Source of the DNA: an uncultured Pelagibacteraceae bacterium
Lineage (GTDB): Bacteria; Pseudomonadota; Alphaproteobacteria; Pelagibacterales; Pelagibacteraceae
Assembly (NCBI GenBank): GCA_902623975.1
Contig: CACNVR010000002.1
Location: forward strand, 1 to 64,000
Direction of reading: 5' to 3'
DNA length: 64,000 bases
Numbering within the stretch: position 1 is the stretch's first letter; the number at the start of each line of letters is the position of its first letter. Under the pieces are notes generated by a model that made no database searches, was not told where the DNA came from, and saw nothing but the letters and a program-made list of their open reading frames with translations. Below, piece by piece: positions 1 through 64,000 of this stretch. A program made the translations under genes and the position numbers.

Positions 1-443
1 CTATCGTTAACTGTTAAAATTTTTGACATCATTAAACCAACTGTTCCAGCTACTCTATATGAATAAATTAATAGATCTCTAACAGATCTAATTTGAATTT
101 TTTTTTTTAAATCCGAGGCAACACCATCCACCAAGTCCTCTAAAATTATCTTTTTTATATTATTATTTTTTGCAAGAGTGATTACATCGCAAACAATCTT
201 TTCATTTTCGTCAGATGAATGTATTTCTAAATTATCTGTATCATAATATTTTCTAAGAAAATTTCTCATTTCATCAAATCTTTTAATCTTAGATTCTAAA
301 TTAGTTTTTTCGTCGGCTATGTCATCTAGAACTCTGCAAAATGCATAAAGTTTAGCGGAATCATCATAAATTTTTTTTGGTAAAAAAAAACCTGCCCAAT
401 TAAATGATTTAGCAAAAATAGCTAGGTAATTTTTTTTATTCAT
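1..443 (-). CDS. crtB: Phytoene/squalene synthase family protein (truncated by left window edge)
   Basis: Reverse-strand reading from ATG at 443 gives MNKKNYLAIFAKSFNWAGFFLPKK...FCRVLDDIADEK...YRVAGTVGLMM; DDxADE and VAGTVG motifs of phytoene synthase; start overlaps the crtI stop. Confidence 0.85.
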   Translation of the reverse strand, partial: MNKKNYLAIFAKSFNWAGFFLPKKIYDDSAKLYAFCRVLDDIADEKTNLESKIKRFDEMRNFLRKYYDTDNLEIHSSDENEKIVCDVITLAKNNNIKKIILEDLVDGVASDLKKKIQIRSVRDLLIYSYRVAGTVGLMMSKILTVND

Positions 444-1903
444 TAAATTATTTTATCTAATACTTTAGCTGACGACAAAACTCCTGGTATACCAGCACCA
501 GGGTGTGTTCCTGCTCCAACAAAATATAAACCATCATAAATTTCTGATTTATTATGAAATCTAAAATAAGCTGATTGTGAAAATTTTGGCTGGATGGAGA
601 AACCTGAGCCATGTTTAGTATTTAAATCTTTTTCAAAGTAATCTGGAGTTAAATAAAAATCCTCAACAACATTCTCTCTTAGATTAGGCATTAAATCATT
701 TTGCATTTTATCAATTACCAAATTTTTCATTTTTTCTCCCTCAATAGACCAATCAATATTCGATTGATTATTTGGAACAGGTACAAGAACATAAAAACAA
801 TCTTTTCCTTTAGGAGCCATAGATTTGTCAGTTGAAGATGGTCTATGTAGATAATAGCTAATATCATTATTTAACTTTTTGTTATCAAATATATCATCTA
901 GATGTTCTTTGTATTTGTTACCAAATTTAATTGTATGATGCTCTACATCTTCATATTTTATTTTAGTACCAAAATAATAAACAAATAGTCCCATTGAATA
1001 TTCCATTCGATTTTTTTTCCATTTAAAAAGAAATGAGTTATTTGTATTTCCATTTAGCATTTTTTCATAAACTGCAGGTGGGTCTGCATTACAAATAACG
1101 CAATTAGACTCTATAATAGTTTTATTATCAAGTTGAACACCAGTGATCTTTTTTTTATCTGAAATAATTTTTGTAACTTCATGACCTTTGATTACTTTAA
1201 TTCCTTCTTCATCCATTAATTTTTCAAAACCTTTTATTATATTTCCTGTTCCTCCCATCGAATAATGAATTCCCCACTTTTTTTCTAAATATAAAATTAG
1301 TCCATAAATTGAAGTTGTAGTAAAAGGATTGCCTCCAACAAGCAATGGATGCATACTTAATATTCTTCTTAATTTTTCATTCTTTATATAAGATGAAACT
1401 AACGAATAAACTGATTTATAACTTTTAAGTTTCAAAAGTGATGGTAATTGTTGCAACATTACAAAAGGTTCATCAAATGGAACATCGGCAAGTTCTGTAA
1501 ACCCTTTGTCAAAAATTTTTTTAGTAAAATTTACAAGTTTTTCATATCCAACGACATCTTCTTTATTAATTTTTGCAATCTGGTTTTTCATTTCTAATTC
1601 ATCACCAGAGTAATTAAACCTAGTTTTATCCTCAAAAATAAATTGATACCAAATTTTTAAAGGTGTGAGTTTTATATAATCATTTGGATCTTTCCCAAAT
1701 AATTCAAATAACTCGTTTATTAAATATGGTGCTGTAATAACTGTTGGACCGCCATCGTATATGAAACCATTTTTCCTAAACACTCTTGCTCTTCCACCAA
1801 GATCTGGATGTTTTTCAATTAAAGTTACATTATTACCTTTTGCCTTGAGACGGAGTGCAGCAGCCATTCCTCCAAAACCTGAACCAATTACTATAGAATT
1901 CAT
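443..1903 (-). CDS. crtI: Phytoene desaturase
   Basis: N-terminal GSGFGGMAAALRLKAKGNNVTLIEKHPDLGGRA FAD motif and C-terminal GLYFVGAGTHPGAGIPGVLSSAKV, typical of CrtI. Confidence 0.93.
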   Translation of the reverse strand: MNSIVIGSGFGGMAAALRLKAKGNNVTLIEKHPDLGGRARVFRKNGFIYDGGPTVITAPYLINELFELFGKDPNDYIKLTPLKIWYQFIFEDKTRFNYSGDELEMKNQIAKINKEDVVGYEKLVNFTKKIFDKGFTELADVPFDEPFVMLQQLPSLLKLKSYKSVYSLVSSYIKNEKLRRILSMHPLLVGGNPFTTTSIYGLILYLEKKWGIHYSMGGTGNIIKGFEKLMDEEGIKVIKGHEVTKIISDKKKITGVQLDNKTIIESNCVICNADPPAVYEKMLNGNTNNSFLFKWKKNRMEYSMGLFVYYFGTKIKYEDVEHHTIKFGNKYKEHLDDIFDNKKLNNDISYYLHRPSSTDKSMAPKGKDCFYVLVPVPNNQSNIDWSIEGEKMKNLVIDKMQNDLMPNLRENVVEDFYLTPDYFEKDLNTKHGSGFSIQPKFSQSAYFRFHNKSEIYDGLYFVGAGTHPGAGIPGVLSSAKVLDKII

Positions 1904-1942
1904 TAGGATAATTTATAGTTTTTTTAGATAATTGTAAGAGGA

Positions 1943-2440
1943 TTATGAGTTGATTTTTTTTAACTCTTCTTTAGTTTCATCCAAATTTTTTTGAAACAAA
2001 GTATCTAGCTTAGATTTATCCACTGACGTTGTGATAATTTTTTTGACAGAATCAACAGCAATTTTTACTGAGGCATTTTTTATTTCTTTTATTGCTGCAT
2101 CTTTCATCTGAGCTATTTTAGTTTGAGCTGAATTTTTTTTGATCTCAGAGGATCTGTGAAATTTGTCATTTAATTCTATAATTAGTCTGTCGCTGTCTTT
2201 TTTTGCTTGCTCTAAAATTTCATTACTTACTGATTGAGCGGTATCAAGTTTTTTTTGAGCATTATCCAATAATTTCTTAGCCTCTGTTCTTAATTTTTCA
2301 CTCTCATCGATTTCATTTTTGATATCTGAGATAAGTTTATTTAATATTTCGTTAATTTTTTGGGGCACCTTTAAATAGATGAGCCCACCAAAAAATATAA
2401 AAAAAGAAACTGCCACCCAGAATGTTGAATCAAGAACCAT
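1943..2440 (-). CDS. atpF: ATP synthase F0 subunit b; likely start MVLDSTFWVAVSFF at 2440 (ORF extends to 2515)
   Basis: Single N-terminal TM plus long amphipathic helix; downstream of b' in F0 operon. Confidence 0.85.
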   Translation of the reverse strand: MVLDSTFWVAVSFFIFFGGLIYLKVPQKINEILNKLISDIKNEIDESEKLRTEAKKLLDNAQKKLDTAQSVSNEILEQAKKDSDRLIIELNDKFHRSSEIKKNSAQTKIAQMKDAAIKEIKNASVKIAVDSVKKIITTSVDKSKLDTLFQKNLDETKEELKKINS

Positions 2441-3035
2441 AGTATTTACCACCGTTTCTTTTTGATAGATCTTCAACGATTGCAGATATACTGCTGCTGT
2501 TAACCTCTGTTCCAATTAATTTTTTTATAAGATCCGAAGATGTTTCAATAGCAATTTTATTTATTTTTCCAGAGGCACTCTTTCTAAGCATTTCTATTTC
2601 TTTTTCTGCATTATTAATTTCTTCATCAATTTGTTTATCTAAAATTTCTTTTTTAGAATTTATATCTTTCAAAACTTTTTCACGTGCGCTTTTCAAAATA
2701 TCTTTTGCTTCTAATTTACTTTTTAGAACAATCTGGTCATACTCTTTAAGTTTAGACTCACTATTCTCCCTTTGTTTTTCTGCTGCTTCAACATTTTCTT
2801 GTATTTGAGATTTTCTTAATTCTAAGTTTGCACTTATCTTAGGTAAAATAAGTTTTGAAAGAACAACGTACAAAACACCAAATGTAAGAGTAAGCCAAAA
2901 TACTTGTGAAACCCAAAATTCTGGATTTAACTGAGGCATACCTCCACTTTCAGCTGAAAAAACTTCTTTTAAAAAAAAGAAATTGAAAAATATTGACTGA
3001 AAAAATATTTTTTTAATCATCAATTTAAAATGCAA
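2430..3035 (-). CDS. atpG: ATP synthase F0 subunit b'
   Basis: MPQLNPEFWVSQVFWLTLTFGVLYVVLSKLILPKI, typical b' N-terminus; follows atpE. Gene name varies (atpF'/atpG/atpX). Confidence 0.85.
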   Translation of the reverse strand: MHFKLMIKKIFFQSIFFNFFFLKEVFSAESGGMPQLNPEFWVSQVFWLTLTFGVLYVVLSKLILPKISANLELRKSQIQENVEAAEKQRENSESKLKEYDQIVLKSKLEAKDILKSAREKVLKDINSKKEILDKQIDEEINNAEKEIEMLRKSASGKINKIAIETSSDLIKKLIGTEVNSSSISAIVEDLSKRNGGKYYGS

Positions 3036-3252
3036 AAAGAATGATTAACGCAACTACTAATCCGAATAGCCCAGTAGCTTCTGCAAGAGCGAATCCTAAA
3101 AGCAAATTTGGAAATTGTTTTTGGGCAGCTGACGGATTTCTCATCGCACCAGATAAGTAATTACCAAAGATTATTCCAATACCAACACCGGCACCAGCTA
3201 GAGCGATAGCTGCCAGGCCTGCTCCTATCATTTTTGCTGCTTCTAATTCCAT
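3025..3252 (-). CDS. atpE: ATP synthase F0 subunit c
   Basis: 75 aa, two TM helices, GAGVGIGIIFGNYLSGAMRNPSA and LLLGFALAEATGLFGLVVALIILFAF. Confidence 0.97.
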   Translation of the reverse strand: MELEAAKMIGAGLAAIALAGAGVGIGIIFGNYLSGAMRNPSAAQKQFPNLLLGFALAEATGLFGLVVALIILFAF

Positions 3253-3269
3253 TATATCCTCCTATGTTA

Positions 3270-4004
3270 TTAATGGTGTAAGTTTAATGCATCGTTTAAA
3301 TAGATGCATGTTAAGATTGCAAAAACGTATGCTTGAAGAAAAGCAACTAATATCTCCAAGCCTGTTAATGCAACCGAAAAACTCAGTGGAAGCCATCCAC
3401 CGACTATTCCAAGGCTTATAACAAAGCCTCCGAAAACTTTCATCATCGTATGACCTGCCATCATATTAGCAAAAAGCCTTACTGAAAGACTAATGGGTCT
3501 ACTTAAATATGAAATAATTTCAATAACAACTATCAATGGAAGTAATACGATAGGTACACCACTTGGTACAAATAGTTTTAAATATCCAAATCCATGCTTA
3601 ATGAAACCTATAATTGTTACTCCTATAAATATAAATGCTGCTAAAACAAAAGTCACAATAATGTGGCTTGTTACAGTGAAAGTATAAGGGATCATCCCAA
3701 ACATGTTACAAAAAAGCACAAACATAAATAAAGAAAATATAAATGAAAAATAAGGTTTAGCTTTTGATCCTGCAGTATCATTAATCATTTTTGATACAAA
3801 TGAATAGCTTAATTCAGTTAATAGCTGCAATTTGTTTGGTAGTATTGAATTTTTTTTTGATCCAAAATTAAAAATAATTAATATAGCAAACGAACTGATA
3901 ACCATAAATAAACTCGCGTTTGTAAATGATATGTCAAAAGCCCCTATCTTTATTTCTGGACCAATTCTATAAACTTCGAATTGTGTCATTGGATTTGCTG
4001 CCAT
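3270..4004 (-). CDS. atpB: ATP synthase F0 subunit a
   Basis: SLSVRLFANMMAGHTMMKVF and FLQAYVFAILTCIYLNDALNLHH motifs. Confidence 0.97.
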   Translation of the reverse strand: MAANPMTQFEVYRIGPEIKIGAFDISFTNASLFMVISSFAILIIFNFGSKKNSILPNKLQLLTELSYSFVSKMINDTAGSKAKPYFSFIFSLFMFVLFCNMFGMIPYTFTVTSHIIVTFVLAAFIFIGVTIIGFIKHGFGYLKLFVPSGVPIVLLPLIVVIEIISYLSRPISLSVRLFANMMAGHTMMKVFGGFVISLGIVGGWLPLSFSVALTGLEILVAFLQAYVFAILTCIYLNDALNLHH

Positions 4005-4011
4005 AAATCAA

Positions 4012-4290
4012 TTACTTATTTTGCATATTTTTTGCATTTCTAATTACATTGGTAATCCCAGCAATTACGCCTACAAAAAAAAATATTAAAATTAACCATG
4101 GTTTAGTACCAAAGGTCTTGTCTAAAATAAACCCAATAATTGTCCCTACAGCAACTGCTGAAACGAGCTCCGTACTAAGCTTAAAAGCCGTACCAATTGG
4201 GGATGGATTGGGATTTTTGTCATTTGTACCTTTTTTTGATATTCTCTTTTTTGCAATCTCTAAGCGAGTTTTAAAAGGATCTTTTGGCAT
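4012..4290 (-). CDS. atpI: AtpI-like / F0F1-ATPase subunit
   Basis: Small two-TM protein (GTIIGFILDKTFGTKPWLILIFFFVGVIAG) upstream of atpB. Confidence 0.8.
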   Translation of the reverse strand: MPKDPFKTRLEIAKKRISKKGTNDKNPNPSPIGTAFKLSTELVSAVAVGTIIGFILDKTFGTKPWLILIFFFVGVIAGITNVIRNAKNMQNK

Positions 4291-4304
4291 TTAATTAAAT
4301 TTAA

Positions 4305-6701
4305 TTAAGCAACCATACTCTCTGCTTTTTGTAAATCAACAGCTACCAACTGACTTATACCTTTCTCAGGCATTGTGACCCCATAAAGTCTATTCATTTT
4401 AGACATTGTCAAAGCATGATGCGTAACAATAATAAATCTTGTATTGGTGATCTTGGTAAGCTCTTCAAGTAAGCTACAAAATCTTGTTACATTAGCATCA
4501 TCTAGAGGCGCATCAACTTCATCTAACACACAAATTGGTGAAGGATTAGTTAAAAAAACTGCAAAAATTAATGATAGTGCAGTTAAGGCCTGCTCACCTC
4601 CAGACAATAAAGTTATAGATTGTAGTCTTTTTCCTGGAGGACTTACTAACATTTCTAGACCTGCCTCCAAAGGATCTTCAGAGTCAACTAGTTCTAATTT
4701 AGCATTACCTCCACTAAATAATTTTGTATAAACCTCATTAAACTTTCTATTAACTTTTTCGTATGCGTCTAATAACCTTTCTCTCCCTTTTTGATTTAGT
4801 TCATTAATACTATCCTTCAATTTAACTATTGCTGTTACTAAATCTGCTCGGTCTTGTTCCATTTTTTTTATTTCAGCTTCATATTTATTTGTTTCTTCAT
4901 CAGCTTTCAAATTCACAGAACCCAACTTTTCCCTTTCCTGCTTCTTTTTATCTAATAGATCTTCTTGATTTACAGCATCAGGTAGTTCTTCTTTACCAAA
5001 CAAATTTGAATTTTCTAAAATGTTATCTTCATTCAAGTTTAGTTCTGAATAAATTCTTTCTACCAGGTCATTTTTTCTTTTCTTAAGTCCTTCAACAGTA
5101 GCTCCTGAGCTAGCTTTTCTCTCTCTAATCTGAATTGATTGTTCTTGGATTTCATTAAGTTGAATTCGAAGATTTTCTATCTTTTCATCAGTTGAATTTA
5201 TAACAATTTCATTATCATTTTTCTCCTTCTCAGATATTCTCAGATTTTCAGAAATTTGTCCTTTTTTTTCAGCTTGTAACTTTGGCTGATTATCTAATTG
5301 ATCTAACTGTATATTCAACGTATTTTTTCTTCCAGAAAGTTCAGTTACCATTTTTTCTGAATTTGATAATAAATTTTTCCAACTTTCTATTTCATTATCT
5401 ATGACACTAATTCTTTCACTTCTTTTAATAGAATCTTTTTTAATGTTTTGATTATCGCTATATCTTTCAGCATATTTTTGAATTGTAATTTTAAAATCGT
5501 CAAGACCAGATAACGCTTCAATTTTTTTTTCTAAATTAATTAATTCTTTAATTTTTTCTATTTCTAAATTTAATTTATTCTTAGAATTTTCTAAATCATT
5601 ATTAGATTGTTTTTCGGTTTCATAATATTTCGAATCTATTTCTATAAGTTCATTTTTTTCTTCTTTCAATCTTTTTTCGTTTGAATTCGCATCAATAACT
5701 ATTTCTTTCTGTCTGTTTATATCATCATCTAGAGTCTTGAGATTATTTTTAATATTTTCAATTTCACCAAGCACTCTTGTATTTTCTTCATCAAGATTTT
5801 GTAATTCTAAGTTAAGTCTTTGAATTTTTGAGAGATTTTCAATATTTTTTTCTCTTAAGGGTGAGATTTTATCTGACTCAGATTTAATAGACTTTTCAAG
5901 TTCAGAAATTTTTGTGTTAAAGCCAGATACTTCTCCTTCAGCTTCCATATTTATTTCATTCTCAACTCTTATCTCTTTATCAATTTCTAATAATTTAAGA
6001 TAATATAAACCTGCTTCGATTTTTTTAATTTCATTTGAAATATTTTTATATTTTGTTGCTTCCTCAGCTTGCTTTTGTAAGTTAGTTAGCTGTTTTTCTT
6101 GTTGGCGCCTTAATTCATCTGCTCTTTTTAAATTATTTTCTGCAGCGGCCAACCTTAATTCAGCTTCGTGTCTTCTAACATGCAACCCCGATATACCTGC
6201 AGCCTCCTCTAGTATTGCTCTTCTGTCAGTTGGTTTTGCAGTCACCAAAGCACCAATACGACCTTGGCTGATCATTGACGGTGAGTGTGCTCCTGTAGAA
6301 AGATCTGCAAAAAACATTTGTGCATCTCTAGCCCTAACTTCCTTATCATTAATATAAAACTTCGAACCTTTGTCTTTTTCAATTTTTCGTCTAACATTTA
6401 TTTCATCTAGTTCTTTGAATTGTATTGGACCTTCATTATTCTCATTCGCAACGGTAACTGATACTTCAGCAATATTTTTAGAGGCTTTGTTTGAAGTTCC
6501 AGAAAATATTACATCTTCCATTCCTGATCCCCTCATGCTTTTTGCGGATGTTTCTCCCATGACCCACCTTAAAGATTCGACAATATTTGATTTCCCACAA
6601 CCGTTAGGCCCAACTATACCAGTCAGACCATCCTCGATTAAGAAGTTGGTTTTGTCAGCAAAAGATTTAAAACCATTTAACTGGATTTTTTTAAACTCCA
6701 T
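4305..6701 (-). CDS. smc: Chromosome segregation protein SMC, short form (798 aa)
   Basis: N-terminal GPNGCGKSNIVESLRWVMGE Walker A; C-terminal LLSGGEQALTALSLIFAVF...CVLDEVDAPLDDANV signature/Walker B; coiled coil between; no hinge motif recognised. Confidence 0.93.
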   Translation of the reverse strand: MEFKKIQLNGFKSFADKTNFLIEDGLTGIVGPNGCGKSNIVESLRWVMGETSAKSMRGSGMEDVIFSGTSNKASKNIAEVSVTVANENNEGPIQFKELDEINVRRKIEKDKGSKFYINDKEVRARDAQMFFADLSTGAHSPSMISQGRIGALVTAKPTDRRAILEEAAGISGLHVRRHEAELRLAAAENNLKRADELRRQQEKQLTNLQKQAEEATKYKNISNEIKKIEAGLYYLKLLEIDKEIRVENEINMEAEGEVSGFNTKISELEKSIKSESDKISPLREKNIENLSKIQRLNLELQNLDEENTRVLGEIENIKNNLKTLDDDINRQKEIVIDANSNEKRLKEEKNELIEIDSKYYETEKQSNNDLENSKNKLNLEIEKIKELINLEKKIEALSGLDDFKITIQKYAERYSDNQNIKKDSIKRSERISVIDNEIESWKNLLSNSEKMVTELSGRKNTLNIQLDQLDNQPKLQAEKKGQISENLRISEKEKNDNEIVINSTDEKIENLRIQLNEIQEQSIQIRERKASSGATVEGLKKRKNDLVERIYSELNLNEDNILENSNLFGKEELPDAVNQEDLLDKKKQEREKLGSVNLKADEETNKYEAEIKKMEQDRADLVTAIVKLKDSINELNQKGRERLLDAYEKVNRKFNEVYTKLFSGGNAKLELVDSEDPLEAGLEMLVSPPGKRLQSITLLSGGEQALTALSLIFAVFLTNPSPICVLDEVDAPLDDANVTRFCSLLEELTKITNTRFIIVTHHALTMSKMNRLYGVTMPEKGISQLVAVDLQKAESMVA

Positions 6702-6709
6702 GGTTTTAA

Positions 6710-7285
6710 TTATAACATTTTTTCGAGATATTTTTTTAAATTTTTATAATTTAGAGACTTATCGAACTTTTTATTATTGATAATTATCGTAGGAGTAGCA
6801 TTTACATTAAATTTTTTTGTTCCTTCGACTCGATCATTTAAAACAAAGTCCTCGATTTCTTTATCTGTAATACACTTTTCAATATCTATGTTAAAATTAT
6901 TTTTTCTTAAATATTTTTCTAAAAAATTATTTGCTTCATCAATTGAATTTCCTTTAACCCATTCTTGTTGGTTGGAATATAAAATTTCTAAAATCTTTAA
7001 ACTTTTATCTTCCTCACATTGAGATACTTTTGCTGCATTAAATGCTACAGCGCCAAGAGGGAAGTGTCTAAACTCTAATTTTACTATTCCAGTATCTATA
7101 AATTCCTTCTTAAGTTGTGGATAAATATTTTTATGGAAATCAGCACAATGACTACAAGTAAGGGACTCATATGCAATGATTGTAATTTTAGCGTTTTTAT
7201 CTCCTGAAATTATACGACTAGTTTCAGCATTGACGCTAAAATTAAGCCCTAAGGTCAAAAATATAAATAAAAAAAACTTTTTCAT
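6710..7285 (-). CDS. DsbA-family thioredoxin-fold protein with signal peptide
   Basis: Signal peptide, ESLTCSHCADFHKNIYPQL (CxxC), NATPTIIINNKKF cis-Pro region. Confidence 0.88.
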   Translation of the reverse strand: MKKFFLFIFLTLGLNFSVNAETSRIISGDKNAKITIIAYESLTCSHCADFHKNIYPQLKKEFIDTGIVKLEFRHFPLGAVAFNAAKVSQCEEDKSLKILEILYSNQQEWVKGNSIDEANNFLEKYLRKNNFNIDIEKCITDKEIEDFVLNDRVEGTKKFNVNATPTIIINNKKFDKSLNYKNLKKYLEKML

Positions 7286-7770
7286 TTTTGTCTAAAAACT
7301 TTCGTTAATTCTTGAAGTGACTTTTTGATTTTATCATTCTTAACATCATTAATTTTTTTTTGATATTTGTCTTTTGTCACACTTTTTTTTGAGTTTTTAT
7401 TTTTGAAGGAATAATTTTTTATTTTGTTAAAGCTCGTAAATTTTATTTTTTCAACCACAGTGTATCCAAAAAAACTATTCATCTTATCTATAATTTCTTT
7501 TTTTGAATATTCCAAATCCACCTCATGACCTCTTTCAACCATAATTATTAAAGAGTTAACACCAAATTTATTTGAGCTTTTAAATGATTTGGGATAACAA
7601 ACTTCAAATAGTTTTTCCCCCACAATGAGTTTCCAATTATTTAATGTTTCTGAATAAATATGACCTCTTTTATTAATAATTTTTTTTATATTTTTTGGCA
7701 AAGTGTCTTTTAATGATCTTAAACCTTGAATGGTCCCTGATCTCTGCTTAGTATTATTTTTTAATTGCAT
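7282..7770 (-). CDS. DciA/DUF721-like protein; likely start at ATG 7770
   Basis: GHIYSETLNNWKLIVGEKLFEVCYPKSF...LIIMVERGHEVDLEYSKKEIIDKMNSFFGY resembles DUF721; position next to mutY and dsbA-like gene as in other alphaproteobacteria. Confidence 0.7.
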   Translation of the reverse strand: MQLKNNTKQRSGTIQGLRSLKDTLPKNIKKIINKRGHIYSETLNNWKLIVGEKLFEVCYPKSFKSSNKFGVNSLIIMVERGHEVDLEYSKKEIIDKMNSFFGYTVVEKIKFTSFNKIKNYSFKNKNSKKSVTKDKYQKKINDVKNDKIKKSLQELTKVFRQK

Positions 7771-8751
7771 ATGAAAGAAACGATAATAACAAAAAAAATT
7801 CTGAAATGGTATGATATTAATAAAAGATCTTTGCCCTGGCGAAAAAAAGTTTCTCCAAAAAAGAAACAATATTACACATTAATAAGTGAATTTATGTTAC
7901 AACAAACTCAGGTCACAACTGTAATTCCTTTTTTTAATAGGTTCATAAAAAATTTATCATCTTTAAATTCACTTGCAAAAGTTAATGAGAAAAAATTAAT
8001 AAAGCTTTGGGAGGGTCTTGGATATTATTCTAGAGCCAGAAATTTAAAAAAGACTGCACAAATAATCATTAAAAATTTTGATGGAAAATTGCCAAACAAT
8101 TATCAAGATTTGATAACACTGCCTGGTATTGGAAATTATACCGCAATGGCTATTTTGGCCATTGCATTTAACAAACCAAATATTCCACTAGATGGTAATA
8201 TTGAAAGAGTTTTAAAAAGATACCTTTATTTAAAAAAGAAAAAGGAAATTCAAAAAGATAATCTTATTCAAAAAAAAACCATATTAGGAACCACTTTAAG
8301 ATCTAGTGATTACGCTCAAGCATTAATGGAATTAGGGGCTTTAATATGTAAACCGAATAATCCAATATGTAGTCAGTGTCCTATTAAGAAAAATTGTAAA
8401 TCTTTTAGTAAGAAAGATTTTACTTTAACTAAAAACATAAAAAAAAATAAAGACAAATATTTTATCCTTAAAGTTTACAAAAAAGATCAAAGATATTTGT
8501 TAATTAAAAATACTAAATTTAATTTTTTAAAAAATTTATCTATATTTCCTATGGAGGAATTATCTAATCCTAAAAATTTTAATAAAAATTTGAATTTTAA
8601 GATGTCCAATATGAACATGAATATAAAAATTCAATATTCAAAAGATAATCAAAAATTTTCATCAGCTTATTGGTTTGATAGAAAAAAATTGGACAGTTAT
8701 ATGTTACCTTCATTTACAAAAAAAATTGTTCAATATTTAGATAAAAATTAA
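7771..8751 (+). CDS. mutY: A/G-specific adenine glycosylase
   Basis: WRKKVSPKKKQYYTLISEFMLQQTQVTTVIPFF, LPGIGNYTAMAILAIAF, CKPNNPICSQCPIKKNC FeS cluster. Confidence 0.96.
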   Translation: MKETIITKKILKWYDINKRSLPWRKKVSPKKKQYYTLISEFMLQQTQVTTVIPFFNRFIKNLSSLNSLAKVNEKKLIKLWEGLGYYSRARNLKKTAQIIIKNFDGKLPNNYQDLITLPGIGNYTAMAILAIAFNKPNIPLDGNIERVLKRYLYLKKKKEIQKDNLIQKKTILGTTLRSSDYAQALMELGALICKPNNPICSQCPIKKNCKSFSKKDFTLTKNIKKNKDKYFILKVYKKDQRYLLIKNTKFNFLKNLSIFPMEELSNPKNFNKNLNFKMSNMNMNIKIQYSKDNQKFSSAYWFDRKKLDSYMLPSFTKKIVQYLDKN

Positions 8752-9890
8752 TGAAAAGGATTGGCATCATTGGAGCTGGTATTTCTGGGTTATTCATAGC
8801 TAATTTATTTAAAAGAAATTCAAATTATCAAATTACTGTTTTTGAAAAAAACCACTCAATTGATTTAGAGGGTGGTTATGGAATTCAATTATCAGTGAAT
8901 AGTGTAAAGCTTTTAAACAAAATTGGATTTGATAATTTTCAATATGATAAAAAGTGCAATCCAGACAAAATAAATTTTTACTCTATTAAGGATCCAAATA
9001 AAATATGTGATTTAAGAATTTCTGATTTTAATACCGAAGACAGTAAGTACACTACTATGAGAAGATCTGACTTAGTAGATTTTTTAAAAACTGATTTAGA
9101 AAATTTAATTAAAACTAATCATAATATTTCCAAGATAGATCAAGAAAATCGAAAGATCCAACTTACTTTTGAGAATAATGAAATTTTTGAATGTGATTAT
9201 TTAATTGTTTCAGATGGGATTTTTTCAAAAAGTAAAAATCTTATTTCAAACAATCAAATTAAACTGAGATACAATAATACGTTGGCTATAAGAGGGATGA
9301 TACCTCATTATTCGAAAATTGATCATAAAAATATCTCATTATTTTTAGGTCCCAATTTTCATCATGTAATTTATCCCGTAAATCTTAACGGAGATTTAAA
9401 TTTTATAGCAATAATGAAATATAATCTTTCCTCAAACGAACTAAAAAACTACTCATTATTTAGTGATAAAAATTTTATTAAAGGCATCTTGGATAATGTC
9501 CCATTAGAAATGAAGAAATTTTTAAATGGAATTAAGGAATTAAAAATATTCCCAGTATTTATAAGTGAAAATTTTTATAAGACAAAAAATAACAATATTC
9601 ATTTTATAGGTGATGCTTTTTTTGCTTTTTCACCATCATTTGCTCAAGGAGCAACTCAGTCTATAGAGGGTGCTTATGAATTGTTTAAAAGTATAGAAAA
9701 TAATACAGAAAGTGATTTTTTTAAAAAAAGAGTTAATAAAACTAAAATGGTTAGTAACAGATCAAAATTTAATCAATTTGCTTTTCATTTATCTAGTCCT
9801 GTAACGAGGTTTTTTAGAAATATCTTTTTGAAAAGATTAGTAAAAAACAAAAAGTTTTTAGAAAGTTATCTTGGTAAAATTTATAGATAA
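8751..9890 (+). CDS. FAD-dependent monooxygenase (UbiH/salicylate hydroxylase superfamily)
   Basis: [19 protein letters not shown]-terminal FAD motif; [27 protein letters not shown] (GD...P motif). Confidence 0.85.
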
Positions 9891-10960
9891 CTTTTATTAA
9901 TAAGGAATTTTTGTCTCAAATTATCTATTGGCACAAAAGAATTACCTAATTTGTAATGCCAAAAAGTCCATCCATTGCAACTTTCAGCACCTAAGATTGT
10001 AGCCGCTACTTTGTGGATTGAGCCTTCAGTTTGTGCATGCTTAATACTGCCATCAGCCATAATTTTTGCACTGATTTTCTTTTTATTATCAAAAATAGTC
10101 GTACCTGGTTTAATTATTCCTAATTCAACCAATGACCCAAACGGTATTCTTGGTTTGGATCTACCATTTTGTAAAGTATCCAAATAATCATTCTCTATAG
10201 GTTTTGTTTTTCTTAATCTTTGTTCGGCAGCTTTAAAATATGTTATTTCTCTTTCAATGCCATAGTAAATTCTTCCTAATTTTTTAGCAACTGTAGCTGT
10301 TGTTCCGGATCCTAAAAAGGGATCTAAAACTAAATCATTTTTATTTGAAGTCGCTAATAAAATTCTGTGAAGAAGAGCTTCTGGTTTTTGTGTGGAATGC
10401 ACCTTTTTACCATTATTTTTTAATCTTTCAGAACCATTACAAATTGGTAATTCCCAATTAGATCTCATTTGAAGATCGTCATTCAAACACTTTAAGGATT
10501 GATAATTAAAAGTGTATTTTGATTTTTCAGATTTAGATGCCCAAATTAATGTTTCATGAGCATTTGTAAAACGTGTTCCTCTAAAATTAGGCATCGGATT
10601 TTTTTTGTTCCAAATGACATCATTTAAAATCCAAAAACCCAAATTTTGAATTGCTGTACCAACTCTAAAAATATTGTGGTAACTACCAATTACCCAAATA
10701 GCTCCATTTTTTTTTAAAATTCTTTTACATTCACTCAACCATTGATAAGTAAAGTCATCATACTTTTTAAAATTTTCAAATTGATCCCATTTATCGTTTA
10801 CTGCATTTACTTTAGTTCTATCAGGTCTTGTTAATTCACTTTTAAGTTGTAGATTGTAAGGGGGATCAGCAAAAATTAAATCAAAACTTTCATTAGGAAT
10901 TTTTTTGAGCTCCTTTAAACTATCTCCATTTATTAATTTATTTTTTAAATTAGATTTCAT
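9881..10960 (-). CDS. ccrM: Adenine-specific DNA methyltransferase, CcrM-type (expected GANTC)
   Basis: ADPPYNLQL (DPPY), [16 protein letters not shown], plus C-terminal domain ([14 protein letters not shown]...[23 protein letters not shown]) characteristic of CcrM. Confidence 0.93.
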
Positions 10961-10973
10961 TTCGTAAAACTAA

Positions 10974-11002
10974 ATTAGACTCTAAAAAGATTCTTGGGTC
11001 AA
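10974..11002 (-). promoter_or_regulatory. Predicted sigma70-type promoter of ccrM with two embedded GANTC sites
   Basis: Reverse strand: TTGACC (11002-10997), 17 nt, TCTAAT (10979-10974). GANTC at 10989-10993 (spacer) and 10978-10982 (overlaps -10). Confidence 0.6.
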
Positions 11003-11079
11003 CCTACGATTGAATTATTTGAATTTAAATTGTATAGGTACTTTTTGATATAACAACATGTAGTGTTTCTACGTGAAAC

Positions 11080-11640
11080 CTATTTCATTTTGTTGATAGG
11101 AGAAAAAGTTCTCCTATGATGGGAGGTGATTCCTAGATTTCTAATTGCTTTTAAATGATGTTTGGTTCCATAGCCAAAATTTTTATCCCAATCATAATCC
11201 TTAAATTTTTCACTTAATTTTGTGATTTGTTTATCTCTTGAAACTTTAGCAATAATTGATGCTGCTGATATTGATGGTATTTTTGTATCCCCTTTAATAA
11301 TCGGAATTAATTTATAGTTTTTCATTAAAGGTATTTTATTTCCATCAATTAAAACTAAAGTAGGTTTTTTTTTCAGTTTTCTCAAAGCTCTTTCCATGGC
11401 TAATAAACTTGCATTTAAAATATTCATTTTTTCTATTTCCTTAACTGAGGCCCTACCAATAGCCCAAACTGAATTTCTTTTTATGAGTTTTGACAAAATT
11501 TCCCTTTCATTTTTTTTTAACTTTTTTGAGTCTTTTAGGAAAGAAACATCAATTGATTTATTTAAAATTACTGCTGCAGCATAAACTGGTCCTATTAAAC
11601 TCCCTCTTCCAACTTCATCAACACCAGCTACAATTCTCAT
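11080..11640 (-). CDS. rnhB: Ribonuclease HII; likely start at 11640
   Basis: VAGVDEVGRGSLIGPVYAAAVIL, SISAASIIAKVSRD motifs. Confidence 0.96.
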   Translation of the reverse strand: MRIVAGVDEVGRGSLIGPVYAAAVILNKSIDVSFLKDSKKLKKNEREILSKLIKRNSVWAIGRASVKEIEKMNILNASLLAMERALRKLKKKPTLVLIDGNKIPLMKNYKLIPIIKGDTKIPSISAASIIAKVSRDKQITKLSEKFKDYDWDKNFGYGTKHHLKAIRNLGITSHHRRTFSPINKMK

Positions 11641-12359
11641 TATATTCTTATATTTAAATCTTGAATTTTGTTTCTTATTTCTTTCAAATCTGCCCATGAA
11701 TATTTCTTGAATTCTGGATATCTTATTAAGTACGATGGGCTGTAAGTAATTATTAATGGATAAGTTTTATTTTTTAAAATAATCTCTTTCCATTGGCCTC
11801 GTTCGTTGGAAATTTTACCATTAAAACCAGTGATTGCTTCCATAGCTGTACTTCCCATCAAAATCAATATTTTTGGATCTATAATTGATATATGCTCCTT
11901 CAAAAAAATTGAATATCTTTTAATTTCTGATGAACTAGGTTTTCTATCGTTTGGTGGTCGAAAATTGACCGAATAAGTTGTGTAAATTTTTTTACGTTGA
12001 ATTTCAATTGCTAAAAGCATCTTTTCTAAAAGTTGACCAACATTTCCTTCAAATGTAAGTCCTGAATTTTCCTCATCAAGTCCGGGAGCCTCTCCAATTA
12101 TCATTATCGGGCTGTTTAATTCTCCACTACCCATAATAATTTTTTTACTATGATTTTTTAAATTACAATTATCAATTGAATCAACTTTTTTCTTAAGATC
12201 GTCTAATTTATCCCTTTTTGAAAAAGTCTGATCATTCTCAAATCCATTAGTTATCTGAAATCTGTTGATGGGTTTTTTTTCAAAGGTAAATTCTTCCTCT
12301 ACAGACCTTATTATCTCTAGAGTATAATTAGCATTTTGATTTAAAATCTTTTTAGTCAT
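11640..12359 (-). CDS. Uracil-DNA glycosylase, family 4/5 type
   Basis: IMIIGEAPGLDEENSGLTFEGNVGQLLEKML...TYSVNFRPPNDRKPSSSE...ILLMGSTA. Confidence 0.88.
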   Translation of the reverse strand: MTKKILNQNANYTLEIIRSVEEEFTFEKKPINRFQITNGFENDQTFSKRDKLDDLKKKVDSIDNCNLKNHSKKIIMGSGELNSPIMIIGEAPGLDEENSGLTFEGNVGQLLEKMLLAIEIQRKKIYTTYSVNFRPPNDRKPSSSEIKRYSIFLKEHISIIDPKILILMGSTAMEAITGFNGKISNERGQWKEIILKNKTYPLIITYSPSYLIRYPEFKKYSWADLKEIRNKIQDLNIRI

Positions 12360-12370
12360 AAAGTACACGA

Positions 12371-14059
12371 ATGTTATTAAAAAATATTAAATATATAGTA
12401 GCTTTAATATTTATATTTTATCAGACTTCGATTTATTCGAAAAGCACTTCTTTAGAGAAATTTGATGGCAATAATTTTTCAAAATACTTTTCAGGAATAG
12501 TTGCACTTGAAAATCGAAATAACAGCGATGCTCTAGATTTCTTTGATTCATCAAAATCTCTTATTGATAAACATGATCCTTATTTTAAAAAATACATATC
12601 ATCGTTAATCCTTGAGAATGAGATTTTAAAAGCTATCAATTTAATTAAATATAATAAAAACAAAAAAATTATTAATTTTTTTGAAGCTTATTTATTGCTA
12701 TCCATTGATAGCATAAAAAGAAATGAACTTGATAATGCAAATGAATATTTAGAAATTGCTTTTAGTTTCATAGATAATGACACAATCAATACCGCGATTT
12801 TAGAGACTTTCAAACAGTATATTTTTGTTTTTAAAGAAAATAAGATTTTAGATAATCAGAAAAATTTTGGGAATTTGTCATTGATTTCAAAAACATTTCA
12901 AAAGTGTTTTTTAAATGACTCAAGGACTGATGCACATTTTGTAAATTTGATAAATGATAACGAGGCAGATTTTTCAAGGTATATTTTCTTTTACACAAGT
13001 TATTTAATCGAAAATGATAGATTGGAAGATGCTTATGAAGTTACGAAAGATATAAATTCATTAAACTCTACTTTGCTTTTATCCCAAGCAAAAAGTTGGC
13101 TTAAAAATGATAATTTAAAAAGATTTAAACAAATTTTTTCATGCAAGAATAGAAATGATATCATTAGTGAATTTTTATTTTTAATTTCAAACTTATATTC
13201 CTCATACGAAAATTTAGAAAAATCTAATATTTATTTAAATTTGTCGTATTATTTAAATCCTAAATTTGTTTTCAATTTATCGTTAGTATCTGAAAATTAT
13301 TTTTTTAATGAAGATTATGTTAAAACAAAAAAAATTTTAAGAGAATTTAAAAAAGAAGATATTTTTTATTACTGGTATAGAGTAAAAACAGAAGCACAAA
13401 TCATCACAAAAATAAAAAATCAGGAGGAGTCACTTAATTATATTGTTAAAAAGTTTAACGAATTTGAAAAGCCTAATCAAAAAATGATTTTTGATTTAGC
13501 TAACTATTACAAAAATTCTAAAAAATATGATTTGGCCATTAAAAATTATACTATTTTAATAAATGAGTTAGAAAATGATTTAATATTAAAATCAGATTTA
13601 CTTTATCGAAGAGGTGGTAGCTATGAAAGATTAGGTAATTTTCAAAAAGCAGATGAGGATTTACTTGAGTCATTAAGATTAGATCCAGATGATCCTTATG
13701 TTTTGAACTATCTTGCTTATTCTTGGCTGGAAAGAAATTACAAGATTAAAGAAGCTTTAGAAATGCTTGAAAATGCATATCTATCTGAAAGTGATGACCC
13801 GTACATAATTGACTCAATAGGATGGGCTTATTATCTTGTAGACGATTATTCCAAAGCGGAAGAGTTTCTGAGAAGAGCAGTAGAATTAATGCCTAATGAC
13901 CCAATAGTAAATGATCATTATGGAGATATATTATGGAGATTGAATAGAAAAATCCAGGCAAGGTATTTTTGGACCAATGTATTAAAAATGGATAAGGTTG
14001 AAGATGAGTTATTAAAAAAAATCAACATAAAAATTATAGAGGGATTAAAAAAATCATAA
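12371..14059 (+). CDS. TPR-repeat protein with N-terminal signal/membrane segment
   Basis: Repeated TPR motifs (RRGGSYERLGNFQKADEDLLESLRLDPDDPYVLNYLAYSWLER; DSIGWAYYLVDDYSKAEEFLRRAVELMPNDPIVNDHYGD). Confidence 0.85.
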   Translation: MLLKNIKYIVALIFIFYQTSIYSKSTSLEKFDGNNFSKYFSGIVALENRNNSDALDFFDSSKSLIDKHDPYFKKYISSLILENEILKAINLIKYNKNKKIINFFEAYLLLSIDSIKRNELDNANEYLEIAFSFIDNDTINTAILETFKQYIFVFKENKILDNQKNFGNLSLISKTFQKCFLNDSRTDAHFVNLINDNEADFSRYIFFYTSYLIENDRLEDAYEVTKDINSLNSTLLLSQAKSWLKNDNLKRFKQIFSCKNRNDIISEFLFLISNLYSSYENLEKSNIYLNLSYYLNPKFVFNLSLVSENYFFNEDYVKTKKILREFKKEDIFYYWYRVKTEAQIITKIKNQEESLNYIVKKFNEFEKPNQKMIFDLANYYKNSKKYDLAIKNYTILINELENDLILKSDLLYRRGGSYERLGNFQKADEDLLESLRLDPDDPYVLNYLAYSWLERNYKIKEALEMLENAYLSESDDPYIIDSIGWAYYLVDDYSKAEEFLRRAVELMPNDPIVNDHYGDILWRLNRKIQARYFWTNVLKMDKVEDELLKKINIKIIEGLKKS

Positions 14060-14060
14060 T

Positions 14061-14906
14061 ATGATTTTTAATATAATTAAATCATATGCCAAAATTAATA
14101 TAAACCTAAATATTATTGGAAAAAATAAATCGTTACATAAAATAGAAAGTGTTATAGCATTTGTTAATTTACATGACAAAATTTTAATAAGAAAAATTAA
14201 ATCGAAAAAACATATAATTTCTTTTGTAGGAAAATTTTCAAAAAATATAGGAAAAAATAATACTGTTTATAAATTATTGCGATTATTGGAGAAAAAAAAA
14301 CTTTTATCTAGAGACAAATTTGAAATTAAAGTAATAAAAAATATTCCTAATAGAGCAGGGCTTGGAGGTGGTTCAATGAATGTAGCAAGCCTTCTAAAGT
14401 ACTTTACTGAAAAAAAGATTATCAAAGTAAAAAAAAAAGAAATTATTAATATTTCATATTTGATTGGGTCTGACGTTCCTCTCGGACTAAACTATACCAA
14501 TTCAATTTTAACTTCAAAAAACAAGATTAAAAGATTTTATAATTACAAAAAAATCTATGCTTTAATTGTTAAACCTAACTTTGGCTGTTCAACTAAAAGA
14601 ATATATTCAGAGGTTAAAAAATTTCATGCTCCTGCATTGAACAAAGCGCAAAAAAAGATATTTAATCTCCAATATTTGAAAAAAATGCATAATTCCTTGG
14701 AGCCCATTGTGTTTAAAAAATACCCAAAATTAAAAAAAACCAAAATTTATATAGAAAATTTTTTAAATCCAATTTTCGTGAGAATGACAGGATCAGGATC
14801 TGCATTAGTTGCATATTTTCAATCTAATGCAAAATGTGAAAGTGCGAAAAAAAGGTTCATTAAAAAATATAAAAATTACTGGTGTATAGCATCAAAAACT
14901 ATATAA
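14061..14906 (+). CDS. ispE: 4-diphosphocytidyl-2-C-methyl-D-erythritol kinase
   Basis: YAKININLNIIGKN, NIPNRAGLGGGSMNVASLL GHMP motif, MTGSGSALVAYF. Confidence 0.93.
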   Translation: MIFNIIKSYAKININLNIIGKNKSLHKIESVIAFVNLHDKILIRKIKSKKHIISFVGKFSKNIGKNNTVYKLLRLLEKKKLLSRDKFEIKVIKNIPNRAGLGGGSMNVASLLKYFTEKKIIKVKKKEIINISYLIGSDVPLGLNYTNSILTSKNKIKRFYNYKKIYALIVKPNFGCSTKRIYSEVKKFHAPALNKAQKKIFNLQYLKKMHNSLEPIVFKKYPKLKKTKIYIENFLNPIFVRMTGSGSALVAYFQSNAKCESAKKRFIKKYKNYWCIASKTI

Positions 14907-14938
14907 ATTTTTTTTTTTATGTTATACGAAAATGATAT

Positions 14939-15012
14939 TGGGGCGTAGCCAAGCGGTAAGGCACGGGTTTTTGGTACCTGCATCCTAGGTTCGAATCCTA
15001 GCGCCCCAGCCA
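14939..15012 (+). tRNA. tRNA-Gln (TTG), CCA encoded
   Basis: Acceptor TGGGGCG/CGCCCCA, anticodon stem CGGGT-TTTTGGT-ACCTG (anticodon TTG), T-arm GTTCGAATC, terminal GCCA. Confidence 0.95.
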
Positions 15013-15015
15013 ATT

Positions 15016-16290
15016 ATGAAAGACTTTTTAGATAAAATTTTTTTAAGATCAAACAATTTTAACCATATAAGTTTAAGAGTAAAAGAATTAACAAAAAAAA
15101 CATCAGCTTTTAAAATTTTTGACGCAATAAATTCCTTTAGTTCAGAAAGTGAAATTAGATATGTTGGTGGATGTTTAAGAAAAATAATTAATAAAGAAAA
15201 AGTAGACGATATAGATTTAGCCACGAATTTAGAACCACTTCAGACATGTGATGCGTTAAAAAAAGGAAACATAAATTATTATAAAACCGGCATTGAACAT
15301 GGAACAATAACGGCAGTTATTGATAATAATAGGTTTGAAATAACAAGTTTGAGAGAAGATATTTCGACTGACGGCAGACATGCAAAAGTAAAGTTCTCAA
15401 GAAATTGGAAAGAAGATGCAAAACGTAGAGATTTTACTATCAATTCAATTTATGCTGATCAAGAGGGAAATTTATTTGATCCATTTGATGGTATGAGTGA
15501 TTTAGGAATAGGTTTAATCAAATTTATCGGTGAAACAGACACAAGGGTAAAAGAAGATTACCTTAGAATTTTAAGATATATAAGATTTTTTTTAAGTTAT
15601 TCTAAATTACCTCACGATTTAAAAACAATAAAAAAATTAAAAATTAATATAAGTGGGGTCGCCAAATTATCTAAAGAAAGATTGTTAGATGAATTAAGAA
15701 AACTTATTAAGCCTCATACAATAGAGAAACTATCAAAAGATAAGATAAGTGTTGAATTAATTACAACAATTTTTCCAGAATTAAAGAATATCAAAATTTT
15801 CTCTAATTTGAAAAATCATCAAAAAGATCATTTAAAGCAAATTGATTTTATTGTTTTTTTATCTTTAATGGTCATTGATGAAACAGACAATTTGGATTAT
15901 TTTTTATATAGATTTAACTTTTCTAAAAATGATCAAAATAGGATTAAGGATATAAATTCTTTTTATAAACAAAAGATTAATTCTAGAACTTTTTCAGAAA
16001 ATAATCTTAATAAATTTTTTTATTACAATGGAAGACAAGCAGTAATTGATATTTTAAATTTTAGGATAATCAAATCTAAAAATCCTGAGAAAAATTTAAT
16101 TAATTTAGTTGAACTTTACAAAGATAAAATTTCGCCAACAATGCCCATCAATGCTGATGTAATAATGAAAAAATATCAAATTCCTGAGGGTAAACAATTA
16201 GGTATAAAATTGAAGATGATTGAAGATGAGTGGGTAAATAATAATTTTAACATATCTGATCAAAAAGTTGATCATATCATCAATAATTAG
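15016..16290 (+). CDS. CCA-adding enzyme / poly(A) polymerase family nucleotidyltransferase
   Basis: IRYVGGCLRKIINKEKVDDIDLATNLEP, EDAKRRDFTINSIYAD, RILRYIRFF. Confidence 0.93.
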   Translation: MKDFLDKIFLRSNNFNHISLRVKELTKKTSAFKIFDAINSFSSESEIRYVGGCLRKIINKEKVDDIDLATNLEPLQTCDALKKGNINYYKTGIEHGTITAVIDNNRFEITSLREDISTDGRHAKVKFSRNWKEDAKRRDFTINSIYADQEGNLFDPFDGMSDLGIGLIKFIGETDTRVKEDYLRILRYIRFFLSYSKLPHDLKTIKKLKINISGVAKLSKERLLDELRKLIKPHTIEKLSKDKISVELITTIFPELKNIKIFSNLKNHQKDHLKQIDFIVFLSLMVIDETDNLDYFLYRFNFSKNDQNRIKDINSFYKQKINSRTFSENNLNKFFYYNGRQAVIDILNFRIIKSKNPEKNLINLVELYKDKISPTMPINADVIMKKYQIPEGKQLGIKLKMIEDEWVNNNFNISDQKVDHIINN

Positions 16291-16763
16291 ATATACTTTA
16301 CGTCTTTGATTTCAAAATTTTTAGTTCCGGCAGGCGTATTTATTTCTACTAAATCATTCTTATTTTTTCCAATCAAACCTTTTCCTATTGGAGATTGAAA
16401 ATAAATTAATTTTTGTTTTAAGTCTGCTTCATCTTTACCAACAATTTTGTAATCAATCTTTTCTCCGTTATCCAAATTTTCAAGATATACTGTAGAACCA
16501 AAAATTACCTTTCCATCATTATTTAATTTTGTAACGTCGATTACATTAGCTCTTGCGATAATATCATTTATCTCATTAATACGTCCTTCATTATGAGATT
16601 GTTCCTCTTTGGCAGCATGATACTCTGCGTTTTCTTTAAGATCGCCATGTGATCTTGCTTCAGCGATTGCTGAGACAATTTCAGGTCTCTTTCTTTCTTT
16701 TAAATAAGTAAGTTCATCTTTTAATTTATTTAGTCCATTTAATGTTATTGGTTCTTTTTCCAT
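16287..16763 (-). CDS. greA: Transcription elongation factor GreA
   Basis: RPEIVSAIAEARSHGDLKENAEYHAAKEEQSHNEGRI; SPIGKGLIGKNKNDLVEINTPAG. Confidence 0.98.
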   Translation of the reverse strand: MEKEPITLNGLNKLKDELTYLKERKRPEIVSAIAEARSHGDLKENAEYHAAKEEQSHNEGRINEINDIIARANVIDVTKLNNDGKVIFGSTVYLENLDNGEKIDYKIVGKDEADLKQKLIYFQSPIGKGLIGKNKNDLVEINTPAGTKNFEIKDVKYI

Positions 16764-16764
16764 A

Positions 16765-17592
16765 TCATTTCCATTTTGCTAACGGAGGTAATGACATTAG
16801 AATGCCTTCTACATTTCCTCCAGTTTGTAATCCAAACTTTGTTCCTCTATCGTATAGTAGATTAAATTCTGTGTATCGTCCTCTTTTGATATATTGTAAT
16901 TCTTTATCCCTCATAGACCAATTTCTCTTAATTTTTTTCTTTATAATTTTTTGAAAAATAAATTGAAATGTAACTCCGACATCTTGAACAAATTTTAAAT
17001 CATTCTCAAAATTATCTTTTTTATAATCAAAGAATATACCTCCAATACCTCTTGGTTCTTTTCTGTGGGGTAGATAGAAATATTCATCACAAAATTTTTT
17101 ATATTTTGAATAAAAACTTTTATCATGTCGGTCACACATTCTTTTTAATATTTTGTGAAATTCTTTTTTTTCATTTTCGTCTTTTTTTGACGGTGTCACG
17201 TCCATTCCACCTCCAAACCAATCATATGTAGTGCAAATATATCTTGTGTTAAAATGCATAGCTGGGATTAAAGGATTTTTCATATGCATAACTACTGAGA
17301 TACCTGAGGCCCAAAATCTAGGATCTTTTTTTGCCCCAGGAATATTTTTTTGAAATTTTTTTGGAAATTTTCCGTACACTTTAGAGAAGTTAACTCCAAC
17401 TTTATCAAAAACCTTACCATTATTTAAAATTCTAAATTCACCTCCACCTTCATCCTTTTTTAAATTTCTTTTCCAAGATGTTGATTTAAATTTTATCTTT
17501 TGATTTTCTAAATCATTAATGCAATGACATATTGAATTTTGCAAAGTTTTAAACCAATTACTAGCCAAATCTTTTTTTATTTCTAAATCCAT
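16765..17592 (-). CDS. hemF: Oxygen-dependent coproporphyrinogen III oxidase
   Basis: GEFRILNNGKVFDKVGVNFSKVYG, HMKNPLIPAMHFNTRYI, WFGGGMDVTP, EPRGIGGIFFD, YTEFNLLYDRGTKFGLQTGGNVEGILMSLPPLAKW. Confidence 0.97.
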   Translation of the reverse strand: MDLEIKKDLASNWFKTLQNSICHCINDLENQKIKFKSTSWKRNLKKDEGGGEFRILNNGKVFDKVGVNFSKVYGKFPKKFQKNIPGAKKDPRFWASGISVVMHMKNPLIPAMHFNTRYICTTYDWFGGGMDVTPSKKDENEKKEFHKILKRMCDRHDKSFYSKYKKFCDEYFYLPHRKEPRGIGGIFFDYKKDNFENDLKFVQDVGVTFQFIFQKIIKKKIKRNWSMRDKELQYIKRGRYTEFNLLYDRGTKFGLQTGGNVEGILMSLPPLAKWK

Positions 17593-17593
17593 A

Positions 17594-18067
17594 TCAAATT
17601 AATTTAGTTTGTTTTAAACTTTCTGCTAGTACGATTGCAACTGATGTGGCAATATTTAGAGATCGCATATTATTTTTCATTGGTATCTTTAATTTATTTT
17701 TGATTAACTTGTGTATTTTATTTGGTACACCAGCACTCTCTCTACCAAATAGAATTGTATCATTTTTATTAAACCTAAACTTAGTATAAGATATAGATGC
17801 TTTCGTGGTCATCAATATAATTCTTTGATTTTGCTTTGAGAAAAAAAAGTGGTCAAAATTTTGATAAAATTTTATTTCTAGTTGATTTTTGTAGTCCATA
17901 ACGACTCTTTTAAGTCTCCTGTCATCAATCAAAAACCCGCAAGGTTCTATAATCTCCAATTCAGCTCCAAGACAAGCGCAAGTTCTTATAATTGCTCCAG
18001 TATTTTGGGGAATATCAGGTTCAAATAACGCAATTTTTGGCCGTTGTTCTGTCGAATTATGTGTCAT
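17594..18067 (-). CDS. trmL: tRNA (cytidine/uridine-2'-O)-methyltransferase TrmL (SPOUT)
   Basis: IALFEPDIPQNTGAIIRTCACLGAELEIIEPCGF; LFGRESAGVPNKIH; SLNIATSVAIVLAE. Confidence 0.94.
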   Translation of the reverse strand: MTHNSTEQRPKIALFEPDIPQNTGAIIRTCACLGAELEIIEPCGFLIDDRRLKRVVMDYKNQLEIKFYQNFDHFFFSKQNQRIILMTTKASISYTKFRFNKNDTILFGRESAGVPNKIHKLIKNKLKIPMKNNMRSLNIATSVAIVLAESLKQTKLI

Positions 18068-18160
18068 TGTATCAGTAGTAAATTTACTATTTTATATTAT
18101 ATGAAACCATATATTTAAGTAGAAATAATCTATATTGAGTATATTTAATAAATATTGCTA

Positions 18161-18670
18161 ATGTCAGAGAAAAAAACCAATAGGAGAGATTTTTTATTTA
18201 CAGCAACTTATGCTGTAGGTGCTGTTGGCGTGGGAGCAACGATCTGGCCAATGATAGATCAAATGAATCCAGATGCGTCAGTTAAAGCTTTAGCCAGCAC
18301 TGAAGTAGATATCAGCTCTGTTAATCCAGGAAAAACTATTACAGTTTTATGGAGAGGTAAGCCAGTTTTTATTCGAAGAAGAACTCAAGAAGAAATCTCT
18401 GAAGCTAAATCTGTAAAGTTAGAAGATTTGAAACATCCTGAAAGAGATGAGGACCGTGCCGCAAACCCAGAGTGGCTTGTTATGCTTGGCGTTTGTACCC
18501 ATTTAGGTTGTGTGCCTTTAGATCAGAAAGGTGATTACAATGGGTGGTTTTGCCCATGTCATGGCTCACATTATGACACCTCGGGAAGAATTAGAAAAGG
18601 GCCAGCACCAACTAACATGGAAATCCCAAAATATGAATTTGTTAATGCCAACACAATTAAGATTGGATAG
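18161..18670 (+). CDS. petA: Ubiquinol-cytochrome c reductase Rieske iron-sulfur subunit; start probably ATG 18161 (ORF from TTG 18155)
   Basis: [39 protein letters not shown]...[23 protein letters not shown]. Confidence 0.97.
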
Positions 18671-18675
18671 TTATA

Positions 18676-19938
18676 ATGAGTGAACACGACTATACACCGA
18701 AGTCAAAATTTGGAAAATGGTTTAACGACAGATTGCCATTACTCACGCTTGCAAATCATTTAACCGATTATCCAACTCCAAAAAATTTAAATTATTGGTG
18801 GACGTTTGGTGGAATTTTGACTTTTTGTTTAATTACTCAAATTGTTACTGGCTTAGTTTTAGCTATGCACTACATTGCTCATGCTGATATGGCCTTCGAT
18901 AGCGTTGAACATATAATGAGAGATGTTAATTATGGATGGCTAATAAGATACATACATGCAAATGGTGCATCGATGTTTTTTTTAGCTGTTTATATTCATA
19001 TATTTAGATCTCTTTTTTATGGTTCTTACAAAGCACCAAGGGAAATTATTTGGATTATAGGTATTATAATTTATCTGTTAATGATGGCAGCTGCATTTAT
19101 GGGTTATGTATTACCTTGGGGACAAATGAGTTTTTGGGGTGCAACTGTTATCACCAACTTGTTTAGTGCCATCCCTCTTGTGGGCGAGGGTATAGTAACT
19201 TGGTTATGGGGTGGTTACTCAGTTGATAATCCAACATTAACTAGATTTTTTACATTACATTATCTAATACCATTTTTAATTTTAGGATTGGTTGTTTTGC
19301 ATATATGGGCACTTCATGTACCGGGAAACAATAATCCAGTTGGTATTGATATTAAAAAACCTTCTAAAGATACAGTTCCATTTCATCCTTATATTGTAAT
19401 TAAAGATGGCTTTGCGTTACTAATGTTTATGATTGTTTTTGCATTCTTTGTTTTTTATACACCAAACATATTAGGTCATGCAGACAATTATATTGAAGCT
19501 GATCCTTTAGTAACACCGGCACACATTGTGCCTGAGTGGTACCTTCTACCTTTCTACGCTATTTTAAGGTCAGTGCCCGACAAACTTTTAGGTGTTGTAG
19601 CAATGTTATCAGCTATTTTCATTTTAGCGGCTCTTCCATGGCTGGATACCTCTAAAATAAGATCAGCAGTTTTTAGACCTCTATATAGACAGTTTTATTG
19701 GATCTTAGTTGCTGATGTTTTAATTCTTGGTTATGTAGGTGCAATGCCCGCAGAGGGATTGTATCTTTTAATTGCAAGAGTTGCTACAGCTTACTATTTT
19801 TTACATTTTTTAGTTATTCTCCCAATTTTAGGCTATAAGGAAAAAACTTTGCCGATACCACTAAGCATAACTGAACCAGTTCTAGGAGGCTCTCCGAATT
19901 TAGCTGCAGCGAGAAATACAGAGAGTTTTAATAAATAA
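18676..19938 (+). CDS. petB: Cytochrome b
   Basis: [77 protein letters not shown]. Confidence 0.98.
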
Positions 19939-20718
19939 GTGAAAAATTTTTATAGAGTATTATCATTAGTTACCTTAATATTTTTGATACCATTCAATTT
20001 GAATTCTGCCGAAAAGATTGAATATTTGAAAACTGATTGGAGTTTTAAAGGACTTTTTGGAAAGTTTGACAGAGGAGCTCTTCAGAGAGGATATCAAGTT
20101 TACACCGAAGTTTGTTCTTCTTGCCATTCAATGAAGTATCTTAGTTATAGAAATTTAGCAGAAAAAGGTGGCCCAGAATTTACAATAGAACAAGCAAAGG
20201 CAATTGCTGCATCTTTTGAGGTCAAGGATGGACCAAATGCAGATGGTGATATGTTTACAAGACCTGGGAGGTTGTCAGATAAGTTTGTTATGCCGTATGA
20301 TAATGTTAAAGCAGCTCAGGCAGCTAACGGAGGAGCATATCCACCTGACATGTCGGTTTTAGTTAAGGCTAGAGGTGGTGGTGTGGATTATATTTACTCA
20401 CTTCTTCAAGGTTATGAAGATCCACCAGCAGGTATTTCTCTAGATGATGGCGTTTACTACAATAAGTATATGTACGGAAATAAAATCAAAATGTCCAATC
20501 AACTTTCAGATGGATTGGTTGAGTATGGAGATGGAACAAAATCAACTGTAGAACAAATGTCAAAAGATGTAACAACATTTTTAATGTGGGCAGCAGAGCC
20601 CCACTTGGAGTCCAGACACCAAATGGGCTTTAAGGTTATCGTGTATTTAACGATTTTGACTATTCTAGTTTATTTTAGTATGAAAAGAATTTGGTCACGT
20701 ATTAAAACGGAAGTTTAA
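19939..20718 (+). CDS. petC: Cytochrome c1 (GTG start)
   Basis: YTEVCSSCHSMKYLSYRNL heme motif; C-terminal TM; directly follows petB. Confidence 0.96.
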   Translation: MKNFYRVLSLVTLIFLIPFNLNSAEKIEYLKTDWSFKGLFGKFDRGALQRGYQVYTEVCSSCHSMKYLSYRNLAEKGGPEFTIEQAKAIAASFEVKDGPNADGDMFTRPGRLSDKFVMPYDNVKAAQAANGGAYPPDMSVLVKARGGGVDYIYSLLQGYEDPPAGISLDDGVYYNKYMYGNKIKMSNQLSDGLVEYGDGTKSTVEQMSKDVTTFLMWAAEPHLESRHQMGFKVIVYLTILTILVYFSMKRIWSRIKTEV

Positions 20719-21768
20719 TACATCTCCGTCTTTTACAATATAGTCTTTTCCCTCAAGTCTCATTTTACCATTATTTTTGGAATTTACCCACCCACCATTA
20801 TTAATGAAATCATTATATGATACCGTTTCAGCACGAATAAAACCTTTCTCAAAATCTGTGTGAATTTCGCCAGCTGCCTTGGGAGCGGTACAGTTTTTTT
20901 GAATTGTCCATGCTCTTGTTTCCTCTGGTCCAGAGGTAAAAAAGGTATCTAACTCAAGAATTTCATAACCTTTTTGAATTAATTGATCTAATCCTGTATC
21001 TTTTAAACCGATCATTTCCATATAATTTTTCTTTTCATTAATTTCTAATTCATTTATTTGATTTTCAATATCAGCAGAAATAATCATTGTCTTTTCTGAG
21101 CCATATTTATCAATAAAGTTTTTTGTGTAATCATTTCCATCATGAACACTTTTTTCGTCTACATTACATACAAATATCTTAGACTTTAAAGATAATAACC
21201 CACTTTGATTAAGCTGCTTTTTATCAAATTTTGATTTTAAAATAGAAATATCTTTTGAATTATTAATGCATTCTAATGCCTCTTTAAGGAGTAAAAGTTG
21301 ACCTTCATCTAAATTTTTTTTATTATTTTTTTCTAACCGTTTTTGTAAAGATTCAAGATCTGCTAACATCATTTCAGTTTCAATAATTTCCAGATCTCTT
21401 ATAGGATCAACATTGGGATTTACGTTTTGTATATCACTAGAGTCAAAACACCTAATCATATGGATGATTGCATCAACTTCTCTTATATGAGAAAGAAATT
21501 TATTACCCAAACCTTCTCCTTTTGATGCTCCCTTGACTAATCCAGCAATATCAACAAAAGAAATAGAAGTATTAATAATTTTTTTTGATTTGGAAATTTT
21601 TGCTAGGTTATCTAATCTTTTATCAGGGACAGGCACGACTCCAATATTTGGGTCAATTGTACAAAATGGAAAATTTGCAGCTTGAGCTTTATTTGAATTA
21701 GTTAATGCATTGAAAAGAGTTGATTTACCAACATTAGGTAATCCAACTATTCCACACTTGAAACTCAT
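20695..21768 (-). CDS. ychF: Redox-regulated ATPase YchF
   Basis: [58 protein letters not shown]-terminal TGS. Confidence 0.98.
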
Positions 21769-22328
21769 TGTTTGTTATTTACAGTGCTAGAAAATAAGTC
21801 TAGTTTTTTTTCAACTAAAAATAAAATTGAGTCAGTTATATCTTTCGACATCTTTTCAATACCTATAGCTTCATCCTCATCAAAATTTTGCAAAACATAA
21901 TCTGCGACTTCAATATTTTCTTTAGGTTTTCCTATGCCTATTCGAACTCGTGAATAATCTTTACCTATAAATTTATCAATAGATGCTATTCCATTATGGC
22001 CTGCGCTAGAGCCCCCAAATTTAGTTTTTATTTTTCCAAACTCTACGTCCAAATCGTCATGAAAAACTATTACATCTTCTGCATCAATCTTAAAATATTC
22101 TATTAGTTCTCTGATACATATGCCAGAATTATTCATAAAAGTTAAAGGCTTAATAGCATAAACTTTTTTATTACCAATTGTTCCTGTAGTTAATAAGCCT
22201 TTAAATTTTGGTTTTTGTTTTGATAAACTAAATTTTTTGTTTATTGAGTCAATTATCTTAAAACCAACATTGTGGCGATTGTTTTCACTATCAGGTGTTG
22301 GATTACCCAATCCTACGAATAAAAGCAT
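21765..22328 (-). CDS. pth: Peptidyl-tRNA hydrolase
   Basis: LFVGLGNPTPDSENNRHNVGF; KPLTFMNNSG; VFHDDLDVEFGKIKTKFGGSSAGHNGIASI. Confidence 0.98.
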   Translation of the reverse strand: MLLFVGLGNPTPDSENNRHNVGFKIIDSINKKFSLSKQKPKFKGLLTTGTIGNKKVYAIKPLTFMNNSGICIRELIEYFKIDAEDVIVFHDDLDVEFGKIKTKFGGSSAGHNGIASIDKFIGKDYSRVRIGIGKPKENIEVADYVLQNFDEDEAIGIEKMSKDITDSILFLVEKKLDLFSSTVNNKQ

Positions 22329-22362
22329 AAAAAAATGAGACTAAATTTTCAATTTAAATTAA

Positions 22363-23106
22363 TTATTTTTTTTCGTCAGAAGATTTTTTTTCAGGAGCTT
22401 TTTTATCATCTCCCTCTTTTTTATCACCTTTAGCTCCATCCGCAGGTGATTTGTCACCGTCTGCAGCTGCAGCTGCTCCTTCGGCACTCTCTGTACCTTC
22501 CTCACCTTCTGCTGCTTCTGCTTCAGCTGGTTTTTCAGGTTCTTTCATCACTGTAGGTGCCGCTAGTGTAGCAATAACAAAATCTCTTCCTTGAATGGTT
22601 GGTGTAACTTCAGGATCTAAATTCACAGATGAAATTTTAAAGCTGGAACCTATATCAACACCATCCAAATCTAATGTTAAATTTTCTGGTATTTTTTCAC
22701 TAGGACATTTTAATTCAACTTTTCTTCTTACAATATTTAAAACTCCGCCTCTTTTAAGCCCTGGTGATTTTTCATGATTAATAAAATTTACCGGTACCTC
22801 AATTTTAATTTGCACACCAGGAAGCACTCTTAGGAAATCTACGTGAGTTGGTTCATCACTCAAAATATGATATTTAACTTCTCTAGGTAGAACATTTTGT
22901 GTTTTTCCATCTACATTCAATGCGATAATATTTGATAAAAAATTTTCTTTTTCAAGAAGCACTTTAAGTAATTTTTTTGAGATTGAAATTTTTTGGTTCT
23001 CATCTTTTCCACCATATATAATAGCTGGAACATTTCCATCATTTCGAATAGAATTTAGTTGTCCCTTTGTAGAGTTGTTTCTTGTGTTTGCTTCTAATGA
23101 ATTCAT
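22363..23106 (-). CDS. rplY: 50S ribosomal protein L25/Ctc with long acidic-lysine-rich C-terminal tail
   Basis: RNDGNVPAIIYGG; VLPREVKYHILSDEPTHVDFLRV; C-terminal AEAAEGEEGTESAEGAAAAADGDKSPADGAKGDKKEGDDKK low-complexity tail. Confidence 0.95.
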   Translation of the reverse strand: MNSLEANTRNNSTKGQLNSIRNDGNVPAIIYGGKDENQKISISKKLLKVLLEKENFLSNIIALNVDGKTQNVLPREVKYHILSDEPTHVDFLRVLPGVQIKIEVPVNFINHEKSPGLKRGGVLNIVRRKVELKCPSEKIPENLTLDLDGVDIGSSFKISSVNLDPEVTPTIQGRDFVIATLAAPTVMKEPEKPAEAEAAEGEEGTESAEGAAAAADGDKSPADGAKGDKKEGDDKKAPEKKSSDEKK

Positions 23107-23149
23107 AAAGATCAGCTTTTTAACTCATGTTTATAAATAATCAAGGTAA

Positions 23150-24082
23150 TTATTTAAATAAATCTGAAACTGATGTAGAATTAGATATTCTTTTAATTGC
23201 TTCCCCCATTAAGGCAGAAATTGGTAAAACTTCTATATTTTTTACATTTTTTGTTTTTTCCATGTTGTCTATTGTGTCGGTAATTACTAAATTTTTAATT
23301 ACTGAGTTTTTAATTTTTTTAACTGCATTACCACTTAAAACTCCATGAGTAATGTAAACATAAACTTCTTTGGCACCTCTTGCTTTTAAAGCTTTAGCTG
23401 AATTTATAATTGTCCCCCCTGAGTCAATTATGTCATCAACAATTATACATGTTTGATCTTTTACATCTCCAATTACGTTCATTACTTGAGATTGTCCAGG
23501 TTTTGGTCTTCTTTTATCAACTATTGCCAAACCTACATTCAAAAGTTTACCAAGTGCTCGTGCTCTTTCAGTACCCCCAACATCAGGGGCAACACAAATT
23601 ATTTTTTTACTTTTAATTTTTTTTCTTACATGTCTTGCAAATATTGGAGTTGCAAATAAATTGTCTACAGGAATATCAAAAAAACCTTGAATTTGACCTG
23701 CATGTAAGTCGACAGTCACAACCCGATCAGCTCCTGCTTTAGTTATTAAATTTGAAACTAGTTTTGCAGATATTGAAGTTCTTGGAACAACTTTACGATC
23801 TTGCCTTGCATAACCAAAATAAGGGATAACAGCTGTAATGTTTTTTGCTGATGATCTTTTGAGAGCATCTATTGAAAGCAACAATTCCATTAAGTTATCA
23901 TTTGCAGGAGATGAAACAGATTGGATTATAAAAATACTATTTCCTCTAATATTTTCGTTTATTTCTATATATATTTCTCCGTCTGCAAATTTTCTTATAC
24001 TTGAATTGACCAATTTTGTTTTCAAATACTTTGCAATATTTTTGCTAAGAATCTTATTACTATTTCCAGTTAATAATTTCAT
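23150..24082 (-). CDS. prs: Ribose-phosphate pyrophosphokinase
   Basis: PYFGYARQDRKVVPRTSISAKLVSNLI; VVTVDLHAGQIQGFFDIPVDNL; CIIVDDIIDSGGTI. Confidence 0.98.
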   Translation of the reverse strand: MKLLTGNSNKILSKNIAKYLKTKLVNSSIRKFADGEIYIEINENIRGNSIFIIQSVSSPANDNLMELLLSIDALKRSSAKNITAVIPYFGYARQDRKVVPRTSISAKLVSNLITKAGADRVVTVDLHAGQIQGFFDIPVDNLFATPIFARHVRKKIKSKKIICVAPDVGGTERARALGKLLNVGLAIVDKRRPKPGQSQVMNVIGDVKDQTCIIVDDIIDSGGTIINSAKALKARGAKEVYVYITHGVLSGNAVKKIKNSVIKNLVITDTIDNMEKTKNVKNIEVLPISALMGEAIKRISNSTSVSDLFK

Positions 24083-24090
24083 TGAAAAGA

Positions 24091-24852
24091 TTAATTAATC
24101 ATAATTATTGAAATATTTCTACCATAATCATTATGTCCTAACTTAAGAGAACGTCTTGCACTAAAAAAATTATTATTTTTACTAAATGTATCGATGTTTA
24201 TTGTGTCAATTTTTGTTATTTGCTTTGAAATAAGTTGAGATTTAATGAAATTAGGCAAATTAAAAAAAATTTTCTTTTTCTTAATTCTAAAAAATATTTT
24301 GTTCTTCTTGTCTCTTTTGATAAATTTGTACTTAAAATCTTTTCCTACCTCATAGCTTTGTTGTCTTATACATGGTCCAATCACTGCAATAATACTTTTT
24401 TTTGTACAACCTATTTTTATCATAAAATTAATTACTTTACTGATAATTCCCTTGAAGGCTCCTTTCCACCCAGCATGAATTGCTGCAATAACATTTTTTT
24501 TAGTATCGTATAGTAATACGGGAGTACAATCTGCAGTTAAAACTGCAATGGGTATTTTTTTTTGATCAGTGATAATTGCATCAGCTTTAAACTTTTTTTT
24601 TTTAAATTTATGCTGATTACCAACAAAAATAAATTTATCACTATGGATTTGGTTTACCAAAAAGATTTTTTTAGCTTTTTTATTAATTCTATTTCTTACA
24701 ATTTTTAAGTTTTCTCTAATTTTACTTATTTTATCTTTTGAACCAGGCCCACAATTTAGACTTTTGTATATACCACTCGATTTTCCTCCTTTGCTATTAA
24801 AAAAACCATGATTAATTTTTTTTTCTTTAGATAAAATTTTAGATTTGATCAA
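24091..24852 (-). CDS. pgeF: PgeF/YfiH (LACC1/DUF152) multicopper polyphenol oxidoreductase family
   Basis: VLTADCTPVLLYD; AAIHAGWKGAFKGI; IGPCIRQQSYEVG. Confidence 0.93.
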   Translation of the reverse strand: MIKSKILSKEKKINHGFFNSKGGKSSGIYKSLNCGPGSKDKISKIRENLKIVRNRINKKAKKIFLVNQIHSDKFIFVGNQHKFKKKKFKADAIITDQKKIPIAVLTADCTPVLLYDTKKNVIAAIHAGWKGAFKGIISKVINFMIKIGCTKKSIIAVIGPCIRQQSYEVGKDFKYKFIKRDKKNKIFFRIKKKKIFFNLPNFIKSQLISKQITKIDTINIDTFSKNNNFFSARRSLKLGHNDYGRNISIIMIN

Positions 24853-24854
24853 AT

Positions 24855-25901
24855 TTAAAATCCTAATTTAAATTTATTATTTATATTTTTTATCAACATT
24901 ACTTTGAACACTAACCCCATTTGGTTTTTGCCTATTAATTTTTCAAGTCTATAATGAATGTCAGCTTTTTTAAGAAAATTTAAATTTTGAGATATAATTT
25001 CAGCTCTATATTTAATACCCATATTCAAAAGAAATTCTCTTTGAGTTGTAAAATTAATTTTTAAACCACCCATTTGTTTTGTAAATTTTTTAAAAAGCTC
25101 AAAATTAATGTTATGCGTAATATCTATATTGCCGATATTACTCAAAATATTGTCAAATTTGTGATTTGAAATTGCTTTCAAAGTATTTTTCATTTTTTTT
25201 TGGTTATATCCATAATCTATTAACAACAATCCACCTGTGTTTTTTTTTATTATTCTAGATATTTCTCTTAAATAACCTAATCCCTCTTGAGAATATTCAA
25301 TAAAATTTTGGTTATGTGATATTTTAAACTTAATCTGATGTTCTATTTTTCTGAGATCAACTTTTTTTTTGAAAAAAAAAGGTTTTTTTCTATTATCTAG
25401 ATTTACAAATTTTTCATACCATACGTTATTGATTTTTCTAAAATGTTTGATAGCGAGAGAATCAAAAAATTCATTCGCAAGAAATATGCAAGGCAACTTT
25501 CCTAAATTTTCAAATTTAGAAAACCAAAATATTTTATTGCCTATTAATTTTTTTTTTTGGATTTTTCTCAACATAGGACTTTTTTCATGAATAACAAAAT
25601 TGCAAGCATTATTGAAAGATGGAAATTTTTTAAAACTTTCAATAAGAATTTTCATCATTTCTCCATTCCCCGCTCCAAGTTCAATTATATTTAACTTTTT
25701 TGGAGAACCTAGACTTTGCCAGAAACTTATTATCCAAATAGCTAAACTTTCAGAAAAAAGTCTAGATATGTTTGGTGCAGTTATGAAGTCACCCTTTTTA
25801 CCAAAAGGATTTTTTTTCATATAGTAACCAAACTTTTTATGATAGAGACTAAAATTTATGAACTCATCTAGAGGTAGTCTAAATTTTTTTTTTAAATTCA
25901 T
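24855..25901 (-). CDS. SAM-dependent methyltransferase, NDUFAF7/MidA family
   Basis: FGYYMKKNPFGKKGDFITAPNISRLFSESLAIWI; IIELGAGNGEMMKILIE; FLANEFFDSLAIK. Confidence 0.9.
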   Translation of the reverse strand: MNLKKKFRLPLDEFINFSLYHKKFGYYMKKNPFGKKGDFITAPNISRLFSESLAIWIISFWQSLGSPKKLNIIELGAGNGEMMKILIESFKKFPSFNNACNFVIHEKSPMLRKIQKKKLIGNKIFWFSKFENLGKLPCIFLANEFFDSLAIKHFRKINNVWYEKFVNLDNRKKPFFFKKKVDLRKIEHQIKFKISHNQNFIEYSQEGLGYLREISRIIKKNTGGLLLIDYGYNQKKMKNTLKAISNHKFDNILSNIGNIDITHNINFELFKKFTKQMGGLKINFTTQREFLLNMGIKYRAEIISQNLNFLKKADIHYRLEKLIGKNQMGLVFKVMLIKNINNKFKLGF

Positions 25902-26661
25902 ACCTACTCATTATTAAATAACTTCCGATTAACAAAAATATAAAACTAATTATTTGACCCATTGTAAGATTTAAGAATAAATATCCCAACTGCTCATCCG
26001 GAACCCTATAAAACTCAATAATAAATCTAAAAGTAGAGTAAAAAACTAGAAATATTCCAGATATCAAACCTTGGGTTTCCAAAAATTTTTTTTTATGAAA
26101 ATAAAGTAATATTAGAAATAAAATAAATCCCTCAAAAAATGCTTCATATAATTGTGATGGATGTCGATACAATTCATCAATTAATACAAATTTTACAGCC
26201 CAAGGAACATTTGATTCAAATCCGTAGAGTTCTGAATTTATAAAGTTTGCAACTCTTCCAAAAAAAATACCAATTGGAGAAACCAGTGCAATGATGTCTA
26301 AATATCTGAATGGTTTATCATTGTTTTTCTTTGCGAACCAAATACTGGCAAAAAAAATTCCCAGAACACCTCCATGAAATGACATACCACCTTGCCAAAT
26401 TTTAAAAGCATCTTGTAAATTATTCAAATAATAATTCGGATTATAAAATAAGATATAACCTAATCTTCCTCCTATGATTATTCCTAAGATTACATAAGTT
26501 ATGTAGTCGTCAAATTTTTGTTTTAAATTATTATCACGAAGAAAAAAATTTCTACCAATATGCCATCCAAGTAATATTCCAAAAATATAAGCTAAAGAAT
26601 ACCATCTTATTTCTATTGATAAAATTTCAAACGCTACTGGGTCAAAATTATTAATGAACAT
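25879..26661 (-). CDS. lgt: Prolipoprotein diacylglyceryl transferase
   Basis: GGRLGYILFYN; GGMSFHGGVLG; FFGRVANFINSELYG; HPSQLYEAFFEG. Confidence 0.97.
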   Translation of the reverse strand: MFINNFDPVAFEILSIEIRWYSLAYIFGILLGWHIGRNFFLRDNNLKQKFDDYITYVILGIIIGGRLGYILFYNPNYYLNNLQDAFKIWQGGMSFHGGVLGIFFASIWFAKKNNDKPFRYLDIIALVSPIGIFFGRVANFINSELYGFESNVPWAVKFVLIDELYRHPSQLYEAFFEGFILFLILLYFHKKKFLETQGLISGIFLVFYSTFRFIIEFYRVPDEQLGYLFLNLTMGQIISFIFLLIGSYLIMSRYEFKKKI

Positions 26662-26707
26662 TTTGAATAATAATTATAAGATATTATTGTAGAGATTATT
26701 ATAAATT

Positions 26708-26956
26708 ATGAAAAATTCAAAGTTTGTTATTGATAAATTTGCTAAATTATTAGAACAAGGTTTGCTCACATCAAAAGATGTGGGAAATGAATTAATGTCA
26801 ATTTTAAAATCTAAAAGAGATGAAGTAGTTTTTAGAATGAAATTAACCAGCAAAGATGAATTTGATGTTTTATCAAAAAGGGTTGAAAATCTTGAAGCTA
26901 TAATTCAAAAATTAAAAAAACAGAAAAAAAAAGTTAAACGGGCAAAAAGATCTTAA
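26708..26956 (+). CDS. UbiK/BMFP-like accessory factor
   Basis: 82 aa; central KSKRDEVVFRMKLTSKDEFDVLSKRVENLEAIIQKL resembles BMFP-domain coiled coil. Confidence 0.75.
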   Translation: MKNSKFVIDKFAKLLEQGLLTSKDVGNELMSILKSKRDEVVFRMKLTSKDEFDVLSKRVENLEAIIQKLKKQKKKVKRAKRS

Positions 26957-28253
26957 CTCCAAGACCATTCATTGTGGATTTTTCCAATTTTATGTTTCCT
27001 CCATGTGATCTGATAATATCTGATGCTATAGATAATCCTAGACCAACACTAGATTTTGAACCTGCTCTTCCTTTATCAATTTTATAAAAAGGTTTAAATA
27101 CATTTTCATATTCCTCGTGTGGTATGCCAGGTCCATTATCCTCTATTTTGATGAATATGTTGTTGGTGCTTTTTGATAATTCTACATTAACTTTGTCACC
27201 ATATTTAATAGCGTTATCAATTAAATTATTAATACATCTTTTTATCAAATTTTTTCTTCCATTAATGTTGATTTTGGCAGGTAGTTTTAGGTGAATATTA
27301 TTATTATTATATTTTCTTATCGTCTCATCAATCAAATCTGAAAGGCAAAATTGCTCATTTTTTTCCAAAAAAGAAGAACTTGTAAATTGGAGATACTCAT
27401 TTAGCATTTTTTCCATCTCATCTATGTCTTCAGTTAATTTGATCGCTAGTTTTTCATCTTTAATAAAAGCCACTTGTAATTTCATTCTTGTTAAAGGAGT
27501 TCTTAAATCATGACTTATACCAGACAACATTTCTGATCTTTGTTTAAGATGTCTTACAATTCTTTTTCTCATTTTATCGAATTCATATCCTGCTTGTCTT
27601 ATTTCTGCTGCACCAGAAGGTTTAAATTCCTCGATTTCCTCACCTTTACCAAATTTCTCTGCAACTTTAGCAAGATTTGTAATTGGCCTTGTTTGATTTT
27701 TTAAAAAAATAAGAGATATAAAAACCATGATTATCGCAGGGACAGTTATCCATAGTGCAAATATTCTAGCTGAGGAACTTGTTACTCTATCTTTTGGAAC
27801 CAAAAATTTAAAATAACCATTTTGATATTTTACTCTTAAATCAATTAATTCCTTATAGTTAATTGTGTTAAACCAAAAATTGTTATTTCCAAATTTGGAT
27901 TTTAACTCTCTTCTTAATGTTCGATCAATTGGACTAAACCACCTTTCATCATAACTATAATTGAATGAGTCATCTTGAACATATTCAATGTTTAAATCCT
28001 GGTAAACTGAAAAAAGATTTGTAATTTCATCTTTATTGTATTTTTCATCGCTGTAAACTTCTATAAAAGTATTTATTTCATTGACTAGAGCTCTAGTCAT
28101 ACCTTTGTTAGTTTTTATCCAAAGACTATCGAAAAATACAAAAGTCACTACGATTTGCAAAACGATCACAGGAATTGCTACAATTAGCAGTGCTCTATAA
28201 AATAATCTTTTTGGAAGAATATTCTTAACAAACTTATTCAATCCATAAAACAT
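26934..28253 (-). CDS. Sensor histidine kinase (EnvZ-like)
   Basis: Two TM regions, HAMP, SGISHDLRTPLTRMKLQV H-box, DNAIKYG N-box, GPGIP, SVGLGLSI. Confidence 0.93.
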   Translation of the reverse strand: MFYGLNKFVKNILPKRLFYRALLIVAIPVIVLQIVVTFVFFDSLWIKTNKGMTRALVNEINTFIEVYSDEKYNKDEITNLFSVYQDLNIEYVQDDSFNYSYDERWFSPIDRTLRRELKSKFGNNNFWFNTINYKELIDLRVKYQNGYFKFLVPKDRVTSSSARIFALWITVPAIIMVFISLIFLKNQTRPITNLAKVAEKFGKGEEIEEFKPSGAAEIRQAGYEFDKMRKRIVRHLKQRSEMLSGISHDLRTPLTRMKLQVAFIKDEKLAIKLTEDIDEMEKMLNEYLQFTSSSFLEKNEQFCLSDLIDETIRKYNNNNIHLKLPAKININGRKNLIKRCINNLIDNAIKYGDKVNVELSKSTNNIFIKIEDNGPGIPHEEYENVFKPFYKIDKGRAGSKSSVGLGLSIASDIIRSHGGNIKLEKSTMNGLGVKIFLPV

Positions 28254-28911
28254 AACCTGTACCTCTTACTGTTTGTAAAAATTTTGGGTTTTTTGGATTA
28301 ATTTCAATCTTTTTTCTAAGCCTTGTTATTATTACATCAATCGACCTTTCTTTATCCAAATCAATTAAATTACCGATATCTTCCCTCGAAAAAATTTTCC
28401 CTGGATTGTTTATCATTTGTTCAAGAATAATTTTTTCTGTATTATTGATCTTAAATTCTAAGCTATCTTTGAATATTATAAGTTTTTTTAAATCAATTTT
28501 TACGTTTTCAAATTCAATTATTTTTTTTTGACTGATTTTACTCGTTTTACTGAGTATATTTTTCATTCTTAGGATAAGTTCTTTGGGCTCAAATGGTTTT
28601 GGCAGGTAATCATCAGCACCAATTTGTAATCCCTCAACTCTTTCATTTGCTTCACCCTTAGCAGTTAAAAGTATTATGGGAGTGTCTAATTTCTTTCTAT
28701 TTTCTTGAATAAATTCCAAACCACTTTTTCCAGGCATCATTATATCCAAAATAATCAAATCATATTTGATAATATTAATTTTTTTTGATGCATCCTCAGC
28801 ACTAATGGCAGTATTAACTAAGTAATTATTTTCATTTAAATATTTTTTAACTAAGGATCTTATCCCCTCATCATCGTCAACTACCAAAATATGAGCAATA
28901 AAATTATCCAT
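28234..28911 (-). CDS. OmpR/PhoB-family response regulator (PetR-like by context)
   Basis: ILVVDDDEGIRSLV; LIILDIMMPGKSGLEF; ILLTAKGE; C-terminal winged helix DVIITRLRKKIEINPKNPKFLQTVRGTGYVL. Confidence 0.94.
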   Translation of the reverse strand: MDNFIAHILVVDDDEGIRSLVKKYLNENNYLVNTAISAEDASKKINIIKYDLIILDIMMPGKSGLEFIQENRKKLDTPIILLTAKGEANERVEGLQIGADDYLPKPFEPKELILRMKNILSKTSKISQKKIIEFENVKIDLKKLIIFKDSLEFKINNTEKIILEQMINNPGKIFSREDIGNLIDLDKERSIDVIITRLRKKIEINPKNPKFLQTVRGTGYVLWIE

Positions 28912-29341
28912 TTATTATTTTTTTTAAAACATTGTCAAAATTAATAACTTCCTCAGAACTTGAATTTAGTAATGCATTGTAAATTCTTTTTTTTTGTATT
29001 TCAAAAATTTCATTAAATACTTTTTTTCCTTTTTCATTCAAAAAAACATGCTTGATTCTAGTATCTTGTTGATCTTTTTTATATAAAATAATATCCAACT
29101 TAATCAAATCTTTCAGGACCCTGTTAAGACTTTGTTTTGTAACTTTAAGTTTATCTAATAATTCTGATATTGAAATACCTTCATACATTGATAATAAATG
29201 GATAACTTTTTGATGGGCTAGACCGATTGAATATTTATTAAGAACTTTTTTTGAATCTGAAAAAGTTTCCCTATAGCCCACAAATAGCTTTTCAATTAAA
29301 TCTTTTAATTGATCGTCTTTTAGATATAAAAGTTCTTTCAT
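28904..29341 (-). CDS. MarR-family regulator (PetP-like by context)
   Basis: ISISELLDKLKVTKQSLNRVLKDLIKLDIILYKKDQQDTRIKHVFLNEKG MarR wHTH; overlaps response regulator start. Confidence 0.9.
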   Translation of the reverse strand: MKELLYLKDDQLKDLIEKLFVGYRETFSDSKKVLNKYSIGLAHQKVIHLLSMYEGISISELLDKLKVTKQSLNRVLKDLIKLDIILYKKDQQDTRIKHVFLNEKGKKVFNEIFEIQKKRIYNALLNSSSEEVINFDNVLKKIING

Positions 29342-29416
29342 AATAGGTAAGTTATATTGACATATTATAGATACAAAGATATTTTTTAATAATAATTTTT
29401 TTAATAATATTCAAAA

Positions 29417-30298
29417 ATGATACCTTACGATAAGAGATCAGGAAAAATATGGTACAACGGCGAATTAGTTGATTGGTCAGAAGTTAAAGTACATGTACTT
29501 AGTCATGGCTTGCATTATGCAAGCTGTGTTTTTGAAGGCGAAAGAGTATATGATGGTTCTATATTTAAGTTAGAGGAACACACCTCAAGGTTATTCTATT
29601 CTGCTGAAAGAATGGGATTTGAAATCCCCTATACTGAGGATGAAATTAATGCAGCATGTAAAAAAATAATCACAACTCAAAAAGTTGAAAATGGATATGT
29701 AAGACCTGTTGCCTGGAGGGGAAGTGAAATGATGGCAATTTCTGCACAAAAAACAAAAATTCATGTAGCAATAGCAACATGGGAGTGGGGATCATACTTC
29801 GATCCAAAACTTAAAGTAGAAGGTATCAAATTAAATATTTCTAGCTGGAGAAGGCCTGCACCAAATACGATACCATGGGATACAAAAGCCTCAGGACTTT
29901 ATATGATTTGCACACTTTCAAAACATGAGGCTGAAAAACAGGGATATACGGACTCGTTGATGCTTGATCATGAGGGTAATGTTGCCGAAGCAACTGGAGC
30001 AAACATTTTTTTTAAAGACAAAAATGGTGAGTTGCACACTCCGACTCCCGACTCATTTTTGGATGGAATTACAAGAAGAACTGTTATTGAAATAGCAAAA
30101 TCAAAAAATATAAAAGTTCATGAAAGAAAAATTAAACCTGAGGAATTAAAGAGTTTTATCGGATGTTTTTTAACTGGAACAGCCGCAGAGGTAACACCAG
30201 TATCTTGTATTTCAGAATATCAGTTTAAAGTTTGTCAAATGATTATCGATCTTAATGAAAGTTATTTAGCTTTGGTAAAAAAAAGAAAAGCAGCCTAA
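29417..30298 (+). CDS. ilvE: Branched-chain amino acid aminotransferase
   Basis: GKIWYNGELVDWSEVKVHVLSHGLHYASCVFEGERVY; EAEKQGYTDSLMLDHEGNVAEATGANIFF. Confidence 0.96.
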   Translation: MIPYDKRSGKIWYNGELVDWSEVKVHVLSHGLHYASCVFEGERVYDGSIFKLEEHTSRLFYSAERMGFEIPYTEDEINAACKKIITTQKVENGYVRPVAWRGSEMMAISAQKTKIHVAIATWEWGSYFDPKLKVEGIKLNISSWRRPAPNTIPWDTKASGLYMICTLSKHEAEKQGYTDSLMLDHEGNVAEATGANIFFKDKNGELHTPTPDSFLDGITRRTVIEIAKSKNIKVHERKIKPEELKSFIGCFLTGTAAEVTPVSCISEYQFKVCQMIIDLNESYLALVKKRKAA

Positions 30299-30879
30299 TC
30301 TTTACTATCTTCAGATATTGCATGATCTATTCCCTTACGCATGTATTCATAGCCGGTAAATAGTGTTAAGGCAGCAGAGAGCCATAAAAGAATTATACCG
30401 ATAGTTTGAGCATTATAATCTTGGAAATTAATAATTTTATTTCCTGTATCTCCTGAGAGTAAAAGAGCGATCGATACCATTTGTAAAACAGTTTTTAATT
30501 TAGCTAGACTTGAGACTGGTAATTTAATTTTTCCTTTTGCTAAAAATTCTCTTAAACCAGAAATTAAAATTTCTCTTGTTAAAATGATTATCGCAGCAAT
30601 TACCTCATAGTTACGAATAGTACCATCCATCACTAACAAGATTAGTGCTGTAGCAACAATAATTTTATCTGCTATCGGATCAAGGAGCTCCCCAAGCTTT
30701 GACTCTTGGCCAAGTATTCTAGCTAGCATTCCATCTAAAAAGTCAGTAAAAGATGCAACAATAAATAATATTAAAGCAGTAAGGTCTCCATAAAAACCTG
30801 GTAAATAGAATGCTAAAACAAAAAAAGGGACTATTAAAATTCTTCCCACAGTTAAAATATTTGGAATTTTTTTTAACAT
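30295..30879 (-). CDS. pgsA: CDP-diacylglycerol--glycerol-3-phosphate 3-phosphatidyltransferase
   Basis: NILTVGRILIVPFFV; DFLDGMLARILGQESKLGELLDPIADK CDP-alcohol phosphatidyltransferase motif. Confidence 0.96.
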   Translation of the reverse strand: MLKKIPNILTVGRILIVPFFVLAFYLPGFYGDLTALILFIVASFTDFLDGMLARILGQESKLGELLDPIADKIIVATALILLVMDGTIRNYEVIAAIIILTREILISGLREFLAKGKIKLPVSSLAKLKTVLQMVSIALLLSGDTGNKIINFQDYNAQTIGIILLWLSAALTLFTGYEYMRKGIDHAISEDSKD

Positions 30880-30884
30880 AATTT

Positions 30885-32720
30885 TTATTCGTGAAAGTAA
30901 TTATAAATCTTTTTTGCAACTTTTTCTTCAACACCCTCTACTGATTTAATTTCATCCAAGCTTGCGGACTCAACTGCTCTTGCAGAGCCAAAATGATTTA
31001 AAAGAGCTCTTTTTCTTATAGAGCCTATACCTTCAATTTGATCAAGTAGTGATTTGCTGATTCCTTTTTTTCTTTTAGCTCGGTGTGCGCTAATAGCAAA
31101 TCTATGAGACTCATCTCTTACTCTTTGAAGAAAAAAGAGAGTAGGGTCATTTTTCTCAAATTTAAATTCTTTTCCATTGTGAAAAAATGTTTCATTTCCA
31201 CTATTTCTTTGCTTACCCTTAGCTATAGCAACTATTGGTAAGTCGTGAAGTCCTAGTTCGTTAAGAGCTTCTCTTGCAACTGAATATTGACCCTTTCCGC
31301 CATCAATCAAAACTAAATCAGGGAAAGTTAAGTAATTGTCTTTTTCCTGTATAGCTCTTTTAAACCTTCGGTTTAGCACTTCACGCATCATCCCATAGTC
31401 ATCTTGCTCATTTTTTTGTATTTTAATATTAAATTTTCTATATCTTTTTTTTATAAACCCTTCATCACCATAAGCAATTAATGCTCCAACACTATTTGTA
31501 CCTTGAATATGACTATTATCATAAACTTCTATCAAATTAATATTTGTTCCAAGATCAAATTTATTTGCAACTGCATCAAAAAGTTCTCTATTATTCTGAC
31601 TTTCGTAAAGTTTTCTAGTTAGGCTATCTTTGGCATTTTTTATTGCCTGATTAATTACTTTTAACTTTGATCCTTTCTTTGCAACGGATATATCGATTTG
31701 TTTTTCCTCTTTTTGAGAAAGAGTTTTTTCAATTAAAATTTTTTCTTTTATTTCCTCAGATAGTATAATTGATGATGGAACACTTTTATTTTCATAAAAT
31801 TGAGATACAAAGGAATTTAATATATCACTTAGTTTTTCATCAGGATCATGCTTTGGAAAAAAAGCTTGATTACCCCAATTTTGTTTTGATCGATAAAAGA
31901 AAACCTGAATGCAAGTTTTACCGGACTCTTTATAACCAGCGATTACATCAGCTTCAATTAAATTTGCTTCATTAATCCTTTGTGATGATTGAATAATATT
32001 TAAAGATTTTATTCTATCTCTTAGAATGACTGCTTTTTCAAAATCTAAATTATCGCTTGCCTTTTCCATTTGGTCTGAGAGACTTTTTTGTATTTTTCTC
32101 GATTTGCCAGATACAAATTCAATCGCATCATCGACTGTTTTTTTATATTCATTTTTTTCTACATACCCAACACACGGACCAGAACATCTTTTGATTTGAT
32201 ATAAAATGCAAGGACGCTGTCTATTTTTAAAAACAGTATCATCACAAACTCTTAAATGAAAAATTTTTTGTATCATTTTTATAGTCCAATTTGCAGATCC
32301 CGCAGATGCAAACGGACCGAAATAGAAACCTTCTTTTGTTTTTTTTCCTCTATGTCTTTTTATTTGTGGCCATTTATCTTTATTACCAATAAAAATAAAC
32401 GGAAAAGACTTATCATCTCTTAAAAGAATATTAAATTTTGGTTTATGCTTTTTTATTAAATTTGCTTCAAGAAGAAGAGCTTCACTTTCATTAGATGTAG
32501 TTGTTATCTCAAGCTTTCTTGTTTGAGATAACATTCGTTCAGTTCTTATGATATGATTTTTTTCCGCTACATAATTTTTAAGTCTGTTAGGCAAATTTTT
32601 AGCTTTACCTACATAAAGAATATCCCCTTTATCGTTTAACATTCTGTATACGCCGGGAAGTTTAGGAACTAGAGGTAATTCCTTTTTAATTACTTCTTTA
32701 CCAATTTCAGAACTTATCAT
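30885..32720 (-). CDS. uvrC: Excinuclease ABC subunit C; likely start MISSEIG at 32720 (ORF to 32786)
   Basis: [60 protein letters not shown]; HhH C-terminus. Confidence 0.97.
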
Positions 32721-33132
32721 GACTTCTTTTTTTGGTAATTTGTATACCAACAGATGAACATTCTTTAAGAATTTCCATTTTTTCAATCTTAAGCATTATT
32801 TTACCTATTCTCTTATCTTTAAAAAGTTCATTAAAGACTGCTTCAGCTAAAGTTTCTAAGAAATTATAGTGCTTTTTTTTAATAAGTTTTTTTATTAATT
32901 TTACAATAGTTGCATAATTCACAATGGACCTAAGATCTTTATCGTTTGAAGGATTTTTATCTTGATAATCAATTTCCAAACTAAATTTTACTTTTTGTGC
33001 TTTCTCTTTCTCAAAATCATAATAGCCAAGCTTTAAATCTAGTATAAGCTCATTAATGAGAATTTTTTTCTCATAATTGAATAAGCTTTTGTTTTTATCT
33101 ATTTTTACAACTTTGAGATTATTTTTTTTCAT
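32707..33132 (-). CDS. folB: Dihydroneopterin aldolase-like
   Basis: [46 protein letters not shown]. Confidence 0.85.
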
Positions 33133-33865
33133 TCTTTGCCTTTAATTATATCTGGTGTCTGCCAATTTAAGCTTTGACCACTATCTATTGCCAAAACTTG
33201 ACCTGTAATAGAACTGTTTTTTATAAAAAAGTCAACTGCATTACAAATCTCATTAACATCAACTTGCTTTTTAAGTGGTGTAGCAAAATATTGACTTTTA
33301 AAATGTTTTTCCGATTGTCTTTTATTCTTAATTGTTGGTCCAGGGGCTATTCCATTTACTCTTATGTTTGGTGACAAACTCATCGCGCTCGTTTTGGTTA
33401 AAGTATAAAGGCCTGTCTTACTTAATGTGTATGAAAAGAAATATGGAGTAAGTTTAAATACTCTTTGATCGATTATGTTAATAATGTTGTTATTTTTTCC
33501 TTTGATATTTTTTGAAAACTCTTTTGATAACAAAGCAGGAGCTTTAAGATTTATAGAAATATGTTTTTCCCAGCTTTTAGAATTAAAGTTTTCTAATTTA
33601 TCATTTTCAAATAATGAGGCATTATTTATTAAGCAGTCAAAAAATTTCATTTTTGATCTTGAGAATTTAATAATTTTAATGATATCTCTTTCCTTACTAA
33701 GATCTCCTTTAATTAAATAAATTTTTGTTCCATAATTTTGAAGTTTTTTTTTCAAACTTTCAGCTTTTGATTTAGATTTATTATATTGTATTACAATTTG
33801 CTTGTTTGGACCTGATAATTTTTCAGCTATTGCAGCACCTATTCTAGTTGCACCACCAGTAACAA

Positions 33866-33884
<19 letters not shown>
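33129..33884 (-). CDS. SDR-family oxidoreductase, FolM/pteridine reductase-like
   Basis: [21 protein letters not shown] (TGxxxRIG), [46 protein letters not shown]; translationally overlaps folB. Confidence 0.85.
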
Positions 33885-37264
<3,380 letters not shown>

Positions 37265-37270
37265 ACAATT

Positions 37271-38218
37271 TTATTTTTGGTCTAATATTTTTTTAGCTGA
37301 ATCTGTTTTTCTAATCCAAGATTTTGGGATAGTACCAACTCCTTTTAAAGCAGAAAAATAAGCTCCAATAAAATTAACTCTAGAACAGTTACAGCCACCA
37401 GCTTTAATAGTTTTTAAAATAGCCCCTTTATAATTTGTGGAATTAATAATTGAATGAATTGAGCTATTAAATGTCCCAGGGTAGCTACAAGCCATACCCA
37501 ATTTTTTAACCACTATAGAGTGAGGTTTTGATTTTAATCTTTTAACTTTTTTAATATCCTTAACAACACTTATAAAATATGAATTATTTTTGAATATCCT
37601 CATGAATTCGTTTATAGGATCTTTGCATCCTTTTAGTGCTAAATCTATTAAATAAAATTTTGCTAAAGCATATTTGAGACTAATTTTTGAAACTGTTACT
37701 GTAGAGATAATTTTTTTTACATCTTTGAAATTATAGCCATACAAAAAATATGGAAGAGCAGCACAGTAACCATCAGACTCGTTTACCTTTTTGCCTCCAG
37801 TTAATTTTTTTTTAGACTTAATATTTCTTACAGTTTCAATGATATTCTGATGGATCCAAGGTCCTTTTATTATTCCTCGCCAGTCTTTAACTTTTTTGTA
37901 TTTTGCCCTTAAATTTAAATTTTTCCAATAAATACTTCCTGGACCAAAATTTTTTGTAATATTTTTTTTAAATCTTTCTTCTATATCTCGATGACCTTCA
38001 ACTAAAGTTTTGAACATGACTTGACCTACTTCATTATAACCAGAAACTTTACCAGTTTTAATATTGTAAAAAGGACTTTTATTTTTTTTTAAAAAAGTAA
38101 AGTCTTGTTTTCCCTTAATATAAGTTAGCAATTTTTTTTGATTATAGACCCAATGTAATGGTCTAGCTGCAGCATCAGCCACAGTCGCCCCCAAAAAAAC
38201 ATGTAGATTATTTTTCAC
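37271..38218 (-). CDS. ADP-ribosylglycohydrolase-like family protein; likely GTG start at 38218 (ORF to 38251)
   Basis: VFLGATVADAAARPLHWVYN resembles ADP-ribosylglycohydrolase N-terminus; GTG start lies 1 nt past the trxB stop. Confidence 0.7.
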   Translation of the reverse strand: MKNNLHVFLGATVADAAARPLHWVYNQKKLLTYIKGKQDFTFLKKNKSPFYNIKTGKVSGYNEVGQVMFKTLVEGHRDIEERFKKNITKNFGPGSIYWKNLNLRAKYKKVKDWRGIIKGPWIHQNIIETVRNIKSKKKLTGGKKVNESDGYCAALPYFLYGYNFKDVKKIISTVTVSKISLKYALAKFYLIDLALKGCKDPINEFMRIFKNNSYFISVVKDIKKVKRLKSKPHSIVVKKLGMACSYPGTFNSSIHSIINSTNYKGAILKTIKAGGCNCSRVNFIGAYFSALKGVGTIPKSWIRKTDSAKKILDQK

Positions 38219-38219
38219 T

Positions 38220-39167
38220 TTACTTGTGTGAAAGATGCTTTTCAGCCTCAAGTGCAGCCATACATCCCATACCTGCAGCGGTTACAGCTTGCCTAAATGT
38301 TTTGTCCTTTACATCTCCTGCAGCGTAAACTCCAGGAACATTAGTTTCAGTAGAGTCTGGTTTGGTAATTAAATATCCTTCATTATCCATTTTTAATTGG
38401 TCCTTAAATAAAGATGTTGCTGGATCATGACCAATTGCAACAAATAAACCATCAACTTTGATCTCTTCAATTTTATTTGTTTTCACATTTTTTACTTTAA
38501 TACCTTTAACGTTTTTAGGCTCTTTATCACCAATCACATCCTCGATTACAGTATCCCAAATAATTTCAATTTTTTTATTTTCCATTAATTTTTTTTGAAG
38601 CATTTTTTCAGCTCTTAAGCTGTCACGTCTGTGGATTAATTTTACTTTTGAAGCAAACTTTGTAAGAAACATTGCTTCCTCTACAGCAGCATTCCCACCA
38701 CCAACTACTGCTACCTCTTTTTCTTTAAAGAAAAATCCATCACATGTAGCACAAGCTGATACCCCAAAACCTCTAAATTCTTGTTCTGATTTTATATTTA
38801 ACCACCTTGCTTGAGCGCCAGTTGAAATTATAACACTATCAGCTGTAAATTTTTGACCACTATCACCGACTGCCTCAAATGGTCTAGATTTTAAATTGAC
38901 TGACTGAATATGATCTTCAATCATTTCTGTCCCGACTGCTTTAGCTTGATCTTTCATTTGATCCATTAACCATGGACCTTGGATTACATCCGCAAAACCT
39001 GGATAATTTTCAACATCAGTTGTAGTAGTTAATTGCCCACCTGGAGCAGAACCATATACCAATATTGGATTCAGCATCGCTCTAGCTGCATATACTGCTG
39101 CAGTATATCCGGCAGGACCAGATCCAATTATTAACACTTTTGTGTGTTTAGTTGGATTTTGTTTCAT
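38220..39167 (-). CDS. trxB: Thioredoxin-disulfide reductase
   Basis: IIGSGPAGYTAAVYAARAMLNPILV; SACATCDGFFFKEKEVAVVGGGNAAVEEAMFLTKFA; GVYAAGDVKDKTFRQAVTAAGMGCMAALEAE. Confidence 0.98.
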   Translation of the reverse strand: MKQNPTKHTKVLIIGSGPAGYTAAVYAARAMLNPILVYGSAPGGQLTTTTDVENYPGFADVIQGPWLMDQMKDQAKAVGTEMIEDHIQSVNLKSRPFEAVGDSGQKFTADSVIISTGAQARWLNIKSEQEFRGFGVSACATCDGFFFKEKEVAVVGGGNAAVEEAMFLTKFASKVKLIHRRDSLRAEKMLQKKLMENKKIEIIWDTVIEDVIGDKEPKNVKGIKVKNVKTNKIEEIKVDGLFVAIGHDPATSLFKDQLKMDNEGYLITKPDSTETNVPGVYAAGDVKDKTFRQAVTAAGMGCMAALEAEKHLSHK

Positions 39168-39188
39168 ATGAAAGCTATATAGTGATTA

Positions 39189-40139
39189 ATGACTAAAATA
39201 AAAGGTTTATTATTGACCGAGGGTATGCACGGCATGATTAGCCAAGTTGAGGGTCTTGCCAAAGCTTTACAACTGGATTTTATACACGAGAAGATTGAAC
39301 TAAATAATTTTTGGAAATTCATCCCACCAAAAATTACTCCTGTAAAAAGCTTTGTTTTTAAAAATGTAATCCATGAAAAATTTGAAATTGTTATTTCTTG
39401 TGGAAGAAAGAGTGTTGTTCCGTCGATTTATTTAAAGAGTAAATATAAAAATAAGATAATGAGTATTCACATTCAAGATCCAAAAGTTTCTTTAGACAAT
39501 TTTGACTTAGTAGTAGCCCCAGAACATGATGGTTTAAATGGAAAAAACGTGCTTAAAACCAAGGGTGCTATCCACTACTTAAGAAATGATGAATTAAATG
39601 AAAATATTTCATATTTAAAACCTCAAATAAAAAAAGAAAAAATAGTCACTCTAATTATGGGTGGTCCAAACAAGTACTATAATTATAACAGTACTGATAT
39701 TGATCAAATATTCTCAAAAGTAAAAAAAAATTTTATAAATGATGGTTATCAGCTTATTTTTATTCCATCTATGAGAACACCCCAAAGAATTATAGAAATG
39801 GCAAAAAATTATTTCGATAAAAATCAGATAATAATTACTAATGTTGACAAAAAAGCTTATCTTTCTTCTCTAAAATTAGCAGATCACATTGTTGTTACAT
39901 GTGACTCAATATCAATGATTTCAGAAGCAGCTATAACTGGCAAACCAATATATGTAGCCCAAATGAACTCTCGAAAAAAAAACTTTCGTTTTTTAAAGTT
40001 TTTTGAGTCATTTAAAGCCTTAAATATCATAAGAGATCTTGAAAATTCTGTAGATGAGTGGAGTTATGAAAAACTTAATGAAACTGACAAAATATCGAGA
40101 TATATAAAGGATCAACTAAAAAATTATGACTTTTCTTAG
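39189..40139 (+). CDS. ELM1/GtrOC1-type family protein (mitochondrial fission ELM1-like)
   Basis: LTEGMHGMISQVEGLAKAL; VISCGRKSVVPSIYLKSK; HIQDPKVSLDNFDLVVAPEHDGL; VTCDSISMISEAAITGKPIYV. Confidence 0.85.
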   Translation: MTKIKGLLLTEGMHGMISQVEGLAKALQLDFIHEKIELNNFWKFIPPKITPVKSFVFKNVIHEKFEIVISCGRKSVVPSIYLKSKYKNKIMSIHIQDPKVSLDNFDLVVAPEHDGLNGKNVLKTKGAIHYLRNDELNENISYLKPQIKKEKIVTLIMGGPNKYYNYNSTDIDQIFSKVKKNFINDGYQLIFIPSMRTPQRIIEMAKNYFDKNQIIITNVDKKAYLSSLKLADHIVVTCDSISMISEAAITGKPIYVAQMNSRKKNFRFLKFFESFKALNIIRDLENSVDEWSYEKLNETDKISRYIKDQLKNYDFS

Positions 40140-40788
40140 TTCAATATTAAATGAATCAAAAAAACACAATTATCCTTTTGATCATTGGGAGTATAATAAT
40201 GCTTTGAGCGAAGAAGCAATTAATGAAATTGTTAATGCAGATATTCCTGATTTAAGTGAACATAATCTTTCATATGATGGAACAAGAGCTATTGATGGCG
40301 GAGCTGCAGAGTTTAGAGAGGGAATCATTTCTGGCGGAAAGGCTAAAAAGTTTAGATGTTTTATCACTAAAAAAAATGCCCCTGAATATCCAAACCTTGT
40401 AAAATTTATAAAAGAACTTCAATCTGAAAAGGTTCATAAGACAATTTCTAAAATGATAGGTAAAGATTTATCACATTCTTTTGTAAGAGTTGAGGTAATA
40501 TGCGATAGAGAAGGTTTTTGGTTAAAACCGCATTGTGATATAAAAGAAAAATTGATGTCAGGCCTCATTTTCATAAATAAAGAAAATGAATCTGAAAGTT
40601 TAGGAACAGATTTTTATAACGAAAAGTTGGAAAAAGTTAAAACTGTTCCATATAAAAATAATTATGGCTATTTATTTACAAGCGGCCCAAATACATGGCA
40701 TGGCATGGAAAAGAAAAAAATTCTAAAAGAGAGAAGATGTATCCAAGTAAATTATGTAACCTTTGAAACTGATTGGAAAGTAGATTAA
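40126..40788 (+). CDS. 2OG-Fe(II) oxygenase-like protein
   Basis: HCDIKEKLMSGLIFIN (HxD) ... WHGMEKKKILKERRCIQVNYV (H...R). Confidence 0.7.
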   Translation: MTFLSSILNESKKHNYPFDHWEYNNALSEEAINEIVNADIPDLSEHNLSYDGTRAIDGGAAEFREGIISGGKAKKFRCFITKKNAPEYPNLVKFIKELQSEKVHKTISKMIGKDLSHSFVRVEVICDREGFWLKPHCDIKEKLMSGLIFINKENESESLGTDFYNEKLEKVKTVPYKNNYGYLFTSGPNTWHGMEKKKILKERRCIQVNYVTFETDWKVD

Positions 40789-40795
40789 AATTTCT

Positions 40796-41032
40796 TTAGA
40801 GCAAATTTGAATAAAGCCCCATAACAATAAGTGCACCTAACATTAAACAAATACCAGTGACAGCTTTTAGTTGATCATCATTAGATTTATCATTTATTTT
40901 CCAAACATAGTAATTGCTTTTATTTAAATTAGTTATTTCTTTTATTTTTTTTTCTTTAGGAAAATTGATAACTTCAGCATTAAGGTTTTTTTCAATAGCT
41001 GACTCAATATATTTGTGTATTTCTGAGCTCAT
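40796..41032 (-). CDS. Small hypothetical protein with C-terminal TM helix
   Basis: 78 aa ORF filling the gap between convergent/divergent genes; KAVTGICLMLGALIVMGLYSNLL hydrophobic C-terminus. Confidence 0.6.
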   Translation of the reverse strand: MSSEIHKYIESAIEKNLNAEVINFPKEKKIKEITNLNKSNYYVWKINDKSNDDQLKAVTGICLMLGALIVMGLYSNLL

Positions 41033-41148
41033 AGTTTATAAATGTTCATTTAAAAAATTTTTTCTAAAACTAACAACAAAGTTACTAGCCATTTTGGGTT
41101 ATATAAAATTTTATTTTTGCAAGTTTTCAACTAATGATTGCAAAAATA

Positions 41149-44100
41149 TTATTTTATTTCCTGAAGAGAGTTTATCTCAATTTTTTTTGATTTAAGAGAT
41201 CTAATTCCTTCTATGCATGCAAGTGCAGTAGACATATTTGTACAATATGGGACTTTATTTTTTAGAGTAGCCCTTCTTAAAGCCACAGCATCATTAAGTC
41301 TATGTTCACTATTTCCTCCACCAGTATTAATAACAAGAGCAATTTTCTTTGAATTTAGTACGTCAACTATATGTGGTGATCCACTGCTAACTTTGTTAAT
41401 TATTCTACATTTCATTCCATTTTTTTTTATGTAATCTGCTGTTCCTTTGGTTGCAGATAATTTAAAGTTAAGTTTTATTAATTTTTTTGCAAGATCTATT
41501 CCCTCATCTTTATGTGAATTTTTCAATGATATAAATGCCAATCCCTTTTTTGGTAATGAATTTGAAGCAGCAATTTGACTTTTGGCGAATGCCATCCCAA
41601 AATCTTTATCAAATCCCATGACCTCACCAGTTGACTTCATTTCTGGTCCCAAAAGTAAATCACTGTTCGGAAATTTGTTAAAAGGAAATACAGCTTCTTT
41701 TACTGCAAACATACTAAAAGATTTTTTCTTTAAATTGAATTTTGATAAATTTTCACCAGTCATCACTCTTGAGGCAATTTTAGCAAGAGGTATTCCCTTT
41801 GCTTTAGATACAAAAGGGACTGTTCGACTTGCTCTTGGATTTACCTCAATCACGTAAATTTCATCTTTCTTAATTGCAAATTGAATATTCATAAAACCTT
41901 TTACTTTTAAAGCTAAAGCTAATTTTATTGTTTGGTTTTCAATTTCTTTTATTAAAAAAGGCTTAATAGAAATAGGTGGAAGACTACAAGCTGAGTCTCC
42001 AGAATGAATACCTGCTTCTTCTATATGTTGCATAATACCAGCAACATGAACATTCTTGCCATCAGATATTGCATCAACATCAACTTCCATAGCATGATCA
42101 ATAAATTTATCTATTAAAATTGAATTTTCTTCTGCAGCTTTAAAGGCCTCTTCTACAAAATTTTTAAGCTGACTTTTTTCATAAACAATTTCCATAGCTC
42201 TTCCACCCAGCACATAAGAGGGCCTTACCATTAAGGGTAGGCCAATTTTATCAGCTATCTGGATTGCTTGTTTAAAGTTTTTTGCTGTTCCACTTTCAGC
42301 TTGTTTTAATTTCAATCTATTTAAAAGATCTCTAAATCTATCTCTGTCTTCTGCTAGATCAATAGAAGAGTATTGTGTGCCAAGAATGGGAAGTTTATTT
42401 TCATTTAAGAATTTCGCTAATTTTATAGGAGTTTGACCTCCAAACTGAGTTATCACCCCAATAAGATTTCCTTTCTCTTGTTCTTTTTTAATAATGTTGA
42501 ATACATATTCTTCTTTTAAAGGCTCAAAGTACAATCGATCACTAGTATCATAGTCGGTTGAAACAGTTTCAGGATTACAATTAACCATTATGGTTTCAAA
42601 ACCAGCATCTTTAAGTGAAAAACTTGCCTGGCAACAACAATAATCAAATTCAATACCTTGTCCAATTCTGTTAGGTCCACCTCCTAATATAACAATCTTT
42701 TTCTTAGTCGATGGATCTGCCTCACATTCTGAATTAATTGAGAAGTTTCTCTGGTATGTCGAGTACATGTAAGGTGTGAATGATTTAAATTCGGCTGCAC
42801 AAGTATCCACTTTTTTAAATACTGGTAAAATTTTAAGAGCAGATCTTTTTCGTCTTATTATATCCTCAGTTATATTCGTTAATTCTGCCAATTTTTTATC
42901 AGAAAAACCAATAGATTTTATTCTATTAAATTCATTAAAATTCTTTGGCAATCCAATTCTCTTAATCTTAATTTCATCGTCTATTATTTCTTTTATTTGC
43001 TCTAAAAACCATGGATCAATTTTAGATAATTGAAATACTTTTTTTAAATTAATTTTTTTTCTAATCGCCTCTGCAACAAGTAATAGTTTATTTGGAATAT
43101 TTTCTTTGAGTTTTTTCTTAATTTGTTTTTTATTTAAATTGAATATTCTATCTAATCCTGAAAAACCTGTTTCAAGAGATACCAATGCTTTTTGAAGAGA
43201 CTCTTTAAAGTTTCTTCCTATAGCCATTGCTTCACCAACTGACTTCATTGATGTACCCAAAGTTACTGGAGAAGTTGAAAATTTTTCAAATGTAAATCTT
43301 GGAATTTTTGTAACCACATAATCAATACTTGGTTCAAATGAAGCAGGTGTTACTTTGGTAATTTCATTTTTTAATTCATCCAAAGTGTAACCAATCGCAA
43401 GTTTTGCAGCAACTTTTGCAATTGGAAATCCAGTTGCTTTAGATGCAAGGGCTGATGATCTTGACACTCTTGGGTTCATCTCAATCACAACCATTCGACC
43501 GTTCTTAGGATTTATTGCAAACTGAACATTTGATCCACCTGTCTCAACACCAATTTTTCTCAAACACGCAATAGAAGCGTTTCTCATAACTTGGTATTCT
43601 TTATCAGTTAAGGTGAGTGCTGGAGCGACTGTTACTGAGTCCCCAGTATGTACCCCCATTGGATCAACATTTTCAATTGAGCAGACAATTATACAGTTAT
43701 CTTTTTTATCTCTTACAACTTCCATTTCAAATTCTTTCCAGCCCTCCAAACATTCTTCAACTAATACCTGGCTAACTGGAGACTCGTGAAGTCCATTTTT
43801 TATTATTTTAATATAATCTTTTTTGTTCTTGGCTATACCACCACCAAGACCTCCAAGTGTAAATGCAGGTCTTATAATAGCAGGAAGACCAATCTTTTTT
43901 AAAACTTTTGATGCCTGATTAATATTATTTACAATTTGAGATTTAGGTAGATCTAAACCAATATCTATCATATTTTTTCTAAATTTTTTTCTATCCTCTG
44001 CATTAGCAATTGCCTTCGAGTTTGCCCCTATAAGTTCAATTTTATATTTTTTTAAAATTCCCATCTTTTCAGCTTCCATTGCAAGATTAAGTGCGGTCTG

Positions 44101-44376
44101 ACCACCCATGGTTGGTAGAATTGCATCTGGTTTTTCTTTTTTAAGAATTTTTTCTAAGACCTCTAATGTTATTGGCTCTATATAAGTTTTATCTGCAATA
44201 TCTGGATCTGTCATAATAGTTGCAGGATTTGAATTAATTAAAATTACTTTATAGCCCTCATCTTTTAAAGCCTTACAAGCTTGTGTACCCGAATAATCAA
44301 ATTCACATGCTTGACCAATAATAATTGGCCCAGCTCCTACAACTAATATTTTTTTAATATCTTTTCTTTTGGGCAT
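41149..44376 (-). CDS. carB: Carbamoyl-phosphate synthase large subunit
   Basis: [35 protein letters not shown]; duplicated ATP-grasp; 1075 aa. Confidence 0.99.
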
Positions 44377-45547
44377 TTTTTTTAATGTTGTTAATAAATT
44401 CTTGAAACAGATAGACGCTATCTTGTGGCCCAGGGTTTGATTCTGGATGATATTGTACTGAAAACACTGGTTTATTTTTAAGTCTTATTCCCTCAATAGT
44501 ATTATCAAAAAGAGATTTATGAGTTATTTCAATTTTTTTTGGTAAAGTTTCTTCAACAACCACAAAGCCATGGTTTTGGCTAGTAATTTCAACTTTATCG
44601 TGGACTAAATTTTTGACAGGATGGTTTGCACCTCTATGTCCTAATTTCATTTTTTTTGTTTTTCCACCTAAAGCTAATGCTAAAATTTGATGCCCTAAAC
44701 AAATTCCAAAGACTGGTAAATTTTTTGTAATTAATTTATTAATTATTTTTATTGCATATTTTCCTGTTGCTGCTGGATCACCGGGACCATTGGATAAAAA
44801 TATTCCATGTGGTTTAAGTTCCAATATTTTTTCTGCAGAAGTTTTACAAGAAACAACTGTTACTTTACATTTAAAGTCTGAAAAATATCTTAAAATATTT
44901 TTTTTTATCCCATAATCAATCGCAACTATATGAAATGAATTTTTTGTATTTCTTTTATATCCTGTTTCCTTTTTCCAAGTTTTTATGCCATTCCAAATAT
45001 AGTTTTTTGGAGTTGTTACTCTTTGTGCAAGATCTAAATTTTTTAATCCACTCCATTTAATTGTAGAGCTCGTTAATTTGTTTAAATTAAATTTTCCATT
45101 TTTCGAATAGGAAATTGTTCCCTTAGGTGCGCCTTTGTCTCTGATAAAGTTTGTTATACTTCTAGTATCTAACCCTGTAATTCCAATAATTTTATTTTTT
45201 TTGAGCCAGGTATCTAAATGCAAAAATGCTCTATAATTTGAGGGAGAAGTTATTTCAGAATTCAAGATTACACCCCTCGTCCATATTTTGTCAGACTCTA
45301 TATCTTCCTTGTTAGTTCCAACATTTCCAATATGTGGAAATGTAAAGTTAATAATCTGACCCGCATAAGAAGGATCAGAAATAATTTCTTGGTAACCAGT
45401 TAAAGATGTATTAAAGCAAACCTCTCCGGTCGCTTCACCTTGAAAGCCGATACCGACTCCTCTAAAAATTTTCTTGTTTTCAAGAACTAAAACGCCCGTA
45501 TTAAATTTTGAATTTTTTGAGTTTGTTTTTTTTGCTTTTTTGATCAA
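44354..45547 (-). CDS. carA: Carbamoyl-phosphate synthase small subunit
   Basis: [61 protein letters not shown]. Confidence 0.99.
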
Positions 45548-45673
45548 TTACAACTCATAAGTTAAAGGTTAATACAATAATTGATTTATAATCGCAACAG
45601 AGATGTATTATAAAATTGTAAAAAAACAATTTTTCTTTTGAAGAAATTTTTCTTTAAAGTAGATTAAACAAAT

Positions 45674-46135
45674 ATGTCATTAAAAAAAACGATCGAAACT
45701 GAATATAAAAATGCTTTAAAATCTAAAGATAAATCAAAAATCTCAACTTATAGGTTAATTTTATCATCAATTAAGGACCTAGAAATTTTAAATAGGTCAG
45801 GGCCAAATAAGAAAAAAACAGATGATGAAGATATAAAAAAACTTTTTAAGAAAATGGTTAAACAAAGAGCCGAATCAATAGACATATATAAGAAAAATAA
45901 TCGTTCTGATCTTTTGGAAGTAGAGCAAAATGAATATGATATTTTATCTAGTTTTCTGCCAAAACAACTAAGCGATGAAGATACAAAAAAAATTTGCGAG
46001 GAGACTATTTCTAAGTTGAGTGCTACTTCGATTAAGGACATGGGTAAAGTTATGGGTGAATTAAAAAAAAAACATGCTGATGAGATTGATTTTGCAAAAG
46101 CAGGAGCTTTACTAAAACAACTACTTAACAAATAA
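45674..46135 (+). CDS. GatB/YqeY domain protein
   Basis: KSKDKSKISTYRLILSSIKDLEI; FLPKQLSDEDTKKICEETI; KDMGKVMGELKKKHADEIDFAKAGALLKQLL. Confidence 0.94.
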   Translation: MSLKKTIETEYKNALKSKDKSKISTYRLILSSIKDLEILNRSGPNKKKTDDEDIKKLFKKMVKQRAESIDIYKKNNRSDLLEVEQNEYDILSSFLPKQLSDEDTKKICEETISKLSATSIKDMGKVMGELKKKHADEIDFAKAGALLKQLLNK

Positions 46136-47907
46136 TGAAGTACCCAAAAGAATACCTTGATGAAATTAAATTAAGATTAAAAGTTTCAGTTGTTGTATCA
46201 AAATTTTTAAGTCTAAAAAAAAGAGGAAAAGAGTATGTGGGGCTTTCTCCATTTAAGAATGAAAAGACACCCTCATTTACAGTAAATGATGAAAAAGAAT
46301 TTTATCATTGTTTTGCTACTGCTGAACATGGAAATATTTTTGATTTTGTTATGAAAACTCAAAATTTAAGATTTGGTGAAGCTGTAAAATACTTAGCAAA
46401 TCTTGCTGGCATGCAACCATATATTTTTTCAAAACAAGATGAGGAAAGAGAAAAAAAATGGAAAACTTATTCATCAATTTATAATCAATATGTAAATTTC
46501 CATCATAATCAACTTTTAAAAAATGAAGATTTTGATTTTGTAAGAAGTTATTTAAAAAATAGATCTCTTGACAAAGATCAAGTTAAAAAATTTAAGATTG
46601 GATTTGTTGAAAAAAACTCAAAATTTTTTGATACTCTAAGAAAAGATTTTAATCTAGATGACATTCTAGAAACTGGCCTTTTTTATTTAGATGAAAAAAA
46701 AAAAATTTATGTTGAGAGATTTAAGAATCGCTTAATCTTTCCGATTAATAATATTTCAGGACAACCAATAGCCTTAGGTGGAAGAATAATTGATAAAAGT
46801 GATTTTCTAGCTAAGTACATAAATTCTCCAGAAACTTCTTTTTTTAAAAAAGGATCGAACTTATACAATCTAAATTTGGCTAGAAAGTTATCAAACAAAT
46901 TAGATAGCATTTATTTAGTAGAAGGATATATGGATGTTATTGGGTTAAGTAAAAATGGAATTGAAAACGCTGTAGCAAATTTAGGGACTGCTTTAACAGA
47001 TAAGCAAATATTCACTCTAAATCAGTTTTTTAATGACGTTATTATCTGCTTTGATGGAGACGAAAGTGGATATAAAGCTGCTACTAGAGCAGCAGAAAAT
47101 TCTATAAAAGATCTAAAGCCTGAAAAACAAATTTCATTTTTATTTTTACCTGATGCTGAGGATCCAGATAGTTTTGTAAACAAGAATGGCAAAAAGTATT
47201 TTATTGATTTTTCAGAACAAAATAAAATTTCAATTCATCAATTTATATTTAACCACTATAAAAAAAATACCAGAAATAATCCATCTTCTATGGCAATTTT
47301 TGAAAAAAAATTAAGAGCAATAGCAAACACAATAAAAGATAATTTTATTAAAAAATATGTTTTAGAATATTTCTTAGATAAAATTTCTGAACTTACTCCA
47401 CATCTAAACCAAACAATCAAAAAGAGTCGTATGAGAGTCAGATCTTTAGAAAAAACTAAAAAACATTTTAATGAGAGTGAGTCTCTAAGTGGGGTTGAGC
47501 TAAAAGAATTTTCTTTAATATATTTAATAATTAATAATTTAACTTTAATTCAGCAAAATATTCATTTAGTTGAAAACATCAAACTTTTTACTGAGGTGAA
47601 TAAGCAAATTTTTGATAAAATTATCACTAAATTAAAATTAGAGAAAAAACTATCATTAGATCAATTGGATATTGATGGCCAGTTGATAGATAAAATAAAT
47701 AAGTTTGCCCCAATAAAACATATTTTGAAAAATAAACTTATTAATGAACACGAAATAATTGAATTGATAGATGATATAAGCAGAGATTTAAACAACTATG
47801 ATTTAGAGTTTAGAATTCAAGAACTAGAATCGAAGTTTTCTCAAGATTTAAGTGAGACGACATTTAATGAGCTAAAAGAGCTTAAAAAAAAGCAAAATAT
47901 CAATTAA
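46135..47907 (+). CDS. dnaG: DNA primase
   Basis: VVSKFLSLKKRGKEYVGLSPFKNEKTPSFTVNDEKEFYHCFATAEHGNIFDFVM; Toprim VEGYMDVIGLSKNGIENAVANLGTALT. Confidence 0.98.
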   Translation: MKYPKEYLDEIKLRLKVSVVVSKFLSLKKRGKEYVGLSPFKNEKTPSFTVNDEKEFYHCFATAEHGNIFDFVMKTQNLRFGEAVKYLANLAGMQPYIFSKQDEEREKKWKTYSSIYNQYVNFHHNQLLKNEDFDFVRSYLKNRSLDKDQVKKFKIGFVEKNSKFFDTLRKDFNLDDILETGLFYLDEKKKIYVERFKNRLIFPINNISGQPIALGGRIIDKSDFLAKYINSPETSFFKKGSNLYNLNLARKLSNKLDSIYLVEGYMDVIGLSKNGIENAVANLGTALTDKQIFTLNQFFNDVIICFDGDESGYKAATRAAENSIKDLKPEKQISFLFLPDAEDPDSFVNKNGKKYFIDFSEQNKISIHQFIFNHYKKNTRNNPSSMAIFEKKLRAIANTIKDNFIKKYVLEYFLDKISELTPHLNQTIKKSRMRVRSLEKTKKHFNESESLSGVELKEFSLIYLIINNLTLIQQNIHLVENIKLFTEVNKQIFDKIITKLKLEKKLSLDQLDIDGQLIDKINKFAPIKHILKNKLINEHEIIELIDDISRDLNNYDLEFRIQELESKFSQDLSETTFNELKELKKKQNIN

Positions 47908-47974
47908 TACATCTAATTTAATAATGGATTTTTGTAATTTTAGTACTATATAAGACTCTTCAAATTAAACAGCT

Positions 47975-49801
47975 GTGGAAAGAATAATTACAAAATCATT
48001 TGCAAGATTAATGGGTCGAGGTACCCACCGAGGTTTTATAACATACGAAGAGTTAAATAAATCACTAGGTAAAAGAAATCTTTCAGATGAAAATTTAGCT
48101 CAGGCTTTTATCCATATTTTAGATGAAAATATAACATTAGTTGAAAAAAAATCCGATTATAAAGTTTTAAGAAAAAAAGAAAGTAGTTCAAAAGAAGAAG
48201 GAAAGACAATAGAAAAAAGTGATGATCCAATTAGAATGTATCTTAGAGAAATGGGCGGAGTTGAGCTTCTTTCAAGAGAAGGTGAAATTGCAATAGCTAA
48301 AAGAATTGAAGCTGGAAAAGATGTTATGCTTATTGCTCTTTCACAAAGTCCTATTACAGCCCAACAATTTTTTGATTGGGATGAAAAATTACAAAAAGAT
48401 GAAATTTTGGTCAGAGAGATTATAGATATAGACACAAACTATATGGAAGATGAGTCTACAGGACCAAGTGCAAAACAAAAAAATTCTGGTGAAGCTGAAA
48501 AAGAGGAGAACTCGAGTGATGATAGTGATGATGATTTTAATCCAACACTTGCTGCAATGGAGTCTGAAATCAAACCAAAAGTACTTAAAACTGTAAACTT
48601 GCTTACTAAAGAATATATTAAATTAATTAAATACCAAAATGAAAAATTGAAGTGTGTTTTGAATTCTGAAACGTTTTCTACAGCAAAGGAAAAAAGTTAT
48701 GAAAAAATTGTTAACAGCATATTAGAAAATATTAAATCTTTGCAATTATCACCTTCTGTTTTAGAAGAATTGGTACAAAAACATTATGTTGAAAATAAAA
48801 AAATTATTTCTCTAGAGGGCAATTTGCTCAGATTAGCAATGGATCATAAGATACCTCGAAATGAATTTATCAAATTTTATATCGGCAATGAAATAAATCC
48901 TAACCTGAAAAAGTTTTTAGATACAAATTCGGTATGGAAACAATTTTTTTCAAAAAACAAAAATGAATTTAAGAATATAAGAGAGAGATTAATTGAGATT
49001 AGTAATAAGCTAGGAATTTCAGTAACAGACTTTAAAAAATTGGTAAGTAGAATTCAAAAAGGTGAAAAAGAGTCAAGAATCGCAAAAAAAGAGATGGTAG
49101 AAGCGAATTTAAGATTGGTAATTTCTATAGCAAAAAAATATACAAACAGAGGGTTACAGTTTTTAGACCTTATACAAGAGGGAAATATAGGCTTAATGAA
49201 AGCAGTGGATAAATTCGAGTACAGAAGAGGTTATAAATTTTCCACTTATGCTACTTGGTGGATTAGACAAGCAATTACTAGATCAATAGCTGATCAAGCA
49301 AGAACGATAAGAATACCTGTTCATATGATAGAAACAATAAATAAAATTGTGAGAACTCAAAGATTAATTTTAAGCGAATATGGCAGGGAAGCAACTCCAG
49401 AGGAGTTAGCAAAAAAACTGAGAATGCCACTTGATAAAGTAAGAAAAGTTTTAAAAATTTCAAAAGAACCGGTTTCTTTAGAAAAACCAGTGGGTGACGA
49501 AGAGGACAGTAGTTTGGGAGATTTTATAGAAGATACAAAAGCGCTTGCTCCTTTAGAACAAGCTATCAAATCTAATCTAGGTGAAGCGACAACAAAAATT
49601 TTATCAACTTTAACTCCAAGAGAAGAAAGAGTTTTGAGAATGCGATTTGGTGTGGGTATGAATACAGACCATACTTTAGAAGAAGTTGGATTGCAGTTTT
49701 CGGTGACTCGAGAAAGAATTAGACAAATAGAGGCCAAAGCTCTTAGAAAATTAAAACATCCGAGCAGATCAAAACAATTAAAAAGTTTCTTGGAGAGTTA
49801 A
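47975..49801 (+). CDS. rpoD: RNA polymerase sigma factor RpoD (GTG start)
   Basis: [86 protein letters not shown]; region 4 [14 protein letters not shown]. Confidence 0.98.
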
Positions 49802-49807
49802 AACTTT

Positions 49808-49882
49808 GGGCCGTTAGCTCAATAGTAGAGTACTGCATTGACATTGCAGGGGTAGTTGGAGCGTAACCAACACGGCCCACCA
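49808..49882 (+). tRNA. tRNA-Val (GAC), CCA encoded, atypical T-loop (AGCGTAA) and D-loop (AATAGTA)
   Basis: GGGCCGT/ACGGCCC acceptor; GCTC/GAGT D-stem; CTGCA-TTGACAT-TGCAG anticodon arm; GTTGG-AGCGTAA-CCAAC T-arm; ACCA 3' end. Confidence 0.88.
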
Positions 49883-49937
49883 TTGAAATCTCTTTAATTG
49901 ATAACTGATCAAAAATGTTATAACACATTAGTAATTT

Positions 49938-50014
49938 GGGCCTGTAGCTCAGTTGGTTAGAGCAGTACACTCATAATGTATTGGTCCCAGGTTCGAGTCC
50001 TGGCGGGCCCACCA
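49938..50014 (+). tRNA. tRNA with CAT anticodon (elongator Met likely), CCA encoded
   Basis: GGGCCTG/CGGGCCC acceptor; GTACA-CTCATAA-TGTAT anticodon arm; GGTTCGAGTCC T-arm; ACCA. Met versus Ile2 not decided experimentally. Confidence 0.93.
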
Positions 50015-50021
50015 GACAAAA

Positions 50022-50615
50022 TTAATTTTCTTTTGAAAATTCTTCTAAGACTTTAAAAAGAGAATCAATATTCCCATCATTTGAATTAAGAATAGATGAG
50101 AATTCTTCTTTTTGAGTTCGTGCTAAACTTAATCCCTCAATAATTAAATCTAGAATTTTTGGATTTTCTGGATCTTTTGTATAAATTCTCCAATCAATTT
50201 TTACTTCAGGTCTTTCATTGTTGCCTTTTAATAAACTATTAACAATTGCAAATTTTTCACTAAGTATTTTTTTGTCATAAATTTCAATTTTGGGATCAGA
50301 ATATTCTACTAATCTATTTGAAAAACTGGTAAGAAAATATTCGTTAAACAGTTTAGAATAATTTTTCTTTTGCTCCTCAGTTAACGTTTTTCTTACTGGT
50401 CCAAGAGTGTAAAATCCAATTCTCTCAATATCAACCGTATCTATTGCAATTTTTTTTAATTCATCTATTTTTTGATCTTTTGTAATATCATCAGACAATA
50501 CCTTGGTTGCTCTATTTAAGGTTGATTTTACAAAGACATCAGGCTCTATAGCATAAGAATTATTTATAAAAATAGATGAAATAATAATTATCAATGCAAG
50601 ATTTTTTATTTTCAT
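50022..50615 (-). CDS. mlaC: MlaC/Ttg2D-family phospholipid-transport substrate-binding protein
   Basis: Signal peptide; IDTVDIERIGFYTLGPVRKTLTEEQKKNYSKLFNEYFLTSFSNRL; VKIDWRIY. Confidence 0.88.
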   Translation of the reverse strand: MKIKNLALIIIISSIFINNSYAIEPDVFVKSTLNRATKVLSDDITKDQKIDELKKIAIDTVDIERIGFYTLGPVRKTLTEEQKKNYSKLFNEYFLTSFSNRLVEYSDPKIEIYDKKILSEKFAIVNSLLKGNNERPEVKIDWRIYTKDPENPKILDLIIEGLSLARTQKEEFSSILNSNDGNIDSLFKVLEEFSKEN

Positions 50616-50633
50616 TATATTTGAGACTGATTA

Positions 50634-51422
50634 TTATTGACTATCTATTTCTTCCCAATCACTATCATTTTGGGTCTCTGTAATTTTCTTTGAATTTAAA
50701 ATCTTCTGCTGTCTGTCTTGTAAATATAAACTTTTTACTGAAGCATAAAAATCAACAGAGTTTTTTTTCAAACTTTCAATTTCATTATAGTTTTTTGCTC
50801 TAAAATCTACACCAGATGTTATTTTTGAGGCATAATAGTCTACATCTCTAAAATAATGAGTGTCATTATTTACTGTAACATTATACCATGGGTCTCCACC
50901 TAAAAAGTTAAGAGTTGATCCTATGGTATCTCTAGCTGTGCTAGGCCCTAAAACTGGTAAAACAATATAGCAACCAGGTCCTACACCGTGGCTAGCTAAA
51001 GATTGTCCGTAATCTTCTTTTTTATATTCTGGAAAACCAATGTGTTTAGCAACATCTATAAAACCTAAAACACCTACAGTTGTGTTTATTAAAAATCTTC
51101 CAGTATTAGTTCCAGCCTCTTTGAATTCTCCCTGTAGAATGTTATTTGGAATTGTAATTAGGTTCGAAAGATTATCTAATGAATTACTTACCCCTGACCT
51201 TACTGGAGATGGTAAGACTCTATAAACTTTAGCAACGGGTTTAAATATTATTCCATCTAAAGCTTGGTTGAAAGCAAAAGTTGCCCTATTAAGACCCTCA
51301 AAACAATCTTTTACTTCTGAAGGATCATTTTTTTTTAGGATTAAATCACCATCTGAAGATGCACTAACATTCAAAGTTAGCGCAAAAGTTGTAAAAACTA
51401 CAATCACAAATTTTTTCAACAT
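50634..51422 (-). CDS. mlaA: MlaA/VacJ-family lipid asymmetry protein; likely start MLKKFVIVVF at 51422 (ORF to 51470)
   Basis: CFEGLNRATFAFNQALDGIIFKPVAKVYRVLPSPVRSGVSNSLDNL; GRFLINTTVGVLGFIDVAKHIG; YIVLPVLGPSTARDT. Confidence 0.94.
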   Translation of the reverse strand: MLKKFVIVVFTTFALTLNVSASSDGDLILKKNDPSEVKDCFEGLNRATFAFNQALDGIIFKPVAKVYRVLPSPVRSGVSNSLDNLSNLITIPNNILQGEFKEAGTNTGRFLINTTVGVLGFIDVAKHIGFPEYKKEDYGQSLASHGVGPGCYIVLPVLGPSTARDTIGSTLNFLGGDPWYNVTVNNDTHYFRDVDYYASKITSGVDFRAKNYNEIESLKKNSVDFYASVKSLYLQDRQQKILNSKKITETQNDSDWEEIDSQ

Positions 51423-51473
51423 ATAGGCACTTATATTATATAAATTAGCAATGTAAATTAACTTATTCATAAA

Positions 51474-52217
51474 ATGAGCTTAAAAATGGGCTTAAATTTG
51501 ACGAAATATTATTCAATTAACTTTAGTTTACCAAAAAGAAGAAAAAAAATAATTAAATTTATAATCATTCATTATACAGGAATGAAAAGTGAAAATAATG
51601 CAATAAAAAAACTATGTGATCACAAGTCAAAAGTTAGCTCTCATTATTTCATAAAAAATAATGGTCAAATAATTAACCTTGTTCCAGATTTATATGAAGC
51701 ATGGCACGCAGGTTTGTCTAGTTGGAGAAAACAAAAGTTTTTAAACAAACAATCAATTGGAATTGAAATAAATAATCCAGGGCACTCAAATAGATACACG
51801 CACTTTAGCACTAAGCAAATAGTTGTTTTAAAAAAATTACTTAAATATTTAATTAAAGAGTATAAGATTAAAAAACAAAATGTTTTGGGCCATTCTGATA
51901 TAGCGCCTGATCGTAAAATAGATCCTGGAGAAAAATTTCCATGGCAAGATTTAGCAAAAAAAAATTTATGTATTTGGCATAGTTTAAATCTGTCGAAAAT
52001 AAAAAGATTTAGAAAACAACAGATCAATATTAAAAGTAGAAAAAATTTTATGAGAAACCTTTACAGAATAGGATACTCAAAAGTTAAAAAAATCGGATTT
52101 AAAAAAAATGAAATAATACTAACAAAAGCTTTCCAAAGAAGATTTAGACAAGACTTAGTCGATGGTAAAATAGATAAAGAATGTTATTTAATAAGTAAAA
52201 ATATAGTTATTAATTGA
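51474..52217 (+). CDS. N-acetylmuramoyl-L-alanine amidase (AmpD/AmiD family)
   Basis: FIIIHYTGMKSENNAIKKLCD; SSHYFIKNNGQIINLVPDLYEAWHAGLS; NVLGHSDIAPDRKIDPGEKFPW. Confidence 0.95.
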   Translation: MSLKMGLNLTKYYSINFSLPKRRKKIIKFIIIHYTGMKSENNAIKKLCDHKSKVSSHYFIKNNGQIINLVPDLYEAWHAGLSSWRKQKFLNKQSIGIEINNPGHSNRYTHFSTKQIVVLKKLLKYLIKEYKIKKQNVLGHSDIAPDRKIDPGEKFPWQDLAKKNLCIWHSLNLSKIKRFRKQQINIKSRKNFMRNLYRIGYSKVKKIGFKKNEIILTKAFQRRFRQDLVDGKIDKECYLISKNIVIN

Positions 52218-52256
52218 TAATTTTTCTTGAAGTTTTATGAGAAATTTATAAATTGG

Positions 52257-52617
52257 TGTTGCCAGATAAATGACTTATCGCTTTAAAAAATTTTAAAGAG
52301 GAAAGTCCGGGCTCTACAAGGATACAGTGCCAGGTAATACCTGGCGGGGGAAACCCTAGGGATAGTGCCACAGAAAATAAACCGCCATAACATGGCAAGG
52401 GTGAAAAGGTGTGGTAAGAGCACACCGGTTCTATTGGTAACAATGAACGCTGGAAAACCCCACTGGGAGCAAGACTAAGTAGAGATGACATTGTTGAAAA
52501 ACTAAAAGCCATCCTTGGCTAGTCATCAGGGTTAGTTGCTTGAGCTTAAAAGTGATTTTAAGCCTAGACAAATGATAAGTTTAAATGACAGAACCCGGCT
52601 TATAGTTTATCTGGCCA
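52257..52617 (+). ncRNA. rnpB: RNase P RNA, bacterial type A
   Basis: Conserved GAGGAAAGTCCGGGCT, ACAGAAAATAAACCGCC, GGGTGAAAAGGTGTGGTAAGAGCACACC; 5' GCCAGATAAA pairs with 3' TTTATCTGGC. Ends approximate. Confidence 0.96.
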
Positions 52618-52701
52618 TCTTCTAAATTTTCAATTTAAATGTTCTCGTTTTGATTCATTTTCATGATTAAAACGACCCAATTAAATTATAAATTGTATGT
52701 A

Positions 52702-52753
52702 TTGACTCTTTATAAAAAAACCCATAATGTCCCATAAATTCCCAAATATGGGA
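52702..52753 (+). promoter_or_regulatory. mraZ promoter region with MraZ-type operator: three TGGGN boxes at 10-bp periodicity plus GANTC overlapping the -35
   Basis: TTGACT at 52702-52707; -10 candidate around 52723-52730; ACCCA/TCCCA/TCCCA at 52720-52724, 52730-52734, 52740-52744 (TGGGN on reverse strand, exact 5-nt spacers); GACTC at 52704-52708. Confidence 0.75.
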
Positions 52754-52773
52754 TTTATAGAACTTTATGGTTT

Positions 52774-53229
52774 ATGTTTTTATCGACCTACGAAAACAAA
52801 TTGGACAAAAAAGGAAGGGTGTCGGTGCCTGCAAGTTATAGAGCATATTTATCCAATTTGGGATATAACGGCGTAATTTGTTATCCATCTTTTAATAATC
52901 AATCAATAGAAGCATGGCCTCAAGATAGATTAGAAAAAATTTCAAATACAATAGACTCTTTAAATCCTTTTGAGGAAAAAAGAGATTTTTTTGCAACATC
53001 AATTTTATCAGAAAGCACAAATTTACAATTTGATAGTGAGGGAAGAATTTCACTTACTTCAAAATTATTAAAACATGCAAAAATCAAAAATAGCATGGTC
53101 TTTGTTGGTCAAGGTAAAACATTTCAAATATGGGAACCAACAATGTTTGAAAAATTTAAGGTTAATGCAAGAAAAAAAGCAAATTTAAATCGTGCAAGTC
53201 TTAAATGGGAGCAACAATTTAATAAATAA
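52774..53229 (+). CDS. mraZ: Transcriptional regulator MraZ
   Basis: STYENKLDKKGRVSVPASYRAYL; DSEGRISLTSKLLKHAKIKNSMVFVGQGKTFQIWEP. Confidence 0.97.
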   Translation: MFLSTYENKLDKKGRVSVPASYRAYLSNLGYNGVICYPSFNNQSIEAWPQDRLEKISNTIDSLNPFEEKRDFFATSILSESTNLQFDSEGRISLTSKLLKHAKIKNSMVFVGQGKTFQIWEPTMFEKFKVNARKKANLNRASLKWEQQFNK

Positions 53230-53244
53230 CGAGGGGGATAAAAG

Positions 53245-54708
53245 ATGACAATTAATTTTAAAATACCGGAAATAAAAGAATTACAACCAAGATTATTGGT
53301 AATGGGGATCGGCGGAGCAGGAGGAAACGCTATTAATGAAATGATCGATAATGGTATGCAGGGGGTAGAATTTATTGCTGTAAATACCGATGCACAAGAT
53401 TTAAAACATAGTAAAGCAAAATCAAAAATACAGATTGGTCTCAATTTAACGAAAGGTTTAGGAGCAGGTGCAAAACTTGATATAGGCCAAGCAGCTGCTG
53501 ATGAGTCTTTAAACGATATAGTAAATATACTACAGGGTGCAAATATGGTTTTTATAGCTGCAGGCATGGGCGGTGGCACAGGAACAGGTGCTGCTCATGT
53601 AATTGCAAGAGCCGCAAAAGAGTTAAATATACTTACTGTGGGAGTTGTAACTCTTCCTTTTTTATACGAAGGTCCATCAAGAATGAGAAGAGCTCAACAA
53701 GGATTAGAGGAACTTAGAAGACATGTTGATACAATTATAGTGATACCTAATCAGAATTTATTTAAAATCGCAAATGAACAGACAACATTTGAAGAGTCAT
53801 TTAATCTATCAAACAATGTTTTAATGCATGGAGTTCAAAGCATAACAGATTTAATGGTTAGACCTGGTTTAATTAATCTTGATTTCGCAGATGTCGAGTC
53901 AGTGATGGCGTCGATGGGTAAAGCAATGATGGGAACGGGAGAAGCTGAAGGTGAAAACAGAGCTATGCAAGCAGCCGAAATGGCTATTAGCAATCCATTG
54001 ATTGATGACTATACCTTAAAAGGAGCCAAAGGCTTATTAGTTAACATTACAGGTGGAAAAGATTTAAAACTTTTTGAAGTTGACGAGGCTGTAAATAAAG
54101 TGCGGGCTGAAGTAGATCCTGAGGCAGAGCTAATTATTGGCGCAATCACAGATCCAGAGTTAGATGGAAAAATGAGAGTATCAATAGTTGCAACATCTTT
54201 AGATGGCCAACAACCAGAGACAAAATCTGTGATTAATATGGTTCATCGTATTCAAAATCGTAACACAGGATATTCAGATTTTACTTCAACTAATGGATCA
54301 GCATCATTCTCTTTTTCAAACGCAAGTAATAATCCAATCAGTGAAGGCGCTAATGCACTTAAACTGGACAATGAGATTATTCAGGAGAATGTTAATAATG
54401 AATCTATTAATGATGTAAATAATCAATACCATCAGGAATTGGTAAAAAATCAAGAAGCAGAAAATATTGTTGAAAATGTTTCTAATGAAAATGAAGTATC
54501 ATTCGCTCAGGAAGCTATGGATACATCAGAAACAGATAAGATGCCTACAAGTGATCTAAAAGAGTTTGGTGTTGATGTAGATGAGCCAGATTTGTTTAAT
54601 TCTGATAATCAGAGTTTACCTCCAGAAGATTTGTTAAAATTATCAGATGAAGGTCATGAAGAGGATGATCTTGAAATACCTGCATTTTTAAGAAGACAAA
54701 AAAATTAA
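53245..54708 (+). CDS. ftsZ: Cell division protein FtsZ
   Basis: [26 protein letters not shown] tubulin signature; C-terminal [14 protein letters not shown] conserved peptide. Confidence 0.99.
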
Positions 54709-54726
54709 TGGTCTTCGAGAAAATAA

Positions 54727-55737
54727 ATGGAAGCCACCATGGTATCGGATATTCCAAAGCACTATCCGGTACTGCTAAATGAATTAATTAGCATTATTTC
54801 CCCTCAGCATGGTGGCACATTTATTGATTGCACATTTGGTCAAGGTGGTTATAGCAAAAAAATTTTAAGTTATAAAAATACTAAAATTATTGCGTTTGAT
54901 AGAGATCAAAAAACAAAAATTAGTGCCGATAAAATATCAAAAATATTTTCTAATAGATTTATTTTTAAAAATAAAAAATTTAGTCAACTAGAAGATTTAA
55001 AATTAAAAAATGAAAACATAAAAGCAGTAATTTTTGATCTTGGATATTCTTATTCACAAATAAAAGATTTAGATAAAGGCTTGTCTTTTTATTCAACTGG
55101 AAATTTAGATATGAGAATGGGACTTAATAGTTTTTCAGCAGATGAAGTAGTTAATAAACTAAATCTGAAGGAATTGGAGAAAATTTTTAAGTATTTTGGA
55201 GAGGAAAAGGAGGCAAAAAAAATTGCAACTAAAATTGTGAAGGAAAGAAAAATAAATAAACTTAATACTGAAAGTTTGGTTCAAATAATTGAAAAAACTA
55301 AAATAAAAAAAAATTTTAAAACTCATAGTGCTACAAAGATATTTCAATCTCTTAGAATATTTGTGAATAGAGAAATAACAGAATTGATTAATGGATTGAT
55401 TGCTGCTGCAAAAGTTTTAAAAAAAGATGGTATTTTAGTTGTTATAACTTTTCATTCAATTGAGGACAAGATAGTAAAATATTTTTTTAAAAGTTTGTCC
55501 GAAAAAAAAAGTATTTCTAGATACTTACCAAAAATTGATCAAGCTGAAACTTTATTTAGAATGATTGAAAAAAAACCTATCAAACCTTCGGATAAAGAAA
55601 TTAAAGAAAATCCACCATCGCGTTCTGCAAAACTTAGATATCTAATTAAGAAAGAAAATTTCTATAATTTTGAAACAGATATATTTAAAAAGTTCAATCA
55701 TTTAGTGGAAATAGAAAATATTGGAAAAAAATTATGA
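54727..55737 (+). CDS. rsmH: 16S rRNA m4C1402 methyltransferase
   Basis: [78 protein letters not shown]. Confidence 0.97.
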
Positions 55738-56039
55738 AGAAATTTTCGATAATTTTTTTAATATTTTTTTTAATTTTGTTCACAGCGATTATTAAAAATT
55801 CAACTAAAAGAATAGATGATGAAATCTTTGGACTTAAGGAAAATATCAGAATTTTAAAGAAAGATTTTGAAAATATTAAATTAGAGCATGATTATCTAAG
55901 TTCTTCTGAAAGATTATTAAAATTTCAAGACCTTTATTTTGAAGATTTACTGATTAAAAAAAGTATTGATGAAATGAATTTACTTAATCAAAAATCAAAT
56001 TTTTTTGAGATAAAAGCATTTAAATTTACAAATGAATAA
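55734..56039 (+). CDS. ftsL: FtsL-like small bitopic division protein
   Basis: Single N-terminal TM plus coiled coil, 101 aa; between rsmH and ftsI in dcw cluster. Confidence 0.75.
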
Positions 56040-57726
56040 TAAAAAAGATTTAAGAATTAAAATTGAAAATCATGATGAAGAATTTTTGTTTCAAAAAAAT
56101 CTATCGAAATTAAACATAAGTTTTAATCGTATCTCATTTATCTTTTTTATTTTTTTTATAATTTGCCTGATATATTCAATTCATCTGACACACCTTGGTT
56201 CACGGAAAGTAAAATTTGAAATTAATGATTATAATAAATATTATTCGAATAAACTTTATAGAGCAGATATTATCGATCGAAATGGTAATTATTTAGTTAA
56301 AACAGTTAGTTCAATAGATATTGGAATAAGTACAAAAAAAATAATTGATAAAAAAAAATTATTACTAAATCTTAAGTATATTTTCCCAAACAAAGATTAT
56401 AAATCAATTCAAGAAAAAATTGATGCAAAAAAATTTTTTTGGTTTGAAAAAAAAATATCTGATGAAAATTATGAAAAAATTATGAAATTGGGTGATAAAT
56501 CAATCCAACCACAAGAAAGGTTAGTAAGAATTTATCCTTCAAAAAATTTATTCAGTCATATAATTGGTCAAATAGATGATAACAATAATGGTATTTCGGG
56601 TTTAGAAAAGTCGCTGGATGAAGATTTAAAAAAAAGTAAGGAACCAATAAAACTTTCTGTTGATAGGGATATTCAATTTTTGATCAGAAATGAACTTATA
56701 AAGTTTAATAATATTTTTGATACAAAAGGAAGTGCAGCAATACTTATGAATGTTGATAATGGAGAAATTTTGTCTCTTATATCGTTACCTGATTTTGATC
56801 CCAACAAACGAAAAAAAATTTCAGATTTAGACTACATAAATAGAGCTACAAAAGGTATTTATGAGTTTGGGTCTGTATTTAAAACCTTCACACTAGCAGG
56901 TGCTTTTGATAAAAAAATAATTCAACCTGAAACAAAATTTTTAGATTTACCGAAAACTTTAAAATGTGCAGGATTTAATATAAAAGAATATGATAAAGAT
57001 ATTCCTGAAGACTTAACAGCGGAACAAATTTTGATTAGGTCCGGAAATATTGGCTCAGTAAGAATTGCTCAAAAATTAGGAGAGAAAAAATTTAAATCCT
57101 TTCTTTCAAAAATAGGGCTCCTTGATAGAATTGATTTTGATATTGAAGAAGTGGGTACGCCAATGAAGTTTAATTGGGGAAAATGCCCACTAGCTACAGC
57201 ATCATTTGGCCATGGCATAACAACAACACTACTTCAATTAGCTAAGGCCTATTCAATAATTGTTAATGGAGGTTTTGACATTAAACCCAGTCTAATAGAA
57301 AATAATAATAAAGAAAAAAAAAAAAGAATTTTAGATAAAAAAGTTTCAAATAAAATATTACCAATTTTAAGAAAAGTAGTAACTACAAAAGAGGGTACTG
57401 CATCATTAGCAAATATAAAGGGCTACGAGGTAGGAGGAAAAACGGGTACTGCTGAAAAAATTACTGTTAGCGGCGGTTACTCTAAAAAAAAAATAAATTC
57501 TTTTGTTTCAATTTTTCCTTCCTCTAAACCGAAATATGTTTTGGCTTTAATGTTAGATGAACCAAAAACAAATAAAAATTATATTTACCATTATAGAGAT
57601 GGATCAAACATTAAATATAAGGGCACGCCATTCAATACTGCTGGATGGACTACAGTTGAGGTTGCTGGTCAAATTATAGAAAAAATTGGGCCTATTTTAG
57701 CCACAAAATATAGTGAGATTAATTGA
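56032..57726 (+). CDS. ftsI: Peptidoglycan transpeptidase FtsI/PBP3
   Basis: YRADIIDRNGNYLVKTV; YEFGSVFKTFTLAGAFD (SxxK); RSGNIGSVRIAQ (SxN); GGKTGTAEK (KTG). Confidence 0.97.
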   Translation: MNNKKDLRIKIENHDEEFLFQKNLSKLNISFNRISFIFFIFFIICLIYSIHLTHLGSRKVKFEINDYNKYYSNKLYRADIIDRNGNYLVKTVSSIDIGISTKKIIDKKKLLLNLKYIFPNKDYKSIQEKIDAKKFFWFEKKISDENYEKIMKLGDKSIQPQERLVRIYPSKNLFSHIIGQIDDNNNGISGLEKSLDEDLKKSKEPIKLSVDRDIQFLIRNELIKFNNIFDTKGSAAILMNVDNGEILSLISLPDFDPNKRKKISDLDYINRATKGIYEFGSVFKTFTLAGAFDKKIIQPETKFLDLPKTLKCAGFNIKEYDKDIPEDLTAEQILIRSGNIGSVRIAQKLGEKKFKSFLSKIGLLDRIDFDIEEVGTPMKFNWGKCPLATASFGHGITTTLLQLAKAYSIIVNGGFDIKPSLIENNNKEKKKRILDKKVSNKILPILRKVVTTKEGTASLANIKGYEVGGKTGTAEKITVSGGYSKKKINSFVSIFPSSKPKYVLALMLDEPKTNKNYIYHYRDGSNIKYKGTPFNTAGWTTVEVAGQIIEKIGPILATKYSEIN

Positions 57727-60572
57727 AGATGTTATTAAAAGATTATTTTCCAAACATTGATAGAAAAATAAGTAATATTTTTTTTTCAGGAATTTCTTTT
57801 AACAGCTCTAAAGTAAAAAAAAATGACATCTTTTTTGCGATTAAAGGTAATAAAACTGATGGAAATAAATTCATACCCTTTGTAATTAAAAGAGGGTGTA
57901 AAATAATAGTATCTGAGAGAAAATCTAAAAAATTTCAAGATAAAATTCATTTTATTTATACTAAAAATATTAGAAAATTGTTGGCCGAAGTAGCATTTAA
58001 AATTTTCAAAAAAAGACCGAGAAATCTTGTTGCTATTACAGGGACTAACGGAAAATCATCTATTGCGAATTTCTATTATCAAATATTAGATTTAAATAAA
58101 AAGAGTGTAGCTTCTATTGGAACTCTTGGGGTTAAATCAAAAAAATTAAAAATGAATTTGTCTAATACAACAGTAGATCCAATACAATTAGGTAAAATAT
58201 TGAGAAAACTTAAAGATTTTAAAATAGAAAACGTAGTCTTGGAAGCATCAAGTCACGGTCTGAAACAAAACAGATTGGATGGTTTAAAATTTAATTCATC
58301 AATATTTACCAATTTATCTCAGGATCATTTAGATTATCATAAAAATCTAAATGCTTATTTGAGAGCGAAACTTTACTTGTTTGAAAATTTGGTAAAAAAA
58401 AGAGGTAATGTCATAACAGATGAAAAAATACCAGAGTTTGAAAAGATTAAAAAAATTACAATTGAAAAAAACTTAATACTTAACACTCTTTCTGATAAGA
58501 AAAATAAATTTGAAATCATATCTCATAATTTTAAAGGAAATTCTCAACAACTGAAAATCAAATTCAATAATTCAATAAAAAATATTGAACTAAATTTAAT
58601 AGGAAAAATACAAATTAAGAATGTATTAATGGCAATTATTGCTGCAAAAAAAAGTGATGTTAGTATTGATAACATTTTAAAAGTTATTCCAAAACTCAAA
58701 CCTGTTGAGGGTAGATTTGAAATTATTGGTAAAATTAAAAATAAGTCAAAAGTTGTACTTGATTATGCACACACACCAGAGGCCCTAAAAACGTGCATTG
58801 TAAATTTAAGAGAACAATTTCCTAATAAGAAAATTAATATTTTATTTGGATGTGGTGGTAATAGAGATCGAGATAAAAGATCAAAAATGGGTTACATTGC
58901 TCATAAATATTCAGATGATATTTATTTAACAAATGATAATCCAAGAAATGAAAATCCCTCTAAAATAAGAAAAGATATTAAGAGAGGAATAAAAAGAGAC
59001 AATATAATAGAAATTTCCAATAGGGCCAAAGCGATAAGGAAAGCAATCAAAAATTTATGTACCGGTGAAATTTTATTAGTAGCTGGTAAAGGTCATGAAA
59101 ATACTCAAGAAATTGGAAAAAAAAAAATTTTTTTTTCAGATAAAAAAATTATTTTGGATGCAATTAAAGTTAAAAACTTTGATTTATCAAATAACTTAAA
59201 ATTAGATATTCTCAAAGAGTTGTCTAGATATAGGAAAATTCCCTCTTCAACATACTTTAACAGTGCAAGAATAAATTCTAAAGAAGTAAAAAAAAATGAT
59301 ATTTTTTTTGCTATAAAAGGTAAAAAAAATGATGGAAATAAATTTGTAAAACAATCACTTAAAAAAGGTGCATCGATAGCAATCGTTAATAGAATTCAAG
59401 GCAATCTTGATATTGAGCGTCAAATAAAGGTTAAAAATACTCTTAAATTTTTAACAGATATTTCGAGGGTTTTTCGAAATAATATTAGTACAAAAATAAT
59501 TGCTATAACTGGAAGTTGTGGAAAAACAACTCTTAAAGAATTATTAAGTAGTTCATTAAAAAAGGTTTCTAAAGTCGGTATGTCACCAAAATCTTATAAT
59601 AATAAATTTGGTGTGCCTCTTAGTCTTTTAAATTTAAATCAAAATGATAATTATGGAGTTTTGGAGATTGGCATGGATAAAAAAGGAGAAATTGATTATT
59701 TATCGAGTATTATTAAGCCAGATATTAGTGTAATTACCAACATAAATTATGCTCATGCAAAAAATTTTAAAAATATTAAACATATCGCTTTAGCAAAGTC
59801 CGAAATTATAAATAATACTAATCCTGATGGTTTTGTTGTGTTAAACGCTGATGATAAATTCTATAAATTTCATGAAAAAATAGCTCTAGATAGGAACTTA
59901 AATGTAACTTCTTTTGGTATTAAAAATAGAAATGCAGATATAAAATTTCTCAGTATTAAAAAAAGAGGAAAAAATTTCAAGATTAATCTTAAAGTTAGAA
60001 GTTTAAAAGTATATTTTTTTATTTCAAATGATTTCACAAGTCACATCTATAATATTCTAGCAACGATAGCCGTAATGAATATCCATATAAATGTGTCTCA
60101 ATTAAATAAAAATAATTTTTTAAATTTTCAAGCCCCACAAGGTAGGGGGGATTTTTTAAAAATAAAAATGAATAAAAAAATTATTAATCTAATAGATGAA
60201 AGTTATAATTCTAATCCTCTATCATTAAAAACAGCAATACTTAATTATGAAAAGATTGAAACGAAAAAATCAAAAAAATATCTTTTACTAGGAGATATGT
60301 TGGAACTTGGAAGTCATTCAAAAAAATTACATGAGGCTATTGCACCCATAATAAATAAGGCTAAAGTTGACAAAATCTATGTAAAAGGAAACAGGGCAAG
60401 ACTTATATTTAATAAATTATCAAAATCGAAGAAAGGTAGAGTTTTATTTAATAATAATCAAATAATCGAAATGATTAAAAATGATTTAAATAATGATGAT
60501 TATTTAATGATAAAAGCCTCAAATGCGACAGGTTTTAATAAGATAGTTAGAGATATAAAAGGTTTTAATTAA
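57723..60572 (+). CDS. Fused MurE-MurF: MurE approx. 57723-59150, MurF approx. 59200-60572
   Basis: 949 aa, two Mur ligase modules: AITGTNGKSSIANFYYQIL ... TNDNPRNENPSKI (DNPR meso-DAP motif); then AITGSCGKTTLKELLSSSL ... INLIDESYNSNPLSLKTAI. No internal stop in provided ORF. Confidence 0.95.
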   Translation: MKMLLKDYFPNIDRKISNIFFSGISFNSSKVKKNDIFFAIKGNKTDGNKFIPFVIKRGCKIIVSERKSKKFQDKIHFIYTKNIRKLLAEVAFKIFKKRPRNLVAITGTNGKSSIANFYYQILDLNKKSVASIGTLGVKSKKLKMNLSNTTVDPIQLGKILRKLKDFKIENVVLEASSHGLKQNRLDGLKFNSSIFTNLSQDHLDYHKNLNAYLRAKLYLFENLVKKRGNVITDEKIPEFEKIKKITIEKNLILNTLSDKKNKFEIISHNFKGNSQQLKIKFNNSIKNIELNLIGKIQIKNVLMAIIAAKKSDVSIDNILKVIPKLKPVEGRFEIIGKIKNKSKVVLDYAHTPEALKTCIVNLREQFPNKKINILFGCGGNRDRDKRSKMGYIAHKYSDDIYLTNDNPRNENPSKIRKDIKRGIKRDNIIEISNRAKAIRKAIKNLCTGEILLVAGKGHENTQEIGKKKIFFSDKKIILDAIKVKNFDLSNNLKLDILKELSRYRKIPSSTYFNSARINSKEVKKNDIFFAIKGKKNDGNKFVKQSLKKGASIAIVNRIQGNLDIERQIKVKNTLKFLTDISRVFRNNISTKIIAITGSCGKTTLKELLSSSLKKVSKVGMSPKSYNNKFGVPLSLLNLNQNDNYGVLEIGMDKKGEIDYLSSIIKPDISVITNINYAHAKNFKNIKHIALAKSEIINNTNPDGFVVLNADDKFYKFHEKIALDRNLNVTSFGIKNRNADIKFLSIKKRGKNFKINLKVRSLKVYFFISNDFTSHIYNILATIAVMNIHINVSQLNKNNFLNFQAPQGRGDFLKIKMNKKIINLIDESYNSNPLSLKTAILNYEKIETKKSKKYLLLGDMLELGSHSKKLHEAIAPIINKAKVDKIYVKGNRARLIFNKLSKSKKGRVLFNNNQIIEMIKNDLNNDDYLMIKASNATGFNKIVRDIKGFN

Positions 60573-61657
60573 TGTTATATCAATTTTTATTAAATTTCGT
60601 AGATACTTATGGGTTTTTAAACGTTTTTAAATATCTAACATTTAGAACCGGCTTATCGGTTTTTACATCCTTAGTATTAGTCCTTATAATTGGTGGCCCA
60701 TTTATAAAATTTTTTTCAAATCAAAAAATATTTAATCCAATACGTAATGATGGACCAGAGGATCATATTGTAAAAAAAATAGGCACCCCAACAATGGGTG
60801 GTCTTATAATTTTATTAGGATTGTTAGTATCAGTGTTATGTTGGGGAGATCTATCAAATATCAATATACTATTTTGTATATATATTGCTATTTCTTTTGG
60901 ATTACTTGGGGCTTATGACGATTATAAAAAAATTAAGTTTAGCAATTCCTCAGGAATTACCTCAAAATTAAAAATATTTTTACAATTTATTTTAGCAATT
61001 GTAGGAGTTAGTTTTTATGTTTATTTTGTAGATTACCAAGATATTACTAATTTATATTTTCCATTTTTTAAAAATTTAATTATTAATCTTGGGTGGTTTT
61101 TTATACCTTTTTCAGTTTTTGTTATAATTGGTTCATCTAATGCAGTAAATCTTACTGATGGTTTAGATGGATTAGCAACAGTTCCAGTAATATTAGTTGC
61201 AGCTTGTTTTGCCTTCATAAGTTATGTTACTGGAAATATAGTTTTTTCTGATTATCTCCAAATACCTTATATTGAGGGAACAGGAGAAATTGCAATTTTT
61301 TGTGGTGCAATAATAGGTTCTTGTTTAGGATTTTTGTGGTTTAACGCTCCACCGGCTAAAATTTTTATGGGTGATACTGGCTCGTTATCACTAGGTGGAT
61401 CATTGGGTGCGGTAGGGATAATCACTAAACATGAAATTGTATTAGCTATAACGGGTGGACTTTTTGTTCTTGAGGCTGTCTCAGTTATGGTTCAGGTCAT
61501 TTCTTTTAAACTTACAGGAAAAAGAATTTTTAAAATGGCACCGATACATCATCATTTTGAGAAGAAAGGCTGGCCAGAGTCAACTGTTGTAATAAGGTTT
61601 TGGATTATTTCAATAATTTTAGCTATGATTGGCTTAGCTACCCTCAAATTAAGGTAA
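60572..61657 (+). CDS. mraY: Phospho-N-acetylmuramoyl-pentapeptide transferase
   Basis: GTPTMGGLIILLG; SSNAVNLTDGLDGLA; FMGDTGSLSLGG; APIHHHFEKKGWPESTVVIRFW. Confidence 0.98.
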   Translation: MLYQFLLNFVDTYGFLNVFKYLTFRTGLSVFTSLVLVLIIGGPFIKFFSNQKIFNPIRNDGPEDHIVKKIGTPTMGGLIILLGLLVSVLCWGDLSNINILFCIYIAISFGLLGAYDDYKKIKFSNSSGITSKLKIFLQFILAIVGVSFYVYFVDYQDITNLYFPFFKNLIINLGWFFIPFSVFVIIGSSNAVNLTDGLDGLATVPVILVAACFAFISYVTGNIVFSDYLQIPYIEGTGEIAIFCGAIIGSCLGFLWFNAPPAKIFMGDTGSLSLGGSLGAVGIITKHEIVLAITGGLFVLEAVSVMVQVISFKLTGKRIFKMAPIHHHFEKKGWPESTVVIRFWIISIILAMIGLATLKLR

Positions 61658-62955
61658 TGAAAAATATTTCAAATATTTTTTTTGATAAAAAAATTTTGAT
61701 ATACGGCCTTGGCAAAAGTGGGGTTGCTGCTTTTAAATTTTTAAAAAAATATAACAATGTTTTTTTATATGATGATTTTTATTCCAATATTAAAGTTTCA
61801 AAATTTAAAAAGTATCTTGTAAATCACAAGCAAATCTCTGACAAAGATTTTGATAAAATAATCTTAAGTCCGGGTATAGACATAAATAAATGTAAATTAT
61901 CTAAATTTTTAAAAAAGAATTATAATAAGATCCACTCTGATTTAGACGTTTTTTATGCCTTTTATAAAAATGATTGCATTACAATTACAGGCACAAATGG
62001 AAAATCTACTACATGTCAATTGATGTATGAAGTTTTATTAAATCAAAAATTTGATGTTAGATTGGTCGGCAATATTGGTAATCCCATTTTAAATTTAAAA
62101 AGAATTAAGAAGAAAACAATTTTTGTAATTGAGGCTTCATCTTATCAATTAGAATATAGCAAGTATTTTAGGTCGAAGTATTCAGTTATATTAAATTTAG
62201 CACCTGATCATCTTGAAAGACATAAAACTTTAAACAATTATATTAACGCGAAATTTGAATTATTAAAAAATCAAATTAAAGGTGATTTGGCTTTTATAAA
62301 CAAGAATGACTATTTTATTTCAAAAAAAATTAAAAGAAATAAATATAAAAGTAAATTAATTAAGGTAGATACAAAAAAGATAAGCAGATTTATAAAACAA
62401 AAATATAATAATTATTTTTTTACCAGAACAAATAAAGAAAATTTATCTTTTGTCTTAGCTATATCAAAAAAAATAAATCTTAAAAAAGACTTATTAAATG
62501 AAACTATAAAAAATTTTAAAGGACTTAAGTATCGTCAACAAGTAGTTTTTCAAAAAAAAAATATCACAATAATTAACGATTCTAAGTCTACTAGTTTTTC
62601 GTCATCAATAGATCTTCTAAAATCTGGTGGTAATATTTATTGGATATTAGGTGGAGTTAATAAAAAAGGAGATAAATTTAAAATATCAAAAAAAGATTGT
62701 AAAAATGTCAAAGCTTTCATTTTTGGGAAAAATAAAAAATTTTTCATAAAAAAACTTAAAGGTAAAATTGAATATAAGTGTTTTTTAAATCTCAAAGATA
62801 CTATTAAAAAAATTTCAGATATGAGCAAAAAACAAAAAGTTGATAATAAGATTATCTTATTTAGTCCCAGTGCAGCATCATTCGACAGCTTTTTAAACTT
62901 TGAGGATAGAGGGCAATATTTCAACAAAATTATTAAAAAGCACAAATGGATATAA
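61657..62955 (+). CDS. murD: UDP-N-acetylmuramoylalanine--D-glutamate ligase; likely start ATG 61657
   Basis: ILIYGLGKSGVAAFKFL; ITITGTNGKSTTCQLMYEVL; NLAPDHLERHKTLNNYINAK. Confidence 0.96.
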   Translation: MKNISNIFFDKKILIYGLGKSGVAAFKFLKKYNNVFLYDDFYSNIKVSKFKKYLVNHKQISDKDFDKIILSPGIDINKCKLSKFLKKNYNKIHSDLDVFYAFYKNDCITITGTNGKSTTCQLMYEVLLNQKFDVRLVGNIGNPILNLKRIKKKTIFVIEASSYQLEYSKYFRSKYSVILNLAPDHLERHKTLNNYINAKFELLKNQIKGDLAFINKNDYFISKKIKRNKYKSKLIKVDTKKISRFIKQKYNNYFFTRTNKENLSFVLAISKKINLKKDLLNETIKNFKGLKYRQQVVFQKKNITIINDSKSTSFSSSIDLLKSGGNIYWILGGVNKKGDKFKISKKDCKNVKAFIFGKNKKFFIKKLKGKIEYKCFLNLKDTIKKISDMSKKQKVDNKIILFSPSAASFDSFLNFEDRGQYFNKIIKKHKWI

Positions 62956-64000
62956 AAAATTTTATATTTAGAAAATATTATGAATGGTGGAAAAATTTAG
63001 ATAAATTTATTTTTTCTGTCATTATTTTATTGTTTTTAACAGGATTATTTTTTTCACTAGTATCAACATCATTAATAGCATCAGACAAATTAGATACTAA
63101 TGATTATTCATTTTTTTTTAAACATCTTGTTTTCATCATTTTAGGTCTGATAATTATTTTTTTATTTTCATCTTTAGATCAGGAGCAACTTTATAAATTT
63201 TCTGTTATGATTTTTTTAATTTCAACAGTTTTATTGGTTTTAGTACCAATTATAGGAGTTGAGGTGAAAGGATCTAAAAGATGGATTGATTTTTACTTAT
63301 TACCAAGATTTCAACCAATAGAACTTGTTAAACCTTTTTTAATTATATTTGTAAGTCTAACTTTAACTTATAAAAGATATCACAACATATATTTAAAGTA
63401 TTTATTTTCATTTTTAATTACACTTTTTATAGCTTTGTTATTAGCAATGCAGCCAGATATAGGTCAGACTATTTTAATTTTTTCAAGTTGGTTAATATTA
63501 ATTTTTACCTCAGGAATAAACATTTTACCTTTAATAATATTATTTTTTACTTTAGTGTCTGTAATTTTATACTTAATTTTTTTTGTTAATAAATTTGAAT
63601 ATATTAAAGATAGACTTTTTTCCTTTTTTGATAGTGATACTGGAACTCATAATTTTCAATCTGATAAAGCAATTGAGTCAATTATTAGCGGTGGTTTTTT
63701 TGGAAAGGGTATAGGAGAAGGAACTCTAAAAAATAGAGTTCCAGAAGCTCATACAGATTATATTATTTCAGTTATTTCTGAGGAATTTGGTATTATTGCC
63801 ATAATTTTAATTTTATCGTTATTTTTAATATTTATCTATTCAGTTTTTAAAAAGGTCTATTTAGAAGATAATGAAAAAACAAAATTAGTATTAGTAGGAT
63901 GTTCAAGTTTGATTTTGATGCAAACAATTATACACACTGGTGTAAATATAAGACTTTTTCCTACAACTGGTATGACACTACCTTTTATAAGTTACGGAGG
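62946..64000 (+). CDS. ftsW: Lipid II polymerase FtsW (truncated by right window edge)
   Basis: SEDS family: GVEVKGSKRWIDFYLLPRFQPIELVKP; GGGFFGKGIGEGTLKNRVPEAHTDYIISVISEEFG-like segment; TTGMTLPFISYGG; start overlaps murD stop. Confidence 0.95.
   Translation, partial: MDIKNFIFRKYYEWWKNLDKFIFSVIILLFLTGLFFSLVSTSLIASDKLDTNDYSFFFKHLVFIILGLIIIFLFSSLDQEQLYKFSVMIFLISTVLLVLVPIIGVEVKGSKRWIDFYLLPRFQPIELVKPFLIIFVSLTLTYKRYHNIYLKYLFSFLITLFIALLLAMQPDIGQTILIFSSWLILIFTSGINILPLIILFFTLVSVILYLIFFVNKFEYIKDRLFSFFDSDTGTHNFQSDKAIESIISGGFFGKGIGEGTLKNRVPEAHTDYIISVISEEFGIIAIILILSLFLIFIYSVFKKVYLEDNEKTKLVLVGCSSLILMQTIIHTGVNIRLFPTTGMTLPFISYG

Follow-up and report, generated by a model that had tools for sequence, protein, structure and literature searches.

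Few tRNA positions are as strongly conserved as 18, 54, 55 and 58, and the elbow that they form is recognised by RNase P, by the ribosome and by many enzymes. Pseudouridine-55 is made by the enzyme TruB. Departures in both the D- and T-loop are found in the staphylococcal peptidoglycan tRNA-Gly isoacceptors, which serve cell-wall synthesis. In the elbow, residue 18 inserts into the T-loop and bonds residue 55, while 19 pairs with 56 and 54 with 58 (PMC4810234, PMC7912444). Alternative tertiary pairs that occur as sets, A54/A58 and R15/A48, are described for eukaryotic tRNA-Ala(AGC) and initiator tRNA and are stated to be absent from bacteria and archaea (PMC7566577). Loss of TruB is known in some Mollicutes (PMC4014445). 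A literature search of partial coverage turned up neither a description of A18/G55 elbows nor one of TruB loss in SAR11, so that an earlier description is possible; the terms G18, A18, U55 and T-loop do not occur in a paper on SAR11 tRNA signatures.

The window, a stretch of 64,000 nucleotides from a genome of the SAR11 order (G000; 1.03 Mb, 85% complete), carries a tRNA-Val(GAC) gene whose elbow is built from other bases. The features to which we refer are the following.

47975 to 49801, + strand: upstream gene for a sigma-70 type factor (ORF list)
49808 to 49882, + strand: tRNA-Val(GAC) gene with rewired elbow and encoded CCA (ARAGORN, RF00005, orthologues with compensated stems)
49821 to 49827, + strand: D-loop AATAGTA, read as A14 A15 T(16/17) A18 G19 T20 A21 (sequence)
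49823 to 49823, + strand: base 16/17 of the D-loop (T), which may pair with base 59 (T-A in 18 sequences, A-T in 3)
49824, + strand: A18 of tRNA-Val(GAC) (sequence; A18 always occurs with G55)
49840 to 49842, + strand: anticodon GAC (ARAGORN)
49860 to 49866, + strand: T-loop AGCGTAA, read as A54 G55 C56 G57 T58 A59 A60 (sequence)
49938 to 50014, + strand: CAT tRNA, called Met, next to tRNA-Val; its elbow is canonical (ARAGORN, RF00005)

The tRNA-Val gene starts 6 bases past the stop of the upstream gene, which we take to be rpoD-like from its sequence and established knowledge; this spacing makes co-transcription of the two likely. Downstream, 55 bases separate tRNA-Val from the CAT tRNA in the window (49882-49938); in several relatives (L025, L030, L036) this gap holds variable genes, judged by eye to be a large ORF to which no function was assigned, a phosphoglycerate-mutase-like ORF and DNA cytosine methyltransferases; the gap resembles an insertion hotspot. 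At both ends the CAT tRNA is like tRNA-Ile(GAT) of the same genome, and it may be a tRNA-Ile(CAU); the genome has two other CAT tRNAs. The window also contains a full-length bacterial RNase P RNA of class A (52262-52618, 292 bits, 2.4 kb from tRNA-Val) and, at 10957-11026 on the minus strand, a match to the Rfam bablM sRNA family (66.8 bits).

ARAGORN and Rfam RF00005 each call tRNA-Val with anticodon GAC, and the two loops read exactly as an earlier note on this DNA had given them. The cloverleaf is complete, with stems of 7, 4, 5 and 5 bp, a GGGTA variable loop, a GTTGG/CCAAC T-stem and an encoded CCA. The gene is like a canonical bacterial tRNA-Val(GAC) in its cloverleaf, anticodon, stems, CCA and G19-C56, but differs from it in A18/G55, A54-T58, the co-change of 16/17 with 59, and A60; among the canonical elbow contacts only G19-C56 is retained. 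The RF00005 score, which the earlier note had proposed to compare, is 53.6 bits; the window's two other tRNAs score 72.7 and 61.2. The combined A18/G55 elbow pattern matches once in the window and not at all in 100 shuffles of it.

We propose that this gene very probably encodes a working elongator tRNA-Val(GAC) whose elbow rests on an alternative set of contacts that would need neither m5U54 nor pseudouridine-55. The 75 bases of the gene recur without a change in 20 other sampled genomes of the same genus, which rules out a read or assembly error, and genera g3, g4, g10 and g12 have diverged copies. Across the seven distinct orthologues all 24 tested stem pairs are formed in every case (100% of cells paired, against 34-48% for slid-partner controls), 13 of the 24 have changed on both sides, and the unpaired stem changes expected of a pseudogene are not seen. 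The odd loop bases persist through these compensated stem changes in other genera. Canonical tRNA-Val(GAC) genes, with GG at 18-19 and TTC at 54-56, were found in same-genus genomes G105 and G109 and in a genome of genus g6 (G046); since canonical and rewired orthologues both occur, both states exist, and the bases switch as a set. The earlier note had treated canonical loops in close relatives, or a second and normal GAC gene, as grounds for doubt: most same-genus orthologues share the loops, G105 and G109 being canonical, and the complete relative G003 has no second tRNA-Val(GAC), its other valine tRNA being a canonical TAC isoacceptor. Neither ground overturned the note's reading. Matches at 74% identity in genus g2 proved to be tRNA-Lys and were rejected as orthologues.

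The co-variation of positions 18 and 55 that the earlier note had suspected is strongly supported by a sample of 211 tRNAs from seven SAR11-order genomes. G18/U55 occurs in 200 of them, A18/G55 unambiguously in nine, and two Phe tRNAs are read as A18/G55; no further combination was seen in the sample. The D-loop register of these two Phe tRNAs, from the window's genus (AGGAGTA), is ambiguous, and the automated count gave G18/G55; we read them as A18 because a relative in G018, with AGTAGTA and TGCGATT, reads A18. With the two Phe tRNAs dependent on register, A18 and G55 occur together in five tRNA species and never with U55 or G18; in canonical orthologues G18 stands with U55. A search of 198 genomes, with patterns that require GTA at the end of the D-loop and GG/CC closing the T-stem, found no A18 combined with a canonical T-loop; GG at 18-19 with G55 gave three matches, none of which is a tRNA.

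Positions 54 and 58 are T-A in 205 of the 211 tRNAs and A-T in 6. Two forms of the elbow can be told apart. In the full form, represented by 21 distinct sequences of tRNA-Val, tRNA-His and tRNA-Thr, A54 and T58 are joined by invariant A15 and A60, and bases 16/17 and 59 are T-A in 18 sequences, A-T in 3 and unpaired in none, which suggests an extra base pair between the D- and T-loops. In the partial form (Phe, Tyr and the His of G009), only 18 and 55 are altered and T54-A58 is retained, so the 54/58 swap is separable from the 18/55 exchange. The swap reported in the earlier note is supported as a fixed feature of one subtype; A18/G55 does not depend on it, given that Phe, Tyr and one His keep T54-A58. 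A GNRNA-pentaloop fold of the T-loop was dropped, because base 59 can be T.

In the elbow that we propose, G19-C56 is unchanged and would still present the flat face that RNase P and the ribosome make use of. G18 and pseudouridine-55 would give way to A18 and G55, which probably form a purine-purine pair in which A18 is intercalated in the T-loop. In the full form, A54-U58 would replace T54-A58 and, together with a 16/17-59 pair (U-A or A-U), would close the loop. It is the co-occurrence of the bases that leads us to infer A18-G55 and A54-U58 pairing, with the putative geometry given here. Both m5U54 and pseudouridine-55 would then be dispensable for folding; that m5U54 should be missing from tRNA-Val, as previously predicted, follows from residue 54 being A. 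A natural, repeated and compensated replacement of this kind points to the parts of the elbow that are truly required, namely G19-C56, a purine at 18 and a purine at 57.

A close parallel is eukaryotic tRNA-Ala(AGC), which likewise has co-occurring alternative tertiary pairs and purines at 54 and 60, and whose R15/A48 may be compared with the A15 and A48 of the window's tRNA-Val (PMC7566577). It differs from the window's tRNA, in which residue 58 is U rather than A and 18/55 is altered; the eukaryotic A54/A58 type does not occur among the full-form sequences, 21 of 21 of which have T at 58. Eukaryotic initiator tRNA shares A54 and A60 but keeps A58, U55 and G18, and is an initiator, whereas the tRNA described here is an elongator.

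The departure is not gene-specific, contrary to what the earlier note had concluded from the canonical CAT neighbour. In the same genome, tRNA-His(GTG) has loops identical to those of tRNA-Val (AATAGTA/AGCGTAA), and tRNA-Phe(GAA) shares A18/G55, with T-loop TGCGAAT and D-loop AGGAGTA. The complete genome G003 has 32 intact tRNAs, of which 29 are canonical, and the exceptions are again Val(GAC), His and Phe; because these His and Phe tRNAs are the sole tRNAs for their amino acids, the A18/G55 elbow must function in translation. The AGCGTAA T-loop is present in His and Thr tRNAs within the order. Beyond Val, His and Phe of G000 and G003, A18/G55 is carried by Phe in G018, by Val and a Tyr with a long variable arm in G040, by a His with another loop (TGCAACT) in G009, and by Thr(GGT) in G146 of sister family f2, where Thr(GGT) is rewired whereas Val, His and Phe are canonical. 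Because the carriers differ in tRNA species and in lineage, at least five origins of A18/G55 are likely, unless the loops were copied between genes; the same elbow would then have arisen several times in the SAR11 order, in full form (Val, His, Thr) and in partial form (Phe, Tyr, another His). The full-form T-arm pattern matched in 212 of 298 genomes of the order, and the reversed pattern in none. Outside the order, the combined elbow pattern matched no tRNA in 381 alphaproteobacterial genomes and recovered three positive controls, in a search confined to Alphaproteobacteria and to D-arms other than the His type. There is a practical point here as well: ARAGORN overlooks the tRNA-His and tRNA-Thr of the rewired type.

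By its conservation, and by analogy with the sole-isoacceptor His and Phe tRNAs, tRNA-Val(GAC) would be aminoacylated with valine and serve on the ribosome. It reads GUU and GUC, and because GTT and GTC make up 93 of the 180 valine codons in six ORFs of the window, its decoding load is probably large. The TAC isoacceptor could also read valine codons, so the Val copy may not be essential by itself.

Two independent profiles, TIGR00431 and PF01509, detected no TruB in genera g2, g3, g4 and g10 or in the window's genus, where single-contig genomes of at least 99% completeness were among those searched; it was found in g5, g9, g12 and family f2. In 53 marine Pelagibacteraceae loci (named records, L170-L249) the order is infB-rbfA-rpsO-pnp with no truB, while 12 Fonsibacter-type loci retain rbfA-truB-rpsO; the missing truB of marine Pelagibacteraceae is a clean loss and not an annotation gap. 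The earlier prediction that this tRNA is not a substrate of TruB is moot, since the genus is without TruB altogether.

We tentatively suggest that the repeated evolution of a modification-independent A18-G55 and 16/17-59 elbow may have let SAR11 drop pseudouridine-55 and the near-universal TruB; rewired elbows would have eased or followed the loss. It is also conceivable, although unlikely, that TruB was lost first and that position 55, freed without pseudouridine-55, then drifted to G55 together with A18. The window's genus is indeed one of several from which TruB is missing, and three rewired tRNAs occur in each of two genomes that have no TruB, G000 and G003; yet f2 (Thr), G009 (His) and G040 (Val, Tyr) have TruB together with rewired tRNAs, so TruB loss is no precondition for rewiring. 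A simple story in which TruB loss caused the rewiring is weakened by these lineages, and the link between the two is loose. Mollicutes without TruB are alike in having small genomes that miss the pseudouridine-55 enzyme, but differ in that the available part of the source describes no 18/55 exchange (PMC4014445). In a group that is among the ocean's most abundant bacteria, rewired elbows provide a natural experiment on the purpose of pseudouridine-55 and TruB.

We consider it rather improbable that the loops spread among tRNA genes by gene conversion or integrating elements instead of by repeated mutation. Identical loops in Val, His and Thr, the variable island after tRNA-Val and a 56-base copy of the 3' portion of this tRNA elsewhere in G051 would all fit such a spread. 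Against it, different stems and anticodons separate the D-loop from the T-loop, partial forms occur, and the tRNA-Val sequence matched no phage or viral contig. The copy in G051 (L052, G051:C1:397210-397265) is exact, and the island around it includes a possible glycosyltransferase; the copy is perhaps a relic of element integration.

A specialised role outside translation, in which the tRNA is kept from EF-Tu or the ribosome, is very improbable: the altered D- and T-loops do resemble those of staphylococcal tRNA-Gly, but that tRNA serves the cell wall, whereas the sole His and Phe tRNAs with the A18/G55 elbow must serve translation, and tRNA-Val retains its GAC anticodon and stems, with no candidate gene for a user of aminoacyl-tRNA seen next to it. 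That the gene is a decaying pseudogene, tolerated because the canonical tRNA-Val(TAC) reads every valine codon, is least credible and largely refuted, for the lower RF00005 score is set against identity in 20 other sampled same-genus genomes, stem changes solely as compensated pairs and a sole tRNA-His with the same loops.

Two further observations concern the carriers themselves. The AGCGTAA-loop tRNA-His of G000 (G000:C1:178810-178880, L010) and of G003 (L117) shows no extra G-1 by sequence, and has G1 opposite T72, followed by A73. All five A18/G55 tRNA species have G34 (GAC, GTG, GAA, GTA and GGT, in G000, G003, G009, G018, G040 and G146); G34 occurs in 14 of 32 tRNA species, which for all five gives P of about 0.01 for what is a post hoc observation.
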